DNA from: Chloroflexota bacterium
Lineage (GTDB): Bacteria; Chloroflexota; Anaerolineae; Promineifilales; Promineifilaceae
Reading direction: 5' to 3'
DNA length: 64,000 nt
NCBI GenBank assembly: GCA_022616275.1
Contig: JAKEFB010000036.1
Location: forward strand, 43,308 to 107,307
The notes below the pieces were generated by a model. It had not been told where the DNA came from. It ran no database searches and saw only the letters and a list, made by a program, of their open reading frames with translations. Made by a program: the position numbers and the translations under genes. This document shows positions 1 to 64,000 of this stretch, piece by piece (the first letter of the stretch is position 1; each line of letters begins with the position of its first letter).

Positions 1-2679
1 GTTCTGGTGCACCGCCTCCAAGAATTGTTGCACCGCCTCGCGCGTCTCCAACAACGGCTGCTCCGGGTCTTTTTCGCCCCGCTCAATGGCCAGAATACGA
101 CCCAGGAAGCGTTCAGTCTCTCCTTTGCTGAGAAAGCCGCTGGAGTAGTTTTCGTGGATGTAGAACGCCAGCGGGCCCAGCAGACTCATCGCCTTCTCCT
201 CGTCAATCGCCGCGCCTTTGGTGCCACGCTCCCGGTGCCAGTCGCGCAGCAGGGTGACGGTGGCCGTCTCGTAAAGTTCCACCCGGCGATGGGGCAGGTG
301 GGACTCGCCGCGGTGGATGAGGGCCAGGATGCGCAGAAGCAGGGGGTTCCTGGCCATTTCGAGAACGCCGGGCAAGGTATCCACTGCTTGTAGGATGCCA
401 CCGATCTCACGGCGGGCGCGCTGTTCCACTTGGACTGGGTCGGGCGATTTCGTAAGGTGCCGTTCCACCGCGGGACACCATTTCTCTAAGAACAGTTTGA
501 TGTCGTCCAGGCTCATCCGGCGGATAGTGTAATGCTCAAACTCGCCGGGCACACCGGCAAAGTGGTAGCCAGCGATGCGGCAGGTGACTACAAAATGGTT
601 GCCTATGTGAGCGTAGCGCACCTCGTTCAGTAGATCCCAGGCCAGTTGTATAGCCCGATCATGTCGCCGCTGCCTGCGCCGTTGTTTGATTTGCTTCTCC
701 CATTCCTGGCGCACATCTTCCGGTACGCTTTTGTCCCACGGGATGACCATACTCTCCGCCTCATCATTCCCACTGTTGGCTTCCGGCTTTGCCTCGACAC
801 GCGTCTGAATGAATGTCAGTGAGCGCGTCAGCCAGCCTGGCAAGCCCGTCTCACGAAAGACGTCGGCGAACCGGCCGATAGCAGCGGCAATGTTGTGCCG
901 GTCAGTGTAGTCTCTAATCTCGTCAAGGCCATCCAGTAGCACCATACAGCGGCCTTCCTCCAATAGCCGTTGGAGGAGCGGCCCCAACTTGTCGGCATGG
1001 GGTACTTGCAGCCCGGCAAAATAGCGCGGTAGATAATCCAACAGCGCCAGGTCTGGTTCCTTCTGGCGCGCCTCGGCGTAGTGGGAGATCCGTAGCAAAA
1101 TGGGCAAGCGTACCGGCCCGAGGTCAGGCAGCCGCCAGGCGTTCTTGTCATCCCACCACGCCTGCGGCTGAAAGATGCGCTCAGGTTCGGCCAGGATGGC
1201 AAGGGCAAAGCGTAGCGTCAGGTAGCGTAGCAGCGTAGTCTTGCCCGAGCCTGGTTCGCCCAGGATGACGACCTGCCGGTGGCGCTGAACGATGTTGGCG
1301 AGTTCCTCGCGTGGGCTGGAGATCTCCAGTGCTTGCTCAAGTGGGTGTGCCTGACTAGCCCAGATTCGATATTGTTTCTCGCGCTCCTTGGGATCTTCTA
1401 CGCGCTCCAGGCGTTTATTGATCTCGTCCAGTTCTTCCTGCATCACCCGACGGTCCACGTCGGGGCGGTCGTGGGCGGCCTGCAAACCCACATAGATTTC
1501 ATCCAACGGCAACACCACTTGCACTTTGGTTTGTTTGATGCCGCCCGGCTCCAGGTGAGTGTTGTTTCGCACCAGAGCGTGGAGATAGCCTTCGAGTACC
1601 ATCCGTTCACGCTCAAAGTGCGGGGGAGGTGGAACTTTCAAAGGCGCTGACGATGAAGTGCCTGGTTCAGGTTTTTTTTTACCCAGCGCTTTAGGCAGGG
1701 TATCCAACGTGAATTTGCCACCCGGATGTGAATCTATATCTTCTATCCATTCGTTCCGCTGTTCACTCCAACGCCGCAAGTAAACTGTGCCATGTGCGGC
1801 GTCGAAATCAAGATGGACGAAGTTATAGGCATTGGTATAACGTGAATCTTCGGCCACACGGCGCTTGTAACTAGCCCCGGCGGGGATGATGACACAATCG
1901 CCTGTTGTGCCCTTTACCACGTGAACCTGAGGATTATGTACATGACCGTGCAGGATGAAGTGGCACGCGCGGCCTAGCCTGGCTTCGGTGCGATTGCGAT
2001 CAAACTCGCTTAGCCAGGCAAACGGGTGATGGACAACAGCAATGCGTAGTTCGGCATCGGCGATCTTCGCCAAGGCATCGTGGATCTGCGGTTCACCGAT
2101 CAAGGTGTAACCGTAGTCATTGACCTCACCGTTAGCATCCTTGTTACGAGCGTTCATCCAGGCGGAGTTGAGGCCCAGTAGTCCGACACGCTTCCCACCT
2201 GCTTCCAGTTGGAGAATGGAAGCGTAATCAGGGGAAGGTTGATTTGTGTATCCGGCGACAAACTCACGATATGCCTCAAACGGATCTAACACCCGTTTAA
2301 GCTTTCTCGCATCAATTAGCCAAGTTTGCACCAGTGTGTCGGAATCAAGCGGCTTTTGCAGGGCTGGCGGCAGCATCTCATAGATCGTTTCCCGGCTTAA
2401 ATCGTGGTTGCCCGGTATACAGAAAAGCCGGTTTGGCGGCAAGCTCAGAGCTTCCAACACCGGTTCAAATAGATATTCTCGAGCAGCTTCATACTCAGCA
2501 GGCTGGCCGCTGAAGGCAATATCACCACTAAAGACGACAAAGTCAACCTGTGTCAGAGCTAGATTGATGGTTGCCCGGTCACGAATATCTTTAATGAGAG
2601 CATCGCGCACCACCTTCCGGTCGAAGTCTGCCCCTTTTTGGTGCCAATCCGAGAGATGAAGCCAGGTTAATCCTGTCAT
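1..2679 (-). CDS. Metallophosphoesterase-NACHT fusion protein (3' end off the window)
   Basis: Reading the minus strand from ATG at 2679 gives 893 codons without a stop up to base 1, so the gene continues beyond the left edge. A GGAGG ribosome site sits just upstream. Residues 1-270 form a calcineurin-like phosphoesterase with its metal motifs in order: D11/H13 (SDWH), SGD 51-53, GNHD 90-93, HHP 217-219 and GHVH 245-248. A Pro/Lys linker (about 330-355) and a charged helix follow, then a NACHT-type NTPase: Walker A GEPGSGKTT at 474-482 and Walker B VLLDGLDEI near 580-588. The visible remainder is helical. In STAND proteins the nucleotide-binding module is a switch, the N-terminal domain the effector and the C-terminal part the sensor; here the sensor would lie off the window. 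NACHT proteins of this layout include known bacterial anti-phage NLR-like proteins, but defence is an inference. The gene looks less GC-rich than its neighbours and sits beside a decayed toxin-antitoxin locus, which fits an acquired accessory region. Confidence 0.9.
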   Translation of the reverse strand, partial: MTGLTWLHLSDWHQKGADFDRKVVRDALIKDIRDRATINLALTQVDFVVFSGDIAFSGQPAEYEAAREYLFEPVLEALSLPPNRLFCIPGNHDLSRETIYEMLPPALQKPLDSDTLVQTWLIDARKLKRVLDPFEAYREFVAGYTNQPSPDYASILQLEAGGKRVGLLGLNSAWMNARNKDANGEVNDYGYTLIGEPQIHDALAKIADAELRIAVVHHPFAWLSEFDRNRTEARLGRACHFILHGHVHNPQVHVVKGTTGDCVIIPAGASYKRRVAEDSRYTNAYNFVHLDFDAAHGTVYLRRWSEQRNEWIEDIDSHPGGKFTLDTLPKALGKKKPEPGTSSSAPLKVPPPPHFERERMVLEGYLHALVRNNTHLEPGGIKQTKVQVVLPLDEIYVGLQAAHDRPDVDRRVMQEELDEINKRLERVEDPKEREKQYRIWASQAHPLEQALEISSPREELANIVQRHRQVVILGEPGSGKTTLLRYLTLRFALAILAEPERIFQPQAWWDDKNAWRLPDLGPVRLPILLRISHYAEARQKEPDLALLDYLPRYFAGLQVPHADKLGPLLQRLLEEGRCMVLLDGLDEIRDYTDRHNIAAAIGRFADVFRETGLPGWLTRSLTFIQTRVEAKPEANSGNDEAESMVIPWDKSVPEDVRQEWEKQIKQRRRQRRHDRAIQLAWDLLNEVRYAHIGNHFVVTCRIAGYHFAGVPGEFEHYTIRRMSLDDIKLFLEKWCPAVERHLTKSPDPVQVEQRARREIGGILQAVDTLPGVLEMARNPLLLRILALIHRGESHLPHRRVELYETATVTLLRDWHRERGTKGAAIDEEKAMSLLGPLAFYIHENYSSGFLSKGETERFLGRILAIERGEKDPEQPLLETREAVQQFLEAVHQN

Positions 2680-2769
2680 CGAGAGCCTCCAAATAACTCA
2701 AGAGAAAGTAACAGTAACACGACAATCCCAAAGGGAATATACATCGGTTTTATACTTTAGAAAAACCTT

Positions 2770-2814
2770 TTATCCAGCCCAAGAGCAAATTTGATAGCCC
2801 GTTCCCCGCTTCAT
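2770..2814 (-). pseudogene. Remnant start of a toxin gene (MazF-like?)
   Basis: Immediately after the antitoxin's final TGA, separated by GGA, an ATG opens a 14-codon frame starting MKRG and ending in TAA at 2770. MKRG is a common start of MazF-family toxins, and the position directly behind an RHH antitoxin is where the toxin normally lies. The following residues do not look like MazF, so the rest of the toxin appears deleted. The peptide is too short for a firm identification; position and the first four residues are the only support. Confidence 0.3.
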
Positions 2815-2817
2815 TCC

Positions 2818-3045
2818 TCACCCCCAGGTCTGTTCTGCTTCCCAAATGTCGAATTCTCCTGGTTGCACCGGGTATCGTGCATACCCGGCTGCGTGCTGCC
2901 GTTCCATTTGTTTGATCTCTTATTGTTCAAGGGCAAGTTTTAAGGCTTCCCGGATAAACGCCGAACGGGTCGTGTTCAAATCCTGGCTTACCTGGTCCAC
3001 TTTGGCCAGTAACGATTCGTCTATCGTCACCTGAATCGTCTTCAT
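2818..3045 (-). pseudogene. Ribbon-helix-helix antitoxin interrupted by an in-frame TAA
   Basis: ATG at 3045 follows a GGAGGTGA ribosome site and opens a 41-codon RHH protein (MKTIQVTIDESLLAKV..., then TTRSAFIREALKLALEQ). It ends at TAA, 2922-2920. The same frame continues for 33 codons past the stop (EIKQMERQHAAGYARYPV..., then EFDIWEAEQTWG) to TGA at 2818. That continuation has the shape of the C-terminal toxin-wrapping tail of MazE/CopG-type antitoxins, so a single nonsense change (for example TAT to TAA) probably split a 75-residue antitoxin. The 41-residue RHH part could still bind DNA and autoregulate. No intact toxin follows. The RHH assignment is firm; the reading as one broken gene rests on frame continuity and family shape. 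Confidence 0.75.
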
Positions 3046-3385
3046 CCTCTTCACCTCCACTATGTGGATTGCTCTCCACACAGTAATCCACCTCCCTTGA
3101 CAAGTCAAGCCGACTTTTTGATCTCCTTTTTTGAGAAATTCGTGCAATTCGTGTAACTTGTCCTGAGCAATGTCGAAGGATTCGTGTCGAAAAAAAGTTA
3201 CCTCTCGTAGCGGGTATTCGAAGCAATTAACAATTCCCCAATTGGTTTAGAAGGCTCTTAGCGCCTTCTGAGCGGTGTCACCAGTTTTGACTGGGGTTGA
3301 TAGCTACGCTGAACCCCACAGAGTGCATTTTAGGCCCCTTAGAGGCTCGCAGAATCGCTTCGAATTCCCTAGCCCGCTGCCCTTT
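3046..3385. other. Intergenic region with short repeats, no gene seen
   Basis: About 340 bases without a convincing gene. It holds iterated ATTCGTG words (around 3137-3154 and 3180-3187) and, at 3161-3180, the word TCCTGAGCAATGTCGAAGGA, which resembles a dispersed repeat common in environmental bacterial genomes. The frames crossing 3278-3469 look like chance openings. Confidence 0.5.
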
Positions 3386-3412
3386 TTGGATCTGATGTTC
3401 TACGGGTAAAAT
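3386..3412 (+). promoter_or_regulatory. Candidate promoter of recD2 (leaderless)
   Basis: TTGGAT (3386-3391), a 15-base spacer and TAAAAT (3407-3412). The -10 box ends 8 bases before the recD2 ATG at 3420 and no ribosome-binding site is present, so the transcript would begin at or next to the start codon. Confidence 0.4.
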
Positions 3413-3419
3413 TAGCCCC

Positions 3420-6400
3420 ATGACCGGCCGATCCCCAGAGCAAATCAGCGGCTCCGTCGAGCGCATCACCTTCTATAACGAAGAGAACGGCTACACCGTC
3501 CTGCGGCTGAAGCCCGACTCGCGTTCCATGCTGCCCTACAAGTACCCCGGCCGCGGCCAGGACCTTGTCACCGTCGTCGGCAACCTGCCCGAAGTCACGC
3601 CCGGCGAGTGGCTGAAGCTGACCGGCCGCTGGGACACCCACAGCAAGCACGGCCGCCAGTTCCAGGCCGACACCTGCGAACAAAGCCTGCCGGCCACCGC
3701 CGAAGGCATCAAGCGCTACCTCGGCTCCGGCCTCATTCGCGGCATCGGCCCGGTCATGGCCGAGCGGATCGTCAACAAGTTTGGCGACCAGGCGCTGGAC
3801 GTCATTGAGCTGGAGCCCGGCCGGCTGCGCCAGGTGCTGGGCATCGGCCCCAAGCGGATCAAAGGCATCGTCAAGGCCTGGGACGAGCAAAGGGCCATCC
3901 GGGACGTCATGGTCTTCCTCCAGTCCCATGCCGTCTCCACCAGCCTGGCCATCAAGATTTACAAGAAGTACGGCGACGAGTCGCTGGCCGTCGTCCGCCA
4001 GACGCCCTACAAGTTGGTCAACGACATTCGTGGCATCGGCTTCAAAACGGCCGACAAGATTGCCAAAGCCCTGGGGCTGGCCCACGACGACCCCGGCCGC
4101 ATTGAAGCCGGCATCGCCTACACCCTCAACCGCATGGCCGAAGAGGGCCACGTCTACGTCCCCCAGCAAGAGCTGGAGCCGGAAGCGGCCCAGATTTTGA
4201 ACCTGGACCCGGCCAAAATCACGGCCGTCATCGAGCAACTGGAAAGCGACGAGCTGATCCGGCGCGAGACGTTGACCTACAAAGTCGAGCCAGCCCCGGC
4301 CGCTCCACCGGCCCCGGCCGCCGTCAAAGAAGAAAAAGCCGTCTACCTGACCCCCCTCTACTACTCCGAAGTTGGCGTCACCAACCGCCTCCGCCGCATC
4401 ATTGAGCACCCCACCAGCCGCCTCGCCCCCCTCCGCTCAACCCTCACCAGTAGCCAGCTACTTTCCAAAATCCAAAATCTAAAATCTAAAATCGAATTCC
4501 CCCTAACTCCCCAACAACTCCAGGCCATTCACACCGCCGTCAGCCACAAAGTCACCATCCTCACCGGTGGCCCCGGCACTGGAAAATGTATCCACGGAGA
4601 TGCACTCGTATGGCTGGAGCAAGGTTGGGTTCCGATCAAGGAGATAAAACCAACAAAGGACATGGTTGCCGATACCGCCATCCCTATCTCCGTAAAGGTT
4701 CATACTCGCAACGGTCTCAAGGAAGCAACGCACTTTTACTATGGCGGCGAACAGGAAACGGTACGAATTAGAACTTCTGAAAGATATGAAATTGAAGGCA
4801 CGCTCAACCACAGAATCATTGTAGCCACAGAAAACGGCCCTGCCTGGAAACGGCTCGACGAAATTCGTGATGGCGACTATGTTGCTATTTACCGAAAATA
4901 TATTCCTGAGGAGGACGTTTTTGATACCTTTGCCTACTTCCTTGGTTTATTTGTTGGCGATGGACATGCTAATAAGAGCGGTGATCTGCCAGTGACAGGT
5001 GTAATAATCACAACGGCCGATCAAGAAATTTGGGACTTTTTAGAAAAGGAAATGCCACAATTAAACTTTACCGTCAAAAATCATGGATATAGCGGCAAAG
5101 CGCGCATGTATTACATTGGACGGTACCGGTGGCACGGTAGAGGTGGCGTCGCGGCGGTGATGCAGGAGTGGGGCTGCAAATTGGCAAAGTCTAGAGAAAA
5201 GAATGTGCCTGTTAAAATCCTTCAAGGCACATTGTCACAAAAACGCTCTTTCCTTAAGGGGTTGCTTGATGCAGACGGAACAATAGATAAACGTGACGGT
5301 TCAGTGGAATTAGGTATGTCTAATTTACCACTACTCCAAAGTGTACAAGTAATACTGCTAGAATTTGGCATCATATCTGTTATCAGGCAAAAGCCAGATG
5401 TAGATTCCTGGCGCTTATCTATCAGGGGAGACGATGCACTCAGATTCTACGAGCGCATTGGATTCAATATTGAACGGAAGCAAATTGGCAGGCAGTTGCT
5501 TAGCAATCGATCAAATGCGAATCGCGACATTGTGCCCTGCCTGGGAACTGGTCTGCTTCGCCGGTATATTGCTCAGACAGGTAAGCACAACCGTGAATGG
5601 TGGTGGAAATGGAAACGAGAAGCGAAAGGGGAACGACGACCACATAGAGACCGCCTCTTAACTCTGATAGATCAATATCAAGTTAACAGTCAGGAAGAAT
5701 CCATTATTCGGAGTCTTTCCAATGAGGATATCTTTTGGTCTCAAGTGACTGGATCTATACGTTCAAGAGCAGAAGTTTATGATTTACATGTACCGGATGG
5801 CAATGAATTCATTGCTAACGGGTTTGTTAATCATAATACCACTACTTTACGCACACTTCTTGATCTATTGGATCGCCACCACCACACCTACGCCCTGGCC
5901 TCGCCCACCGGCCGGGCCGCCAAACGATTATCAGAAGCCACCGGCCGGCCGGCCAGGACCATTCATCGCCTGCTGGAGTTCAATCCCGGCCAGGGTTTCG
6001 GCCGCCACGAAAACAACCCCATCGAGGCCGACCTGGTGGTCATTGACGAGACCTCCATGCTCGACCTGGTCCTGGCCAACAACCTGCTCAAAGCCGTCAG
6101 CCCCGACAGCCACCTGCTGCTGGTCGGCGACGTAGATCAGTTGCCCTCGGTTGGGGCCGGAGACGTGCTCCGCGACCTGATTGACTCCGGCGTGGCCGCC
6201 GTCATCCGCCTGGAGACGATCTTCCGCCAGGCGGCCGGCAGCCTGATCATCCGCAACGCCCACCGCATCAACCAGGGCCAGATGCCGGAGACGCCCAAGG
6301 GGGCCACCGACTTCTTCCTCTTCGTCAAGGACGACCCCGACGAAGCGGCCGAATTGCTGGTGGACATCGTCAAGAGCCGCGTCCCGGCTAAATTTGGCCT

Positions 6401-6938
6401 CCACCCCTTCGACGACGTCCAGGTGCTCAGCCCGATGTACGCCGGCGGCACCGGCGTTTCCAACCTCAACCAGTTGCTGCAGCAGGCCCTTAACCCGCCA
6501 GGCAACAAACCGGAAAGACGGCTCGGCGGCCGGGTCTTTCGCCTGGGCGACAAAGTCATGCAGACGGTCAACAACTACGACAAGAACGTCTACAACGGCG
6601 ACATCGGCCGGATCACGGCGATGGACGTGGTCCAGCAGACGATGACGGTCAGCATTGACGGCGCGCCCGTCGTTTACGACTTCCTGGAAGCCGACGAGCT
6701 GGTCCACGCCTTTAGCATCAGCGTCCACAAGAGTCAGGGCGCCGAGTACCCCTGTGTGGTCATGCCCATCCTGACCCAGCATTACATGATGTTACAGCGG
6801 AATTTGCTCTACACGGCCGTCACCCGGGCCAAAAAGCTGGTCATCCTCGTCGGCACGCGCAAAGCCATCCAGATTGCCATCCGCAACAACCGCGTCACCG
6901 AGCGCCACACGGCCCTGGACTGGCGCTTGAAGCGGTAA
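3420..6938 (+). CDS. recD2: RecD2-type DNA helicase with an inserted intein
   Basis: 1172 residues; removing the 417-residue intein leaves 755, normal for RecD2-family SF1B helicases. These unwind DNA 5' to 3' and act in repair without RecBC. The N-terminal domain (1-100, starting SGSVERITFYNEENGYTV) and helix-hairpin-helix repeats (RGIGP, LGIGPKRI, IRGIGFKTADK, about 120-220) precede the motor. Walker A is GGPGTGK then TTT, split by the intein after Lys389. Walker B is VVIDETSM near 872, and the last helicase motif is FSISVHKSQGAEYP near 1100. The linker before the motor (about 349-358, SKIQNLKSKI) is encoded by a genomic 7-bp repeat and is not expected in the family. The N-terminal sequence supports the start at 3420; there is no ribosome site and a -10 box lies directly upstream. 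The helicase can work only if the intein is spliced out. Confidence 0.95.
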   Translation: MTGRSPEQISGSVERITFYNEENGYTVLRLKPDSRSMLPYKYPGRGQDLVTVVGNLPEVTPGEWLKLTGRWDTHSKHGRQFQADTCEQSLPATAEGIKRYLGSGLIRGIGPVMAERIVNKFGDQALDVIELEPGRLRQVLGIGPKRIKGIVKAWDEQRAIRDVMVFLQSHAVSTSLAIKIYKKYGDESLAVVRQTPYKLVNDIRGIGFKTADKIAKALGLAHDDPGRIEAGIAYTLNRMAEEGHVYVPQQELEPEAAQILNLDPAKITAVIEQLESDELIRRETLTYKVEPAPAAPPAPAAVKEEKAVYLTPLYYSEVGVTNRLRRIIEHPTSRLAPLRSTLTSSQLLSKIQNLKSKIEFPLTPQQLQAIHTAVSHKVTILTGGPGTGKCIHGDALVWLEQGWVPIKEIKPTKDMVADTAIPISVKVHTRNGLKEATHFYYGGEQETVRIRTSERYEIEGTLNHRIIVATENGPAWKRLDEIRDGDYVAIYRKYIPEEDVFDTFAYFLGLFVGDGHANKSGDLPVTGVIITTADQEIWDFLEKEMPQLNFTVKNHGYSGKARMYYIGRYRWHGRGGVAAVMQEWGCKLAKSREKNVPVKILQGTLSQKRSFLKGLLDADGTIDKRDGSVELGMSNLPLLQSVQVILLEFGIISVIRQKPDVDSWRLSIRGDDALRFYERIGFNIERKQIGRQLLSNRSNANRDIVPCLGTGLLRRYIAQTGKHNREWWWKWKREAKGERRPHRDRLLTLIDQYQVNSQEESIIRSLSNEDIFWSQVTGSIRSRAEVYDLHVPDGNEFIANGFVNHNTTTLRTLLDLLDRHHHTYALASPTGRAAKRLSEATGRPARTIHRLLEFNPGQGFGRHENNPIEADLVVIDETSMLDLVLANNLLKAVSPDSHLLLVGDVDQLPSVGAGDVLRDLIDSGVAAVIRLETIFRQAAGSLIIRNAHRINQGQMPETPKGATDFFLFVKDDPDEAAELLVDIVKSRVPAKFGLHPFDDVQVLSPMYAGGTGVSNLNQLLQQALNPPGNKPERRLGGRVFRLGDKVMQTVNNYDKNVYNGDIGRITAMDVVQQTMTVSIDGAPVVYDFLEADELVHAFSISVHKSQGAEYPCVVMPILTQHYMMLQRNLLYTAVTRAKKLVILVGTRKAIQIAIRNNRVTERHTALDWRLKR
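4464..4494 (+). repeat. Heptamer array inside the recD2 reading frame
   Basis: Four 7-base units (TCCAAAA, TCCAAAA, TCTAAAA, TCTAAAA) then TCG. The same words form intergenic arrays at 10340-10370 and, on the other strand, 56772-56799. Here they are translated, in the linker just before the helicase motor. Confidence 0.85.
4587..5837 (+). mobile_element. Intein with LAGLIDADG homing endonuclease in RecD2
   Basis: A 417-residue in-frame insertion (host residues 390-806). It starts with Cys390 (CIHGDALVWLEQGWVPI, block A), carries a block-B-like TLNHR with its His near 464, and ends with block F/G (VYDLHVPDGNEFIANG, then FVNHN). The next host residue is Thr, a permitted +1 nucleophile, so all residues of standard class 1 splicing are present. 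Two dodecapeptide motifs, FLGLFVGDG near 506-514 and FLKGLLDADG near 611-620, mark a LAGLIDADG endonuclease able to spread the element. Its DNA is visibly more AT-rich than the helicase on both sides, consistent with horizontal arrival. It interrupts the Walker A P-loop, a typical intein target. Confidence 0.95.
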
Positions 6939-7099
6939 GAGGAGAATACGGAGAAGCGCAGAGGCGCAAAGGTACACAGGGAGGCCGCAAAGAAAGAGGC
7001 TAGAAGTTAGCAGAAGAAAACGCTATACTGTGTGGCACTGACCATGCGCAAGTCGTGTCAGCCACGGCTGCTTACCTCGTCTAAAGTTAGTGTGGAGAG

Positions 7100-7165
7100 G
7101 GTGAGTAAAATTCACTCTAACTCTAACCGAGTTTTGGCCTTGCCAAAACCTGACTCTAACTCAAG
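7100..7165 (+). repeat. Composite repeat: CTCTAA array around a GGC-CTT-GCC hairpin
   Basis: Copies of CTCTAA flank a perfect hairpin, GTTTTGGC/GCCAAAAC with loop CTT (7131-7149). The array begins GTAAAATTCACTC. The same design with another word occurs at 16580-16656. It ends just before the strong ribosome site of the binding-protein gene and would lie in its leader. Confidence 0.8.
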
Positions 7166-7183
7166 CTAAAGGAGGAGAAAATC

Positions 7184-8359
7184 ATGAAACGCCTGCTTCG
7201 TCCCAGTTTTCTGGCCCTCTTGCTTCTGGCCTTGATCACTCTCTGGCTTGCCGGTTGCGGCGGCACGGCCGAAGCGCCAACCGCCGAGAGTGGCGACGCG
7301 CCGGAAGAACCGACGGCCGCCAGCGAAGACGCGCCGGAGGAGCCAACCGCCGCGAGTGAAGCGCCCGAAGAGCCGGCCGAAGTGAGCGGCTCGCTCACCG
7401 TCCTCGATTGGCCCGGCTACGACGCCGCCGATTTCTGGGTTGACTTCCAGACCACCTATCCCGACGTGACCGTCAACTTTGAGATCGGCGCGTCCGACGC
7501 CGACATCTACGCCAAGATGAAAGCCGGCGACCAGGCCGACGTTTTCCACCCCTATACCGGCTGGCTGCAATTTTACGTCGAGGAGGGGCTGGTCGAGGAA
7601 ATTGACACCAGCCAGTTAACCAATTGGGACAAAGTGCCGGAGGAATTTAAGGCCATCGGCCAGTTCGACGGCAAGCAATACTTCATTCCCTGGGACTGGG
7701 GCTTTACTTCCATCCTCTACCGCACCGACATGGTCCCGGAGGGGATTGACTCCTGGGCCGCGCTGCTCGACCCCCAGTACGCCGGCCACGTCTCCATGTG
7801 GGACGACGGCCCCGGCGCGGTGACTGTCTCCTCCTACATTCACGACTACGACGAAACCAACATCACGCCGGAACAACTGGAGGCCATTAAACAGGAGTGG
7901 ATCGCCCAGCGCGAGGTTAACCTCTTTTACTGGTTTGGCGAGCCGGAGCTGATTGAAGCGATGGCCGCCGGCGACGTCTGGGTCGCCTACGCCTGGCAGG
8001 GGGCCTACGCCACCCTCTTGGGCCAGGGCGTCCCCGTCGCCTACGCCGATCCCGTCGAAGGGCGCAACTCCTGGGTCGGCGTCTATGGCATCCGCCAGGG
8101 GACCGAGAATTATGACCTGGCGCTGCGCTTCCTGGACATGAAGCTGGCCGAAGCCACCGGCAACAACGTCGTCAACCTGTTCTATTACGGCCACGCCAAC
8201 CAGGACGTCATGAACGGCATTACCGACGAAACGCTCAAGGAAGCGTTCTCCATTGACGATCCCGCCATTTTGCAGAATACCAACTTCACCCCCAACCTGA
8301 CGGCCGACCAGCGCGACGCCTGGACCGCCATGTGGGCCGAAGTAAAAGCAGCACCCTAG
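7184..8359 (+). CDS. potD: Polyamine-type ABC transporter substrate-binding lipoprotein
   Basis: 391 residues. The N-terminus has charged residues, a hydrophobic stretch and the lipobox LAGC (Cys near 24), so the mature protein is lipid-anchored outside the membrane. A linker of repeated APEEPTAAS-like units (about 27-70) is followed by a periplasmic-binding fold of the PotD/PotF type (LTVLDWPGYDAADFW, VNFEIGASDADIYAKMKAG, PWDWGFTSILYRTDMV). The ATG follows AAAGGAGGAG, a strong ribosome site. The next two genes encode the matching permeases, so it captures the substrate for them. Spermidine/putrescine is the best guess from family resemblance; the true ligand is unknown. Confidence 0.9.
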   Translation: MKRLLRPSFLALLLLALITLWLAGCGGTAEAPTAESGDAPEEPTAASEDAPEEPTAASEAPEEPAEVSGSLTVLDWPGYDAADFWVDFQTTYPDVTVNFEIGASDADIYAKMKAGDQADVFHPYTGWLQFYVEEGLVEEIDTSQLTNWDKVPEEFKAIGQFDGKQYFIPWDWGFTSILYRTDMVPEGIDSWAALLDPQYAGHVSMWDDGPGAVTVSSYIHDYDETNITPEQLEAIKQEWIAQREVNLFYWFGEPELIEAMAAGDVWVAYAWQGAYATLLGQGVPVAYADPVEGRNSWVGVYGIRQGTENYDLALRFLDMKLAEATGNNVVNLFYYGHANQDVMNGITDETLKEAFSIDDPAILQNTNFTPNLTADQRDAWTAMWAEVKAAP

Positions 8360-8365
8360 AAGAAG

Positions 8366-8417
8366 GACTGAGGGGCGAGGACTGAGGACTGAGTGATCCT
8401 CAGTCCTCAGTCCTGTT
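8366..8417 (+). terminator. Heptamer palindrome between binding-protein and permease genes
   Basis: Copies of the 7-base word GAGGACT face inverted copies across the loop TGAT (AGGACTGAGGACTGAG ... CTCAGTCCTCAGTCCT), followed by GTTTTT. It looks like an intrinsic terminator or attenuator and abuts the GTG of the permease. It could let the binding protein be made in excess over the permeases. Confidence 0.6.
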
Positions 8418-8420
8418 TTT

Positions 8421-9275
8421 GTGGACCGCCGCGCAACTTTCTGGGTCTTGAGCCTGCCGCCTTTGCTCTGGCTGGGCCTGTTTTTTGTGGCCCCGCTGCT
8501 GCTCATGGCCGCCTTCAGCTTCCGGCCGGACATGCGCGGCGACTTCCTGGCCTGGTACACGCCCACGCTGGACCAATATGCGATAGTGGCGAAGACCGGC
8601 AGCTACGGCCGGTTGCTGGGTATCTCCACGCTCATCGCCCTGGTCGTCGCCCTCAGCGCCACGCTGCTGGCCTATCCCGTCGCCTATTACCTGGCTTTCC
8701 GGGCTGGTGTCCGGGCTGGCTTTTACCTGGTCCTGTTGCTCGTCCCCTTCTGGACCAGTTACCTGCTGCGGATCATGGCCTGGAAAATGATGCTCGGCTC
8801 GGAAGGGGTTATCAACTCCTTTTTGCAGTACACCGGCTTGAGCCAGGAACCCATCCGGCTACTCTTTTACAACCGCGGCGCGGTCATTGTCACCCTCGTC
8901 TACGTCTGGATTCCCTTTGCTGCCCTGCCCATCCTGGCCGCCCTGCAGCGCATTGAACCAGCGCTGTCCGAGGCCGCGGCCGACCTGGGGGCTACCCCCT
9001 GGCGCCAGTTCCGGCGGGTCATCTTTCCCCTCAGCCTGCCCGGGGTCTTGGCCGCCTTCTTTATGGTCTTCATCCCCACCGTCGGCGAGTACGTCACTCC
9101 CATGCTGGTTGGTGGCAGCCGGGGCAGCCTGTACGGCAACATCATCCAGGAATTCTTTACCAAGGCCGTCAACTGGCCCCTGGGCGCGGCGTTGTCCATG
9201 ATCATGTTGCTGGCCACGCTGATCCTCGTCATCGCGGCCGTGCGCCTGGTGGATTTACGGCGGTTGATCGAATGA
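8421..9275 (+). CDS. potB: ABC transporter permease, PotB-like
   Basis: 284 residues with about six hydrophobic membrane segments, starting ATFWVLSLPPLLWLGLFFVA. The binding-protein-dependent permease loop is at about 185-205 (EAAADLGATPWRQFRRVIFP), where the ATPase docks. It forms the membrane channel with the next gene, whose ATG overlaps its stop (ATGA). The start is GTG at 8421, directly after a hairpin array and without a clear ribosome site, so translation may be weak or coupled. No ATP-binding subunit is encoded nearby. Confidence 0.9.
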   Translation: MDRRATFWVLSLPPLLWLGLFFVAPLLLMAAFSFRPDMRGDFLAWYTPTLDQYAIVAKTGSYGRLLGISTLIALVVALSATLLAYPVAYYLAFRAGVRAGFYLVLLLVPFWTSYLLRIMAWKMMLGSEGVINSFLQYTGLSQEPIRLLFYNRGAVIVTLVYVWIPFAALPILAALQRIEPALSEAAADLGATPWRQFRRVIFPLSLPGVLAAFFMVFIPTVGEYVTPMLVGGSRGSLYGNIIQEFFTKAVNWPLGAALSMIMLLATLILVIAAVRLVDLRRLIE

Positions 9276-10108
9276 ACAACGCCCCGACTGCCCCGGCTCG
9301 CTCCCTTTGGCGCCCGCCCCGTCCCTTGCCCCCGCGACGTCCCTTAGGCCCGCCGCTGGGCGCTTATTACCTGGGGCTGCTCATCCTGTTGTACCTCCCC
9401 CTGGCTGTCCTGTTCCTCTTTTCCATTAACGCCAACACCTCCCTTTCCTTTCCCTTACAGGGGTTGTCCCTCAACTGGTATCGCCAGCTCTTTGAATTGG
9501 AGGCCCTCCTCCGGTCGGCGCGCAACAGCCTGGTCGTCGCCGCTGGCAGTAGCCTGGTGGCCACCTTCCTGGGCGCCACCGTCGCCATCCTCGTCGTCCG
9601 CTACCACTTCCGGGCCAGGAATTTCTTGCTGGCCCTGGCCGTCCTGCCGCTGATCGTGCCCTTCATCGTCCTGGCCGTGGCCTTATTGCTCCTCTTCGCC
9701 GCCTTCAGCGTGGACCGTTCCTTGTGGACCGTGGGCATCGCCCACACCGTCGTCGCTCTGCCCTATACCTTGCTCATCATCATGGCCCGGCTGGCCGGCT
9801 TTGACGCCGCCATTGAAGAGGCGGCCATGGACCTGGGAGCCAACTACCCGACGACCTTGCGCCGTATCGTGTTGCCTCTCATCGCCCCGGCCATGGTCTC
9901 CGCCTGGCTGACCGCCTTTACCGTTTCCTTCGACGAATTCGCCCTGGCCCTCTTCCTGGCCGGCACTGAGCCAACCTTCCCCGTCTACCTCTTCAGCCAG
10001 CTCCGCTTCGCCAACCGCCTGCCGGTGCTCATCGCCCTGGCCGTCCTGCTGATGATCGGTACCCTCACCCTCGTCTTTATTGCCGAACGTATCCGCCGAA
10101 CAGAATGA
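9272..10108 (+). CDS. potC: ABC transporter permease, PotC-like
   Basis: 278 residues with a Pro/Arg-rich N-terminus (LPPRRPLGPPLG) and six predicted membrane segments beginning YYLGLLILLYLPLAVLFLF. The EAA loop near 180-200 (EEAAMDLGANYPTTLRRIVLP) is the site for the transporter ATPase. It overlaps the previous permease by four bases and is translationally coupled to it. It is the last gene of the importer; the expected PotA ATPase is absent downstream and must be supplied from elsewhere. Confidence 0.9.
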   Translation: MNNAPTAPARSLWRPPRPLPPRRPLGPPLGAYYLGLLILLYLPLAVLFLFSINANTSLSFPLQGLSLNWYRQLFELEALLRSARNSLVVAAGSSLVATFLGATVAILVVRYHFRARNFLLALAVLPLIVPFIVLAVALLLLFAAFSVDRSLWTVGIAHTVVALPYTLLIIMARLAGFDAAIEEAAMDLGANYPTTLRRIVLPLIAPAMVSAWLTAFTVSFDEFALALFLAGTEPTFPVYLFSQLRFANRLPVLIALAVLLMIGTLTLVFIAERIRRTE

Positions 10109-10132
10109 GACATGGATTTTGCTGCTAGGGTT

Positions 10133-10439
10133 TTATCGCGAATAACGCGAATTTAGCGAATGACTCGGATGTAGCCCAGGCATTCCCTGACGACAATGCA
10201 GTCAACGACGCCTTGCGACTCGTATTGCAAATGGCGCGTATTCCTCACAAAGTTAGTTAACGCGTTAGCGCCGGCCCGCCGGCCGGGCTGCGGGCCATCG
10301 CCTGCGCCCTGGCCATGTGGAAGCGGGCGATACGTCTGCTCCAAAATCTAAAATCCAAAATCCAAAATCCTTCGGACTGATGTCCGTCAGGACGAAGTCT
10401 AAAATCCCTTCATTCGCCCATTCGCGCTATTCGCGATAA
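10133..10439. repeat. 307-bp segment bounded by inverted repeats
   Basis: Arms of about 30 bases at 10133-10163 and 10410-10439 are inverted copies (TTATCGCGAATA..., then ...GCGAATGA) with a few mismatches, each built from the word CGCGAAT. Between them lie a frame without a start (10169-10254, containing NDALRLVLQMARI), an AAAATCC heptamer array (10340-10370) and a small CTTCG/CGAAG inverted repeat (10370-10397). It may be a non-autonomous element or nested repeats. It fills the space before the sigma-factor gene; no complete gene is seen. Confidence 0.5.
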
Positions 10440-10558
10440 TCTTCCCAAAATTGGGTGTTATAAATTGGAGCCTTCCTCCGACATACTTCTTAGGAAGGAC
10501 AAACGGTTCAAGCCATTTGGCGGTTGCCTGCCGCGGCGGGCGCCCCAGGAGACTGTGC

Positions 10559-11155
10559 ATGTTGGCAACGTTGTTGCAAATCGCCATGGAACCGGCCTCA
10601 AAGCCGGTCAATATTGATAGCGACGGCGCGTTAGCCCGGCAGGCGGCCAAAAATCCGCAGGCCTTCTCCGAGCTATACGAGCGTCATGTCAACCGTATTT
10701 ATCGTTATGTGCTGGCCCGTGTCGGCGATGTCCAGGATGCCCAGGACGTGACTTCACAGACCCTCTTAACTGCCCTGGAGCAGTTGCCGCGCTATCGCGG
10801 CCAGGGCGTTTTTGTGGCCTGGCTCATGGGCATCGCCCGGCACAAAGTCATAGATTACTACCGGCAGCGCCGGCCGGCATTAGACCTAGAAGAAATAGAG
10901 GATCTGCCCGGCAGCAACGAAGATACCGGCGACATTGTAGACCAGCAACTGGCTCTGGAAGCCATCGCCCGCAAGCTGAAAGTCATTGCCCCCGACCGGG
11001 CTGAGGCGCTATCGCTCCGCCTTTTTGGTGGATTAGAAGTAGCCGAAATCGCCGAGGTCATGGGTAAGAACGAAGCGGCCGTACGCATGCTGGTCTTTCG
11101 CGGCCTGCGCGATTTGCAGGCCCAGTTGGATCCCGGGCAGGAGGAATTGCGATGA
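10559..11155 (+). CDS. ECF-type RNA polymerase sigma factor
   Basis: 198 residues from ATG at 10559, which follows AGGAG with a 7-base gap; an upstream in-frame start at 10451 lies in repeat-like DNA and lacks a site. Region 2 is visible (AFSELYERHVNRIYRYVLARV, then DAQDVTSQTLLTALEQL), as is region 4 (ALSLRLFGGLEVAEIAEVMG, then AAVRMLVFRGLRDL), the pattern of group 4 sigma factors. It would direct polymerase to stress or envelope promoters. The next gene overlaps its stop (ATGA) and encodes a membrane-anchored protein, the usual place for its anti-sigma factor. Confidence 0.9.
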   Translation: MLATLLQIAMEPASKPVNIDSDGALARQAAKNPQAFSELYERHVNRIYRYVLARVGDVQDAQDVTSQTLLTALEQLPRYRGQGVFVAWLMGIARHKVIDYYRQRRPALDLEEIEDLPGSNEDTGDIVDQQLALEAIARKLKVIAPDRAEALSLRLFGGLEVAEIAEVMGKNEAAVRMLVFRGLRDLQAQLDPGQEELR

Positions 11156-13122
11156 GCGACAAAGAACAGAACCTGGCCGATAGCTTGGATGCGTTCTTGA
11201 CAGCCAAGATGCGGGGCGCGAGCGAACCGGCCCCGGCCGACCTGCCCGAAGCTGAGGCCCGGCTGGCAGCCATGTTACTGGAAGTAGCCCAGGCTACCGA
11301 ACCGGATCCTGAGTTCCGGGCAGCGTTGGACGCCCAACTCTATCGGGCCGCCCGGCAGGCGACCGCCTCACGACCTGAACCGATGTCCTTCCGCGAAAAA
11401 ATGACATCTTTACAAGGTTGGAGGTTTTTAGACATGAAACGCTTTGTTGGCATATTTGCCGCAGCGGCGGCTATCGTCGCTGTGGCCCTATTCGGATACT
11501 TTATCTGGTCGAACCTTCCTGGGAACCAGGAAGGCCCGATCATTGCCGGCCCGGTGGAAACGCCAACGGGTGAGACACCGCCCGGGACTATCGAAACGCC
11601 TGTAACCGGCGAGCCGCCGGCTCTGGCCGCGCTCCCTCCGCTGCAAGGCCCCCAGGCCGCCGGCGGCTTTGGTGGCGCTGGCGGTGGAGGTGGTGATGGC
11701 GCGCCTCCCGTTACCGAAGCCGGAACAGATATTACTATCTTTGAGCCGGTTGACGTCTTCTCCGGGACTGAATTCACCCTGGGAACAACGCTGCCCACCG
11801 AGCCGGCCAGCGCCCTCGTCCAACAGGAACCCGTGCCGCCCATCGTGGACGCAGCCACGGCCCGCGAGATCGCCAACCGCTTTGGCTTCACCGGCCCGCT
11901 ATACACCAATCCGCCCTATGAGCCCCCGCCGGGCGAGCCTGCGCCTGAGATCATCCCCACGTATATGGCTTTCAATGGCCGGGAGGTGGTCCAGATGGAC
12001 TCGTTCCTGATTTACTACAGCAACCCGGCCATCACCCCGGACCAGGCTGCCTCGCTGCCTTTTGAGCAGGCTGCTCCGATTGCCGAGAACTTTCTGCGCG
12101 AGCGTGGCCTGCTGACCTTTGCCTACGAGATGCGGCCGGGCTTTAGCCCCGGCGAGGTGCTCTTTTACCGCTTGATTGACGGCCGCCCGGTCAACGAAAG
12201 TGAAATCTACGTCGGCGTCACCGCTGGCGGCGTCTACTTCCTGAGCTACAACGCCCGTCCCGTCACCGAAGACCTGGGTATCTACCCGCTCCGCTCGGCC
12301 GAAGCCGCCTGGCAGCAACTCCTGGCTGGTGTGGTTGCCCAGCAAATTCCCTGGACGGTGATGCCCAATCAGGCCAATCAGCCAGTCGAGGAACCGCTGC
12401 CAATTAAGAGCTGGGCCCGCAGCTTCACCCCCGGCGCAGAGGCCCACTTCTACACCTGGCCCGGTGTCCTGATCGCCGTTGAGCCCGGCGGCGTACCGCG
12501 CATCGAGACCTACCCCCTGGCTATCCAGGCTGACGACGATACGCTGCGAGCTATTGGCCAGAACCCCGGCCATCCCTACCACTTCTGGGGTACGGTTGGG
12601 CCGGATGGCCAGACCTTGCAGGTAGCCGGCTACGAGGTATTAGACGAAGCCACGTTCCAGCCCCTTTTCTTGGAAGGCACTATCCAGCGCAGTGGCGACC
12701 AGGTGCTGTTAAATACGGCTACTGGCGAGACGTACCTGCTCCCCGACGCGCCGGCCGACTTGCCTGACGGGCTGGCGGTGGACGTCTTTGGCCCGACCAC
12801 CCGCGACGCCGGCCAGGAATACCCGCTGCTGGAGTGGGACAGCATCAACGAAAAGTATATTGGCCCCGAGCCGACCGAAGGACCGGTGATAATCGAACCG
12901 GCCCCCTACGAGCCTTACATTTACCAACAGGTAACGGCTAACAGCGTTGAGCTGGCTTACTACCTGACTTACGTCCAGGACGAAGAAGCCCTGGCCGCCG
13001 GCCGCTACGCCCCACCGCTCATCCTCTTCCAGCCGGTGTGGAAGTTCACCGCCACCGCCGAAAACGGCGACGAGCTGATCTTCTACGTCCAGGCCGTCGA
13101 AGCCGGGTTTGTCCAGAACTAA
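11152..13122 (+). CDS. Membrane-anchored putative anti-sigma factor / sensor
   Basis: 656 residues, coupled to the sigma gene by a four-base overlap. The N-terminal 95 residues are cytoplasmic and helical, the usual form of a sigma-binding segment, but no zinc motif is seen. One membrane segment lies at about 98-122 (VGIFAAAAAIVAVALFGYFI). A Pro/Thr- and Gly-rich linker (about 125-190) leads to a large extracytoplasmic domain (about 220-656) rich in beta strands and aromatic residues that I do not recognise. Its role as regulator of the adjacent sigma factor is inferred from overlap and topology. Confidence 0.8.
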   Translation: MSDKEQNLADSLDAFLTAKMRGASEPAPADLPEAEARLAAMLLEVAQATEPDPEFRAALDAQLYRAARQATASRPEPMSFREKMTSLQGWRFLDMKRFVGIFAAAAAIVAVALFGYFIWSNLPGNQEGPIIAGPVETPTGETPPGTIETPVTGEPPALAALPPLQGPQAAGGFGGAGGGGGDGAPPVTEAGTDITIFEPVDVFSGTEFTLGTTLPTEPASALVQQEPVPPIVDAATAREIANRFGFTGPLYTNPPYEPPPGEPAPEIIPTYMAFNGREVVQMDSFLIYYSNPAITPDQAASLPFEQAAPIAENFLRERGLLTFAYEMRPGFSPGEVLFYRLIDGRPVNESEIYVGVTAGGVYFLSYNARPVTEDLGIYPLRSAEAAWQQLLAGVVAQQIPWTVMPNQANQPVEEPLPIKSWARSFTPGAEAHFYTWPGVLIAVEPGGVPRIETYPLAIQADDDTLRAIGQNPGHPYHFWGTVGPDGQTLQVAGYEVLDEATFQPLFLEGTIQRSGDQVLLNTATGETYLLPDAPADLPDGLAVDVFGPTTRDAGQEYPLLEWDSINEKYIGPEPTEGPVIIEPAPYEPYIYQQVTANSVELAYYLTYVQDEEALAAGRYAPPLILFQPVWKFTATAENGDELIFYVQAVEAGFVQN

Positions 13123-13141
13123 GCTGGATTAAAGCGTATTA

Positions 13142-13179
13142 GTAATTGGGTAATTGGTAATTACCAATTACCCAATTAC
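13142..13179. terminator. Perfect 38-bp palindrome of heptamers between convergent genes
   Basis: Two 19-base arms without a loop, built from GTAATTG/GTAATTACC words, followed by TTTT on the plus strand. It lies between the convergent sigma operon and regulator gene and is suited to terminate both. The regulator's last codons and stop are encoded inside it. Confidence 0.7.
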
Positions 13180-16100
13180 CTTTTGTACTACCTCTTCCAA
13201 CGTCCCCACCTCTTTCCGAGCCGCCTCAAAAGCCACTTCACCCATTTGTTGGCGCAGCCCGGCCGCCAGGTTCGCCGCCGCATCCCGTGTTTTCTGGGGG
13301 CTGGAGGGACGGCTGGCAATCACGGCCAGGAGGGCCGCCGCCTGATCCTGCTGGCCGGCCGCCATTAGCAGCGCGGCTACCTCCACCAGAATTTCCATTA
13401 TCACCGGCGTCGCCTCAATGGCCACTGCCGTTGCCAGCGCTTCCCGGTAAGCCACGCTCGCTTCCACGTAAGCGCCCATTGCCCGGCTGGTGTTGCCCAG
13501 GTGGTTGAGCGCGTAGGCAATGCCCGCCCGGTAGCCAATCTCCCGGCAGGCGGCCAGGCTCTGCCGGTACAGGCTTTCAGCCTGGCTGTACGCCCGGCGG
13601 CCGAAAGCCACGTTGCCCAGGTTAGTGAGGGCGTAGGCAAAACCCTTCCGATCGCCAATCTCCTGAAAAACAGCCAGACACTCCGTCAGCTCCGCTTCGG
13701 CCGTGTCGTACTCCCCCACCAGGAAACTGACGTAACCCAGATTGTTCAGCGAATAGGCTACCCCCCGCCGGTCACCGATGTCGTGCTTGATGGCCACGCT
13801 CTTCTGGTACAATTGGCGGGCCTCGGCGTATTCGCCCAGCGCGTCGGCAATGCTGCCCAGGTTGTTCAGGCAGACCGCCACCCCCCGCCGGTCGCCAATC
13901 TCCCGCCGTTGGGCCAGGCTTTCCCGGTAAAAGAGCCGCGCCTCCTGGTACTGGCCCTGGGCAAAAGCCACGTTGCCCAGCCGCAGGAGAACGTTGCCGG
14001 TACCTCGGCTACTGGCCACGCTCCGGCCGCACTCGCGCCACAAGATCAGGCTTTCCTCTTGCCGGCGCCGGGCTTCGCCGTAATCCCCACCCGCTTCGGC
14101 TACCACGCCCAAAATACTGGTGACGCTCGCCACTTCCGGCCAGGCGGCCACCGTCCGCAACAATTCCAGGCTGCGTTCCAGCGCCGCCCGGCCTTCGTCT
14201 AGCCGCGACAACCGCACCAGCAGCCGCCCCTGGCGCGACAGGGCCCGGCCCAGCGCCAGTTGGTTATCTTCCTGGCCTTCCAACAGGGCTACCACCTGGC
14301 CAAACGCTTCCACCCCTTCTTGAAACCAGCTTCGTATCTCGTAAAAACGGAACAGGCTCTCCAGGCAGCGGTCTACAACGTCAACCCGGCCGGCGGCAAT
14401 CGCCCAACGCCAGGCCTGGCGCACGTTTTCAATCTCTTCGCCAATCTCGGCCAGCGCCCTGGCCTGCTCCTCGCCCAGGATTGCCTCTTCCCGCTCCTGC
14501 AAGAAACGGGCGTAATAGTCGCTGTGCTGCTCCCGGACCGCCTCCTGGGCGGCCGGCGGTAGCTCGGCCTGGAACTTTTCGGTGGCGTACTGGCGCAGCA
14601 CCTCGGGCGCCAGGTAACGGCCGTCCGGCCCCCGCTGCAACAAGGACTTATCGGCCAGGGCCATGAGCAGCGGCGGGGAAGCGCCGGTCACGGCCACGGC
14701 CGCCGCCACCACAAAGCCACCGCGAAACACAGACAACTGCCGGAAAGCGGCCCGCTCCTCCTCCGCCAACAACTCCCAGGAGTGCTCAAAGACGGCCCGC
14801 AGGCTGCGATGCCGCTCCGGCAGGTTGCGCAGGGAAGTAGCCAGAAAATCCAGGCTCTGCTCAATCTGGCCGGCAATCTCCTGACAGGATAGCACCCGCA
14901 CCCAGGTCGAGGCCAGCTCTACCCCCAGGGGCATGCCGCCGACCAGCCGGCAAATCTGGGCCACGTATGGCTTTTCCTCCTCGGATAGCAAGAAATTGCG
15001 CTGCACCTGGCTGGCCCGCTGGACAAACAACTGCACGGCGCTGCTCTTCTCCACGTCCCTGATCTCCCCATTGGGACAGCTCAGGCCGGCAATTTCCAGT
15101 AACCACTCTTCCATCAAGTTAAGCCGTTCCTGCGAAGTGACCAGCAGTTTCACCCCCGGCGCGCTCTGCAAAATGTTGGCCAGCAGGTCCACGCCCGCCA
15201 GCAAATGCTCAAAATTGTCCAGCACCAGCAGCAGTTCCTTCTGGCGCAGATAGTCCAACAGTTGGGCCTTCGGCTCCGGGCCGTCGGCGTAAAAGGAGAA
15301 GCGCAGAGCGTCGGCTACGTGTGTTGCCAGGTAATCGGCCGCATTGGCTGGTCCCAAAGGCACAAAACACACCCCGTGGGCGAACCGGCCGGCCTGGCGA
15401 ATGGCCGCCTCGATGGCCAGCCGCGTTTTGCCGATGCCGCCTGGCCCTACCAGCGTCAGCAACCGGCACTCAGGCCGGCCAAGCAACTGGTTAATTTCGG
15501 CCAGTTCCATTTCCCGGCCGACAAAGGGCGTCGTCTGAGCGGGGATGGTATAGCGGATTTGTGGCGGGCCGGCCGCTGCCTTCTCCTGTCCCTTTTCGCC
15601 GCCGGGGACCACTTCGCCGGCCAGAATACGCTCATACAGGGCCACCGTTTCTGGTTGGGGTGTTGCTCCCATCTCTTCCCGGAGGATGCGCGCGCATTCC
15701 TGGTACTGGCGCAACGCCGCCGCCCGCTGGTTGCTACGCGCGTACCATTCCATCAGCGCCCGGTGGGCCGCCTCGTCCAGCCGGTCCAACGCCAGCCAGC
15801 GCCGGGTGGCCTCGATGGCTTCGTCGCTACGGCCCTGCTGGCCGTAATAGCGGGCTACCTTCTGCAACGCCCCGGCCAGCGCCCGGCGCAGCCCCTCGGC
15901 CTGGAACAACTGCCAGTCGTCAAAGTCAGGGCTATCGGCCAGCGTAAAGCCTTCCAGGAACTCCCCCCGGACCAGGCCAACGGCCTCGTTGAGCGCCGGC
16001 AGGCAATGGCGGCAGGCGGCCATTGCCTCTCCTTCGTGCCGGTCACAAGGAGCCAGCAGCGCCCGGAAGTGGTCCACATCCACCCACAACCGCTCGCCGG

Positions 16101-16383
16101 CCTCCAGGTTGTCGTTCAGCCCGACCACAGCCCGGTCGGCCGCCAGCCATTGCTTGCCGATAGCCTTATTCAAGGCCGCCAGCGTACGTCGCAGCGCCGT
16201 ATAGGCCCGCACCTGGTCCGATTCCGGCCACAGCAACGCAGCCACGGTGGTTCGCGGCTGCGCCTGGCCCGTTACCGCCAGGTAAGCCAGCAGCGCAATC
16301 GCCTTCCTTGTATCCACCTCAATGGGCACGCCGTCTACCTCGATGAGCGGCGGGCCAAGCAAACGGACGGTCAGTGTGGCCAA
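13168..16383 (-). CDS. SARP-like regulator: DNA-binding/BTAD, NB-ARC ATPase and TPR repeats
   Basis: 1071 residues. Residues 1-95 are an OmpR-like winged helix as in AfsR/SARP regulators (VRLLGPPLIEVDGVPIEV, KAIALLAYLAVTG). Residues 100-257 are the bacterial transcriptional activation domain. An NB-ARC/STAND ATPase follows, with Walker A GPGGIGKT at 313-320 and LLLVLDNFEHL near 385-395. The C-terminal half (about 690-1040) is a run of TPR units of roughly 40 residues (LNNLG, ALTNLGNVAF). Such proteins are signal-gated activators that bind direct repeats. Four CGTAACG-like repeats at about 11-base spacing lie upstream of its start and may be its operator. The final residues (KVIG) and stop come from a heptamer palindrome. 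Confidence 0.93.
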   Translation of the reverse strand: MATLTVRLLGPPLIEVDGVPIEVDTRKAIALLAYLAVTGQAQPRTTVAALLWPESDQVRAYTALRRTLAALNKAIGKQWLAADRAVVGLNDNLEAGERLWVDVDHFRALLAPCDRHEGEAMAACRHCLPALNEAVGLVRGEFLEGFTLADSPDFDDWQLFQAEGLRRALAGALQKVARYYGQQGRSDEAIEATRRWLALDRLDEAAHRALMEWYARSNQRAAALRQYQECARILREEMGATPQPETVALYERILAGEVVPGGEKGQEKAAAGPPQIRYTIPAQTTPFVGREMELAEINQLLGRPECRLLTLVGPGGIGKTRLAIEAAIRQAGRFAHGVCFVPLGPANAADYLATHVADALRFSFYADGPEPKAQLLDYLRQKELLLVLDNFEHLLAGVDLLANILQSAPGVKLLVTSQERLNLMEEWLLEIAGLSCPNGEIRDVEKSSAVQLFVQRASQVQRNFLLSEEEKPYVAQICRLVGGMPLGVELASTWVRVLSCQEIAGQIEQSLDFLATSLRNLPERHRSLRAVFEHSWELLAEEERAAFRQLSVFRGGFVVAAAVAVTGASPPLLMALADKSLLQRGPDGRYLAPEVLRQYATEKFQAELPPAAQEAVREQHSDYYARFLQEREEAILGEEQARALAEIGEEIENVRQAWRWAIAAGRVDVVDRCLESLFRFYEIRSWFQEGVEAFGQVVALLEGQEDNQLALGRALSRQGRLLVRLSRLDEGRAALERSLELLRTVAAWPEVASVTSILGVVAEAGGDYGEARRRQEESLILWRECGRSVASSRGTGNVLLRLGNVAFAQGQYQEARLFYRESLAQRREIGDRRGVAVCLNNLGSIADALGEYAEARQLYQKSVAIKHDIGDRRGVAYSLNNLGYVSFLVGEYDTAEAELTECLAVFQEIGDRKGFAYALTNLGNVAFGRRAYSQAESLYRQSLAACREIGYRAGIAYALNHLGNTSRAMGAYVEASVAYREALATAVAIEATPVIMEILVEVAALLMAAGQQDQAAALLAVIASRPSSPQKTRDAAANLAAGLRQQMGEVAFEAARKEVGTLEEVVQKVIG

Positions 16384-16449
16384 CGGATCCCTCTATTCGG
16401 GCACAAATCCATCGTGCCCTCCCTGAATTTTACCTGAAAAAGCCGCCAC

Positions 16450-16490
16450 CGTAACGCTTTCGTAACGCTAACCGTAGCGCTCCCGTAGCG
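16450..16490. promoter_or_regulatory. Direct-repeat operator, likely for the SARP-like regulator
   Basis: CGTAACG at 16450 and 16461 and CGTAGCG at 16473 and 16484, with start-to-start spacing of 11, 12 and 11 bases. Heptamer direct repeats with about 4-base spacers are the binding pattern known for SARP regulators. The array lies 67 bases upstream of the regulator's start and upstream of the divergent S8 protease gene, so it could control both. Confidence 0.6.
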
Positions 16491-16579
16491 CCCAACCCTT
16501 ATCATGGACAGTGAAAGGCAAGCAAGAGGAATGGACGAGTCTGCGAGTTTGCAACTCTGCAAGTTTGCAAGGGCAGGTG

Positions 16580-16656
16580 GTAAATTCACTCATTGCTCAT
16601 TGCTCGTAGTTGGCCTTGCCAACTGCACTCATTGCTCATTACTCATCACTCATTAG
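16580..16656 (+). repeat. Composite repeat: CTCATTG array around a GGC-CTT-GCC hairpin
   Basis: Two blocks of CTCATTG-type heptamers (16588-16605 and 16626-16656) enclose the hairpin AGTTGGC/GCCAACT with loop CTT (16608-16624). It begins GTAAATTCACTC, like the element at 7100-7165, and ends at the AGGAGG of the protease gene. Confidence 0.8.
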
Positions 16657-16667
16657 GAGGCAAAGAA

Positions 16668-19454
16668 ATGCAATCACATCACTTCAAATCCTGGCCCAGG
16701 CTGGTCCTGGTCTGCCTGGCGCTGGCGCTATGGGCGGCCGGCCTTTTTGCCACGGCCGGACCCGGCCTGCCGGCCGCCGAGGCATCCTCACCCTTCATAG
16801 ACGCCAAACTCGACCCGGCCCTGGAGGCGGCGTTGGCCACGGCCCTGCCGGCCGCGCCGCTGGAAGTCGTCATTGTCTTCGACGACCTGGCCGTTGCTCC
16901 CCAGGTGGAAGCGCTGGCCAGCACTTACTACCAGATGCAGGCGCTGCCCATAGCTGGGGCCATCCTGACCAAGAGCCAGATTCAGCAAGTTGCCGGCTGG
17001 CCCGAAATTTACTCCATCACCCTCAATACTCCACTCGAATATTTCCTGGCCGAGTCGGTGCCTCTCATTGGCGCCGACCAGGTCTGGACTACCTATGGCC
17101 AGACCGGCGGCAACGTCACCGTGGCCGTTGTGGACTCCGGCATTGACGCCACCCACCTCGACCTGCTCTACGGCTATAAAGTCGTCGAAAACGTCAAAGT
17201 TTTGCCTTACGGCCCCGGCCTGGAAGGCATCCCCAACACCGACACCTCTTCCGGCCACGGCACCCACGTAGCCAGCACCATTGGCGGCCTGGGCACGGTT
17301 TCCGGCGGTTACTACACCGGCGTAGCCCCCGATGTCAATCTGGTCGGCCTGGGCGCCGGAGAAGTCATTGCCATCCTGACCGCCGTCCAGGCTTACGACT
17401 GGATTTTGCAGCACCACGAACAGTACGGCATCCGCGTCGTCAGCAACTCTTGGGGCTCGACCGGCGGCGAGATTAACCTGCGCAATCCCGTCGTCCTGGC
17501 CACTTACGAGTTGTACCAACAGGGTGTTTTGAGCGTCTTCGCCGCCGGCAACGACGGCGGCTACGACGTCATGAACCCCTACTCATTGCCGCCCTGGATC
17601 CTCTCGGTGGCCGCCGGCGACAAAAGCGGCAACCTGGCCGACTTCTCTTCGCGGGGCAAGGACGGCGACTACTGGAAGCACCCCGACGTCACCGCCCCCG
17701 GCGTTAACATCTACGCCGCCCGCTCTTCGACCATTGGTATCACCGTCCTTGACCCCAATCCCAACTCGGTAAACCCGGCCTGGACGGCACACTATACCAG
17801 GATGAGCGGCACCAGCATGGCCACCCCCCACGTTTCCGGCGCGGCCGCCTTGCTCTTCTCCAGCAATCCCCAACTCTCGCCCGACCAGGTGATTGACCTG
17901 CTCACGGCCAACGCCGATCCCATGCCCGGCTACGCCCTGCACGAGGCCGGCTACGGCTACCTGGACGTGCTGGCCGCCTACGAGGCCAGCCGAACCGTTA
18001 CCGGCAACATGCCCGCCTTTCTTGCCGGCGACCAGCTCTACTCGCCAGGCGGCGTTCTCGGTTTTGACCCTGACTCGACTACTTTCCAGGTCGAAGAGCA
18101 CACCGGCTTCACCCCGGCCGGAGTCACCGGCATGGACCCCATTGACTACCCCATCACTATTAGCGACGGCGTCCAGTACGTGGACGTCCGCCTGGCCTGG
18201 ACGCCCCAGGAAGAAGACGCCTACGACATTGAAATCCTCGACCCGCTTGGCCAGGTAGTTACCACCAGCGGCAACGCCGTCAATGAGCCGGAAATGGCCC
18301 TCTTCGTCCCCGAAATGACCGGCGACTACACCCTGCGCATCCACCCCTTCGCCGCCGTAGCCAGCGAGTACACCGCCACTGTGACTATCGCCTACGGTCC
18401 TCAGGCCGGCAACTGGCCGCCCCACACCGACCCCAACTTTGACTACTACCTGGGCGTGGTCGGCGTCTACAAGACTTACGGCGTGCTAGGCATTCGCTCC
18501 GAATACCTGCGCGGCGGCGATAGCGGCTTTGTAGACTTCACCCTGGCCAGCGGCGACGGCGCGGCCGCGCCCGCCCAGGCAGCCAACCTCCAGGTCATTT
18601 ACAGCGACCGCAACGGTAACGTCGCCTATATTGACGGCGATGTTGCCGACACCGGCGCCGGCGCTTACCAGAGTTCCTTTAACCTGGACAACAATTGGGC
18701 CGGCGCGCCAGGTCCGATCACCATCAGCTTTGCCTGGCAGGGCAGCAGCACGCTGCGGGCCATGCCCACCGGCTTCTACCTGAACCACCTGGGCGTCACC
18801 CTGGCCACGAACGCCACCCACTACGACCCTGGCGACGCCATTACCTTCAACGGCGCGGTCGCCCAGGTCAGCACGCTGGGGACGGGTGAACTTCAACAAA
18901 AGCCCATCGGCGGGGCGGCCGTCACTATCAGTCTACGCGACGCGGCCGGCAACACCCTGGCTTCAACCCAGGCGACGACCGGCCTGCTGGGCGCCTATAG
19001 CGGCGCGCTCGTTGTCCCGGCCGCCACGCGCGGCCAGACCACTCTGGTGGCCGAAGCCACCTACACTGACGCTACCATCCTCACCGGACCGCAGGAATGG
19101 TACGGCGCGGCCAGCGCCGGCCTGACCTTCCCTGGTAATCTGGCTCCTACGGCCAGCCTGACGGCCACGGCCGAGACCGGCCCGCATGAGAAATACTTCA
19201 TCCACATCCACGCCGAGGTCGTCGATCCTGACGGCCTGAACGACATCACCAGCATCAGCCTGGTTCTGGCCGATAGTAAGGGGCGCGTCCTCAAGCGGTG
19301 GACCCAGGACCACTTTACGCCGGTCGAGGATCGCTGGATGTTAACCCGCAGCTACAAAGTTTCCGGCCTGCCCCCCTGGACCCTCACCCTGACCGCCACC
19401 GACAGCGCCGGCAACCAGGCGGCAACCACCGTAGTGATCGAAGTGAGTCAGTAG
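16668..19454 (+). CDS. Secreted subtilisin-like serine protease (S8)
   Basis: 928 residues from ATG at 16668, which follows AGGAGG; upstream in-frame codons are repeat DNA. A signal peptide covers about 1-45 (LVLVCLALALWAAGLFATA). A short propeptide region precedes the S8 domain: Asp156 (VAVVDSGIDATHLD), His197 (SSGHGTHVAS) and Ser383 (SGTSMATPHVSGAAALL), with Asn in NSWG near 265. All catalytic residues are present. The C-terminal half (about 450-928) contains beta-sandwich, adhesion-type regions (TFQVEEHTGFTPAG, TATVTIAYGP, DSAGNQAATTVVIEV). It probably degrades extracellular protein. It heads a row of three exported proteases separated by short repeat-bearing gaps. Confidence 0.93.
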   Translation: MQSHHFKSWPRLVLVCLALALWAAGLFATAGPGLPAAEASSPFIDAKLDPALEAALATALPAAPLEVVIVFDDLAVAPQVEALASTYYQMQALPIAGAILTKSQIQQVAGWPEIYSITLNTPLEYFLAESVPLIGADQVWTTYGQTGGNVTVAVVDSGIDATHLDLLYGYKVVENVKVLPYGPGLEGIPNTDTSSGHGTHVASTIGGLGTVSGGYYTGVAPDVNLVGLGAGEVIAILTAVQAYDWILQHHEQYGIRVVSNSWGSTGGEINLRNPVVLATYELYQQGVLSVFAAGNDGGYDVMNPYSLPPWILSVAAGDKSGNLADFSSRGKDGDYWKHPDVTAPGVNIYAARSSTIGITVLDPNPNSVNPAWTAHYTRMSGTSMATPHVSGAAALLFSSNPQLSPDQVIDLLTANADPMPGYALHEAGYGYLDVLAAYEASRTVTGNMPAFLAGDQLYSPGGVLGFDPDSTTFQVEEHTGFTPAGVTGMDPIDYPITISDGVQYVDVRLAWTPQEEDAYDIEILDPLGQVVTTSGNAVNEPEMALFVPEMTGDYTLRIHPFAAVASEYTATVTIAYGPQAGNWPPHTDPNFDYYLGVVGVYKTYGVLGIRSEYLRGGDSGFVDFTLASGDGAAAPAQAANLQVIYSDRNGNVAYIDGDVADTGAGAYQSSFNLDNNWAGAPGPITISFAWQGSSTLRAMPTGFYLNHLGVTLATNATHYDPGDAITFNGAVAQVSTLGTGELQQKPIGGAAVTISLRDAAGNTLASTQATTGLLGAYSGALVVPAATRGQTTLVAEATYTDATILTGPQEWYGAASAGLTFPGNLAPTASLTATAETGPHEKYFIHIHAEVVDPDGLNDITSISLVLADSKGRVLKRWTQDHFTPVEDRWMLTRSYKVSGLPPWTLTLTATDSAGNQAATTVVIEVSQ

Positions 19455-19511
19455 CTGTGTAGTTGTGTAAGTCTGTAAAAAACCACATTACCACATTACC
19501 ACATTACCACA
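19455..19511 (+). repeat. Octamer array ACCACATT
   Basis: GTGTAGTT-like units are followed by three copies of ACCACATT (19482-19505) and a partial copy. AGCTGTG near 19453 and CACAGCT at its end are inverted, so the array can fold back. It sits between the S8 and M4-like protease genes. Confidence 0.75.
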
Positions 19512-19534
19512 GCTTCACGAGAGGAGAATGGAAC

Positions 19535-22500
19535 ATGAAACCCAAATTGAACCGCCCGCTCATCATCATCGCCGCCGTATTGGCGCTGCTATTGAGCGGC
19601 TTTTTGACCATTGGCCAGGCAGCGCAGGACGACCCCACCCGTGAGGAACTGCTCGACCAACTGGAGACGACCACCGGCGGCCGGCTCACCACCGGGAGCC
19701 ACTGGACGGCCGCCAGCCGGGGTCTGAGCAACCTGACCATGATCCGGGCCACCGGGGGCGCACTCCTGGCGGCCGACAACGTCGCCGCGCCGCCGGAAGC
19801 CCGCGCCCTGGCCTTCTTAGAAAGTTATGGGCTGCTACTGGGCGTCGTCAACCCAGCCGCCGAACTCCAGGCTAAGGAGACGCTCCAGGACGAGTTGGGG
19901 ACGACTCATGTCCGCCTGGACCAGGTCTACCAGGCCGTGCCCGTCTTTGGCACGCAGGTCATTGTCCACATGAACGGCCGTGGCATTACTGGCGCGAACG
20001 GCTTCTTTATTCCCGGTATTGCCCTGGACACCACGCCAACCCTGGCCGCCGACCAGGCTGTCCAGTCAGTTGTGGCCGCTTTGAGCAAGGAAGTGCCCGG
20101 CGTGACGGCCGCCGTCCAGGGGCTATATGTCTACCGCACCGGGCTGCTGGAAGGCTACGCCGGAGAGAACCGTCTAGCCTATGCCGTGACGGCCGAAGCC
20201 GAGGGGTTGCACGAACAGGTCTGGCTGGATGCTCACAGCGGGGCCATCCTCAACCGCATCCCCCTTGACCATGACGGCTTGCACCGCATCGTCTACAGCC
20301 CCATCTTCGACCCGTCCAACCCGGAGCTGTTCGTCGTCCGTGAGGAGGGCGACCCACCAACGCTGGTTCCGCCCTTTGACAACCTCTACGACTTTGCCGG
20401 GCAGGTCTATAACCTCTTCTTCAACGCCTTCGGCCGCGACTCGTACGACGGCAACGGTATTCCCATGCGCAGCGTTTACCTGGTCAACCAGGTCTGCCCC
20501 AACGCCTACTGGAACGGCCAGGCCACCCACTACTGTCCCGGCTTTGACCTGGACGACGTGGTCGCCCACGAGTGGGGCCACGCCTACACCCAGTACACCC
20601 ACGGGCTGATCTACCAGTGGCAGTCGGGCGCGCTGAACGAATCCTATTCCGACATCTGGGGTGAGACCCTCGACCTGCACAACGGCCGGGACGGTATTGG
20701 CGGCTCTAACAACGACGAACCGTATCCGGCCGGCCAGCGCTGGATCATGGGTGAAGACCTGACCGATCCGGTCGTCACCCTCTTGCTGCGTGACATGTGG
20801 GACCCGGAGCGGCTTGGCTCCCCGGCCAAAGTCTCGTCCGCTAACTACTACTGCGGCACCGGCGATGGCGGCGGCGTCCACACCAACTCCGGCGTACCCA
20901 ACCACGCTTTTGCTATGCTGGTAGACGGCAAGAGCTTCAACGGCCAGACCGTAATTGGTCTCGGCTCTACCAAAGCCGTCCACATCTACTGGCGCGCCGC
21001 CAGCGTTTACCAGACGCCAACTACCTTCTTCCCTGAGCACGCCGACGCCCTGGAAGCGGCCTGCACCGACCTGGTTGGCCTAAACCTGGCCGACTTCCAG
21101 ACCGGCCTGCCGTCCGGCGAGGTCATTACCCAGGCCGATTGCCAGCAGGTGGCCAACGCCATGCTGGCCGTGGAGATGCGCCAGGAACCAACCCAGTGCA
21201 ACTTCCAACCGCTGCTCGACCCCAATGCCCCGGCTATGTGCGATACCGCCAGCCTGGTGTTCAGCGAGGACTGGGAGAGCGGTATGGACGGCTGGGGCCT
21301 GACCAGCCAGGCGGCCCCGCCGCCGCGCGGCGACGCCTGGCCGAACTACAACTGGGAATTGTCCTCGTCGCTGCCCTCGGGCCACAGCGGCACAGGCGCT
21401 TTCGCCTTTAACGACCGCGGCGGCACCTGCGCCCCCGGCGGCGACATCTCCGGCCACTTTACCATTGACAGCCCGCTCTTCACCGTGCCCGACCCGTTGG
21501 TAGACCTGGAGCTGCGCTTCAACCACTGGGTTGCCACCGAAGCCAACTGGGACGGCGGCAACCTGAAGGCCAGCGTCAACGGCGGCCCCTACGTCCTGGT
21601 GCCGGAAGAAGCCTTCCTCTTCAATCCCTACAACGCCACCCTCAACGACGCCGTGGTAGATGGCAACACCAATCCCCTGGCCGGCGAGGGCGCCTGGTCG
21701 GGCTCCGACGGCGGCCAGTTGGCTGGCTCTTGGGGCACGACTATCGTAGACCTCGCTGCCCTGAACGTTAGCTCCGGCGATACCGTCCAACTGCGCTGGG
21801 ACTTCGGCACAGACGGCTGCAACGGCCTGGTCGGCTGGTATCTGGACGATGTCCAGGTCTACACCTGCCAGGGTCCGGCGCCAACGCCCACGCCAACCGC
21901 CACCCCGGTTCCCACCGTGACGCCCACCCCGGCCCCGGCCGGCGACGAAGCGACGGGCGGCGGCTGGCTGCAGACCAACAACGGCCGCAAGATCAACTTT
22001 GGCTTCCATGTCGAGGCCACGGCCGGCGGTCTGGCCGGCGACCTGCAGTTGAACGACAAAGAGTCCAAGGTCAAGGTCAGGCTGACCCAGGTAACCTTTA
22101 TGGGTGACGTGGCTGAACCCTGCGGCTCGGTCCCGGCCGGCCCTAATGCCCTGGAGTTCCAAGGGACCGGCAAATTCAACGAAACCGGGAACGCCACCTT
22201 CCGGGTCTGCGTCCAGGACAACGCCGAACCTGGCCAGGGTTATGACCTGCTCTACCTGGAATGCCTCTCCGGCTGCAACTACAACACCGCCGGCTCTACA
22301 CCCGATGACGTGATTGACAACGGCAATATCCAGGTGGAACGGGCGGCCGGCGGCGGTGGCTCTGGCGAGCCGGCCCCGGCCACGCTCATCCTACAGCCCA
22401 TTCTGCTGGACAAAGGCGCCATTGGCCAGTTACAGCTCTTCACCGTTATCGTCTACGACCAGGACCAGAACGTCCTGCCCAACGCTGCGGTCACGCTGAC

Positions 22501-22663
22501 CCGCGTGACCGCCGGTGGCACAACCGAGAGCTTCACCGCCATCACTGACCTGGCCGGCCTGGCCGTCTTCAGCCTGGTCAACCTCAACCAGGTGACCGAA
22601 TACACCGCCTCGGCCGGCAGCGTCACGTCCAACGCCGTTGAAGTGAGACCTTTGTTACCTTGA
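19535..22663 (+). CDS. Secreted M4/M36-type zinc metalloprotease
   Basis: 1042 residues from ATG at 19535, after GAGGAG. A signal peptide covers about 1-30. An FTP/PepSY-like propeptide (about 35-245) precedes the catalytic domain. Zinc motif: HEWGH at 345-349 with GALNESYSDIWGE about 20 residues later, the gluzincin third ligand. LVDGKSFNG and the following helical part fit the thermolysin-like C-lobe. After about 575 comes an extracellular beta domain (SLVFSEDWESGMDGWGL), a Pro/Thr linker (TPTPTATPVPTVTPTP) and an Ig-like repeat (AAVTLTRVTAGGTTESFTA). All zinc ligands are present. It is the middle gene of the exported protease cluster. Confidence 0.9.
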   Translation: MKPKLNRPLIIIAAVLALLLSGFLTIGQAAQDDPTREELLDQLETTTGGRLTTGSHWTAASRGLSNLTMIRATGGALLAADNVAAPPEARALAFLESYGLLLGVVNPAAELQAKETLQDELGTTHVRLDQVYQAVPVFGTQVIVHMNGRGITGANGFFIPGIALDTTPTLAADQAVQSVVAALSKEVPGVTAAVQGLYVYRTGLLEGYAGENRLAYAVTAEAEGLHEQVWLDAHSGAILNRIPLDHDGLHRIVYSPIFDPSNPELFVVREEGDPPTLVPPFDNLYDFAGQVYNLFFNAFGRDSYDGNGIPMRSVYLVNQVCPNAYWNGQATHYCPGFDLDDVVAHEWGHAYTQYTHGLIYQWQSGALNESYSDIWGETLDLHNGRDGIGGSNNDEPYPAGQRWIMGEDLTDPVVTLLLRDMWDPERLGSPAKVSSANYYCGTGDGGGVHTNSGVPNHAFAMLVDGKSFNGQTVIGLGSTKAVHIYWRAASVYQTPTTFFPEHADALEAACTDLVGLNLADFQTGLPSGEVITQADCQQVANAMLAVEMRQEPTQCNFQPLLDPNAPAMCDTASLVFSEDWESGMDGWGLTSQAAPPPRGDAWPNYNWELSSSLPSGHSGTGAFAFNDRGGTCAPGGDISGHFTIDSPLFTVPDPLVDLELRFNHWVATEANWDGGNLKASVNGGPYVLVPEEAFLFNPYNATLNDAVVDGNTNPLAGEGAWSGSDGGQLAGSWGTTIVDLAALNVSSGDTVQLRWDFGTDGCNGLVGWYLDDVQVYTCQGPAPTPTPTATPVPTVTPTPAPAGDEATGGGWLQTNNGRKINFGFHVEATAGGLAGDLQLNDKESKVKVRLTQVTFMGDVAEPCGSVPAGPNALEFQGTGKFNETGNATFRVCVQDNAEPGQGYDLLYLECLSGCNYNTAGSTPDDVIDNGNIQVERAAGGGGSGEPAPATLILQPILLDKGAIGQLQLFTVIVYDQDQNVLPNAAVTLTRVTAGGTTESFTAITDLAGLAVFSLVNLNQVTEYTASAGSVTSNAVEVRPLLP

Positions 22664-22770
22664 ATCGCGTTACAGAGCCAACTCGGCGAAATATTCCTCT
22701 TCCTGGGCCTTGACAGGCCAGACTATTTCGGCCACACTCTAGGGGCAGCGGTCATTCGGGAAGGAAGCAC

Positions 22771-22811
22771 GGGGCCCGGGCCGGCCGCGCTTCGCGGCGG
22801 TCCGGGCCCCC
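22771..22811 (+). promoter_or_regulatory. GC-rich hairpin before the second S8 protease
   Basis: GGGGCCCGG...CCGCG pairs with CGCGG...CCGGGCCCC around CTT, giving a near-perfect stem of about 18 pairs. It has no U-tract and ends about 8 bases before the ribosome site, so it may hinder initiation or stabilise processed mRNA. Confidence 0.5.
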
Positions 22812-22828
22812 ATCAACAGGAGCAACCG

Positions 22829-25800
22829 ATGCAACAGTCGCGGCCGGCCCGACCCTTCTGGCTGATCCTGGCTACCCTTCCCCTCCTGGCTTTCCTGGGG
22901 TTGGCCCCCTCGGCCGCCGCCCCGGCCCGCCAGCCCATCCGCCTGCTGTACGCCACTTTTGACCCCCTGGTTGATGGCGAACCGGCCGTTCCTATTCCTC
23001 TGCGCGCCCAACCGGGCAGCCCCTACGCCCTGCTGCAATTGCCTGGCCCCATCCGGGCCGAATGGCAGGCCGGCCTCGTCGCCGCCGGCGTCTTCTTTTA
23101 CGGCTACGTCCCCGACCACGCCTACCTGGTCCGCCTGCCGGCCGGCGGCCACGACCGGGTGGCCGCCCACCCGGCCGTGCGCTGGCTTGGCCCTTTCCAC
23201 CCGGCCTACAAGCTCAGTCCCACTCTGCGCCCCGGCCGCCTCCTTCTGCTCCTCTTTCCCGACGCCGACGTTGCTGGCGTCGCCCAGGCGGCCGTTGCCG
23301 CCGGGGCAACTATCCAGGAACAATACCCGGCCGCCCACCTGCTCGTCGTCGAGGCCCCGGCCGCGGCCGTCCCGGCCCTGGCGGCTATCGAAGGTGTTCA
23401 GTGGTTGCAAAACGATAGTCCAATCCAGGAACTCAACGACGACGCCCGCTGGCTGAGCCAGGGCAACCTCTTTCAGACCACGCCCCTCTACGACCACGGG
23501 CTGACCGGGGATGGGCAGGTGGGCGCCATTGCCGATTCCGGCCTGGCCGCATACGACTTTGGCGGCGGACCTGTTCCCAGTTGCTATTTCCTCGATGACG
23601 GCGCCGGTGGGGCCGGCGGTGCGCCGCTGCCGCCCGGCGATAGCCACCGTAAGGTCATCAGCTACACCATCCCCATCAGCGCCGGTGGCGACCTGGTGGA
23701 CGGCAGCGGGCACGGCAGTCACGTCGTCGGTTCCTTTGCCGGCGACCAGGCCCCCTGGAACACCCTCTCCCCGGCCGACGGCCAGAGTTACCAAGCCCGG
23801 GTCTTTTTCCAGGACATCGGCCAGGGCGACCCGGTAGGCACGATCAACCCGCCCCCGGATTACCGTATCCTCTTTGGCGAAGCGTACGATCCCAACGAAG
23901 ACGGCCTCTACCAGCCGGCCACCGAGCCGCGTACTCACTCCAACTCCTGGGGCGCGACCGACCCCATTTACAGCGCCGAGTCGGCCCAGACCGACGATTT
24001 CATGTGGACCCACCCTGACTTTTTAATCCTCTACGCCGCCGGCAACCAGGGACCCGCTCCAGGCACCATTGGTTATCCGGCCACGGCCAAGAATATCGTC
24101 ACCGTCGGCGGCACGGAAAACGGGCTGGCCAGCCCCAACAGCATGGGCTACTTCTCCAGCCACGGCCCGGCCCCGATCGGCCGCTTGAAGCCGACCATCA
24201 GCGCCCCTGGCGACCGCGTCACCTCGGCCCTCAAGGGCGACCCCTGCGGCACGGCCGAGCGCGCCGGGACCAGCATGGCCACCCCCACCGTCCACGGGCT
24301 GGCCCTGTTGGTGCGCCAATACGTATGGCAAGGCTACTACCCCACCGGCGTGGCCAACCCGGCCGATCAGCGCCACCCCAGCGCCGCCTTACTGAAGGCT
24401 CTGTTGATCAACAGCGGCCGGCCGATGGATGGCGCCCACACCGACAACGCTACCGGCGGCGCCTGGCCCTCCCACGGCCAGGGCTGGGGCCGGGTCACGG
24501 CCGGCGACGCCCTCTACTTCCAGGGCGACCACCGCGCCCTGTGGCTCTACGACGAGTACGCCCTGGACGGCTCGGCCGGCTTTGACGCCGTCGGCCAGGC
24601 GCGCACCTTTACCGTGACTGTCGGCGCCGGCCAGCCGTTCAACCCCGAACCGCTGGAAATTACTCTGGTCTGGACCGATTATATGGCCGTGCCAATTGCC
24701 GGTGGCGCGCTCGTCAACAACCTGGACCTGGCCGTTGTTGGGCCCGGCCCAGCCACTTACCTGGGTAACGACGCCAGCACCAGCGACTTCAACGGCCTGC
24801 CCGATCTACCGGCCACTATGCCAGACGCCGTCAACCCCTGGGAAGTTGTTTACCTGGCCAGCCCGGCCAGCGGCGTCTATACCATCACCGTCACCGCCGC
24901 CAGCCTGGGCTCGCTCCCTCTGGACCCAGCCGCCCGCAAGCAGGGCTTCGCCCTGGTGGTCACCGGCGACCTGATGAACTCGCGCGGCCGGGCAGAGATT
25001 GAATACCCTGTTTATGAGGTCAACCCGGCCGCCGTCGCCCGGCTGCGGATCAGCGACCTGGACCTGAACACGAATCCGGCCGCCATCGAGACAACTACGG
25101 CCACTATTACCAGCACTACGACCCCGGCCGGCCTGCCAGTCACACTGACCGAAACCACCGCCAACAGTGGCATCTTTGCCGGCCAGATAACATTCACGAC
25201 CGAAACGCCGGCCGCCGGCGAGCTGTCCGTCAGCCCCGGCGACACTGTCCGCCTCCTCTACCAGGACGCTAACGCCGTCCGTCGTCCGTCGTCCGCCGTC
25301 TATCGTCCGTCGTCCGTCGTCCCCACCGCCGACACCGCCCTTATCGGCCTCCCGCCGCTCAACTTCGCCAACCCACCGGAGCTGGCCGACCCCGGCGCGA
25401 CCGACGCCGACGGCGACTACACCTTATCCTGGACGCTGGCCGAAGACACCACCGGCCTGGATGGGTACATCGTCCAGGAGACCACCGCCTTTGCCCGGTC
25501 GCTGTTGGACGACGCCGAGGGGGCCATCGGCGACAACTGGACCACCGGCCAGCCGACCGCACCCTGGACCAGCAGTATGCTCTTCCAGCACAGTGGCGCC
25601 AGCAGCTTCTGGTCCGGCCGGGGCGACACCGGCATATTCATTGACACCAGCCTGGCCCTTAACCACGACGTTACCCTGCCCCTGACGGTGACGACAGCCA
25701 GCCTCACCTTCTACAGCCGCTACTTCAACGACTTCAACGACTACGGCCGCGTCGAAATGTCGGCCGGCGGCGGGCCGTGGACGCCCCTACGCCGCCTCTA

Positions 25801-26266
25801 CGCTGACCCCCGCCTGGTCCCGCTTGGCGGCCGCCTGCAGTTCCACCAGTTAGACCTCTCCGGCGCCATTGGCCAGCCCATTCGCGTCCGCTTCCGCTAC
25901 GACAACGGCATCCTCTCCGTCGCTCCCGACTCGCCCGGCTGGTGGCTGGACGACGTCACCATCAGCGGCGGCGCCTGGCAGACCATCGGCGCCACCCCAG
26001 CCGGCACGACCAGCCTCAACGTCACCGGCCGCCCGGCCGGCCGTTACTATTACCGCATCCAGGCCATCTACGGCGACGGCAGCGTCACCGGCTGGAGCAA
26101 CGCGGCCGACATGCAGGTGCTCGACCCCACGGTTCTCGGTCTGCGCCGGGCAACAGCCAGCCAGTCTCGGCCGGCGCGGCCCTGGCTGGCCGCCCTGGCT
26201 CTGCTGGGCCTGGCCAGCCTGGCCATTCTGGTCTTACAAAGAGCTTTGCGCAGAACACCTGTGTGA
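22829..26266 (+). CDS. Membrane-anchored subtilisin-like protease (S8)
   Basis: 1145 residues; ATG follows ACAGGAG. A signal peptide spans about 1-32 (FWLILATLPLLAFLGLAP), then a propeptide-like region to about 225. The S8 triad is Asp236 (GAIADSGLAAYDF), His295 (DGSGHGSHVVGSF) and Ser482 (AGTSMATPTVHGLALL), with Asn in HSNSWGATDP near 374. Beta domains follow, including a jelly-roll-like DWESG-type segment (about 890-1060). The C-terminus has one membrane helix (WLAALALLGLASLAILVL) then RRTPV, so it probably stays attached to the cell. Residues about 817-830 (VRRPSSAVYRPSSV) are encoded by six 7-base repeats inserted in frame. It is distinct from the S8 protease at 16668 in domain order. Confidence 0.92.
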   Translation: MQQSRPARPFWLILATLPLLAFLGLAPSAAAPARQPIRLLYATFDPLVDGEPAVPIPLRAQPGSPYALLQLPGPIRAEWQAGLVAAGVFFYGYVPDHAYLVRLPAGGHDRVAAHPAVRWLGPFHPAYKLSPTLRPGRLLLLLFPDADVAGVAQAAVAAGATIQEQYPAAHLLVVEAPAAAVPALAAIEGVQWLQNDSPIQELNDDARWLSQGNLFQTTPLYDHGLTGDGQVGAIADSGLAAYDFGGGPVPSCYFLDDGAGGAGGAPLPPGDSHRKVISYTIPISAGGDLVDGSGHGSHVVGSFAGDQAPWNTLSPADGQSYQARVFFQDIGQGDPVGTINPPPDYRILFGEAYDPNEDGLYQPATEPRTHSNSWGATDPIYSAESAQTDDFMWTHPDFLILYAAGNQGPAPGTIGYPATAKNIVTVGGTENGLASPNSMGYFSSHGPAPIGRLKPTISAPGDRVTSALKGDPCGTAERAGTSMATPTVHGLALLVRQYVWQGYYPTGVANPADQRHPSAALLKALLINSGRPMDGAHTDNATGGAWPSHGQGWGRVTAGDALYFQGDHRALWLYDEYALDGSAGFDAVGQARTFTVTVGAGQPFNPEPLEITLVWTDYMAVPIAGGALVNNLDLAVVGPGPATYLGNDASTSDFNGLPDLPATMPDAVNPWEVVYLASPASGVYTITVTAASLGSLPLDPAARKQGFALVVTGDLMNSRGRAEIEYPVYEVNPAAVARLRISDLDLNTNPAAIETTTATITSTTTPAGLPVTLTETTANSGIFAGQITFTTETPAAGELSVSPGDTVRLLYQDANAVRRPSSAVYRPSSVVPTADTALIGLPPLNFANPPELADPGATDADGDYTLSWTLAEDTTGLDGYIVQETTAFARSLLDDAEGAIGDNWTTGQPTAPWTSSMLFQHSGASSFWSGRGDTGIFIDTSLALNHDVTLPLTVTTASLTFYSRYFNDFNDYGRVEMSAGGGPWTPLRRLYADPRLVPLGGRLQFHQLDLSGAIGQPIRVRFRYDNGILSVAPDSPGWWLDDVTISGGAWQTIGATPAGTTSLNVTGRPAGRYYYRIQAIYGDGSVTGWSNAADMQVLDPTVLGLRRATASQSRPARPWLAALALLGLASLAILVLQRALRRTPV
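25277..25318 (+). repeat. Six-unit heptamer array inside the S8 protease gene
   Basis: GTCCGTC, GTCCGTC, GTCCGCC, GTCTATC, GTCCGTC, GTCCGTC: 42 bases, exactly 14 codons, so the frame is kept. It lies in an interdomain linker. Its unit length matches the intergenic arrays. Confidence 0.85.
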
Positions 26267-26304
26267 CGAAATCGCACCTACTCCATTTTTTCTTGTAATT
26301 CGCG

Positions 26305-26310
26305 TAAAAT
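26305..26310 (+). promoter_or_regulatory. -10 box for a leaderless histidine kinase mRNA
   Basis: TAAAAT ends 7 bases before the GTG at 26317. There is no properly spaced ribosome site for that codon, so transcription would start at or beside it. No good -35 is evident. Confidence 0.4.
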
Positions 26311-26316
26311 AGGGGC

Positions 26317-29300
26317 GTGCCGGCTCAAGGAGAATTATCTTCCCCAGTGAAAGAGACAAGGCCCGGGTCCGACGAGCATTATCGCACGCTGCTAGACGCC
26401 GCCTTTGAGGGCCTGGTCATTCACGAGGCCGGCCGTATTCTGGAAGCCAACCAATCCTTTGCCGACATGGTCGGTTATACCTGCCAGGAGGTAGTCACTT
26501 TGCCGGTTTCTACCTTCCTGGAAGAGGAATCATACGCCTACGCCCGGCAGCACGTCTACAGCCACGACCAGGGAGTGCTGGAGCTGGTTTGCCGCCATAA
26601 AGATGGCCGCCGTTTTCCGGTCGAGGTCCGCTACAAACAAATCAGCTACCACGGCCGGCCGGCCCGCGTGGCTGCCATTCGCGACGTTGGTGACCGGCGC
26701 AAAGTGGAAAACGCCTTGCAGCGCTACGCCGCCCGCCTGGAAGTGCTGCACCAGATTGACCGGGCCATTCTCAGCGCCCACGCCCCGGCCGACATTGCCC
26801 AGGCCGCTCTAGAACACCTCCGCCAGTTGATTCCTAGCCAGCGCTCCAGCCTGGCCCTGTTCGACCCAGGCGCTGGCCAGGCCGTGGTGCTGGCCGTCAG
26901 CGTGGACGGCCAGACCTCCTTTCAGCCCGGCCGCGCCCTTCCCATCGAAAATTTCGGCAGCCCGGCTGACTTGCAGCAAGGCCACCCCCGCTTGATTGAC
27001 GACCTGCAGGCTGGTAATTCTCCTGTGCCGGATGGTGAACAACTCCTGGCCGAAGGTATTCGCGCCATTCTGACCGTCCCCTTGATGCACCAGGGGGTCT
27101 TAATAGGCTGTCTGAACCTGGGTGCGGCCGCCCCCGGCGCTTTTTCCGGCGAGCACGCTGCCATTGCCCGCGAAGTAGCCGACCAACTGGCCATTGCCAT
27201 CCGCCACGCCAGCCTCGTGCAGGAAACGGAACGCCGGATCGAGGAACTGGCCGGACTGCACGAAATTGCCCTGGCCTTCGGCGTCATGACCGACGTACAT
27301 GAGACGTACGGCGCGCTGGCCGAGCGGCTGGCCCACCTGGTTAACGCTCAAATTTGCATCTTCATGCTGCTGGACCGTGACACCGGCGAAATGCGCGCCC
27401 AGTCCCCCGGCTATGGGATCAGCGACGCGGTCCTGGCCGTGCAGCGTTACCTGGTGGAGCCGGCGGCTAAGTTTTGGAACTTCCGCCGGCAAGGTCCTTT
27501 CCTGGTCAACAGCCGCGACCAGATTCCCTCCTTGTTTGATCCGCTGCTCGAAGCTTCCCAGGGCGAGTCGGTGCTGGTCGTGCCCATGTGGGTCGAGGGC
27601 CGCTTTATCGGTCAGGTGGTGGCTTCTAATAAGCCGGGCGGATTTACTGGCGACGACGCCCGGCTGCTGGGCGTGCTGGCCAACCAGGCCGGGGCGGTTA
27701 TTCACAACGCCCGGCTCTTTGCCGCCATCCAGCGGCAACTATCGGAGCTGATTGCGCTTCACGCCGTCGCCCTGGCTGTGGTTGACTCTAACAACGAAGA
27801 CGAATTAATTGAGCGGGTAACGGATATTGTCGGCCGGGCCCTCTACCCGGATGCCTTCGGCATCCTCCTCGTGGACGAGGCGGCCGGCGGCCTGCGCTGC
27901 CACCCCTCCTACCGGGGCGTGAGCCAGGCCGTCCGCCAGATGGTCGTGCTCCCAGGCCGGGGTATCACCGGCCGGGTGGCGGCCGACGGCCGGTCCCGCC
28001 GGCTGGACGACGTTACCCGGGAGCCAGAGTACGCCGCCATCAATCCCGGCATCCTCTCCGAGCTGTGCGTACCCCTGAAAGCCGGTGAGCGTATCCTGGG
28101 TGTCATCAACGCCGAAAGCACCCACCCATCAGCCTACAGCCCGGCCGACGAGCGACTGTTGCTGACCTTTGCCGGCCAACTGGCCACCGCCATCGAGCGG
28201 CTACGAGTGAAGGTGGTCGAGCGCCGCCGGGCGCAGCAACTGGCGATCATTTACGACGTCGGCCGGCGGGCGGCGGCCATTCTCGACCTGGACACCCTGT
28301 TAAACGAAGTGGTTCACCTCATTGTCGAGCGGCTGGGTCTTTATAATGCCGTCATCACCATTCGGGAGGGGGATACGCTCCACTTCCGGGCCGGTCATGG
28401 AGATTACAGCCAGGAAGTGTACGGCCCGCCCGCCGGTTCCACTTTAAAGCTCGGCCACGGCATTAGCGGCCAGGCGGCGCTCACCGGCAAGCGGCTGTTG
28501 GTGCCGGACGTGTGGCAATTCCCCGATTACGTACCTTACTACCGCCTGCCGCGCGTCCGAGCCGAGCTGGCCGTTCCCCTACGCGTCAAAGGAGAGGTCA
28601 TTGGCGTGCTGAACGTCAAAAGCGATCGGGTTGACGGCATCGGCGAGTCCGACGCCGACATCGTCGAGATTCTGGCCGACCAGCTTTCTATTGCCATTGA
28701 AAACGCCCGCCTCTTTGCCGGCGAGCACCTGGCCCGCGAGCAGGCCGAGGCGCTGCGCGCCGCTAACGTTGCCCTGACCCAAACGTTGGATCTGGATGCC
28801 GTGCTGCAAACCTTGTTAGACCACCTGGCCCTGTTGATTCCCTACGACAGCGCCACTGTTTTCCTGGAGGCGGGTGAAAATCGCCTGGAGAGACGTGCGC
28901 TACGTGGCTACTTTCCTTTCACCACCCCAACACCCCGTTTTGTGTCCACCACCCCCCTCATGCGGCGGCTCTTGGCCAACCAGGAAAGCCTGTTGATTGC
29001 CGATACCCAGGAGCACCCAGAGTGGGAATACCGGCCGATCAGCGCTCACTTCCGCTGCTGGTTAGGCGTTCCCCTCATCGCCGGCGGCCGGGCCATCGGG
29101 CTTTACTCGCTCGGCCAGCAGGAACCAGGCTTCTTCAACAAAACTCACTGCCAACTGGCCGAAGCGCTGGCTGCCCAGGCAGCCGTGGCTATTGAAAATG
29201 CCCGGCTGTATAGCGACCTGGAAGAGGCGCTGCGCCAGGAGCAGGCCGCCCGCGAGCAATTGATCCAGGCTGGTAAACTGGCGGCCATGGGCCGGCTGGT

Positions 29301-29970
29301 TGCCTCGGTGGCCCACGAATTGAACAACCCCCTTCAAGCGATCCAGAACGCCCTGTATCTGGTCAAACAGGAAAACAACCTGGACCGGCAAGCCGACGAA
29401 GATCTTCAACTGGCGCAGCAGGAAGTCCGCCGCATGGCCGAGCTGATTGAGCGGCTGCGGGAGACGTACCGGCCGGCGCCGCCCACCGCCTTCCAGCCTC
29501 AATCGTTAAACAACCTGGCGGCCGAAGTCCAGAAGTTAATCGCCACCCACCTGCGCCACAATCGAGTAGCCTTTGTCTTTGAACCCGATCCGGCGTTGCC
29601 TCTGGCGCCCGGGCTGGCTGACCAGTTGAAACAGGTCATTCTGAACCTGAGCCTGAACGCCGTTGAGGCCATGCCCCAGGGCGGCCGGTTGACCGTTCGC
29701 ACCGGCCACCAGCCGGAGCGTAGTGAGGTCTGGCTGGCGGTGGCCGACACTGGAGCCGGCGTTGCCCCGGCCGACCTGCCCAACATTTTTGATCCCTTCT
29801 TCACCCGCAAGGAAGGGGGCGCCGGGCTAGGGCTGGCCATCAGCTACGACATTATCCGCCGCCACCAGGGGCGCGTCGAGGTAACCAGCGAACTGGGCCA
29901 GGGGACCACGTTTACGGTCTGGCTGCCGCTCAAGCGGTACGATAATCCCCGTAGTGGGCTAACGGAGTGA
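26317..29970 (+). CDS. PAS/multi-GAF sensor histidine kinase
   Basis: 1217 residues, no membrane segment, so cytoplasmic. A PAS domain (about 25-130, HEAGRILEANQSFADMVGYT) is followed by five GAF-like domains (for example RSSLALFDPGAG, ICIFMLLDRDTGEM, FGILLVDEAAGG, YNAVITIREGDTL, SATVFLEAGENR). The kinase core is HisKA VASVAHELNNPLQAI (phospho-His near 1000), N box LNLSLNAVEAM, G1 DTGAGV and G2 GAGLGLAIS. The response regulator at 30011 is the likely partner, 40 bases downstream. GTG at 26317 is preferred because a -10 box sits 7 bases upstream; GTG at 26347 is an alternative. The signal sensed is unknown; GAF domains often bind small ligands or chromophores. Confidence 0.93.
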   Translation: MPAQGELSSPVKETRPGSDEHYRTLLDAAFEGLVIHEAGRILEANQSFADMVGYTCQEVVTLPVSTFLEEESYAYARQHVYSHDQGVLELVCRHKDGRRFPVEVRYKQISYHGRPARVAAIRDVGDRRKVENALQRYAARLEVLHQIDRAILSAHAPADIAQAALEHLRQLIPSQRSSLALFDPGAGQAVVLAVSVDGQTSFQPGRALPIENFGSPADLQQGHPRLIDDLQAGNSPVPDGEQLLAEGIRAILTVPLMHQGVLIGCLNLGAAAPGAFSGEHAAIAREVADQLAIAIRHASLVQETERRIEELAGLHEIALAFGVMTDVHETYGALAERLAHLVNAQICIFMLLDRDTGEMRAQSPGYGISDAVLAVQRYLVEPAAKFWNFRRQGPFLVNSRDQIPSLFDPLLEASQGESVLVVPMWVEGRFIGQVVASNKPGGFTGDDARLLGVLANQAGAVIHNARLFAAIQRQLSELIALHAVALAVVDSNNEDELIERVTDIVGRALYPDAFGILLVDEAAGGLRCHPSYRGVSQAVRQMVVLPGRGITGRVAADGRSRRLDDVTREPEYAAINPGILSELCVPLKAGERILGVINAESTHPSAYSPADERLLLTFAGQLATAIERLRVKVVERRRAQQLAIIYDVGRRAAAILDLDTLLNEVVHLIVERLGLYNAVITIREGDTLHFRAGHGDYSQEVYGPPAGSTLKLGHGISGQAALTGKRLLVPDVWQFPDYVPYYRLPRVRAELAVPLRVKGEVIGVLNVKSDRVDGIGESDADIVEILADQLSIAIENARLFAGEHLAREQAEALRAANVALTQTLDLDAVLQTLLDHLALLIPYDSATVFLEAGENRLERRALRGYFPFTTPTPRFVSTTPLMRRLLANQESLLIADTQEHPEWEYRPISAHFRCWLGVPLIAGGRAIGLYSLGQQEPGFFNKTHCQLAEALAAQAAVAIENARLYSDLEEALRQEQAAREQLIQAGKLAAMGRLVASVAHELNNPLQAIQNALYLVKQENNLDRQADEDLQLAQQEVRRMAELIERLRETYRPAPPTAFQPQSLNNLAAEVQKLIATHLRHNRVAFVFEPDPALPLAPGLADQLKQVILNLSLNAVEAMPQGGRLTVRTGHQPERSEVWLAVADTGAGVAPADLPNIFDPFFTRKEGGAGLGLAISYDIIRRHQGRVEVTSELGQGTTFTVWLPLKRYDNPRSGLTE

Positions 29971-30010
29971 TTGCCCGTTAGGAAGTTACCAATAACCCAA
30001 AGAACACCTG

Positions 30011-30817
30011 ATGACGATTTCTGGTACTGTTCTGATCGTTGACGACGAGGCCATCCTGCGCCGGACACTCACCCGCATTCTGCGCCAGGCCGGCTGCCAG
30101 GTGATGGCCGCGGCCGACGGCGGAGAAGCGCTACAATTGCTGGCCACCAGCCCCTGTGACCTGGTTTTCCTGGATATTCGCCTGCCGGGCCTGGACGGCC
30201 TGCAGGTCCTGGCCCAAATCCACCGCCTTTACCCGGAGTTGCCGGTGGTGCTTTTTACTGCCCACGCCACGCTGCAATCGGCCCTGGATGCCATTCGCCT
30301 GGGGGCCAGCGATTACCTGGTCAAACCGGTGGACCCGGAAACGGTCCTGGCCCGGACGCGGACCATCCTGGCCGAGCGAGCCGTGGAGCGCCGGCGGCAG
30401 GAGATTCAGCAGCAGATCAGCGCCTTGCAAGAGGAATTGGAAGCCCTTAAGCAAGCCGTTGTTCCCCCGCCAGCCACGCTCTCAACCGCCTCTCCAACCC
30501 CGGCCGATCGCTTCCTGAAACGCGGGCCGTTGACCGTTGATCTGTATACCCAGCGGGTGATGCTGGGCGGGCAGGCGGTAGAGCTACCCCCTACCTCCTT
30601 TGAATACCTGGTGGCGCTGGCCCGCCACGCCCCCGACGTCGTCTCCTACGAGGCCCTGGTAGTCGAGGCCCAGGGATACGAAACCGACCGGCCGCAGGCC
30701 CAGGACCTGGCCAAGTGGCACATCCACACCCTCCGCCAGGCGCTGGAGCCGGAACCCGACCGGCCGCGCTACATCCTCAACGTACGCGGGATGGGCTACC
30801 GGTTGGTGGTAGACTAA
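30011..30817 (+). CDS. Response regulator with winged-helix output domain
   Basis: 268 residues. The receiver domain is at 1-125: acidic pair DD 11-12, phospho-acceptor Asp55 (VFLDIRLPG), Thr in FTAHA near 83 and Lys in LVKPVD near 107. A helical linker with coiled-coil character (ERRRQEIQQQISALQEELEA) leads to an OmpR-type winged helix (about 172-268, LTVDLYTQRVMLGGQAVELP, then YILNVRGMGYRLV). It is a DNA-binding regulator, most likely phosphorylated by the kinase just upstream. No clear ribosome site precedes the ATG. Confidence 0.93.
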   Translation: MTISGTVLIVDDEAILRRTLTRILRQAGCQVMAAADGGEALQLLATSPCDLVFLDIRLPGLDGLQVLAQIHRLYPELPVVLFTAHATLQSALDAIRLGASDYLVKPVDPETVLARTRTILAERAVERRRQEIQQQISALQEELEALKQAVVPPPATLSTASPTPADRFLKRGPLTVDLYTQRVMLGGQAVELPPTSFEYLVALARHAPDVVSYEALVVEAQGYETDRPQAQDLAKWHIHTLRQALEPEPDRPRYILNVRGMGYRLVVD

Positions 30818-30895
30818 TCTCTAACAACCTCTTTCCCCCAACTTTTACCAACTTTTCCCCACCTAACCCTATCACTTACACGTGTTACTTGCCCT

Positions 30896-30901
30896 TATAA
30901 T
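30896..30901 (+). promoter_or_regulatory. -10 box for a leaderless kinase mRNA
   Basis: Consensus TATAAT ending 8 bases before an in-frame ATG at 30909, with no ribosome site. It is followed by the second histidine kinase. No strong -35 is visible. Confidence 0.5.
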
Positions 30902-30908
30902 GTCAACG

Positions 30909-31766
30909 ATGACAAGCCGGGTGGTGATGAACGTGCCTTATTATTTTTTATATATGGACGATCCGATGTTGGCTGGCGCCAGGCGGCTCCATTCGTTGGG
31001 ACCGCTCGGCGCCGGACCCGACCTGCCGTTTGACCTGTCCAAGCCAGAATCAGATGCCACGGCCGGAGCCGATCAATGCCAGGTCGAAAATGAAGCCCAG
31101 GATGACGAGGATTTTGTTCGCTCTGTGGCCCACGACTTGAACAATCTGATTGCCGCCGCGGCCGCCGGCGGCGACCTGTTGGTCCGGGCCGGCTCCTTGA
31201 ATCATCACCAGACCCAAATCCTGGAGCGGGTGCGGCTGGTGATTGGCCAGATGTCGGAATTGACCGAGAGTTTGCTGGAGGCCACCGAGTCCAGCCGTCC
31301 CACGCTACGCCGGGAGCCGGTGGACCTGGCGGCGTTGTTAGACGGCGTGGTCCAGAGCTACCAGGCCCAGGCGTCCGCCAGACAGCAAACGCTGGCCCTG
31401 CGGCCGGCCAGAGGCAAAATCCAGATAACCGGCGATGTCAGGCTACTGCGCCGCGCCTTCTGCAACCTGGTGTTAAATGCCATCAAGTACACGCCGGCCG
31501 GCGGCCGGATTACGGTCAGCCTGGAGGCCGGCAAGACAGCCGTGCTGGTCCACGTTCAAGATACCGGCATCGGCATCCCGGAAAGCGAGCTGCCGCTCAT
31601 ATTTAACCGCTCGCACCGGGTGCAAACCAACGAAACCAAACGAATTGAGGGAAGTGGCCTGGGACTGTCCATTGTCCGCCGCATTGTCGAACAACACGGC
31701 GGCCAGGTAACTGTCAGCAGTGTAGTAGGAAAGGGAAGTTGCTTTACCGTCCGTTTACCAGAATAA
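30909..31766 (+). CDS. Soluble sensor histidine kinase
   Basis: 285 residues if started at the ATG 8 bases after TATAAT; GTG at 30882 and ATG at 30927 or 30954 are also in frame. A short N-terminal segment (about 60 residues) has no recognised sensor domain. HisKA: FVRSVAHDLNNLIAAA (phospho-His in VAHD). HATPase_c: N box LVLNAIKYTPAGG, G1 DTGIGIPESEL, G2 GSGLGLSIVRRIVEQHGG, and the final GKGSCFTVRLP. It is typical of kinases whose input comes from a separate partner. It follows the kinase/regulator pair at 26317-30817 but has its own promoter-like element. Confidence 0.85.
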   Translation: MTSRVVMNVPYYFLYMDDPMLAGARRLHSLGPLGAGPDLPFDLSKPESDATAGADQCQVENEAQDDEDFVRSVAHDLNNLIAAAAAGGDLLVRAGSLNHHQTQILERVRLVIGQMSELTESLLEATESSRPTLRREPVDLAALLDGVVQSYQAQASARQQTLALRPARGKIQITGDVRLLRRAFCNLVLNAIKYTPAGGRITVSLEAGKTAVLVHVQDTGIGIPESELPLIFNRSHRVQTNETKRIEGSGLGLSIVRRIVEQHGGQVTVSSVVGKGSCFTVRLPE

Positions 31767-31793
31767 TAATATGTCAATACTGGAACAGAGATC

Positions 31794-32348
31794 ATGGACA
31801 CCCTGGCCACTCTTTTGCTGGCCCACTTGATAGCTGACTTTCCCTTGCAAACCAACCGTATTTACGCGTTGAAAATCAGAAGTAATGCCGGGATAGCACT
31901 GCATGTGGGTATACACCTGGCAGTAACAATTCTATTACTCAAAAATGCGCTGGCCGACTGGCTGCTGTTGCTCATCCTGGCCGTGTCGCACTTCACCCTG
32001 GATTGGCTGAAGCTACGCTGCGCCCACCGGCTCCAGTCCCCCAGTTTCCTCCTGGACCAGGTGGCTCACGTGGTCATCCTGGTGGCCATTGCCGGCCGGC
32101 TTGCCGGCTCCCGGCCCATCTTGCCGGCCTGGCTGGTCTACCCGGCCATAGGCTACGCCCTTATCCTGGCCATCATGGTCTTTGCCTGGGTCGTGGCCAA
32201 CGACCTGTTGGCCAACAATTTACAGCGACCAGAACCAACCAGGCCGGGCCTGGCCCGCTGGGCGCAGCGCCGCCTGCTGGCCCTCTCCCAACTGGCCGGC
32301 CGGCCGTTGCTGTTTGGCGTGGCGGCCGGGCTCTTTCTGGCTCTGTAG
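31794..32348 (+). CDS. DUF3307 membrane protein
   Basis: 184 residues with about four membrane helices. The conserved pattern of DUF3307 is present: LLAHLIADFPLQTNRIYALK at the N-terminus, HVGIHL, HFTLDWLK and FLLDQVAHVV. The repeated His/Asp positions inside the helices suggest metal or proton handling, but the family function is unknown. It starts 27 bases after the histidine kinase stop and may be cotranscribed with it. A heptamer palindrome directly after its stop separates it from convergent recO. Confidence 0.85.
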   Translation: MDTLATLLLAHLIADFPLQTNRIYALKIRSNAGIALHVGIHLAVTILLLKNALADWLLLLILAVSHFTLDWLKLRCAHRLQSPSFLLDQVAHVVILVAIAGRLAGSRPILPAWLVYPAIGYALILAIMVFAWVVANDLLANNLQRPEPTRPGLARWAQRRLLALSQLAGRPLLFGVAAGLFLAL

Positions 32349-32352
32349 TAAG

Positions 32353-32411
32353 GAGATTAGAGATTGGAGATTGGTTAATCTCCAATCTCCAATCTCTAAT
32401 CTCCAATCTCC
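32353..32411. terminator. Heptamer palindrome between DUF3307 gene and recO
   Basis: Three GAGATTA/G units are followed by five AATCTCC/T units, making an inverted array between two convergent genes. It is a likely two-way terminator. The last five codons of recO lie within it. Confidence 0.75.
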
Positions 32412-33211
32412 CCTTTCTCACTTTCCCTTTCACCGGGGGGTACAAACAGCGCCGCCTCCCGTCGCAACTGCCGCAGAAAGTCCACCGACTTCAGGTTACG
32501 CTCCAGGATATACGTCAGGTAATAGTGCATCACCTCTTCCAGCTCACTATGAAGGGGGCGACGCAGGCGCAGGGCGTTGATTGTTTCCCAGTTGCGCGTT
32601 TGCAAATAACGCAGCACCTTCACTGCGCCGGCCGAGAGGGGGCGGGCGCGGCGGTCGGCCTCCTGGCAGTTGGGGCAGAGCAGGCCGCCCAGTTCGGCGC
32701 TGAAGAACTGGTCTTGCTCCTCAATCCCTTCTCCACAATGCACGCAGCGGAACAACTGGGGCTGGTAACCGGCCAGCGCCAGCAGCCGTAGTTCGTAATA
32801 GCGGGCCACCAGCAGCAAATCGTCGTCAGCGGCCAGCCAGCCCAGCGCTTCGGCCAGCAGGTTGTATTTGCGTGGGTCGCGGTCCTCCTCGACCGTGAAG
32901 CGGTCCAGCAGTTCCACCACGTAAGAAGCATAAGTGGTCCGCACCAGATCTTCGCGCAGGGTAACATAGGCCTCGACCAGCTCAGCCTGGGTAATGATGT
33001 CAATGTCCCGGCCGCGGGCAAAGAGGAAGTTGGTACGCATGAACAGCTCCACGTGGCCGGTCTTGCGCGTTTGCGGCTTGCGCGCCCCCTTGGCCAACAC
33101 CTTGATCTTGCCGAACTCCCGGCTGAAAAGCGTCAGCATCCGGTCGGCCTCGCCAAAATCCGACCGGCGCAAAACAATGGCCTCGCTGCGAAAAGTTCTT
33201 TCTCTAGGCAT
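32396..33211 (-). CDS. recO: DNA repair protein RecO
   Basis: 271 residues, close to the family's usual length. The N-terminal OB-fold (RTFRSEAIVLRRSDFGEADR, LFSREFGKIKVLAKGARK) binds single-stranded DNA. A helical domain with a four-Cys zinc site follows (CVHCGEG near 180 and CPNCQE near 200). RecO works with RecR to load RecA onto gapped DNA. The C-terminus ends GEIGD, encoded by the neighbouring heptamer palindrome. A REP-like repeat lies between it and the cytidine deaminase gene on the same strand. Confidence 0.95.
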   Translation of the reverse strand: MPRERTFRSEAIVLRRSDFGEADRMLTLFSREFGKIKVLAKGARKPQTRKTGHVELFMRTNFLFARGRDIDIITQAELVEAYVTLREDLVRTTYASYVVELLDRFTVEEDRDPRKYNLLAEALGWLAADDDLLLVARYYELRLLALAGYQPQLFRCVHCGEGIEEQDQFFSAELGGLLCPNCQEADRRARPLSAGAVKVLRYLQTRNWETINALRLRRPLHSELEEVMHYYLTYILERNLKSVDFLRQLRREAALFVPPGERESEKGEIGD

Positions 33212-33282
33212 CTTCTCTGAGTAAACCTCCCGGAGGCTGTCACGCTAGAACGTCTTCTCTGAGGGAGCCTCCGGGAGGTTAT
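33212..33282. repeat. REP-like repeat pair between cdd and recO
   Basis: CTTCTCTGAG occurs at 33212 and 33254, each followed by a CCTCC(C)GGAGG palindrome in opposite order. The second copy encodes the last residues and stop of cytidine deaminase. The AACCTCC/GGAGGTT core also occurs at 45243-45275. Confidence 0.7.
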
Positions 33283-33679
33283 GCGGTAATTGCTCCGGCC
33301 CGAACCGCTCCGGCAGCAGAGCCGCCAGTCCCATCCGGCGTACCTGCCCCTGGGCGTCGCAAAGCCAGATAGGCATGTCGCCGGCAAATTCGCTCAACAC
33401 CTGGCGGCAGGCCCCGCAGGGAGCCACTCCGTTCTCGGTGCAGACGGCCGCGGCCAGGAGTCGCCGCGCCCCGGCCGTCACTGCCGCCGCCACCGCCGAC
33501 CGCTCGGCGCAGAGGGTCAGGCCATAAGAGGCGTTCTCCACGTTGGCGCCGCTAAAAATCCGGCCGTCCTCGGCCAGCACGGCCGCCCCCACCCGGTAAT
33601 GGGAATAAGGGGCGTAGGCCTGCTCCCGGGCCTCCCCGGCCGCCACAATTAAAGCATCTCGCTGGCTATCCTCAACCAT
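33245..33679 (-). CDS. cdd: Cytidine deaminase
   Basis: 144 residues. It converts cytidine and deoxycytidine to uridine and deoxyuridine in pyrimidine salvage. The N-terminus is YAPYSHYRVGAAVL. The zinc and catalytic motifs are CAERSAVAAAV (Cys-Ala-Glu, near 57-59) and PCGACRQVLSEF (two zinc Cys near 92-95), and GANVENASYGLT forms the substrate loop. All active-site residues are present. The last ten residues (LPEAPSEKTF) come from a REP-like repeat and are unlikely to be part of the fold. Neighbours recO and the GlmU-like gene lie on the same strand. Confidence 0.95.
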   Translation of the reverse strand: MVEDSQRDALIVAAGEAREQAYAPYSHYRVGAAVLAEDGRIFSGANVENASYGLTLCAERSAVAAAVTAGARRLLAAAVCTENGVAPCGACRQVLSEFAGDMPIWLCDAQGQVRRMGLAALLPERFGPEQLPHNLPEAPSEKTF

Positions 33680-33680
33680 C

Positions 33681-33720
33681 TACTCTAACTCTTTACTCTA
33701 ACTCTAACTCTTTACCCTAG
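33681..33720 (-). repeat. Hexamer array CTCTAA
   Basis: CTCTAA-type units with two CTCTTTA interruptions between the deaminase start and the end of the GlmU-like gene. The word matches the array at 7111-7127. It abuts the shortened 3' end of the GlmU-like gene. Confidence 0.7.
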
Positions 33721-34764
33721 CTAAATGCTCGCCCGCATATGGCCCCGGACGTGGGCAAACGGGCCAATATTTTCCCCATCGGCCAGCGTGGCGTTTTCCA
33801 CCACCGCCTGTTCAATCCGGCAGCCGTGGCCAACCTGGGAATCACGGATAATCACGTTTGGCCCGACCACACACCCTTCGCCAATGACCGTGACCCCTTG
33901 CAAATACGTGTTGGGCCAGATAACGCTGTCCTGGCCGATGGTCACCGTCTGGTCAATGTAAGTCGTCTCCGGGTTCACCAGGGTAACGCCGGCCGCCAGC
34001 CAGCGGTCGTTGGCCCGCCGCCGGAAGGCCTTCTCCACGGCCACCAGCTCGGCCCGCGTGCCGGCCCCCAGGGCCTCGCCAGGATCATCCAGCGTCACGG
34101 CGACCACTTTCTGCTTCTGCTGCACGGCCAGGCCGATCATGTCGGTCAGGTAATACTCCTGGCCGTTCCGCGCCTGGCGTACGGGCAAAGCCGGCAACTG
34201 GTCCCATAGCCACCCGGCGGCAAAACAGTAAACGCCCACGTTTAGCTCCGAGATGGCCAGCACTTTGGTGGCGTCCCGCCGCTGCCGGGCTTCGGCCACC
34301 TCGACGATCTCCACCACCTCGCCCGCTTTATTCCGCACCACCCGGCCGAAAGAAGAACCTGGGTCCCCTATTGCCGACAACATGGCCACGGCCGCTCCCG
34401 ATTCGGCCTGAGCCTGGGCCATCCGGCGCATCGTTTCCGCCCGCAAGAGCGGCATGTCGCCGTAAGTCACCAGCACCTGGTCCGACCGGCCGTGCAAGAC
34501 CGGCTCGGCCATTCGCGTGGCGTGTCCGGTCCCCAACTGTTCCGGCTGCTCCACGTAGACCGCTCGCTCGCCAAAAAGCTGGCGTATCGCTTCTTCTCCC
34601 GGAGCGACCACCAGCACCGGCGGCAGGTCGGCCACCGCTGCCGCCGCCTCAAACACATGGGCCGCCATCGGCCGCCCGCCAACCTCGTGCAAGATTTTCT
34701 GCTTCCTGGACTGCATCCGCGTCCCCTGCCCGGCGGCGAGAATAACAACAGCAAGTGTAACCAT
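33721..34764 (-). CDS. glmU: GlmU-like nucleotidyltransferase, shortened at the C-terminus
   Basis: 347 residues; full-length GlmU is about 450. Residues 1-230 form the uridylyltransferase domain: LAAGQGTRM with Lys in SRKQKILHEVGG, EQLGTGHA, YGDMPLL, NVGVYCF and NGQEYYLTDMI. It would make UDP-GlcNAc from GlcNAc-1-P and UTP. A left-handed beta-helix follows (INQTVTIG-like VTIGQDSVIWPN, VIGEGCVVGPNVII) but ends at FAHVRGHMRASI, before the acetyltransferase catalytic region. The second GlmU activity is therefore probably missing. No remnant of the lost part is seen; a hexamer array and the deaminase gene follow directly. It may be a genuine short form. Confidence 0.85.
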   Translation of the reverse strand: MVTLAVVILAAGQGTRMQSRKQKILHEVGGRPMAAHVFEAAAAVADLPPVLVVAPGEEAIRQLFGERAVYVEQPEQLGTGHATRMAEPVLHGRSDQVLVTYGDMPLLRAETMRRMAQAQAESGAAVAMLSAIGDPGSSFGRVVRNKAGEVVEIVEVAEARQRRDATKVLAISELNVGVYCFAAGWLWDQLPALPVRQARNGQEYYLTDMIGLAVQQKQKVVAVTLDDPGEALGAGTRAELVAVEKAFRRRANDRWLAAGVTLVNPETTYIDQTVTIGQDSVIWPNTYLQGVTVIGEGCVVGPNVIIRDSQVGHGCRIEQAVVENATLADGENIGPFAHVRGHMRASI

Positions 34765-34769
34765 GAATC

Positions 34770-34838
34770 ACTAAAAAAGGACTGAGGACTGAGTTTTGCC
34801 TTGCCACTCAGTCCTCAGCACTCAGTCTTCAGTCCTTT
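34770..34838. repeat. Heptamer palindrome ACTGAGG with TTTTGCCTTGCC core
   Basis: GGACTGAGGACTGAG faces CTCAGTCCTCAG and further CAGTC units across TTTTGCCTTGCCA, a core close to those at 7131-7149 and 16608-16624. It lies in the space upstream of the GlmU-like gene, between it and tRNA-Gln. Confidence 0.75.
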
Positions 34839-34843
34839 AAGAG

Positions 34844-34916
34844 CTGGGGTGGGAGGATTCGAACCTCCGGATGGCGGATTCAAAGTCCGCTGCCTTAACC
34901 GCTTGGCGACACCCCA
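34844..34916 (-). tRNA. trnQ: tRNA-Gln (anticodon UUG)
   Basis: A full cloverleaf can be drawn: acceptor TGGGGTG/CACCCCA, D stem GCC/GGC, anticodon stem GCGGA/TCCGC with loop CTTTGAA (anticodon TTG), and T stem GGAGG/CCTCC with loop TTCGAAT. The discriminator base is G. CCA is not encoded and must be added after transcription. Confidence 0.95.
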
Positions 34917-34968
34917 CTGTGAAGGCCTGATCCTAACACAATCAGACCGTTTTAGCAATTGCAGCCCA

Positions 34969-35013
34969 ACCTCCCTCCCGGAGTTTAAGCGATGAAATCT
35001 CCAACCTTCGGGG
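34969..35013. repeat. REP-like repeat, family with AAGCGATG
   Basis: CCTCCCGGAGTTTAAGCGATG then CCAACCTTCGG. The same arrangement (CTTCCGGAGATTCAAGCGATG ... CGCCAACCTTCGG) occurs at 37563-37630. It lies between tRNA-Gln and a broken gene. Confidence 0.6.
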
Positions 35014-35023
35014 CGCCAAAGGC

Positions 35024-35299
35024 CTAATTCGCCAGCATGGAGAAGATCAGCTCATCACCCTCCTTGCGAAAACTCACGGCCGCCCCCAACTCGGTGGCGC
35101 CTGCATTGTCACAAATCTTGTTGTCGCTGGCAACGGCGACATAAAACGCGCCTTGCTCGGGGAGAAGTGTGCTGGGGATAGTTACCCTGGCGATGGGGCC
35201 CTCGAGCGCGGCGACAACGCCGGGCGGGTTGTCGGTCGTGTTCCACTGCCCATCGAGGTAGTCGTACTGCCTACATTTTACTAAATACCTTATACTTCA
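35024..35299 (-). pseudogene. C-terminal remnant of a secreted protein
   Basis: An open frame of about 90 codons ends in TAG at 35024 and shows protein-like sequence (DYLDGQWNTTDNPPGVV, RVTIPSTLLPEQGAFYVAVA, AVSFRKEGDELIFSML). It has no usable start and is preceded by a TGA near 35303. It looks like the last domain of a larger extracellular protein whose 5' part has been lost. The family is not recognised. Confidence 0.5.
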
Positions 35300-35366
35300 T
35301 CTGACCGTTCGCCCGCCAGACCAAAAGTTGCTCAAAAATTGCTCAACTTCTGTGCCAGAAATTCAA

Positions 35367-37535
35367 TTATGGAGTTATCTCCAGCCGGTAATGGCCTAAC
35401 TCTAACGTCATGGGCGCGGAGGCGGCGACGATGAGGATAGCCTCGCCTTCACTATCGGCCAGGGATAGCGGCCGGGTAAAACTCTGCCCGCCAGGCACGC
35501 TTTCCTGGGCGATCACTGGCTCGCCGTTGGGGAAGGTAATCAACGTCAGGTGCCACTGCTGGGGAACGGCCGTCGCCACCCGGGCAAAGCCTTCTGCCAG
35601 CCAGCCCTCGACCGGCTGTTCGGCGTCGTCGTAAAAGCCGATTTCTGGAATAGCCAGGTTATCCACGGCCAGCCCACCAAAGGTCAGAATAGGGTCGGTC
35701 ACATAGACAAAACGCAGTTGGATGACCTGGCCGGCGAAGGGGGTCAGGTCCACGATCTCGCTTTGCCACTGCTGGCTCCGGCCGGTATAGAAACGCTCTG
35801 CCAGAGCCGAGTCCGAGGGATCGTCGGCCGGCTGCAAGCCCTGCATGTGCTCGGCCGTCAGGCTCTGCCACGTCTGGCCGCCGTCCTGAGAGACAAAAAG
35901 GTAGGCAAAGTCGTAGCCAGCTTCAATGTCGTGGTACACGTCGTAATAGAAGGTAGCCTCTTCCACACCGGTCAGGTCTACGCTCCGGGTCAGGCGCATG
36001 TGGCTGTAATTGGCCCGGTTGGCCAGCCACATATGTTCCCCGGAGGCCGCAGCCACGTCCAGCAGCGGCGCCAGGGTGCTGCCGGTGAATTGCACGTTGA
36101 CCTCCTCGTCCCCTCGCAGCCGGAAATAATCGGCCCCATATTGGCGCACGGTCGTCTCATAGGCCGACGGGAAATTCGTGACTGGTAACATGCTGGCCAT
36201 GTCCAGGCCCGAGGTCTGGAACTGGTACTCTTCCGGCGCGTTGGGGCGGCCGTGAATGCCCAGGGCCACCAGCCAGTCCAGCCATAACCCCTGGCCGGTG
36301 ATGTCCAGGCCGTTGGCCGTGGCCACGCTGTCAATGGCCATCAGGCCGCTGTCCGGGCTGGCGGCAAACTGCCGGTACAGTTCCTGGCCCAGGCGGTCGT
36401 AAATGTAGCGGTTGAAGAGGTACCCTTGGCCATAGTACGGAATGGTATCCTGGTCGGTCCAGCGGTTGAGTTGCTGGTCCGGGTTCGTCAGGAAAAGGTT
36501 AGCCCTGGCCACGCCGTTGCCCGAAAAGCCCAGTAACTCTTCAGCCAGCATGGCCGATCCTTCAGCCTCCCAATCGGTATCGCCCTGGTCGTAATTATCT
36601 TCAATCATATGGCGGAACTCGTGAGCCAGGACGTTCAGGTAGAAATTGCTACCGAAATAGTCCGCGTTCATAACAAACATTTCCCGGGCGTTGGACATGG
36701 GGTCTACCGTGGCGGGAATGCCGTCAAAAGAGCTAAAGTAGCCGGCCAGCCCACATTGGTCGGCCGTGCCCAACGTCACCTGGCAGAGGGCCAGTGGCGA
36801 GGCGTTGACCACGTGAACGCGTGAGTCGCCGTCCACTCCGGGGTTACTTTCTGGGCCAAAGATAGCCACGCTTTGCTCGTAAATGCCGTCAAAGGCGTCA
36901 CGCGTGTTGGCCAGGTCGCCTGCGTCTGGCTCAAAGCTGCCTGGGCCGGTGTCAAACCAGAAGTAGGCATGTTCTCCCACGGCCCGCAACTCCGCTTCAA
37001 TTGGCGTAATCGTGTTGTTATCGTGGTTCAGGACGTTAATTTGTTGCCGGACGCCCACCTCCAGCGGCGCGGCGGCCGTAGCCACCGGCCCCAACTCGCC
37101 GTTCCAGCCCTGGTAAGCGCGGGCCAGTTCCAGGTCATCCCGCTCTGGTGGGTTAGCAGCAACCAACAGGTCAAAGCTCTGTTGTTGGGCAGCCGAAACG
37201 GCCGTTGCCGCAAAAGGTTCCGGTAGCCCCACCGGCGTCGGCCAGGCCCCGGACTGGCCACTGTCGGCCGTCGGCGCGCCGGAGGGCGCCGTGGCCGTTC
37301 GGGTCTGGGCCGGTACGCCAGTAAAGGTAGGCGAGGGGGTCACCTCCACCTGGACTTCTGTCGCCCCGGCAACGGGAGTTGCAGCTACTGGTGTCCAGCC
37401 TGGAGTGACCGGGGAAGCTGTAGGTCGGCCGCCAAGCAGCGTCTGGCAGGCCAGCCCAGAAAGAGCCAACAGCGACACAGTCGCCAACAATCTCAGCCAA
37501 AATGGTATCTGTTCTCGTCGTGGGTACCAGTTCAT
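35367..37535 (-). CDS. M6-like metalloprotease lipoprotein
   Basis: 722 residues from ATG at 37535, which follows GGAGATGTG; the in-frame start at 37565 lacks a site. A signal sequence ends in a lipobox (LSGLAC, Cys near 30), so it is a lipoprotein. A Pro/Thr-rich linker runs to about 115. The catalytic region has HEFRHMIE with zinc ligands H305 and H309 and Glu306, and DWEAEGSAMLAEELL about 20 residues on. The C-terminal part includes beta domains (about 500-650, EEATFYYDVYHDIEAGYDFAYLF) like those of immune-inhibitor-A-type (M6) proteases. It is likely a surface protease. It is followed by a gene remnant and preceded by a REP-like repeat. Confidence 0.85.
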   Translation of the reverse strand: MNWYPRREQIPFWLRLLATVSLLALSGLACQTLLGGRPTASPVTPGWTPVAATPVAGATEVQVEVTPSPTFTGVPAQTRTATAPSGAPTADSGQSGAWPTPVGLPEPFAATAVSAAQQQSFDLLVAANPPERDDLELARAYQGWNGELGPVATAAAPLEVGVRQQINVLNHDNNTITPIEAELRAVGEHAYFWFDTGPGSFEPDAGDLANTRDAFDGIYEQSVAIFGPESNPGVDGDSRVHVVNASPLALCQVTLGTADQCGLAGYFSSFDGIPATVDPMSNAREMFVMNADYFGSNFYLNVLAHEFRHMIEDNYDQGDTDWEAEGSAMLAEELLGFSGNGVARANLFLTNPDQQLNRWTDQDTIPYYGQGYLFNRYIYDRLGQELYRQFAASPDSGLMAIDSVATANGLDITGQGLWLDWLVALGIHGRPNAPEEYQFQTSGLDMASMLPVTNFPSAYETTVRQYGADYFRLRGDEEVNVQFTGSTLAPLLDVAAASGEHMWLANRANYSHMRLTRSVDLTGVEEATFYYDVYHDIEAGYDFAYLFVSQDGGQTWQSLTAEHMQGLQPADDPSDSALAERFYTGRSQQWQSEIVDLTPFAGQVIQLRFVYVTDPILTFGGLAVDNLAIPEIGFYDDAEQPVEGWLAEGFARVATAVPQQWHLTLITFPNGEPVIAQESVPGGQSFTRPLSLADSEGEAILIVAASAPMTLELGHYRLEITP

Positions 37536-37562
37536 CACATCTCCATTCAGGTTCGTTTTACT

Positions 37563-37630
37563 CAACCTTCCGGAGATTCAAGCGATGGTCGCCGGGCCGC
37601 CCGGCGCAATCGCCAACCTTCGGAAGGTTT
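37563..37630. repeat. REP-like repeat, second AAGCGATG copy
   Basis: AACCTTCCGGAGATTCAAGCGATG, then GCCGGGCCGCCCGGC (a GC hairpin), then CGCCAACCTTCGGAAGGTT. Its ends are inverted copies (AACCTTCCG / CGGAAGGTT). It lies between the protease and di-haem oxidoreductase genes. Confidence 0.65.
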
Positions 37631-37638
37631 GGAATAGC

Positions 37639-39255
37639 TCACCGGGTAGAGCCACCGCGCCGCCGCGCCGGCCAGAGTAACAAGACCGCCAGCCCGGCCA
37701 GGGCAATCACCACCAGAGCGGCCAGGACGGAGACCAGGGTGTCGCCTAGACTCGCCTCACCCCCGGCCGGCCGGGGAGCGGCCGGTTCATCAGCCGGTAG
37801 ACTCCCTGTCTGGCCTTCGGTAATTACCCGGGGCGATCCCGGCGGCAGCACCTGGAGTGTCTTTAAGAAACGAACGATAGCTGCCTGTTGTTCGGCCGGC
37901 AAGGCCATGAAGGCATCCCGCGAGATGCGGGCTTCACCACCGTGGGCCAGAATGGCCTCGGCGATGGTCGCCAGGTCGCCCCGGTGGCCATAGGGGGCAG
38001 AGTTGCCAACGTCCCACAATTTGCGGGTCAGAAAATATTCGGCCCCCGGCCGCCCGCCCTGGTCCAGCCGGTTCTGCGCCAACTCCTCGTTGCAAAAGTG
38101 GCGAATCGCATCCGGGCGTCCGGGATCATCGCACGGGTCATGCCGCTTCAGGTCGGTGTAGGCCCGAATAACCGCCCCCTGGCCCAGTAGCTCCAGGGTA
38201 GGACCCTCGCCCTGGGTGGTCATATCAAAAGAAACAAGCTGGCTGGTATTGCGGAAAGCGCTGGGCGGGTTCCAGGGGTTGGGCTCACTGAAAAAACGAC
38301 TATTGAGCTGCAGTTCCGGCGCGTGGCAGCCGGCGCAGCCCACTTGCAGAAAGAATTGTTCGCCAAGGCTCACTTCCTGTCGTCCAGCTTCGCCGGCCGG
38401 CAGCACCCGGCCAGGCACGCCCAACGCCGCTTGCCAGAGGACGATGGCTGTCACGTCGCCCGTCGTCAGCTCCCGAGTGATGCCATCCTGGTCAAAGTCC
38501 GGGCCTTTGAACGGGTCCAGGTCAAACGCTTCCTCAGCCTGCAGGACGTGGTGGTGGTTCAATTCGTTCACCGTGGACTCCCGCAGTGAGACCACCACAC
38601 CGGCCTGGTAGAAGGGGCGAACGATCAAATCTGGGTTAACGCCTTCGACCGCCCGGGTATCCAGCACACCGTCCGGGAGAGCAGTAATCGCCCCAAAGCC
38701 GATCCCCTTCGCCATCAGCGCTATCGTCACCGGGACACCCTCGGCCGCTGCTCGCGACACAGCCGTGGCGCGGATAGCCTGTAACTCGGCCGTCATCTCC
38801 CGGGCCAGCATTTCAATTGGCCCGGCGCCAAACACCCCCACAGTATTACGACCGTCGCTGAGTTCGCCGGAAACCGGGTCTGTCATCAGGTCCAGCCGCT
38901 GGGCCAGGACAAAGCTGGTAGCCGTAAAGTCGCCGCCGCCACCGGAGCGAGGCCGATTGTGGCAGCCGGCGCAGGAACTGGCGGCCGGCGCCGAGGTCCC
39001 GGTAATGGTCAGCCCACCCTGGCCGTCACAATCGTTGACCACGGCCTCAAACCACGCCTGGCCAATCTCCAGGGTAGGCTCGAATGGCAGCGCGCCATTG
39101 ACAATTTGCTCGTGCTCAACATGCCCAGCGACGGCCGGAGTGTCGGGGAACCCCTCAGGGCAAACGTGAGGATCGTGGGCGCTGGCCCGCCAGGCAGCGC
39201 CAAACGCGGCCGCCAACAGGCCCACCAACGCCAGCGCGCGAAACAACCTGACCAT
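37639..39255 (-). CDS. Di-haem thiol oxidoreductase-like cytochrome c protein
   Basis: 538 residues; ATG follows an AAAGG site. A signal peptide spans about 1-27. Two c-type haem motifs are present: CAGCHNRP near 94-98 and CAGCHAPEL near 330. The layout, with LSDGRNTVGVFGAG and LNHHHVLQAEEAFDLD, fits the DHOR (DUF1111) family, also described as thiol oxidoreductases or cytochrome peroxidase relatives. The C-terminus has a membrane helix (LAALVVIALAGLAVLLL) and a basic tail, so it is anchored on the outer face. It would exchange electrons with extracytoplasmic partners; the substrate is unknown. Neighbouring genes are also exported proteins. Confidence 0.85.
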   Translation of the reverse strand: MVRLFRALALVGLLAAAFGAAWRASAHDPHVCPEGFPDTPAVAGHVEHEQIVNGALPFEPTLEIGQAWFEAVVNDCDGQGGLTITGTSAPAASSCAGCHNRPRSGGGGDFTATSFVLAQRLDLMTDPVSGELSDGRNTVGVFGAGPIEMLAREMTAELQAIRATAVSRAAAEGVPVTIALMAKGIGFGAITALPDGVLDTRAVEGVNPDLIVRPFYQAGVVVSLRESTVNELNHHHVLQAEEAFDLDPFKGPDFDQDGITRELTTGDVTAIVLWQAALGVPGRVLPAGEAGRQEVSLGEQFFLQVGCAGCHAPELQLNSRFFSEPNPWNPPSAFRNTSQLVSFDMTTQGEGPTLELLGQGAVIRAYTDLKRHDPCDDPGRPDAIRHFCNEELAQNRLDQGGRPGAEYFLTRKLWDVGNSAPYGHRGDLATIAEAILAHGGEARISRDAFMALPAEQQAAIVRFLKTLQVLPPGSPRVITEGQTGSLPADEPAAPRPAGGEASLGDTLVSVLAALVVIALAGLAVLLLWPARRRGGSTR

Positions 39256-39369
39256 TTGTTACCTTTCCCTGAACGCAAAAGTTAAACCGGCCCACCAGGC
39301 CGGGAATTGTAATGTAAGCCAACTTACAAAACAAACTTACAGGGAGAGGCATTGTACCATTAACTTATA

Positions 39370-40776
39370 CTATGGACGCGCAACCGCTGAACCTGGTCCC
39401 TGGCTCAGAAGGGTATTCCCATAAGGGGCTATAGGAAGAAAGGCCATCTCGCCAAACAACTCCCTGAGGTAAACGTCATTCACCCCGTTGGCATCCCCAC
39501 CGGCCAGGTTGCTGGCTTGCGAGTGGAATGCCAACAACTGCCCATCCGGCAAGATAGCGACGTCGCTGCTGGCGCCGTTAGCCTGCTGCTCCAGCGAATT
39601 AACGCTAATCCGCACCGTGACCCCCGTTAGCCGGTCGCGCCGGAAGATGTCTTTCGCGCCATTGGTATCGTTGGATACCAGGTTGCTGCCCTCGGAGTCA
39701 AAGACCACGTAGCGGCCGTCGGCCGACAGCACCGGGTAATGGCTGGCCCCGTTGCTCTGCTGGCCGTTGGAATTGAGGCTGGCCCGTGTCAAAAGGCCCG
39801 TCTGCCGGTCGTAGACAAAGAGATCTTCCACGTTGTTACTATCGCCGACGACCAGGTTGCTGGCCAGCGAGGTAAAGGCCACGAAGCGATTATTGGCCGA
39901 AATCACCGGGTAGAGGCTGTGACCGTTGGCCTGCTGCCCAGACGGGCCATTGGAGATACGCACCGTCTGCCCGGTCTGCCGGTCGTGGATAAAGATGTCC
40001 CCCTCGCCGTTACCGTCATTCGCCACCAGGTTGCTGGCTTCCGAGTCAAACGCCACGTAGCGGCCATCCGCCGAAATATCCGGGAAGGTACTTTGCCCAT
40101 TACCCTCCGCGCCGCTGGAACTGACGCTAACCCGCTCAGTGACCTCAGTCTGCCGGTCGTAGACAAAGACATCCCAGGTATTGTTCGTATCATCTTCTAC
40201 CAGGTTGCTGGCCAGGGAATAAAAAGCCACGATGCGGCCGTCGGCCGAAATTTCCGGGAAGATGCTGGCGTTGTCGCCTCCCTCCCCGTCCAGGCCGGCC
40301 GTCAGCCACTCAAAGTCGCCACTTTGTTGATCGTAAACGTAGATGTCCAGCGTACCGTTGCTATCGCCGGCAATCAGATCGCCGGCAATGGAATGAAAAG
40401 CCACGATCCGGCCATCGGCCGAGAAATCGGGGAAGGCGCTGTCCCCGCTGCTCGATTGCCCGGCCGGGGTACGGCTAATGAGCGTCAACGTTTCGCTCAG
40501 CCGGTTATAAATGAATATGTCGCGGGCATTATTGCCGTCATTAGGGGCCAGGTTGCTGGCTTTGGAGTGGAAAGCCAGGTAACGGCCATCGGCCGACAGG
40601 GTGGGGTATTCGCTCGGCATGTTGCCCACCTCTCCGGCCGGGGTGACGCTAATGAGCGTGGTCTGGCCAGGCGGCGTCCCGGCCGGCGGCCTGTCCTGGG
40701 CAGCGGCCGGGCAGCCGGCTGCCAGGCAGATCAACAACAGCCAATGCAATTGAAAGATTCTCAGGCTCCTATTCAT
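39370..40776 (-). CDS. TolB-like PD40 beta-propeller lipoprotein
   Basis: 468 residues from ATG at 40776, which follows GGAG with an 8-base gap. A lipobox (LAAGC) near 18 predicts a lipoprotein. After about 45 come seven units of roughly 55 residues, each with a core like ADGRYVAFDSEASNLV, followed by acidic/Asn residues and DIFIYDR. These are PD40/WD40-like blades and should close a seven-bladed propeller. The Asp/Asn-rich loop in every blade may bind calcium. The function is not evident; such proteins often act as extracellular scaffolds. Divergent from the methyltransferase gene. Confidence 0.85.
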   Translation of the reverse strand: MNRSLRIFQLHWLLLICLAAGCPAAAQDRPPAGTPPGQTTLISVTPAGEVGNMPSEYPTLSADGRYLAFHSKASNLAPNDGNNARDIFIYNRLSETLTLISRTPAGQSSSGDSAFPDFSADGRIVAFHSIAGDLIAGDSNGTLDIYVYDQQSGDFEWLTAGLDGEGGDNASIFPEISADGRIVAFYSLASNLVEDDTNNTWDVFVYDRQTEVTERVSVSSSGAEGNGQSTFPDISADGRYVAFDSEASNLVANDGNGEGDIFIHDRQTGQTVRISNGPSGQQANGHSLYPVISANNRFVAFTSLASNLVVGDSNNVEDLFVYDRQTGLLTRASLNSNGQQSNGASHYPVLSADGRYVVFDSEGSNLVSNDTNGAKDIFRRDRLTGVTVRISVNSLEQQANGASSDVAILPDGQLLAFHSQASNLAGGDANGVNDVYLRELFGEMAFLPIAPYGNTLLSQGPGSAVARP

Positions 40777-40894
40777 TGCCACATCTCCACGGCGGGCCAC
40801 ACCTGGCCCATCACATACTCCTGACAATGATAAAGTCGTATTTTTGCCGGCCAGGTTACGGCCTGTCTCTATACTCTTATAGTTTTATTGTACC

Positions 40895-41668
40895 ATGTTA
40901 GTCAGTATCCTATTTCACAAGCGGGATATAATTCATGCCGTGCTATCGCTTGAGCGGCAAAACGAGCTGCGCCGGCAGTATCAGCAGATAAATCCAGGCT
41001 GGCGGCCGGCCACCGAGGTCTACGCCGGCCTGGTCCGCCACCACCTCCGGCCGAACAGCCGCCTCCTGGACCTGGGCTGCGGCCGGGGTGGCCTGGTCGA
41101 GCAACTCGATCACCAGCTATTGCAAGTGGTGGGGGTTGATCCCGACTGGCGCTCGCTACGAGAACACCGCCTGGCCAACCACCGGCCGCCGCTGCCCCGG
41201 GTGGCTGCCGCTAGCCGGGCGCTGCCGTTTGCTCGCGGCTCGTTTGACCTGGTGATGGCCAGTTGGCTGCTGGAACACCTGGTCCGGCCAGAAGAGGACT
41301 TTCACCAGGTCGGCCGGCTCCTGCGGCCGGGAGGGCACTTTATCTTTGTCACTCCTAATCGGCGCCATCCCCTGATTAGACTGAACCGGCTGGCCGGCCG
41401 CTTCGCCGGCCTGCAAGGCCGCCTGGTCCACCGCTTGTACGGTCGCGCCCTGGCCGATACCTTCCCAGCCTATTACCGGGCCAACACGCCGGCTCAACTG
41501 GAGCGGTTGGCGCAGGAAAGCAACCTGAAATTAGTGAGCCTGGACGTTATTCCCGATCCCACCTACCTGGCCTTTACCCCAACCCTCTTTCACCTGGCCT
41601 GCTCGCTGGATGAGCGCTTGCCGTCCGTCTGGCGCATTCATCTGGTCGGCTGCCTGCAACGTTTGTAA
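40895..41668 (+). CDS. Class I SAM-dependent methyltransferase
   Basis: 257 residues. SAM-binding motif I is LLDLGCGRGGLVEQL (near 50-65), followed by VVGVDPDW (motif II Asp), and FDLVMASWLLEHL with LRPGGHFIFVTPNRRHPL corresponds to motifs near the active site. The C-terminal part resembles small-molecule or sugar methyltransferases, but the substrate cannot be read. No good ribosome site precedes the ATG at 40895. The gene is divergent from the PD40 lipoprotein and convergent with the ABC-F gene, 40 bases away. Confidence 0.85.
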   Translation: MLVSILFHKRDIIHAVLSLERQNELRRQYQQINPGWRPATEVYAGLVRHHLRPNSRLLDLGCGRGGLVEQLDHQLLQVVGVDPDWRSLREHRLANHRPPLPRVAAASRALPFARGSFDLVMASWLLEHLVRPEEDFHQVGRLLRPGGHFIFVTPNRRHPLIRLNRLAGRFAGLQGRLVHRLYGRALADTFPAYYRANTPAQLERLAQESNLKLVSLDVIPDPTYLAFTPTLFHLACSLDERLPSVWRIHLVGCLQRL

Positions 41669-41708
41669 TGATGCCAGGTGACCGGCGCTCTGGAAGCGCC
41701 GGCCACCT

Positions 41709-43367
41709 CTACTTGCCAAAGCCATTCGTGTGGTGCCCGTTGGCTGCCACCAGGTAATCGGTATAACCACCCACAAACTCCCGCAGCCGGCCGTCGCGCA
41801 GCTCTAGCACCCGGTCCACCACCCGGTCCAGGAAGTAGCGGTCGTGCGAGATAATCACCACCGTGCCGACAAATTCGTCCAGGGCCTCTTCCAACACCTC
41901 GATAGAGGCGATATCCAGGTTGTTGGTTGGCTCGTCCAACAAGAGCAGGTTCGGCCGGGAAAGGACCAGCCGGGCCAGTTGCAGCCGGCTACGCTCGCCG
42001 CCGCTCAACTCGCCAATCCGGCCGCGCACCTGGTCATAGGTAAACAGGAAGCGGCCCAGGAAGGCCACGGCCGCCTCCTGGCTCAACGGCGCGGCCTGGC
42101 GAATAAGATCCAGCGGCGTCTGGTTGTAATCCAACGTCTCGTGCTCCTGGGCGTAATAACCAATCCGGCTGCTTGGCCCTAAGCGGATCTGGCCGCTGCT
42201 GACCCCCTCGGGATCAAGCAACTGCTTTAGCAGCATAGACTTGCCGGCCCCATTCGGTCCAACCAGGCCCACTCGCTCGTTGTGCCAGATGATCTGGTTC
42301 AACCCCTGCCACAAGAACTCGCTATTCTCAAAGCGCTTGCCGGCGTCAATCAGCTCGATGACCTTGTTGCTGCCTCGCCCGCCGGCCAAATCCAGCGCCA
42401 TCCGCCGCGCCTCAGTAACTTTTTCGATTTTGTCCATCCGGTCCAGCATCTTTTGCCTGGCCCGGGCCTGACGAATGTGGCGCTCGTTCACGACGATAGA
42501 GGCCCAATACTCAAAGCGAGCAATAGCCGCCTCAATGCGGGCAATCTCCTTCTGTTGGGCCGCGTAAAGCTGCTGCTGGCGCAGGCGGCGGATCTCGCGC
42601 TCGGTCATATAGGCCGTGTAATTACCCTCGTAAAGGGTCAGCCGGCCGTTTTCCAGCTCGGCAATATGTGTGGCCACTTCGTCCAACAGGTAACGGTCGT
42701 GGGAAATGATAATCACGCAACCGCCATAGCTGTTAATAAACGATTCCAGGGCGCGCTTGGCCGCGATGTCCAGGTGGTTGTCCGGTTCGTCTAGCAGCAG
42801 CAGGCGCGGCTGGCGTACGGCCAGCTTGGCCAGCATAATCAGCTTTTTCTGCCCGCCGCTCAGGTGCTCCACCGGGGTATCCCACGTTTCCGGGCCAAAG
42901 CCCAACCGGGCCAGGGCCTCGCGCAGCCGGGCCTCGTAACGCGCCCCTTCCAGCCGTTCATAGGCGGCCAGTTGCCGCTCGTGGGCGGCCATCACCCGTT
43001 TCAGCGCCACCGGGTCTGTGAAGACGGCCGGCTCGCCCATCTGGCCTTCCAGCCGGGCCAGCTCCTCTTCCACCTGCAATAGCTCAGGCAGCGCGGTGCG
43101 GGCCTCCTGCCAGACACTCCGGCCGGCCGGCAGATCCGGCTCTTGGGCCAGCCGGCCCCAGGTCAGGCCCGACTGGCGAAAGATTTCGCCCTTGTCGGCC
43201 GGCAGTTCCTGGGCAATCAGCTTCAGCAGCGTAGACTTGCCCGCGCCATTCGGCCCCACCAGCCCCACGCGCTGGCCCGCCTGCACTTCCCAGCTCAAGC
43301 CGGCAAAGATCACCCGGCCGGCCAGGGTAACAGTCACGTTGTCCAGATTCACAATAATTTCAGCCAT
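41709..43367 (-). CDS. ABC-F family ATPase
   Basis: 552 residues with two ABC domains and no membrane segments. First domain: Walker A GPNGAGKST (37-45), signature LSGGQKK, Walker B LLLLDEPDNHLDI. Second: Walker A GPNGAGKSM near 367, signature LSGGERSR, Walker B LLLLDEPTNNLDI. A charged inter-domain helix (about 240-320, REIRRLRQQQLYAAQQKEIA) is the ribosome-reaching linker typical of ABC-F proteins such as EttA/Uup. These act on the translating ribosome, and some protect it from antibiotics; which role applies cannot be read here. Next to a heptamer array and the HDAC-like gene on the same strand. Confidence 0.93.
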   Translation of the reverse strand: MAEIIVNLDNVTVTLAGRVIFAGLSWEVQAGQRVGLVGPNGAGKSTLLKLIAQELPADKGEIFRQSGLTWGRLAQEPDLPAGRSVWQEARTALPELLQVEEELARLEGQMGEPAVFTDPVALKRVMAAHERQLAAYERLEGARYEARLREALARLGFGPETWDTPVEHLSGGQKKLIMLAKLAVRQPRLLLLDEPDNHLDIAAKRALESFINSYGGCVIIISHDRYLLDEVATHIAELENGRLTLYEGNYTAYMTEREIRRLRQQQLYAAQQKEIARIEAAIARFEYWASIVVNERHIRQARARQKMLDRMDKIEKVTEARRMALDLAGGRGSNKVIELIDAGKRFENSEFLWQGLNQIIWHNERVGLVGPNGAGKSMLLKQLLDPEGVSSGQIRLGPSSRIGYYAQEHETLDYNQTPLDLIRQAAPLSQEAAVAFLGRFLFTYDQVRGRIGELSGGERSRLQLARLVLSRPNLLLLDEPTNNLDIASIEVLEEALDEFVGTVVIISHDRYFLDRVVDRVLELRDGRLREFVGGYTDYLVAANGHHTNGFGK

Positions 43368-43432
43368 TCTTCACCTTCTATCAAAAATAACTGCCGTCTG
43401 GCTCGGTCTAAGACCAACCATAGCCAGAGAAG

Positions 43433-43460
43433 ATCTCCAAATCTCTAATCTCCAATCTCC
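43433..43460. repeat. Heptamer array AATCTCC
   Basis: Four tandem 7-base units (ATCTCCA, AATCTCT, AATCTCC, AATCTCC) upstream of the ABC-F gene. The same word occurs at 32353, 47753, 50476 and 63808. Confidence 0.8.
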
Positions 43461-43480
43461 AAAAATGCCAGACTCAGATA

Positions 43481-43513
43481 AAAAAACAGCCGAGGCGGGG
43501 TGCGCCTCGGCTG
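43481..43513 (-). terminator. Intrinsic terminator after the HDAC-like gene
   Basis: Perfect 10-base stem CAGCCGAGGC/GCCTCGGCTG with a 7-base loop. On the minus strand it is followed by six U residues. It lies about 200 bases past the HDAC-like stop. Confidence 0.85.
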
Positions 43514-43714
43514 AAAAAAGACCTTGATTGACCGACTAATTACTTTACATAAAAACAGGTCTCCGGGCGCGCCAAACTATCCCCCCGGAAACAGAGCCAA
43601 GAAAGTGGGCGGACCAAAGGCGATTGGTAAAGCCGTACACGGTGACCATGCTGGCAGGATACACCAAATCAGGCCGGCCGGCAAGAGGCTATTTGTCTCA
43701 TCGGCTTGGGGGCG

Positions 43715-44824
43715 TCATAGCTTAAGCTGCTCTTTCACAACAGCCACTACTTTCTCGACCTGGGCGTGCAGCCAGGAAGGGGGGAGCCGCTCCAGGCGAA
43801 TGATTTCGTCGTCGCGCAGCGTCCGGCCGCCGTAACGGGCCTGGTAGCCAGGCGGCAAATCCTCCGGGAACGTCTGGCCGGCCATGACGCCGAAGGCCAG
43901 CGTCCAGGAGCGGGGCACCACGCTGATGTCGTAGCCGCCGCCCCCCAGGGCCAGCCAGCTCGGCCCCAGCTCGGCCAACGCCTGGAAGAGAGCCTCGTGG
44001 CCGGCCGTCGTCAGGGCCAGGCTGGCCAGCGGATCGCGGACGTGGGTGTCTACCCCCAGTTGGGTGACGACGACGTCGGCCGCAAAGCGCTCCAGTAGCG
44101 GCGGCACGACCTGGCGGAAGGCCCACAGGTAACTATCCTCGCCGGTGTAAGGTGGCAGGGGAACGTTAACGCTGTAGCCCTGACCCCGGCCGGCGCCGAT
44201 TTCATGAACGTAGCCCGTGCCGGGGAACAGTGACCGGGGATCCTGGTGCAGAGAGATGGTCAGGACCTGATCGGTGTCGTAAAAAGCGTTCTGGACGCCG
44301 TCGCCGTGGTGGACGTCAATATCCACATAAGCCACCCGCAGCCCCTGGCGCAGCAGCCAGTGAATGGCCACAGCAATGTCGCCAAAGATGCAAAAGCCCG
44401 AGGCAAAATCGGGGCCAGCGTGGTGCAACCCGCCGCTGTAACTGAAGGCTACGTCGCACTCCTCGTTAACCAGCAGTTCGGCCGCCTGCAGAGCCGCGCC
44501 GGCCTTCAACCGCTCTGAATCATACATGCCGGCGAAAACAGGGTTGTCGCCCGGGCCAAAGCCGTAGCGCCGGGCCGGGACCGTCGGGTCTCCCTCGCTA
44601 AGGCGGTGGACGGCGTCAATATATTCCTCCTTATGGAACAGGGCTAATTCCTCGTCAGTAGCCGGCCGGGGCGCAACCAGGCGGACGTTGGGCGTGGTGA
44701 ACGCGCCGTATTCTTCCAGCAGCTCGTGCGTCCGCTGCAAACGCTCCGGCTTAAGCGGGTGGTCCGGCCCATGCCCTCGCTCCCACAGCTCTGGTGACGA
44801 AAGAAAAACAGCCTGGCGTGTCAT
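43715..44824 (-). CDS. Histone-deacetylase-like (AcuC-type) deacetylase
   Basis: 369 residues from ATG at 44824, with a -10 box ending 7 bases upstream; an alternative ATG is at 44839. The HDAC superfamily pocket is complete: HHAGPDFASGFCIFGDIAVA (His pair), YVDIDVHHGDGVQ (zinc ligands Asp and His), GVDTHVRDPLASL (third ligand Asp) and LALGGGGYD (catalytic Tyr). Bacterial members remove acyl groups from lysine (as AcuC does on acetyl-CoA synthetase) or from polyamines. The substrate here is unknown. Divergent from the STAS gene, with a shared promoter region, and followed by a strong terminator. Confidence 0.92.
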   Translation of the reverse strand: MTRQAVFLSSPELWERGHGPDHPLKPERLQRTHELLEEYGAFTTPNVRLVAPRPATDEELALFHKEEYIDAVHRLSEGDPTVPARRYGFGPGDNPVFAGMYDSERLKAGAALQAAELLVNEECDVAFSYSGGLHHAGPDFASGFCIFGDIAVAIHWLLRQGLRVAYVDIDVHHGDGVQNAFYDTDQVLTISLHQDPRSLFPGTGYVHEIGAGRGQGYSVNVPLPPYTGEDSYLWAFRQVVPPLLERFAADVVVTQLGVDTHVRDPLASLALTTAGHEALFQALAELGPSWLALGGGGYDISVVPRSWTLAFGVMAGQTFPEDLPPGYQARYGGRTLRDDEIIRLERLPPSWLHAQVEKVVAVVKEQLKL

Positions 44825-44830
44825 AGCGTA

Positions 44831-44836
44831 ATTATA
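44831..44836 (-). promoter_or_regulatory. -10 box for a leaderless HDAC-like mRNA
   Basis: TATAAT on the minus strand ends 7 bases before the ATG at 44824. No ribosome site precedes that start. It matches the spacing seen at 3412/3420, 26310/26317 and 30901/30909. Confidence 0.5.
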
Positions 44837-44896
44837 CATGACAAAGTATACTGATGGCGTTCCAGTCCAAAAATCCAGACTGATAGAGGAAAAGAA

Positions 44897-45235
44897 ATGG
44901 AAGTCACAGTAAACAAGCAGGGGCAGGTCACTGTGGTCACCATTGTTGGCAGCCTGGATGCTCTGACGGCCGGTGAAGTGGCCAGTTTTTTGAGTGACCA
45001 GATCAGGCAAGGAGAGATTCGCCTGGTGGCCGACTTTAGCCAGGTAGACTACATCACCAGCGCCGGCCTGCGCACTATTCTGGCTACCTTGAAAGAAGCC
45101 CGCTCCCAGGGTGGCGACCTGCGCCTGGCCGGTGCGCAGCCCAACGTCCACAAGGTCCTGCAAATGAGCGGCTTTACCAACATCCTGAAGTTTTATCCCG
45201 AGATGAACGCGGCTGTAGTCAGCTTTAGCGAGTAA
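44897..45235 (+). CDS. STAS-domain anti-sigma factor antagonist
   Basis: 112 residues. The whole protein is a STAS domain of the SpoIIAA/RsbV type: EVTVNKQGQVTVVTIVGSLD at the N-terminus and DYITSAGLRTILATL with the phosphorylatable Ser55. When unphosphorylated, such proteins bind an anti-sigma kinase and free the sigma factor; a SpoIIE-type phosphatase reactivates them. A gene for such a phosphatase begins 172 bases downstream, and the two probably form one switch. The GAGG ribosome site fits the ATG at 44897. The partner kinase is not in the window. Confidence 0.93.
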   Translation: MEVTVNKQGQVTVVTIVGSLDALTAGEVASFLSDQIRQGEIRLVADFSQVDYITSAGLRTILATLKEARSQGGDLRLAGAQPNVHKVLQMSGFTNILKFYPEMNAAVVSFSE

Positions 45236-45242
45236 GTTCCCA

Positions 45243-45275
45243 AACCTCCCGGAGGTTGCCAACCTCCGGGAGGTT
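45243..45275 (+). terminator. REP-like hairpin AACCTCC/GGAGGTT
   Basis: Two palindromic blocks (AACCTCCCGGAGGTT and AACCTCCGGGAGGTT) separated by GCC, followed by GTTAT. They can form stacked hairpins just after the STAS gene. Related to the repeat at 33212-33282. Confidence 0.6.
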
Positions 45276-45406
45276 GTTATATGAGACCCAAATAGCCCAT
45301 TTACGCCGACTATTATCTGTAGCCTGGCGTGCCTCCAGGACACCCAGGCGCCGGCCTTGTCGTTTGCCGGCGGCCCATCCTGGAACGGAAGAAGAAGGAA
45401 CGGAAT

Positions 45407-47743
45407 ATGCTGAACAACAACAGCCCCTATATTTTCCCCTTGCTGCTGGCTGCTCTCGTCTCGTTAATTATTGCCTTCTACACCTGGCGTCGCCGCACAG
45501 CCCCAGGAGCCCTGGCTTTTGGCGTCGTCACGCTGGCCATGACCGAATGGTCGCTGGCCAACGCCTTCCAGTGGGCCAGCGCCGGCCAGGAAGCGCAACT
45601 CTTTTGGGCCAGGACCCGTTTCCTGGGTGCCGAATTAGTCGTCGCCGCTTTCCTGGTGTTTGCCTTGCAATATGCCGGCCGTCAAGAGTGGTTCAACCGG
45701 CGCACCGCTCTTCTGCTGCTGATTGTGCCCGTTCCCATCCTGCTGTTGCTCTGGACCAACGACAGCCACCACCTCTTCTGGTCCACCGTTAACTTTGACG
45801 ACAGCGGCTCATTTAATATGCTCTCTTTCACCTTCGGCCCGGTTTTCTGGGTCCACACCGCCTATGATTACTTGTTGCTAACGCTGGGCGTCCTGACCCT
45901 GACCCAGGTTTTTCTGCGCTCGCCCTGGTTGTACCGCCGCCAGGTGGCTGCTCTGCTGATCGGTACGCTGCTGCCCTGGGTGGCCAATATGATTTACATC
46001 TTTGGCCTGAGCCCCATCCCCGAACTGGACCTGACCCCCTTCGGCTTTACTGTTGGTGGCCTGGTCATGGCCTGGGGCTTCTTCCGCTTTGGCCTGTTCG
46101 AGATTGTCCCCGCCGCCCGCCAGGCTGTGATTGAGGAAATGTACGACGCCATCGTCGTTTTGGACGAGCAGGATCACGTCGTGGATGTGAACCCGGCCGC
46201 CGAGCGTATCATTGGCCACAAGGCGACTGAGGTGGTTGGGCTGACCGGGGCAGAGATGCTCCGGCGCTGGTCACATCTGGTCGAAAAATATCGCCACGTG
46301 GCCGAGCTGGCGTCAGAGGAGATTGTCGTGGACCGGGAAGATGGGCAGCGTCATTATAACCTGCGCATCTCGCCCCTCATCCGGAAGGGGCGGCGGACCG
46401 GCCGGCTAATTATGCTCCAGGACATTACCGATCAGCGTAAGGCCGAAAAAGAGCTGCGCCACAGCCAGGAAAAGACCCTGACCATCCTGGAAAACCTGGA
46501 GGATGCTTACTTCGAGGCCGACCTGGCCGGTAATTTAACCTACGTCAATGAAGCCTTTGCCGTCGGTATTGGCTATTCCCGGGATGAGATCCTCGGCCGC
46601 AACTACCGCCATTTCACCGATCCCGGCCAGGTGCGCACCATTTTTGAGGTCTTCAACACCGTCTACCGCACCGGCCAGCCCAACATAGCGATGGAATATG
46701 CTCTGCTGCGGCGAGATGGCTCCAAAGGTATCGGCGAAGCCTCAGTCTCGCTGGTGCGGAATGAGGGAGGTGAGCCGGTTGGTTTTCGGGGGATTATCCG
46801 CGACGTAACCGACCGGCGGCGGGCCGAAGAAGCCATCCGCCAGGCCAGGGAAGCGGCCGAACGGGAGCTGGAAATCGGCCGGCGTATCCAGGCCGGCTTT
46901 TTGCCTGATGTGTTGCCGGAGGTGGCCGGTTGGGAAATCGGTTACTTCTTCCAATCGGCCCGCGTAGTTGCCGGCGATTTTTACGACGCCTTTACCCTCT
47001 CGCGCGGCAAGCGGGTGGCCCTGGTCATGGCCGACGTCTGCGATAAAGGGGTCGGGGCGGCCCTCTTTATGGCCCTGTTCCGCAGCCTGATCCGCGCCTT
47101 TGCCTTCCAGCATTATTCCACCAGCTTATTAGACCTGATTACCAACGACGACTCCCTGGCCGCCCTCGGCCGGGCCGGCAAGAAACGGACCGCGCTGCCG
47201 ACCACCGGCACCACCGCCCTCAAAGAAGCCATTGCTCTGACCAATAATTACATCGCCCAACACCACGGCCACACCAACATGTTTGCCACCCTTTTCTTTG
47301 GCGTCCTGGACCCTGGCAGTGGCGCCCTGACCTACATCAACGGCGGCCACGAGCCTCCCCTGATTATCGGCCGCAACGGGGTGAAGGCGCGCCTGGAACC
47401 CACCGGCCCGGCCGTGGGCATGTTGCCGGACATGGAATATGAGATGCAGGAGACGATCCTGGAACCGGGCGATACCCTCCTGGCTTTCACTGATGGCGTG
47501 ACCGAAGCCCGGAATGTGCGCGGCGCCTTCTTCAGCGAAGAGCAATTGCTGGCTATCGCCGCCGGACAGCATGACTCGGTAGCCGGGCTCTTAGACCAGA
47601 TCAGCAGCCAGCTCCACGGGCACATGGCCGGTACGGAGCAGTCGGACGACATTGCCATGCTGGCCATACGCCGGACGAGTGACACACCCACCCCCAGCCC
47701 CCGGCCGGAGCGGAAAATTGCCAACTTGTTGGAACAACTGTAA
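45407..47743 (+). CDS. Membrane sensor with PAS domains and SpoIIE phosphatase
   Basis: 779 residues from ATG at 45407 (AAGGA 7 bases upstream). Residues 1-225 contain about seven membrane helices in the 7TM histidine-kinase-N-terminal style (YIFPLLLAALVSLIIAF onward). Two PAS domains follow (about 245-360, YDAIVVLDEQDHVVDVNPAA; and 365-490, EDAYFEADLAGNLTYVNEAF), then a PP2C/SpoIIE phosphatase: VVAGDFYDAF, ADVCDKGVGAALFMA, YINGGHEPPLI, LLAFTDGVTEAR and SDDIAMLA. The metal-binding Asp residues are kept. It should dephosphorylate the STAS protein encoded just upstream, linking an environmental signal to sigma-factor release. Confidence 0.93.
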   Translation: MLNNNSPYIFPLLLAALVSLIIAFYTWRRRTAPGALAFGVVTLAMTEWSLANAFQWASAGQEAQLFWARTRFLGAELVVAAFLVFALQYAGRQEWFNRRTALLLLIVPVPILLLLWTNDSHHLFWSTVNFDDSGSFNMLSFTFGPVFWVHTAYDYLLLTLGVLTLTQVFLRSPWLYRRQVAALLIGTLLPWVANMIYIFGLSPIPELDLTPFGFTVGGLVMAWGFFRFGLFEIVPAARQAVIEEMYDAIVVLDEQDHVVDVNPAAERIIGHKATEVVGLTGAEMLRRWSHLVEKYRHVAELASEEIVVDREDGQRHYNLRISPLIRKGRRTGRLIMLQDITDQRKAEKELRHSQEKTLTILENLEDAYFEADLAGNLTYVNEAFAVGIGYSRDEILGRNYRHFTDPGQVRTIFEVFNTVYRTGQPNIAMEYALLRRDGSKGIGEASVSLVRNEGGEPVGFRGIIRDVTDRRRAEEAIRQAREAAERELEIGRRIQAGFLPDVLPEVAGWEIGYFFQSARVVAGDFYDAFTLSRGKRVALVMADVCDKGVGAALFMALFRSLIRAFAFQHYSTSLLDLITNDDSLAALGRAGKKRTALPTTGTTALKEAIALTNNYIAQHHGHTNMFATLFFGVLDPGSGALTYINGGHEPPLIIGRNGVKARLEPTGPAVGMLPDMEYEMQETILEPGDTLLAFTDGVTEARNVRGAFFSEEQLLAIAAGQHDSVAGLLDQISSQLHGHMAGTEQSDDIAMLAIRRTSDTPTPSPRPERKIANLLEQL

Positions 47744-47752
47744 ATACCGGCT

Positions 47753-47804
47753 GAGATTAGAGATTAGAGATTGGAGATTAGCTAATCTCCAATCTCTAAT
47801 CTCT
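47753..47804 (+). terminator. Heptamer palindrome GAGATTA after the phosphatase gene
   Basis: Four GAGATTA/G units face three AATCTCC/T units across GCT, giving a nearly perfect stem of about 22 pairs centred on AGCT. It lies between the SpoIIE and O-antigen-ligase-like genes. Confidence 0.75.
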
Positions 47805-47829
47805 ATGCTGGCCTGAGTAATTGCAAGGA

Positions 47830-49194
47830 ATGGTTGTAAACCGGCTGAACATTCGTCAATTTTGCCGTGCCCTGCTGCTTGTTGAAGGGCCTATCCTGGC
47901 CCTTGTCTTCCCCTTCTTGCTCTTTTTATCCCCCACACGCGCCCTGGTCCTGTTAATCATTCCGCTGTTGTGGGCAACACGCCGGGTGGCCACCGGCCAT
48001 TTTGTCCCGCCAACCCCGCTCGACGGCAGCCTGTTGGGACTGCTGGCCATGACCCTGGTCAGCCTCTTCGTCACCTACGATTTGAGCCTGACCTTGCCCC
48101 GCGCCGTGCTCCTCGTCTTTGGCGTAGCCGTCTTTTACGCCGCCGCTGCCTTTAGCGGCGCTTCCTGGCGGCGCCTGGTTTGGGGCGTGGTCGCCCTCCT
48201 GGGGGCCGGTCTGGCCATTGCCGTTCTGGGGCTGATCAGCACCCGGCTACCGGTCAAGATTTCCTTTTTGCAGCTCTTTATTCGGGAGGGGCTGCCGGGA
48301 ATCATCTGGACCTTTCCCGGCGATCCTGACGGCTTCAGCCCCAATCGCATTGCCGCGGCGTTACTGTGGATCACGCCCTTAGCCTGGACATTGGCCGCAA
48401 CGTTGCTCCTGGCCGGCCGGCGCGCCTTCTCCAGGGGAACGTGGCTGGCCCTGGCGTCCAGCTTCGTCGCTCTCTTCCTGAGCAGCGTCTTGCTCATTAC
48501 CCAGTCTCGGGCCGGGCTGGTGGGCTTCGCCGTCGGGCTTCTCTTCCTGGCCCTGGTCGCCTTCCGCAACCACCGCTGGCTGCTCCTGGGCGGCCTGGCC
48601 CTGGCGGCGACGGCCGCCGTGGCCACCCTGGCCTTCAACGATCTTTTCGGGCTACGAGCCTTGTGGCTTCAAGTGGCCTATACCAGCATTGGCAGCCCGG
48701 CGCCGGCCGAGGCCTTGACCTTTCGCACCGAAATCTGGAGCCGCGCCATCCAGGCCACCCGTGACTTTGCCTTCACCGGCCTGGGCCTGAACACCTTCCC
48801 CAAAGCCGTGCTCGTCCTTTACCCCTACTTCTTACTCCATAACCCGGGTGACGCCACCCACGCCCACAACCAGTTGTTGCAGATGGGCGTTGACATGGGC
48901 GTGCCGGGAATGGTCGTATACCTGGCCCTGCTCCTCGGCGCGGCCGCCATGCTGCTCCGGGTGTGGCGCAAGAATGCCGCCGGCTGGGGGCGGGCGCTGG
49001 CCGCCGGCTTTGCCGGTTGCCTGCTCGCCTTCCAGGGCTATGGCCTCTTTGACGCCGTCGGCCTGGGCGAAAAGCCGGCCGTCATTCTCTGGTTCCTCCT
49101 CGGCCTGGTCGCCGGTCTGCACCGCCTGGCCATGCAATCCAGCGAGACAGGCCATCCGTCTGGCCGCCAGGCCGATGTCCCGGCCAACGACTGA
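47830..49194 (+). CDS. O-antigen ligase / polymerase-like membrane protein
   Basis: 454 residues with about 11-12 hydrophobic helices and a large extracytoplasmic loop near 280-345. The Wzy/WaaL-type signature is visible: LITQSRAGLVGF and, after the loop, FTGLGLNTF followed by HAHNQLLQMGVDMGVPG. Such proteins join or polymerise lipid-linked sugar chains at the outer face of the membrane. ATG at 47830 is uncertain because AAGGA lies directly next to it; TTG at 47821 is the alternative. The next gene overlaps its end by 20 bases and encodes a glycosidase-like lipoprotein, so both may act on one surface polymer. Confidence 0.85.
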   Translation: MVVNRLNIRQFCRALLLVEGPILALVFPFLLFLSPTRALVLLIIPLLWATRRVATGHFVPPTPLDGSLLGLLAMTLVSLFVTYDLSLTLPRAVLLVFGVAVFYAAAAFSGASWRRLVWGVVALLGAGLAIAVLGLISTRLPVKISFLQLFIREGLPGIIWTFPGDPDGFSPNRIAAALLWITPLAWTLAATLLLAGRRAFSRGTWLALASSFVALFLSSVLLITQSRAGLVGFAVGLLFLALVAFRNHRWLLLGGLALAATAAVATLAFNDLFGLRALWLQVAYTSIGSPAPAEALTFRTEIWSRAIQATRDFAFTGLGLNTFPKAVLVLYPYFLLHNPGDATHAHNQLLQMGVDMGVPGMVVYLALLLGAAAMLLRVWRKNAAGWGRALAAGFAGCLLAFQGYGLFDAVGLGEKPAVILWFLLGLVAGLHRLAMQSSETGHPSGRQADVPAND

Positions 49195-50386
49195 ACCACC
49201 GGCCGCAGCCACCTCCCTGGTTCTGATGGCCCTGGGGCTGATAGCTCTATTTCTATTCGGTTGCCGGGGCAATCCCCCACCTGCGCCGCTATGCCCTGTT
49301 GTCGCCGGGGAGCCAACCATTCCCGAACCGCTCGTCGGGTCTCAACTAGACCAGGGGAAGCTGGGCATTCACCTGCTGCTGGACGACGGCCGCCAGGCCT
49401 GGCCGGCCGCTACCTGGCCCGTTCACCTGGCCTGCGCCCGGCAGGCGGTGGGGGAGTGGGGCTACGTAACCCAACTGGTGCGGCTGGACGACCTTGAGCC
49501 GGCCAGGTGGCAGCGCTTCATGGATCTGGCCGCCGAATGGCATCTGACGCCCATCCTCCGCCTGGCAACCACCTTCGACACCGCCAGCGGAAGCTGGAGT
49601 GCGCCGCCGGCCGATGCCGCCGGCCGTTACCAGGCAGTGGCCGCCCGGTACGCCCGTTTTGTGGCTGCTCTCCACTGGCCGACGGCCGGGCACCTGGTTA
49701 TCGTCGGTAACGAGCCCAACCATGGCAACGAGTGGGGCGGCCGGCCGGACCCGGCCGCTTACGCCCGTTTCCTGGCCGACACGGCCGATGCCTTGCATGC
49801 CACCGACCCGGCGGCGCGGGTTTTGAACGCCCCTTTTGACGCCTATACACCCCACAGCGGCGGCCAGCCATTCCCGGACGGTTTCGTTTACCTGGATGAG
49901 GAAACATTTCTAGATGAAATGGTAGCTGCGGTCCCCGACGTTTTCACCCGCCTGGATGGCTGGGCCAGCCATGCCTACCCGGCCGGGCCTTTTAGCGAGG
50001 GGCCGTGGCAGCAAAGCTTCCAGATAGACTGGCTCAACAACGCAACCAATCCCTGGCATGTGCCCCCGCCGCCGGGCATCTATAACCGGGGTGTCAACGG
50101 TTACGAGTGGGAACTGTTCAAGCTGGCTACCTACGGTCTGCCACCACTCCCGGTTTATATCACCGAAACTGGCTGGCGGCACGCTGAAACGGAGGAAGCC
50201 CGATCACCAGATAGTGGAGCGGCTTTACCTGATGCTGAAACCGCCGCCGTTTACCTCGACCTGGCCCTTCGCGGCAATAGCGGCCGCTACCCAGAGCTGC
50301 CTGAAGAAGGCTGGACGCCATGGCTGGCCGACCCGCGCGTCGTGGCGATAACGTTCTTTGCCCTGGATGGCCACCCGGCCTGGTGA
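49175..50386 (+). CDS. Glycoside-hydrolase-like lipoprotein cut by an in-frame TGA
   Basis: 403 residues from ATG at 49175, overlapping the previous gene by 20 bases. Lipobox LFGC (Cys near 30) after LVLMALGLIALFLF. The body resembles a TIM-barrel glycosidase: LVIVGNEPNHGNEWGG has the Asn-Glu-Pro acid/base motif, and PVYITETGW has the nucleophile-type Glu. The frame stops at TGA (50384-50386) after FALDGHPAW. It then continues GHTNWLRLNEQGQVVGTYAP and on to TAG at 50474, as the last barrel segment would. This looks like a nonsense mutation, or a Trp codon read through. The catalytic residues precede the stop. The final stop lies at the edge of a heptamer array. Confidence 0.8.
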   Translation: MSRPTTEPPAAATSLVLMALGLIALFLFGCRGNPPPAPLCPVVAGEPTIPEPLVGSQLDQGKLGIHLLLDDGRQAWPAATWPVHLACARQAVGEWGYVTQLVRLDDLEPARWQRFMDLAAEWHLTPILRLATTFDTASGSWSAPPADAAGRYQAVAARYARFVAALHWPTAGHLVIVGNEPNHGNEWGGRPDPAAYARFLADTADALHATDPAARVLNAPFDAYTPHSGGQPFPDGFVYLDEETFLDEMVAAVPDVFTRLDGWASHAYPAGPFSEGPWQQSFQIDWLNNATNPWHVPPPPGIYNRGVNGYEWELFKLATYGLPPLPVYITETGWRHAETEEARSPDSGAALPDAETAAVYLDLALRGNSGRYPELPEEGWTPWLADPRVVAITFFALDGHPAW

Positions 50387-50475
50387 GGTCACACCAACTG
50401 GCTGCGCCTCAACGAGCAAGGACAGGTAGTGGGGACGTACGCCCCTTTTGATTTGCTGGCTTCCTATGGCGACTA

Positions 50476-50513
50476 GAGATTAACCAATCTCCAATCTCTA
50501 ATCTCCAATCTCC
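50476..50513. terminator. Heptamer array AATCTCC between convergent genes
   Basis: One GAGATTA followed by four AATCTCC/T units. It separates the glycosidase-like gene from a convergent membrane-protein gene, whose last codons and stop it encodes. Confidence 0.75.
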
Positions 50514-51475
50514 TTCTTCCGGGCAACGCTCAATATATCCTGCAGCGACACCGGGCTCTGGCTCAACCCCCACGCGCCCAGGAGCAGCACCAGGCCCATT
50601 TCCAGGGCGTGCAGGACAACGGCGTAAGCCGTCAGCAGCGTTTCGTCGAAGCCAATGACCACCAGCGGGCCAACCAGCGAGCCGTGAAAGATGCCAGGCA
50701 TCGCCGGGGCCGAGGGTGGCGTCAGGGCCAGAGCGGCAAAAGACAGAGCCAGGCGCTCGCCGGCCGTCTGGTTAGCCCCCAGCGCCACCATGACCAAGTA
50801 ATGAAAGGCCACGTAGCAAAACCAGGAAACCAGCGACAGCAGCAGGGCCGCCGCCAGCCGGCCTGGCGATCCGGCCGCCGCCAGGCCATCCAACAGACCG
50901 GCCAGCACGGCCCGCGCTCGCTCCTCGCTCAGCCGGGGCAGCCGGGCCAGCCAGGCCGGCGCCACGGCCAGCACTAACGCCCGGCGGTTAACCAGCCAGA
51001 ACAGCCCGCCCAGGGCCACCGCCAGGAGGAGCAGTGTGCCGGCCGCGGTGGTCGGTGAGAATTCCAGCCCGACGCCAAACAAAATAGCCCCGCCCAAGCC
51101 GACCAGCCGGGCCAGTTGTTCAAAGATACGCTCGACGACGACGCTGGAGGCCACTTCGGCCGTGGTGACGGTTGGTTGCCGGCCCAGGACTAGAATCCGG
51201 GCCGGTTCGCCGGCCCGGATAGGGGTCAGCATATTACCCAGGTGGCCGATGTTGCCGGCGTGAAAAACGGCCGGCAGGCCAGGCTTATTGCCCAACAAAT
51301 AGCGCCAGCGAACGGCGTACACCACCAGCCCGGCCAGCAACACCACCGTGGCCGCCGCCAGCGTGGGCCAGCGGGCCTGCCGCAATTGCCCGGCCACCGC
51401 CTCCAGGTCTACGAAAAAAACAAAGAGGACGGCGATGAAAAGGATGAGAACGAGGGGAAGCCAGAGCCTTTTCAT
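50498..51475 (-). CDS. LPG synthase/flippase-like membrane protein (UPF0104)
   Basis: 325 residues with about eight membrane helices. It shows the pattern of the lysylphosphatidylglycerol synthetase/UPF0104 membrane family: VVYAVRWRYLLG, NMLTPIRAGEPARILVLG, VVVERIFEQLARL and the Pro-rich ALTPPSAPAMPGIFHG. Members include putative lipid-linked sugar flippases. It lies near the O-antigen-ligase-like gene and may serve the same glycan pathway. ATG at 51475 directly follows a REP-like element; upstream in-frame starts lie in that repeat. The C-terminus ends KKEIGD, the last four residues coming from the heptamer array, exactly as in RecO. Confidence 0.85.
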   Translation of the reverse strand: MKRLWLPLVLILFIAVLFVFFVDLEAVAGQLRQARWPTLAAATVVLLAGLVVYAVRWRYLLGNKPGLPAVFHAGNIGHLGNMLTPIRAGEPARILVLGRQPTVTTAEVASSVVVERIFEQLARLVGLGGAILFGVGLEFSPTTAAGTLLLLAVALGGLFWLVNRRALVLAVAPAWLARLPRLSEERARAVLAGLLDGLAAAGSPGRLAAALLLSLVSWFCYVAFHYLVMVALGANQTAGERLALSFAALALTPPSAPAMPGIFHGSLVGPLVVIGFDETLLTAYAVVLHALEMGLVLLLGAWGLSQSPVSLQDILSVARKKEIGD

Positions 51476-51480
51476 CGTTA

Positions 51481-51590
51481 AAACCCCGCAGGTCTCCAAG
51501 TGCACACTTCGTGCCCCGGGCACACTTCGTGCCCCGGGCACACTTCGTGCCTCGACCTGCGGGGTTTACCTTGAGACCTGCGGGGGGTTT
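51481..51590. repeat. Palindromic repeat enclosing three 18-bp units
   Basis: Fourteen-base inverted arms AAACCCCGCAGGTC (51481) and GACCTGCGGGGTTT (51554) enclose three copies of an 18-base unit, CACACTTCGTGCCCCGGG (51503-51556). A further partial arm is at 51573-51590. It lies upstream of the UPF0104 gene and after the metalloprotease-like gene. Confidence 0.8.
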
Positions 51591-51599
51591 CCTGAGTCT

Positions 51600-53264
51600 T
51601 TATTGAGGCTGCGCGGCCGCTACCTGGGCCGCCGTTTCCAACGAGGGGGCGCGGACGATAAGCGTATCGCTACCCGTATGGTAAAAGCAAACGACATTAA
51701 CCGTTTGCCAGCACGTGCTGCCATCCGGCTGGGAAAGCCGCTGCGTGCCATAACTTCTGTCGGCATACACGGCGTAAGCGTTGGCAAATTCACTGCTGTC
51801 GTTAAAAGTGTCCCAGGTCTGGCGCAGCACCATGACGATGTCGTCGCTCTCTTCGTGCCAGTAAACGGCAAACAGGTCACCTCCCCAACCGGTAGCGGCC
51901 ACGTTCACCGTATTTTCTTCCAGGCGCTGCCGCAGGTATTCGCGCAGGAAAAATTCCCCAAAAACCTCCTGCTCAATGAGCGTCCAGCCCACGCCCAGCG
52001 TGTCAGTCAAAGGGGCCAGGGCGACAATTTGCGGATCGTCGCCGGCCAGGTAGCGGTCCGGGTGGAGAATTTGCTCGGTCGAAGTCGGTCGGTCGGCCCA
52101 GGCTGCGTTCACCCCTGCCCAGCCACTGCGCTGATAAATAGTCTGGACAAACTCCAGCCCATCTACGTAAGCAAACAGGAAAGCGCGGACCAGCGCCGGG
52201 GGCATGTATTCGACCTCGCGCGGCCGGTAACGGTTGGCCAGGTTATAAATGTCAATCAGCTCGGCCGTCGTAAAGAACCCCTGGTCAATGTACAGTTGCT
52301 GGATTAGCTCGGCCTCCCCCTCGGCCATCGCCCGCAGGGCCATTGCGCCCTCGTAATTCTGGGCCGCCTCGGCCGGGAACTCCAGGCCAAAATGCTGGTC
52401 TTGTAAAGCGTGCATAAACTCGTGGGCGTGGATCCACTGTTCCAGGGCATTGACCTCGTCGTCGTCGCTGACGACCACAAACTCCTTCGTGGCCGGATCG
52501 TAGAAGCCGGCAATATTCTCACCCAGGTAACGGTAGGAAAGCTCGTACAGGTCAATGTTGCGCGGCGCAAAGTCAAAGGCGTTCAACACGATAATATCTC
52601 GTTCGGCCTCCTCCGGTGAGTAATAGAAGCCGGCTTGCAGCCGCTGGCGGAGTTCCGACCGGCTAAGCAACGTCGGTTCAATCGGCTCCAGGGGGGCCAG
52701 ACCCCGAATGAGCGTGACGTTGCCTTCTACCGTGCTCCAGACAGGCGCGTGGCGGGCCAGCAATTCACGGTCTGTTACCTTGACGGTGATGGGCTCAGAA
52801 GAAATAACGTCGCCCTTCCGGTTGGAGACGGTCACGACCAGCCGGTGGATACCGCCGTAGTTGGGCGTCCAGAGCTGGGTCAGCGTGGCTTCCGTCTGGC
52901 CGTTGCCGTTGTTCGTGCCAATGACCTGGCCGTTGGACATAAAACTGACCGGGCCAACCCCATCGGCGTCACTCACCGCCACGACTACTTCAAGCGAATC
53001 TTTCAGGTCTATAGCCACGTCGGCGGCCGGGTTTAAGACGGTGACGGTGAAGGGCAAGGGCGTGGCCGTGGGGGTGGGCGTCGTGTCCGGCGTCTCCTCG
53101 GCCGCCAGGGCGGCTGTTGGGATTAACGTCGGTAGCCCGTCGTTACCGGCGGAGCCCAGGGCAAAGATGCCGGCCACAACCAGGAGAAAAATGATAACCG
53201 CCACGGCAACAACGCCGCCGACGATAATAGAACCTTGTGACTTTCTACCGCTGTTTTGTCTCAT
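51600..53264 (-). CDS. Membrane-anchored putative metalloprotease, paralogue A
   Basis: 554 residues from ATG at 53264, 9 bases after GGGAG; GTG at 53270 is the alternative. One N-terminal membrane helix (about 12-38, IIVGGVVAVAVIIFLLVVAG). After a Thr/Pro linker comes an Ig-like domain (about 75-165) and then a zincin-like domain with HEFMH (H281, E282, H285) in a HAHEFMHALQDQHF context and a helix AEGEAELIQQLY near 315 that may give the third ligand. The ending TLIVRAPSLETAAQVAAAQ is shared with the two paralogues upstream. Protease activity is inferred from the motif; I do not recognise the family. Confidence 0.8.
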   Translation of the reverse strand: MRQNSGRKSQGSIIVGGVVAVAVIIFLLVVAGIFALGSAGNDGLPTLIPTAALAAEETPDTTPTPTATPLPFTVTVLNPAADVAIDLKDSLEVVVAVSDADGVGPVSFMSNGQVIGTNNGNGQTEATLTQLWTPNYGGIHRLVVTVSNRKGDVISSEPITVKVTDRELLARHAPVWSTVEGNVTLIRGLAPLEPIEPTLLSRSELRQRLQAGFYYSPEEAERDIIVLNAFDFAPRNIDLYELSYRYLGENIAGFYDPATKEFVVVSDDDEVNALEQWIHAHEFMHALQDQHFGLEFPAEAAQNYEGAMALRAMAEGEAELIQQLYIDQGFFTTAELIDIYNLANRYRPREVEYMPPALVRAFLFAYVDGLEFVQTIYQRSGWAGVNAAWADRPTSTEQILHPDRYLAGDDPQIVALAPLTDTLGVGWTLIEQEVFGEFFLREYLRQRLEENTVNVAATGWGGDLFAVYWHEESDDIVMVLRQTWDTFNDSSEFANAYAVYADRSYGTQRLSQPDGSTCWQTVNVVCFYHTGSDTLIVRAPSLETAAQVAAAQPQ

Positions 53265-53355
53265 GTGCACTTGCTCCCTTTAGATTAGGTTTCACTAACG
53301 TAATTATGGTTCAGGACCCCAAACGGGCAACGTGAAATAAGTACCGTAGTGGCGC

Positions 53356-53405
53356 GGCAACCGGGCGAAACCCCAGTCGCGACCAGTTTCGTGTTTTCGG
53401 TTGCC
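53356..53405 (-). terminator. Imperfect hairpin after paralogue B
   Basis: GGCAACCG/CGGTTGCC and CGAAAC/GTTTCG form a two-part stem around a 14-base loop, directly after the stop of the minus-strand gene at 53412. A downstream U-run is lacking. Confidence 0.4.
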
Positions 53406-53411
53406 TCGCCC

Positions 53412-54905
53412 TTACCCTTGTTGAGCCGCTACGGCTGCGGCCGTGGCCAGGTCTGGCACACGGACGATCAACGTCTCGTTGTCGAGCCGGTAAAGACAAA
53501 TCACGTCGCCACCCTGCCAGCACTGCCCGCCGTCCGGCTGGCTCTGGGCGGCGCTGCCGAACAAGGCCGCCGGGTAAGCGGCGTAGGCGTTGGCAAACTC
53601 GTCGCCATCGGCCGCCGTGTCCCAGGCCAGCCGCAAGAGCATGACCAGCGACTGCCTGTCTTCATTCCAGTAAACGGCGTACCGGTCGCCGCCCCAGCCG
53701 GTGGCGGCCGTCTCCACGGCGCTTTCGTCCAACTGCTGCGCCAGATACTGGCGCAGGAAAAATTCACCAAAAATATCCTCGTCCACCTGTTGCCAGCCTG
53801 CGCCCAACGTCTCGGTCAACGGGGCCAGCGCCACCACCTGGGGTGCGTCGCCGGCCAGGTAGCGGTCTGGATGAAGAATGTGCTCCGTCGTTTGTGGTGG
53901 GTTCTCCCACGCTTCGTTGACCGATTCAAAGCCACCCGCTTCGTACAACGCCTGGACAAATTCCAGGCCGCTGATATAAGGGAACTCCAGGTTGCGGGCC
54001 AGGATGGGCGGGCCGCTGTCCAGGACGGTGGTGTCCACCTCGCCGGCGGCCTCCAGAATTTCCCCCAACTCTGCCTGGCTGAAGTACCCGCCAAACAGGT
54101 AAAGAGTTTGGACCAGCGTGGCATCGCCTTCGGCCAGCGCGCGTAGGGCAAAGCTGGCCTCTGAGTCCAGCATCTCGTCGTCCAGCAAGTCCAGGTTAAA
54201 ATGCTGGTCTTGCAGAGCGTGGACGTATTCGTGGGCGTGCGTCCATTGCTCCAGGACGTCAAATTCGTCGTCGTCACTAATGACGACAAATTCGTTCGTT
54301 TCCGGGTCGTAATAACCTGCTACCTGTTCCGTGTACAGGTCCAGGGTGAAGGTGTAAAGGTCAAAATCGGCCGCCAGGAAGTCGAAGGCGCTCAGGGCAA
54401 TGGCGTCGTTCCGGGATTCTTCGGGGCTGTAATCTTCGGCCAGGTCGGCCTCCAACTGCTGGCGCAGCCCGGCTACCGTCAGCAACGTCGGTACGACTGG
54501 TTCCAGCGGCTCCAGGCCCCGGATTTCGACCACGTTAGCCTCTATCTCGGCCCGCTCGTCGGCGTGTGGATCCTCGACCGGCGGTGAGGTCGGCGAGGGT
54601 TCTTCGGCCTCGATGGGTGTCGGGCTGGCCGGCGGCCGGCTGGTGGCCGTGCTCTCTACGGTCGTGGTTGGCGAGGGTAAGGGTGTCGCTGTAGCTCGCG
54701 TGGGACTGGGCCGAGGGCTGGCGGCGCCCATGGTCGTGAAGACGACGGTCGAGACGCCGCTTGTCGAAGCAGCGGAGATACCCAAAAACAGGCTGGCCAG
54801 CACCAGCACTCCCACGGCCAGGCAGCCACACAGGGTAAGCAGGCCCAGGAAGCCGACGATCCACCCCCATAGGGGCAATTCAAAACGGTTGGTTGAGTCG
54901 CTCAT
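53412..54905 (-). CDS. Membrane-anchored putative metalloprotease, paralogue B
   Basis: 497 residues. One membrane helix near 12-45 (WGWIVGFLGLLTLCGCLAVG) is followed by a Thr/Pro/Ser linker to about 120, with no Ig-like domain. The catalytic-type region has HEYVH (H225, E226, H229) in HAHEYVHALQDQHFNLD, and AEGDATLVQTLY about 35 residues on. It shares FGEFFLRQYLAQQLDE, ATGWGGDRYAVYWNED and LIVRVPDLATAAAVAAQ with its neighbours. Its start lies one base from the stop of paralogue C, so the two are cotranscribed. The intact motif suggests an active enzyme. Confidence 0.8.
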   Translation of the reverse strand: MSDSTNRFELPLWGWIVGFLGLLTLCGCLAVGVLVLASLFLGISAASTSGVSTVVFTTMGAASPRPSPTRATATPLPSPTTTVESTATSRPPASPTPIEAEEPSPTSPPVEDPHADERAEIEANVVEIRGLEPLEPVVPTLLTVAGLRQQLEADLAEDYSPEESRNDAIALSAFDFLAADFDLYTFTLDLYTEQVAGYYDPETNEFVVISDDDEFDVLEQWTHAHEYVHALQDQHFNLDLLDDEMLDSEASFALRALAEGDATLVQTLYLFGGYFSQAELGEILEAAGEVDTTVLDSGPPILARNLEFPYISGLEFVQALYEAGGFESVNEAWENPPQTTEHILHPDRYLAGDAPQVVALAPLTETLGAGWQQVDEDIFGEFFLRQYLAQQLDESAVETAATGWGGDRYAVYWNEDRQSLVMLLRLAWDTAADGDEFANAYAAYPAALFGSAAQSQPDGGQCWQGGDVICLYRLDNETLIVRVPDLATAAAVAAQQG

Positions 54906-54906
54906 C

Positions 54907-56718
54907 TTAGGGTGTGTTCCCCTGGGCCGCGGCCACGGCCGCCGCTATCTCCAGGCTGGGGGCGCGGACGACCAGGCTGTGTCCGCCTAACTGGTAAAAG
55001 CAGATCACCGTCTCTCCCTGCCAGCAGCGGCCGCCATCTGGCTGAAGCTGGCCGGCGCCCTCGAAGCGAAGCCCCAGGTAGTCGGTGAGGGCCGTGGCAA
55101 ACTCGCTGTGGTCGGCCGGCGTATCCCAGGCCAGGCGCAGCGCCATCATCAGCGCCTGGTCAGCTTCGTTCCAGTAGACGGCGTACCGGCCGCCGCCCCA
55201 GCCGGTAGCGGCCTGGTCTACTTCGTCGGGGGGAAGGTGCTGGGCCAGGTACTGGCGCAGGTAAAATTCGCCAAAAACGTCCTGGCCGATCAACTGCCAG
55301 CCCACGCCCAACGTCGTGTTCAGAGGCAGCAGTGTGACAGGCTGCGGCGGCTCGTTGGCCTGGTATTTCTCCGGATGCAAAATTTGCTCGGTCGAGGCGG
55401 GCAGCCTGGCCCACACGTCGTCCACCGCCGGAAAACCGGCCTGGCCATAGAAGAACTGGACAAAATTGGCACCGGCGCTATAGGCAAACTGGAAACGTTG
55501 CCCCAGGAAAGCCGGAGCACCGTCCAATAGCCCCGTTCCGGCCGAGGCCAGCCCGGCGTTAATGGCTTCCACTTCCTCGGCCGCCAGGTAATCGCCTTGT
55601 AAGTAAAGGCTTTGCACCAGGTTGGCTTCTCCCTCGACCAGGGCTCGCACGGCGAGTAGATTGTCTTCGTTCAGCCCGGCCAGGTTAAGCTCGTCTAAGG
55701 CAAACCGTTCCACCTGGATCTCGTGGGTAACGGTGTGAACCTGGCTCCACTGGCCGAACGGTTCCGCCACCTCGCCAGGCTGGTAGGCGAAGAAACTGTT
55801 GCTTTCCGGGGCGTAATAGCCGGTGACCTCGTTGGTCACCAGCCCGGTCACGAAGCCAAAAAGGTCGTAACCGGCCGGGACATAGTCAAAGGCGCTCAAA
55901 ACCAGGGCTTCGTTTTCTGCCTCCAGTCGGGTGTAAGCGTCGCCGGTCATCAAATTCTGGTGCAGGTCGCCAAAGTTCTGGGGAGCGGTGCCCCCAGGCT
56001 CAGGGCTGGGGGTGGCCGTAGCCGTGGCCGTGGCTACCGGCCCGCGAATCTCGATGACCGTCTGGGCCACCTCCTGCAACAAGGCTGCTTCCCGCTCTTC
56101 GTCGCTGGCGTAGCTGGCGGTCACTGTGACGGTAGATGGCTGGCTGGTCTGGCCGGTACTGTTTTTGGCTACGGCCGTAATGGTATAAGTCCCCTCGGCC
56201 GGTGGCGTCCACAGCGGGCGGGCCAGGAGCATGAGCTGGTTTTCACCCGGGCAACAATCCTGGGCTTCGTCGTTGACCGTCAGGGTAACGCCGGCTACGC
56301 CGGCCGGAGCATTGGCGGCAATCACTAGCTCCAGACTCTCGCCTGGCCTGACCGTCGTTCCATCCTTGGGCGAGAAGATAAGGACGTTCACGGCGTTGGT
56401 CTGCTCGGCCTGAGCCAGGATGGTCGCCTGGAGTTCAAGCTGGGCGTTGAGCGCCTGGATTTCCTGATTCTGGGTTCCGAGTTGGCCGGCCTGGCCGGCC
56501 GACTGGGTGGCCAGGTCGTCCCGCGTGGCGTTGGCGCTGTCCAGGGCCGCATTCCGCACTGTAACTTCGGAGGCCAGTTGGGTGCTGGTTGCCTGGGCCA
56601 CGGCTACGTTGTCCTGGAGGGTCTCGTTCCGGCCGGACAAAAAAACGATGGCCGCCGAGAGGACCAGCAGCAGGGCGAGGAAAGTCAGGAGAAAGGCGAT
56701 GGTGGCTGTTTGTTTCAT
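54907..56718 (-). CDS. Paralogue C with degenerate zinc motif (probable inactive homologue)
   Basis: 603 residues; ATG at 56718. An N-terminal membrane helix (TIAFLLTFLALLLVLSAAIV) is followed by a coiled coil (about 35-100, with SAGQAGQLGTQNQEIQALN) and an Ig-like domain (about 110-190). The protease-like domain aligns with paralogues A and B (FAYSAGANFVQFFYGQAG, FGEFYLRQYLAQHLPPDE, ATGWGGGRYAVYWNEAD). However, HExxH reads HTVTH: His328 and His332 remain but the catalytic Glu is Thr329. The EGEANLVQSLY helix is kept. It may therefore bind metal or substrate without cutting, perhaps regulating the other two. Confidence 0.8.
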   Translation of the reverse strand: MKQTATIAFLLTFLALLLVLSAAIVFLSGRNETLQDNVAVAQATSTQLASEVTVRNAALDSANATRDDLATQSAGQAGQLGTQNQEIQALNAQLELQATILAQAEQTNAVNVLIFSPKDGTTVRPGESLELVIAANAPAGVAGVTLTVNDEAQDCCPGENQLMLLARPLWTPPAEGTYTITAVAKNSTGQTSQPSTVTVTASYASDEEREAALLQEVAQTVIEIRGPVATATATATPSPEPGGTAPQNFGDLHQNLMTGDAYTRLEAENEALVLSAFDYVPAGYDLFGFVTGLVTNEVTGYYAPESNSFFAYQPGEVAEPFGQWSQVHTVTHEIQVERFALDELNLAGLNEDNLLAVRALVEGEANLVQSLYLQGDYLAAEEVEAINAGLASAGTGLLDGAPAFLGQRFQFAYSAGANFVQFFYGQAGFPAVDDVWARLPASTEQILHPEKYQANEPPQPVTLLPLNTTLGVGWQLIGQDVFGEFYLRQYLAQHLPPDEVDQAATGWGGGRYAVYWNEADQALMMALRLAWDTPADHSEFATALTDYLGLRFEGAGQLQPDGGRCWQGETVICFYQLGGHSLVVRAPSLEIAAAVAAAQGNTP

Positions 56719-56771
56719 CGTTTGTACTGCCCGGTATGCTACACGAGGTCAGAGGGGGGGTCAAGGAGATG

Positions 56772-56799
56772 GATTTTGGATTTTAGATTTTGGATTGGG
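56772..56799 (+). repeat. Heptamer array GATTTTG
   Basis: Units GATTTTG, GATTTTA, GATTTTG, GATTGGG. It is the reverse complement of the arrays at 4464 and 10340. Located between paralogue C and the small lipoprotein gene. Confidence 0.8.
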
Positions 56800-56875
56800 G
56801 CTATTCCTGGTGACTGGGGTCATGATGGCTCGTGCCGGACGGCACTACCGGGCGGCCGCCGGCTCTGCTACCATT

Positions 56876-56906
56876 AGCTGAAAGCTGGTAGCTAATGGCT
56901 GACAGC
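56876..56906 (+). repeat. Heptad-spaced AGCT array
   Basis: AGCTGAA, AGCTGGT, AGCTAAT, GGCTGAC, AGC: AGCT words every seven bases. CCATTAGCT/AGCTAATGG within it can pair. It ends shortly before the ribosome site of the lipoprotein gene. Confidence 0.65.
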
Positions 56907-56926
56907 TATTTACAAGGAGACAAGAA

Positions 56927-57601
56927 ATGAAGAAAAACCATACCATTCCCGCCCTGACCCTATTCCTGAGCTTGTTATGGCTGGCGCCGCTGGCCTGCGG
57001 GCCGGGTGGCGCGGCGCTGGTGACGCCGCCGCCGGGGGCTGTCGAGACCGCTCAGGCCGCTGGCCAACAAGGAGGGTCTGGGCTCCAGACGGCCGCCGCC
57101 GTCGCCACGACGCAGGGGGGAAACGCGCTGGCTACTATCCAGGCCATTGGCACGCCGAACATCAATGCCCTGCAAGAAAAGCTGGCCGGGATTCAACCGG
57201 ACGCAAACGGCAATTTCACGGTGACCATTACCGACGACGAGGTGAACCAGGTTATCCTCGCCCAGCAACAACTGGCCGGGAACCAGCAAACCGCGCTGCA
57301 AAACCCGCTGGTGACGTTCATCGGCGGCAACATTGTCCTGACTGGCGACGTAACTCAGCCTATTGTCGCGCCTCTAGCTGTCGTGTTCCGGCCGGCGGTC
57401 GTAGACGGTGTGCTCCAGTTTGAGCTGATCAGCGCCACGCTCGGCAGCATCCAGGTGCCGGAGACACTCCTGGCCGGGGCAGAAAGCACGCTGAATAGTT
57501 CGCTGGGCCAGGCCCTGAACCAGATGCCGGCCGGCGTACAACTGCAAGAAATCCTTATGGGTGAGGGAACCATGACCATTACCGGCCGCCAGACACAATA
57601 G
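56927..57601 (+). CDS. Small lipoprotein of unknown function
   Basis: 224 residues; ATG follows AAGGAGACAAGAA. A signal sequence ends in lipobox LAPLAC (Cys near 24). A Gly/Ala/Thr-rich stretch (about 30-75) precedes a compact domain with alternating strands (NFTVTITDDEVNQVILAQQ, VTFIGGNIVLTGDVTQP, LQFELISATLGSIQVPETLL, LMGEGTMTITGRQ). This strand order resembles lipid-binding domains of the DUF2140/DUF2993 type, but the likeness is weak. The gene is alone between convergent and divergent units. Confidence 0.7.
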   Translation: MKKNHTIPALTLFLSLLWLAPLACGPGGAALVTPPPGAVETAQAAGQQGGSGLQTAAAVATTQGGNALATIQAIGTPNINALQEKLAGIQPDANGNFTVTITDDEVNQVILAQQQLAGNQQTALQNPLVTFIGGNIVLTGDVTQPIVAPLAVVFRPAVVDGVLQFELISATLGSIQVPETLLAGAESTLNSSLGQALNQMPAGVQLQEILMGEGTMTITGRQTQ

Positions 57602-57656
57602 AGGCACGATATGGCACTTTACTACGGGCCCACTTGTGGATGACTCCTAACGCCCG

Positions 57657-59471
57657 CTAAATGCTAACTTCCTTGAGACTGGTGGCCAGGCGGGTGAGTA
57701 ACGCTCGCAACTCGGCCGTTTCGTCGCCGTCCAGGGTTGCCCAGGGTCCGTAGAAGTAGCGGTTGGTCAGGCTTTCGGCCTGCTCGCGGAATTGCCGGCC
57801 GGCCCGACTCAATTGGTAGGTCCCGTTGCCGGGCGACTCTATCCAGCCTTGCTGCGCCAGCTCGTCGAGTACCCTGGCGTAGAGCGCTTCCTCCTGGTCA
57901 CGGCGCTCGGCCATTTCGGCGGCGCTTTTCACCTCGCCTTGCCAGAGCAGGGTAAAGAACTCCCAGGCGTGGGCAGCCAGGCCATAGGGCTGCCAGGCGG
58001 CCAGGTGGGCGTCGTCACGGAAGGCGTTCAGGCTGTCCAGGCTCATGTCAATCGTTCCCAGGGTCGAGACCTCCAGCGGCGGCTGGTAAGTGAATCGCTG
58101 CAGGCACCAGGTCCCCGGTGGTTCCTGCGCCTGGAAGCACGCTTCGATCACCCGTTTCAAGAGGGCAGCCAGACGCTCCAGATCGGCCGCCGGGAAGGAA
58201 CTGGCCACCACTTCTTCCACCTCGGCCAGCCGGCGGTAAAAGCTGCGGTTTAGGCCGTCTTCGATGGCTCGGCCGTTTTCGGTAAGTGTGTAGGCGCCGT
58301 TGCCAGTGGAGGCCAGCAACCCTTTTTCGGCCAGCGTCTCGACATAACCATTCCAGCGCTCGATCCGGCCGTAAGGGAAGCGGCGGGCCATCATGGCGGG
58401 CGAGAACGGCTCCGGGGCCAAGAAATAGGCGTACAACAGACAAAAGGGCAGGCCAGGTTGGGCGATGCCGGCCGCCTCGATGGCTGGGACTACCGTCTGG
58501 CGTGTCACCGCGCCAATACTTTGGGAGAGCTGGTTGGCCAGCGGCCAGAGGTCAATGCGGGCGGCAGCCACCTGGTCGGCGGTCATTTCCTGGAGCCGGT
58601 TGTTGAAACGGGCCAGCAAATCGGCCAGCTCAGCCTGTTCGGCTGTCGAAAGCGCCTGCCAGGGCGCGTCGTAATAATGCCTGGTGGTCTCTTCGACCGC
58701 TTCGCGGAGCAGGCGGCCGGCCTCGGTAATTTGGTAGCGGCCGTCTACCTCCTCTACCCACCCCCGTGCCGCCAGCTCTTGCAAAGCAGCGGCGTAACTA
58801 TCGGCCGTGTGTTCGCGGAAGGATAGCTGCTCGGCCAACGCAGCCAGGGTGTTGGCTTCGTCGCGCCAGACGAAAGTGAACGCTTCCCAGGCCTGGCCGC
58901 TGATACCGTGCGGCTGCCAGGCGGCCAGGTGGCTGTCATCGCGATAAAGGCCCAGGTCGGTCAGGTACTGGTCAATCCGCACCGCCGCCGGGGCGTCCAG
59001 TCCAGGGTCTACGGAGCGGCTGTAGTGCAAATGTCTCTTGCCGGCCGGCTCCGGGGCGCTTTCCACGGCCGCTCTCACTCGTTGCAGCAGCCCGGCCAGC
59101 CGTTCCAGCTCGGCCGGGGGTAAGGGGTCCAGCCGGGCAATGGCCTGGCGGGCCGCTTCAAAGAAGCCCTCGACGCCGGCGCGCCCGCTGGCAGTGAGAC
59201 GATAGGCGCCGTCCCCGGCGGTTTCCAGGAAGCCCCGGCCGGCGGCTTCGGCCAGCCCCTTCTCCCGGTTGGCCAGGGTGAAATAGGGGAAAAAGCTGTG
59301 GAGGTAAGCGGCCGTCACTGGCTCCGGGTAGCGGCTGCGGGCGACGTTGGACACGTACCAATCTGCGCCCTGCATGCCGGCCGCTTCCAAGACCGGCGCA
59401 GCGGCCGGGCCGTAATGAGGGGCCAGGGCCTGGTTGCCCTGCTGGACAAGCGTGTGAAAATCGGTTGTCAT
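57657..59471 (-). CDS. Internally duplicated winged-helix-like protein
   Basis: 604 residues from ATG at 59471, after GGAAGG; the in-frame start at 59561 lies inside the upstream gene. Two halves of about 290 residues are clear copies: GLYRDDSHLAAWQPHGISGQ (about 195) and FRDDAHLAAWQPYGLAAHAW (about 485) match, as do GRYQITEAGRLLREAVEETT and GTYQLSRAGRQFREQAESLT. Each half contains short winged-helix-like units ending with a GxYxLTxxGR motif. No enzyme motif is seen. It follows the ArsR-type regulator by 46 bases on the same strand and is probably in its operon. The function is unknown. Confidence 0.75.
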   Translation of the reverse strand: MTTDFHTLVQQGNQALAPHYGPAAAPVLEAAGMQGADWYVSNVARSRYPEPVTAAYLHSFFPYFTLANREKGLAEAAGRGFLETAGDGAYRLTASGRAGVEGFFEAARQAIARLDPLPPAELERLAGLLQRVRAAVESAPEPAGKRHLHYSRSVDPGLDAPAAVRIDQYLTDLGLYRDDSHLAAWQPHGISGQAWEAFTFVWRDEANTLAALAEQLSFREHTADSYAAALQELAARGWVEEVDGRYQITEAGRLLREAVEETTRHYYDAPWQALSTAEQAELADLLARFNNRLQEMTADQVAAARIDLWPLANQLSQSIGAVTRQTVVPAIEAAGIAQPGLPFCLLYAYFLAPEPFSPAMMARRFPYGRIERWNGYVETLAEKGLLASTGNGAYTLTENGRAIEDGLNRSFYRRLAEVEEVVASSFPAADLERLAALLKRVIEACFQAQEPPGTWCLQRFTYQPPLEVSTLGTIDMSLDSLNAFRDDAHLAAWQPYGLAAHAWEFFTLLWQGEVKSAAEMAERRDQEEALYARVLDELAQQGWIESPGNGTYQLSRAGRQFREQAESLTNRYFYGPWATLDGDETAELRALLTRLATSLKEVSI

Positions 59472-59517
59472 GTTACCCTTCCTGTGTAGAACAATTTTGA
59501 AAATCGTTCCACAACTC

Positions 59518-60594
59518 CTAGCCCAATAAAAAGTCGGCGATGGTCCGCAACGTCTCTTCAATGCGCGCCGGGTTCAGACGGTAGCACTTGGCCCCCTCGC
59601 GGCGGCGCTCGGCGACATAGCCAGTGGCGCTGAGCTGTTGCAAGTGGCGGGAGGCGGCCGACTGGCTGAGTCCCAGGCGTTCGATAATGTCCGGGGCGCA
59701 CAGCTCGCCCTGCTCCCGGAGCAAGACCAGGATGCGCAGCCGGGTGTCGTCTGCCAGCGCGTTCAGCCGGACCAACAACTCGGAACGGCTTAAATCAGGG
59801 GCTTGCAGCCCGCTGCCCTGGGGCAGGCGCGCCCCAAAAATCAGCCACATCGTCTCCCCGGCGGCAAACTTAGACAGGTAAGGCCCGATGTGGGCCGAAG
59901 GAACCAGGATAACCCGGCCGGTTTTTTCCAGGCTGCTTTTCCACCAGCCGCTTAATTCCTGGTTGGTGATAAGGCGGGCCGCCTCCAGCGTGGTCAGGCT
60001 GGAATAGTCCATTTGCTGGAAAGCCTCGACCGAGGCCTGGAGCATCGGCCGGACACGGGCCCACTCGGCCGCCAGGAGGTCGTCCCACATCCGGCGCAGA
60101 TGAGAGACGATGAGATCTTGCATGGCCGGGGGGTCGTTGAGCAGGGCGTGGGCTTCCCGTTCCAGCTCAGGGTCTACCTCGGAAAAGCGCCGCTGCAAGT
60201 AGCTGACGAAGAACGCCGGGTCGGCCAGCAATTCCTGGGGGTCGGCCGTCACGCCGGGCATGTCCGGCATGGGTTCAGTGTAGATGGCCAGGAGCCGGTC
60301 GCGTAGCGCGGCCGGCTCCTGGGCGGCCAGGTCATCCAGGTAAGTTTCAAAGCTGGGCCAGCTTCGCTGTGGGGTCACGACGTAAAAAAAGCCGACGAAG
60401 ACCAACTGGTTGGTATGCAGCCGGCCGGCCGGCAGGGAGGCGGCCGTCGTTGTCACCCAATCGCTCAGGCCAGACAGCTTCTCGGTCCGGTTGAGGAGCA
60501 TCAGGCTGTTCAGGGCGTTGTGGGCCGGCTCCAACGCCACCTTGAGGTTGTTTTGAGGCAGGGTCAGGATAAATTCGGGATCGGGGGCAGTCAT
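59518..60594 (-). CDS. ArsR-family transcriptional regulator with large N-terminal domain
   Basis: 358 residues from ATG at 60594; upstream in-frame codons overlap a palindrome. The N-terminal 260 residues form a helical domain of the DUF5937 type (VALEPAHNALNSLMLLNRTE, WPSFETYLDDLAAQEP). The C-terminal 80 residues are an ArsR winged helix: LNALADDTRLRILVLLREQG and LGLSQSAASRHLQQLSATGY. No metal-binding cysteine cluster is seen, so it probably answers to another ligand. The perfect palindrome 14 bases before its start is its likely operator, so autoregulation is expected. Confidence 0.88.
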   Translation of the reverse strand: MTAPDPEFILTLPQNNLKVALEPAHNALNSLMLLNRTEKLSGLSDWVTTTAASLPAGRLHTNQLVFVGFFYVVTPQRSWPSFETYLDDLAAQEPAALRDRLLAIYTEPMPDMPGVTADPQELLADPAFFVSYLQRRFSEVDPELEREAHALLNDPPAMQDLIVSHLRRMWDDLLAAEWARVRPMLQASVEAFQQMDYSSLTTLEAARLITNQELSGWWKSSLEKTGRVILVPSAHIGPYLSKFAAGETMWLIFGARLPQGSGLQAPDLSRSELLVRLNALADDTRLRILVLLREQGELCAPDIIERLGLSQSAASRHLQQLSATGYVAERRREGAKCYRLNPARIEETLRTIADFLLG

Positions 60595-60607
60595 AGTTAT
60601 TCTTTTT

Positions 60608-60641
60608 ATGCATATTACCCGGTTAAGCGGGTAATATGCAT
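60608..60641. promoter_or_regulatory. Palindromic operator of the ArsR-type regulator
   Basis: Two perfect inverted arms, ATGCATATTACCCG and CGGGTAATATGCAT, separated by GTTAAG. Dimeric ArsR proteins bind such palindromes. It lies between the regulator and the divergent cNMP-binding gene, so it may influence both. Confidence 0.75.
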
Positions 60642-60664
60642 AAGAGTAGTAGGAAATTGGCTCT

Positions 60665-60691
60665 TTGTCAAGAGGCAACTCGCGATATAAT
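60665..60691 (+). promoter_or_regulatory. Candidate promoter of the cNMP-binding gene
   Basis: TTGTCA (60665-60670), a 15-base spacer and consensus TATAAT (60686-60691), about 47 bases before the ATG at 60738. The ArsR-type palindrome lies just upstream. Confidence 0.5.
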
Positions 60692-60737
60692 CAGGTTGCT
60701 GGTTGTCCTGTTTCTTTCAATACAAGGAGTGAGTCCC

Positions 60738-61214
60738 ATGATAGACGCTTATTTTCCCATCATTTTTGACCTGGGCCTGGAAGAAGACGCGGCCGGAACT
60801 GTTGAGGAACCGAAGGGAATCAACTTCCTGACCGAAAACGACTGGCGGTTACTGTTGGAAAAATCCCACTTTGTTTCTTATGAAGATGGCCAGCTCATCC
60901 TGGAAAAGGGCTCGCAGCGGCGGGCTATCTTTGTCGTCGAGAAGGGACAGATACAGGTGGAACGGGCGCCAGGCGAGGTGATCGCCCGGCGGGGCCAGGG
61001 GGCAGTCTTTGGCGAAATGTCTTTCCTGGAAGGCAGCGGGGCCAGCGCCTCAGTGGTCGCCGATGGGGACGTAGACGTTTCGGTGATTGCGGAAGCGCAC
61101 CTGAATTCCTTGCTGGCCTCGGTGCCCGGTCTGGCTACCCGCTTTTACCAGACGCTGGCCGTCACCCTGGCCTACCGGCTGCGCGAAGCCTCGGACCGCC
61201 TGGCGCGGCGATGA
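60738..61214 (+). CDS. Cyclic-nucleotide-binding-domain protein
   Basis: 158 residues from ATG at 60738, after AAGGAG. A cNMP-binding jelly roll covers about 30-140: FVSYEDGQLILEKGSQRRAI, FVVEKGQIQVERAPGEVIAR, GAVFGEMSFLEGSGASASVV (the GE(M)SFL phosphate-cassette-like segment) and VSVIAEAHLNSLLA. There is no DNA-binding domain, unlike CRP/FNR, so it likely acts by protein contact. The cassette's Arg is absent (GSGASAS), so nucleotide binding is uncertain. Divergent from the ArsR-type regulator. Confidence 0.85.
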   Translation: MIDAYFPIIFDLGLEEDAAGTVEEPKGINFLTENDWRLLLEKSHFVSYEDGQLILEKGSQRRAIFVVEKGQIQVERAPGEVIARRGQGAVFGEMSFLEGSGASASVVADGDVDVSVIAEAHLNSLLASVPGLATRFYQTLAVTLAYRLREASDRLARR

Positions 61215-61225
61215 CAAGGGGAGGG

Positions 61226-61260
61226 GGAGACAGGGAGACAAGGTGACAAGGTGACTTCAC
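61226..61260. repeat. Octamer array GACAAGGT
   Basis: GAGACAGG, GAGACAAG, GTGACAAG, GTGAC and then a CTCTCTCT tract, between the convergent cNMP-binding and DUF92 genes. Confidence 0.65.
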
Positions 61261-61280
61261 TCTCTCTCTCCCTTTCCATC

Positions 61281-62105
61281 TCAAAAGAGAAGCCAGAGGG
61301 CGACGGCCACCAGGCCGCCGGCGAGAGAGGAGAGGAGGTTGACCAGGTCGTTGTTGAGCCAGGACCAGCCGCGCAACGGCCGGGTGGCGTAGCCGCACTT
61401 GTGGACTTTGCGCTCGGTGTCCTTGCCACAGACGTCGCAGTAGTAAATGCGCTGGACGGTGGCTCCCAACAGGCTGTCGAAGAGAGAGCCGGCCAGGCCG
61501 CTGAGCGCGCCGATGGCGGCGGCCGTTCCCAGGGCCAGGTTGTTGTCCAGCGCCCCGGCGGCCAGGCCAATGAGCAATCCTCCAAGCAGGGAGACGGCCG
61601 TACCCAGGGCAGAGATGCCGCCGGAAGTGCCCACTTCCACTCGCCGGCCCGTGGTGATCAGGCGGGGCGGCTGTCTGGCCAGCGTGCCCACCTCTGTGGC
61701 CCAGGTATCGGCCGTCACTGTGGCTATCACCCCAATAAACAACGGGAACCAGGCGGCCGACGGGGAGAGGAAGCTAAGGACGGCCACCAGGCTGCCCAGC
61801 CCGCCATTGGCCAGCGTCTGGCCGATGTCTCGCTGGTGCCCTTTGCTGAACTTTTCGGCCGCTACCTGCTTCTCCGCTTCCTTAAAATGGGACAGCAGGC
61901 TGGAAGTGACAAAAAAAATGCCCAGCAGCACGCCCCACACCCAGCCGCCCAGGCCAAAGACGAGCGTGCCGACGATCAGCGCGCCGGCCGCGCCGGAACG
62001 AGAGAGCGAGCCGCGCCAGAGAGCCAAAATGGCAATAGCGATGCTGATGAGCAACGCCGCCAGTAAGTTGAGGAACAAATTGTTGCCAAAAAGGGAGTTC
62101 GCCAT
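61281..62105 (-). CDS. DUF92 family membrane protein
   Basis: 274 residues with about six or seven membrane helices. The family pattern is present: GSLSRSGAAGALIVGTLVFG at the N-terminus, ADTWATEVGTLA in the middle (the conserved Asp-Thr-Trp-Ala motif) and GTSGGISALGT. Plant relatives (VTE6) are phytyl-phosphate kinases; the bacterial role is unknown. A four-Cys-like segment (YYCDVCGKDTERKVHKCG) is unusual and may bind zinc. Next to a small membrane protein gene whose stop lies 3 bases upstream of its ATG, so they are likely cotranscribed. Confidence 0.88.
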   Translation of the reverse strand: MANSLFGNNLFLNLLAALLISIAIAILALWRGSLSRSGAAGALIVGTLVFGLGGWVWGVLLGIFFVTSSLLSHFKEAEKQVAAEKFSKGHQRDIGQTLANGGLGSLVAVLSFLSPSAAWFPLFIGVIATVTADTWATEVGTLARQPPRLITTGRRVEVGTSGGISALGTAVSLLGGLLIGLAAGALDNNLALGTAAAIGALSGLAGSLFDSLLGATVQRIYYCDVCGKDTERKVHKCGYATRPLRGWSWLNNDLVNLLSSLAGGLVAVALWLLF

Positions 62106-62108
62106 GCC

Positions 62109-62453
62109 TTACGCCAACAGGCCAACCAGGGCCAGCCAGGCGGCCAGCTCGATGGCGACGGTAGCGCCCCATAGAATGTAAGCGACCGGTCTTTCGCGCC
62201 GGGCCTGGTAGAAAAAGAGACCCACCGAGCCATTTGCCAGCCAGGCCAACAGGCCGGCCAGGGGTAAAACAAATAACCCGGATGGAACGCCGGTCCGGTC
62301 TGGCAGCCCGGCCCGGTTGAAATGAAGCGGCACTTCCTCCGGCAAGCGACCGTAAACGGCGGCCAGGTAGGCAAAGAGCGCCAGGTCCAACAGGGCAGCC
62401 AGCCCTAGCAGCAGTTGGCTCCACCGGTCCCGCCAGAAGTCCCATTTGGCCAT
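62109..62453 (-). CDS. DUF1648-like small membrane protein
   Basis: 114 residues with three or four membrane helices. The stretch [20 protein letters not shown] is the DUF1648 signature (Pro, His-Phe, Gly/Asp). The family often accompanies transport or regulatory genes, and its function is not known. Its stop lies three bases before the start of the DUF92 gene. It is divergent from the glutamate dehydrogenase gene, with about 100 bases between them. Confidence 0.75.
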
Positions 62454-62553
62454 GAGGCGGCAAGTTTATCATCCGACTTATCTGCACACAAATGACAGTA
62501 GTGCTACAATCAAGCTTATTAGCCAGCAATCCAACTGTTTATGGAGTATAACC

Positions 62554-63804
62554 ATGAGTGAAGTTCTCAACCCTTTTGCCATTGCCCAGGCGCAGTTCGA
62601 CAAAGCGGCCGTTATCCTGCAATTAGACCAGGATATGGCCGCTTTTTTGCGCCAGCCGATGCGTGAATATCACTTTACCATCCCGGTCCGCATGGACGAC
62701 GGCAGCACGCGAGTCTTCCGGGGTTACCGCGTCCAATACAGCGACGCCCGCGGCCCGGCCAAGGGTGGTATTCGCTTCCACCCGGAAGAGACGGTGGATA
62801 CGATCCGCGCCCTGGCCGCCTGGATGACCTGGAAAACGGCCGTCGTGGACATTCCCCTGGGGGGCGGCAAAGGAGGGGTCATTTGTAACCCGAAAGAGCT
62901 GTCACAGACCGAGCTGGAGCGGCTGAGCCGGGGGTATATGCGGGCTATTGCCCGCTATGTGGGTCTGACCAAGGACGTGCCGGCCCCGGACGTCTATACC
63001 GACCCCCAAATTATGGCCTGGATGATGGACGAGTACGAGGTGCTGGTCGGACACCACGAGGCCGGCGTGATCACCGGCAAGCCGTTGGCCCTGGGCGGCT
63101 CGGCCGGTCGAGACCAGGCCACGGCGCGGGGCGGTATTTATACGGTCCGTGAAGCCGGCAAGGTCCTGGGGCTGGATCTCCAGGGAGCTACGGCGGCTAT
63201 CCAGGGGTACGGCAACGCCGGGACCTTTGCCCACAACCTGGCCCAATCGGTGCTGGGGTTAAAGGTGGTGGCCGTCAGCGATTCACGAGGCGGGATTGTC
63301 AACTGGGAAGGTCTTGACCCGGCCGCCGTGCAGGCCCACAAGCGCCAGACCGGCTCGGTGCTGGGCTTTCCGGAGGCGGAGGAGATCAGTAACAGCGAGT
63401 TACTGGAGCTGGACGTGCTGGTGCTCTTCCCGGCCGCGCTGGAAAATGTGATCACCGGCCAGAACGCCGGGCAGCTCAAGGCCCGCATTGTGGCCGAGCT
63501 GGCCAATGGCCCCACCACCCCTCAGGCCGACAACGTCTTGTACGAGAATGGCGTCTACGTCATTCCTGATTTCCTGTGCAACGCCGGCGGCGTGACTGTT
63601 TCCTACTTTGAAATGGTGCAAAACGCCTACCAGTTTTACTGGGATGAGGGGATGGTCAACGAGCGGCTGGACCGGAAGATGACCGCTGCCTTCCACGCTG
63701 TGCATCAAATGGCCCAGCGGATGCAGGTGAACAACCGCGTGGCCGCTTACCTGGTGGCTGTAGACCGGGTGGCGCAGGCGGTGAAGCTGCGGGGCTGGAT
63801 ATAG
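62554..63804 (+). CDS. gdhA: Glu/Leu/Phe/Val dehydrogenase (glutamate dehydrogenase type)
   Basis: 416 residues from ATG at 62554 (GGAG 9 bases before); the upstream in-frame start at 62446 overlaps the neighbouring gene. The substrate domain has PLGGGKGGV (catalytic-region Lys), [11 protein letters not shown] and [21 protein letters not shown]. The nucleotide domain has [15 protein letters not shown] (GxGxxG-type) and ends with [16 protein letters not shown]. It reversibly deaminates glutamate to 2-oxoglutarate. A second, very similar gene begins 92 bases downstream, so this is a tandem duplication. Confidence 0.95.
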
Positions 63805-63807
63805 GAA

Positions 63808-63875
63808 GAGATTAGAGATTGGAGCTCGGAGATTGGTAACCAGGGGTTGCTCATAATCTCTAATCTCCAATCTCT
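63808..63875. repeat. Heptamer array between tandem dehydrogenase genes
   Basis: GAGATTA, GAGATTG, GAGCTCG, GAGATTG, then after about 19 bases AATCTCT, AATCTCC, AATCTCT: inverted heptamers able to form a long hairpin. Confidence 0.75.
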
Positions 63876-63895
63876 AACGGAGTAAGATTGTCTCT

Positions 63896-64000
63896 ATGAA
63901 AGAAAATCTCAACCCCTTCGCCATCGCCCAGGCCCAACTGGACGAGGCAGCCCAGGTGCTGCAACTGGACCCGGCGATGCACGCCTTTTTGCGGGAGCCA
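63896..64000 (+). CDS. Second glutamate-dehydrogenase-type gene (3' end off the window)
   Basis: The visible 35 codons ([18 protein letters not shown], then LQLDPAMHAFLREP) match the N-terminus of the gene at 62554 almost residue for residue. ATG at 63896; the GGAG at 63879 is somewhat far upstream. The right edge cuts the gene. Confidence 0.85.
   Translation, partial: MKENLNPFAIAQAQLDEAAQVLQLDPAMHAFLREP

What the first reader, a model, noticed from the sequence alone, without database searches (positions are those of the whole stretch)
1..2679. Phosphoesterase-NACHT fusion: candidate NLR-like defence protein at the left edge
The sequence shows a complete metallophosphoesterase motif set (DxH, GD, GNHD, HH, GHVH) in one frame with Walker A and Walker B of a NACHT NTPase. 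NACHT/STAND proteins with N-terminal effectors are known anti-phage systems in bacteria. Here the effector would be a metal-dependent phosphoesterase (nuclease, nucleotide hydrolase or phosphatase). The C-terminal sensor is off the window. The locus lies beside a decayed toxin-antitoxin pair, which fits a defence or accessory island.
Basis: partly seen in the sequence, partly recalled or inferred. Interest (0 to 1): 0.75.

Follow-up and report, generated by a model that had tools for sequence, protein, structure and literature searches.

The report
Giant bacterial immune receptor with swappable effector
This gene encodes a giant protein built like an immune receptor, joining a phosphoesterase enzyme to an NLR-type switch and a long repeat arm, and related proteins carry other enzymes in front of the same kind of switch.

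Summary
The window holds the first 893 residues of a 2,534-aa protein; the rest was recovered from the same contig: metallophosphoesterase (MPE), NACHT, a region of about 1,250 residues with some recognisable HEAT repeats, and a conserved ~190-aa C-terminal cap. In the predicted structure the MPE resembles SMPDL3A, Rv0805 and GpdQ, the NACHT part NLRC4, NLRP3 and NOD2.

MPE-NACHT as an anti-phage system is known: DS-8 (Science 2026) needs both domains. This protein matches the DS-8 model only in the MPE and is no DS-8 member.

New here: its NACHT falls in a supported clade of cap-bearing proteins of its phylum (Chloroflexota) whose N-termini are trypsin-like, caspase, TIR or helical. Its MPE is closest to archaeal (Methanothrix) MPEs fused to NB-ARC and TPRs. 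One clade for the 13 sampled MPE-bearing NACHTs is rejected. So the effector was exchanged, apparently across domains of life. The gene lies in a ~10 kb accessory stretch missing from both relatives inspected.

Best reading: a STAND/NLR-like defence receptor that switches on an N-terminal phosphodiesterase, probably acting on a nucleotide. Substrate, trigger and phage phenotype are untested. New variant of a known kind.

The parts
1690..2679 (-). N-terminal metallophosphoesterase (calcineurin-like) effector, residues 1-330; ATG at 2679-2677
2641..2652 (-). MPE motif I, SDWH with D11 and H13
   Evidence: census
2521..2529 (-). MPE motif II, SGD with D53
2401..2412 (-). MPE motif III, GNHD 90-93
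   Evidence: N91 and H92 in 73 of 73 rows
2026..2037 (-). MPE motif IV, VVHH with H217
   Evidence: H217 in 73 of 73 rows
1936..1947 (-). MPE motif V, GHVH 245-248
1360..1689 (-). linker, residues 331-440, with an LPLDEIYVGL stretch that resembles LPLERVYVALKA of other NACHT proteins (by eye); similarity to the Methanothrix proteins falls off at about residues 320-360
1..1359 (-). NACHT module, residue 441 to 893 and on past the window edge
1234..1260 (-). Walker A, GEPGSGKTT 474-482
919..942 (-). Walker B, VLLDGLDE 580-587
562..588 (-). sensor-like VTCRIAGYH 698-706 (label recalled, from no call)
1..2679 (-). window part (893 of 2,534 aa) of the whole gene; the other 1,641 aa (rest of NACHT, HEAT region about 1,080-2,330, cap about 2,335-2,521) lie left of the window at G000:C189:38382-43307
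   Evidence: HEAT_2 E 4.4e-9; cap alignment A3
2920..3045 (-). RHH/CopG antitoxin relic in the accessory stretch that holds the gene
   Evidence: RHH_1 E 8.8e-9; 41 aa from ATG to an in-frame stop

Best explanation
A single-protein STAND/NLR-like defence receptor. Resting state: NACHT holds ADP, and the HEAT arm with its C-terminal cap keeps the protein closed (inferred). A foreign, most likely phage-made, molecule or a cell disturbance is sensed by the fast-diverging HEAT arm (inferred). NACHT exchanges nucleotide and oligomerises, bringing N-terminal MPE domains together and switching them on (inferred from NLR and bNACHT/Avs precedent). The two-metal MPE then hydrolyses a phosphodiester, most likely in a nucleotide or nucleotide-derived signal rather than in DNA, which stops phage growth, probably at the cost of the infected cell (substrate and outcome inferred). 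Shown here: full architecture, intact metal-site residues and P-loop, a place in a NACHT-HEAT-cap lineage with exchanged N-termini, and an accessory, patchy location.
For: Architecture in one 2,534-aa frame. Metal ligands conserved. NACHT is kin of NLRC4/NLRP3/NOD2 by sequence profile and predicted fold. MPE: Rv0805 and GpdQ lead among MPEs by sequence; a YydB model, purple acid phosphatase, SMPDL3A, Rv0805 and GpdQ lead by fold, Mre11 lower. Exchanged N-termini on one chassis: MPE (query), Trypsin_2 E 3e-11 (L173), Peptidase_C14 E 1e-10 (L174), TIR_2 E 5e-16 (L241), helical by eye (L175, L037), all in the same NACHT clade and each with a cap match in the same or the next frame. The 13 sampled MPE-bearing NACHTs as one clade rejected, p-AU 2.6e-5; 9 of them, after dropping long and gappy rows, 2.2e-9. 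Experimental precedent for MPE+NACHT: DS-8. Patchy: C-terminal half matched in 2 of 53 family genomes; locus absent from 2 of 2 relatives inspected.
Confidence: 0.72

Rival explanations
1. Same receptor, but the MPE is a DNA or RNA nuclease (Mre11/SbcD-like) that degrades phage and host nucleic acid once clustered.
Confidence: 0.25
2. A STAND-type regulator or developmental/stress switch, not an anti-phage system.
For: STAND proteins in bacteria have been studied mainly as transcriptional regulators, and effector-swapped STAND systems are described from multicellular prokaryotes (PMC7159879, passages). The scanned neighbours are housekeeping genes.
Against: Patchy presence, accessory insertion, exchange of trypsin/caspase/TIR/MPE N-termini and a fast-diverging arm point to conflict biology; DS-8 shows phage defence for the same domain pair.
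Confidence: 0.13
3. The MPE degrades an immune second messenger or a phage-made nucleotide, so the receptor is a brake or guard on a nucleotide-signalling system rather than a killer.
For: SMPDL3A, to which DS-8 is compared, degrades cGAMP (PMC13092281, passages); Rv0805 is a cyclic-nucleotide phosphodiesterase (recalled).
Against: No nucleotide cyclase among the neighbours scanned; DS-8 is described as a single-protein system.
Confidence: 0.12
4. Assembly artefact: MPE and NACHT-HEAT belong to different genes or organisms joined in a metagenome bin.
For: Bin with 5.5% estimated contamination; the MPE part differs in GC3 (0.53 against 0.70 in linker plus NACHT) and in ancestry.
Against: One uninterrupted frame of 2,534 codons; MPE-NACHT fusions recur in several phyla; the contig is the family's own (carbamoyltransferase up to 88% identical in same-family genomes); a second GC3 dip inside the HEAT region (0.49) shows that the dip is not special.
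Confidence: 0.03

Closest known systems
DS-8 (DefensePredictor; NCBIfam NF053861)
   Same: Single protein, metallophosphatase plus NACHT; both needed for phage defence in E. coli. The query's MPE matches the DS-8 model over residues 8-309.
   Different: Query is 2,534 aa against a 994-position model, scores 117.8 against a cut-off of 790, and matches only in the MPE. HEAT plus cap C-terminus. DS-8 is over its cut-off in 1 of 301 phylum genomes (G135), and that protein's MPE is very distant (branch 4.06, placement unsure by the tool's own warning).
STAND NTPase-FGS conflict proteins with calcineurin N-termini (Kaur et al. 2021, PMC8195603)
   Same: Calcineurin among the N-terminal effectors in front of STAND NTPases, NACHT included (passages); MPE-NACHT-FGE proteins were found here (L082, L098).
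   Different: Query has HEAT repeats and a cap, and no FGE-sulfatase in its Pfam list.
Bacterial NACHT (bNACHT) anti-phage proteins, e.g. bNACHT25
   Same: Tripartite effector-NACHT-sensor layout (PMC12169576, passages).
   Different: bNACHT25/32 carry PD-(D/E)XK DNases and NCH1 domains; the clade paper is not held, so no clade was assigned.
Animal NLRs (NLRC4, NLRP3, NOD2)
   Same: NACHT module by sequence profile and predicted fold.
   Different: Enzyme effector instead of CARD/PYD, HEAT arm instead of LRR (animal side recalled).
Methanothrix MPE-NB-ARC-TPR proteins (L074-L076)
   Same: Closest MPEs, 53-57% identical, grouped 100/100 with the query.
   Different: For L074, the one scanned, the NTPase is NB-ARC (E 2e-8) and the repeats are TPR.
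Rv0805 / GpdQ / SMPDL3A phosphodiesterases
   Same: MPE fold and sequence kinship.
   Different: Not fused to an NTPase; substrate of the query unknown.

Membership tests
STAND/NACHT NLR-like receptor | N-terminal effector domain and central NACHT with Walker A and B | tested here: met
   (Pfam NACHT itself under cut-off)
STAND/NACHT NLR-like receptor | C-terminal repeat region in the sensor position | tested here: met
   HEAT_2 E 4.4e-9, five stretches; sensing itself not tested
STAND/NACHT NLR-like receptor | Trigger-dependent oligomerisation and effector activation | not testable with these tools
   needs biochemistry
DS-8 anti-phage system | Score over the NF053861 cut-off (790 bits) along the 994-position model | tested here: not met
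   117.8 bits, model positions 1-286 only
DS-8 anti-phage system | Metallophosphatase plus NACHT in one protein | tested here: met
DS-8 anti-phage system | Phage protection lost with metal-site or NACHT mutants | not testable with these tools
   published for DS-8 only
AVAST (Avs) | Match to an Avs model of PADLOC | tested here: inconclusive
   five PADLOC families at E<=0.01 (PDC-S60, Effector, mad8, PDC-S73, PDC-S10), none named Avs; how Avs is modelled there was not checked
STAND-FGS calcineurin proteins (Kaur 2021) | C-terminal FGE-sulfatase/lectin-fold domain | tested here: not met
   no such family among the 23 listed up to E 1
bNACHT clades | Placement in the catalogued clades | not tested
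   clade paper not held
NACHT-HEAT-cap lineage of the phylum (defined here) | NACHT in one supported clade, and the ~190-aa cap | tested here: met
   99/98 and 99/99 support; cap alignment A3
Binuclear metallophosphoesterases | Five metal motifs in order | tested here: met
   metal content and activity not tested

The most novel reading that the evidence does not exclude
Chloroflexota hold a receptor chassis (NACHT, fast-evolving HEAT arm, conserved C-terminal cap) on which at least five kinds of N-terminus are exchanged, among them a phosphodiesterase cassette traded with methanogenic archaea; the cap is an undescribed domain that reads or gates a trigger common to the members, so one sensor logic is wired to protease, TIR and phosphodiesterase outputs.
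Probability: 0.35. Interest if true: 0.68.

Novelty: new variant of a known kind. Interest (0 to 1): 0.52.

Why it matters
What the phosphoesterase of MPE-NACHT defence proteins cleaves is open: the DS-8 authors state that the target is unknown. This lineage offers a natural experiment: related switches with the same cap carry MPE, caspase, trypsin-like or TIR N-termini, so trigger and output can be separated by comparing and exchanging the natural members. It also shows an effector cassette shared by NACHT and NB-ARC receptors and, apparently, by archaea and bacteria, which bears on how NLR-type immunity is assembled in evolution.

Tried and rejected
Rejected: housekeeping 3' half (it holds HEAT repeats and a cap); DS-8 membership; contig contamination as the source of the fusion; the GC3 dip as proof of recent transfer (a second, lower dip lies at codons 1089-1420); flanking direct repeats (longest exact shared stretch 10 bases); phage carriage of this version (no match in the phage collection; 57 plasmid records match, in none does one place cover 80% of the query). 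Matches to the DS-8 model in 120 of 301 phylum genomes and in 7 of 14 control genomes are mostly weak (E about 1e-3 to 1e-8) and were not counted as relatives.

Of 91 loci gave no frame by my ORF rule; of the 86 proteins two (L097, L152) gave no match, that is, a wrong frame; 73 span all eight metal-site positions; 38 entered the MPE tree, with 5 other rows, chosen as the closest plus those with a NACHT match. The tool warned of long branches in that tree (L044, L045, L102 and others). For the NACHT tree 4 of 34 rows were dropped (two duplicates, one contig-cut, one second NACHT frame without MPE), and L077 did not enter for short coverage; six more were dropped for the check.

Full report
Check of the observation. 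The window's first 2,679 bases hold, on the minus strand, an open frame of 893 aa that runs off the left edge. The window is G000:C189:43308-107307 of an 8.5 Mb, 309-contig genome (98.25% complete, 5.5% contamination). The same contig gave the rest: one frame of 2,534 aa with stop, L002:10382-17986 minus. Pfam sees Metallophos at 7-250 (E 5.4e-10, over cut-off), HEAT_2 in five stretches (E 4.4e-9), and NACHT and nSTAND3 at the P-loop, both under their cut-offs. Of 73 relatives whose alignment spans all eight metal-site residues, 64 keep all eight.

Known counterpart. The NCBIfam model DS8_antiphage matches residues 8-309 at E 3.4e-34, but with 117.8 bits against a cut-off of 790; DS9_1 matches at 8.3e-15. 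PADLOC gives PDC-S60 (1e-38, residues 7-270) and an 'Effector, Endonuclease' model (3.4e-24). DS-8 is a single metallophosphatase-NACHT protein found by DefensePredictor; mutating either of two catalytic residues or a NACHT residue abolished defence, and its target is unknown (PMC13092281, passages read). Calcineurin-like effectors in STAND-containing conflict systems were described earlier (PMC7159879 and PMC8195603, passages), and one DGR target combines a phosphodiesterase and a NACHT domain (PMC10907252, passages). So MPE plus NACHT is not new. My seven paper searches (listings seen) showed no title or abstract start that describes the chassis below; the library lacks most subscription papers.

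The 3' half. A search with residues 1,079-2,534 matched 7 of 301 phylum genomes and 2 of 53 family genomes, the own genome counted in both; the other matches cover only the last ~190 residues. Direct blastp added weak matches inside the HEAT region (L174 1.8e-4, L239 2.4e-5). Nine copies of the cap align with 15 invariant columns. A profile of these nine finds matches at E 1e-20 or better in 10 of 347 class genomes and 10 of 350 phylum genomes; 4 and 6 of these supplied rows of the profile, so 6 and 4 are new; all matches up to E 1e-3 are in 49 and 26 genomes, the weak ones looking like generic HEAT. One strong match, G582 (L238), sits in a protein without blastp similarity to the query, so the cap is not strictly bound to this chassis.

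Exchanged N-termini. Where the N-terminus of a cap-bearing NACHT protein could be read it differs: Trypsin_2 (L173, 1,818 aa, E 3.2e-11), Peptidase_C14 (L174, 1,936 aa, E 1.2e-10; L239 has the same kind of start by eye, its chassis split over two frames), TIR_2 followed by a sub-threshold DUF4062 (L241, 2,315 aa, E 4.7e-16), an N-terminus without Pfam family that looks helical by eye (L175, 1,845 aa; L037, with the cap in a separate frame), and MPE in the query. L240 (G670) starts like L175, but its long frame has no match to the query's NACHT and its cap lies in another frame. L034, the best NACHT neighbour, is cut at its 5' end. Other strong cap matches lie at contig ends or in broken frames and were not classified (G463, G466, G415, G541, G569, G260, G382, G326, G076).

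Trees. In the NACHT tree of 30 rows the query and seven cap-bearing rows form a clade (99/98); the 12 other MPE-bearing rows fall elsewhere, and a tree that holds the 13 together is rejected (p-AU 2.6e-5). Without long and gappy rows: 7-row clade at 99/99, one clade for the remaining 9 MPE-bearing rows rejected at 2.2e-9. In the MPE tree of 43 rows the query groups with three Methanothrix/Methanosaeta proteins (100/100; with two of them against the third at 97/90), at 53-57% identity. One of these, L074, continues as NB-ARC (E 2e-8) plus TPR, and identity with it falls from 60% in residues 281-320 to 30% in 321-360 and 22% after that. The two halves of the query thus have different histories. 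The direction of transfer rests on few sequences and an incomplete scan. The MPE part has lower GC3 (0.53) than linker plus NACHT (0.70), but a second low stretch at codons 1089-1420 (0.49) weakens that as evidence.

Other MPE-NACHT proteins. Relatives that match the query in both MPE and NACHT occur in Verrucomicrobia, Proteobacteria, Acidobacteriota, Chlorobiaceae, Nostoc and Myxococcota, and on one contig of the viral collection (L154). Two that were scanned end in FGE-sulfatase domains (L082, L098); L077 and L154 show similar C-terminal motifs by eye.

Setting. Left of the gene lie an EamA transporter, an ECF sigma factor, a PALP enzyme, a JAB protein, a DUF4395 protein, a thioredoxin-like and a ThiF protein; right of it, after the RHH relic, a RecD2 helicase. 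In G019, same family, the carbamoyltransferase, ThiF, JAB, PALP and sigma genes and recD stand in the same order; two small frames between sigma and recD correspond by position only, and 50 bases separate the last of them from recD, with no EamA, MPE-NACHT or antitoxin there. In G001 the block is rearranged, and none of its frames of 110 aa or more matches EamA or MPE-NACHT (2 of 2 inspected). If the small frames correspond, the accessory stretch in G000 is about 10 kb. The contig belongs to the family: its carbamoyltransferase is up to 88% identical in same-family genomes. The phylum is read from G078, same class as the window, whose contig length equals that of a record titled Anaerolineae bacterium (L080).

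How it works, most likely. Shown: domains, intact active-site residues, exchanged N-termini, accessory position. Inferred: sensing by the HEAT arm, NACHT nucleotide exchange and oligomerisation, MPE activation, growth arrest or death of the infected cell. For the substrate I favour a nucleotide phosphodiester (about 0.55) over DNA/RNA (about 0.25), because Rv0805, GpdQ and SMPDL3A outrank Mre11 by about 2 in Z and Rv0805 leads by sequence; fold does not fix substrate. Rv0805's activity on cyclic nucleotides is recalled, not taken from a call.

Verdict. It is a new variant of a known kind: the domain pair has a proven precedent, while the giant HEAT-cap chassis with exchanged N-termini and an archaeal-like MPE was not found described in my searches.

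Noticed in passing
window 3420-6938 (+): RecD2 helicase interrupted at its P-loop by an intein (Intein_splicing E 4.5e-14) with a LAGLIDADG domain (E 4.5e-21); no same-family recD frame listed exceeds 834 aa against 1,180 here, so relatives seem to lack it.
   Followed up: partly
window 2920-3045 (-): RHH/CopG antitoxin fragment ending at an in-frame stop; no toxin recognised beside it.
   Followed up: partly
L002:8789-9037 (-) and L002:8673-8807 (-): Small frames left of the EamA gene that by eye resemble an antitoxin and a PIN-type toxin remnant; Pfam gives no family.
   Followed up: partly
L035:3387-5954 and 9563-11974 (-) (G078:C241): Two MPE proteins with P-loops (855 and 803 aa) about 3.6 kb apart; the second has N instead of the last motif-V histidine.
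   Followed up: no
L104:5344-10014 (+): Polyangium protein with the order reversed: NACHT first, MPE at the C-terminus.
   Followed up: no
L154:9001-12558 (+): MPE-NACHT protein with an FGE-like C-terminus by eye, on an 83 kb contig of the viral collection.
   Followed up: no
L132:8977-15408 (+): Bathyarchaeota giant of 2,143 aa with MPE and sub-threshold STAND/AAA matches, C-terminus unassigned.
   Followed up: no
L002:13727-14722 (-) (codons about 1089-1420 of the gene): Stretch of markedly low GC3 (0.49) in the HEAT region, unexplained.
   Followed up: no
L238:1274-5218 (-) (G582): Strong cap match in a protein otherwise without similarity to the query.
   Followed up: no
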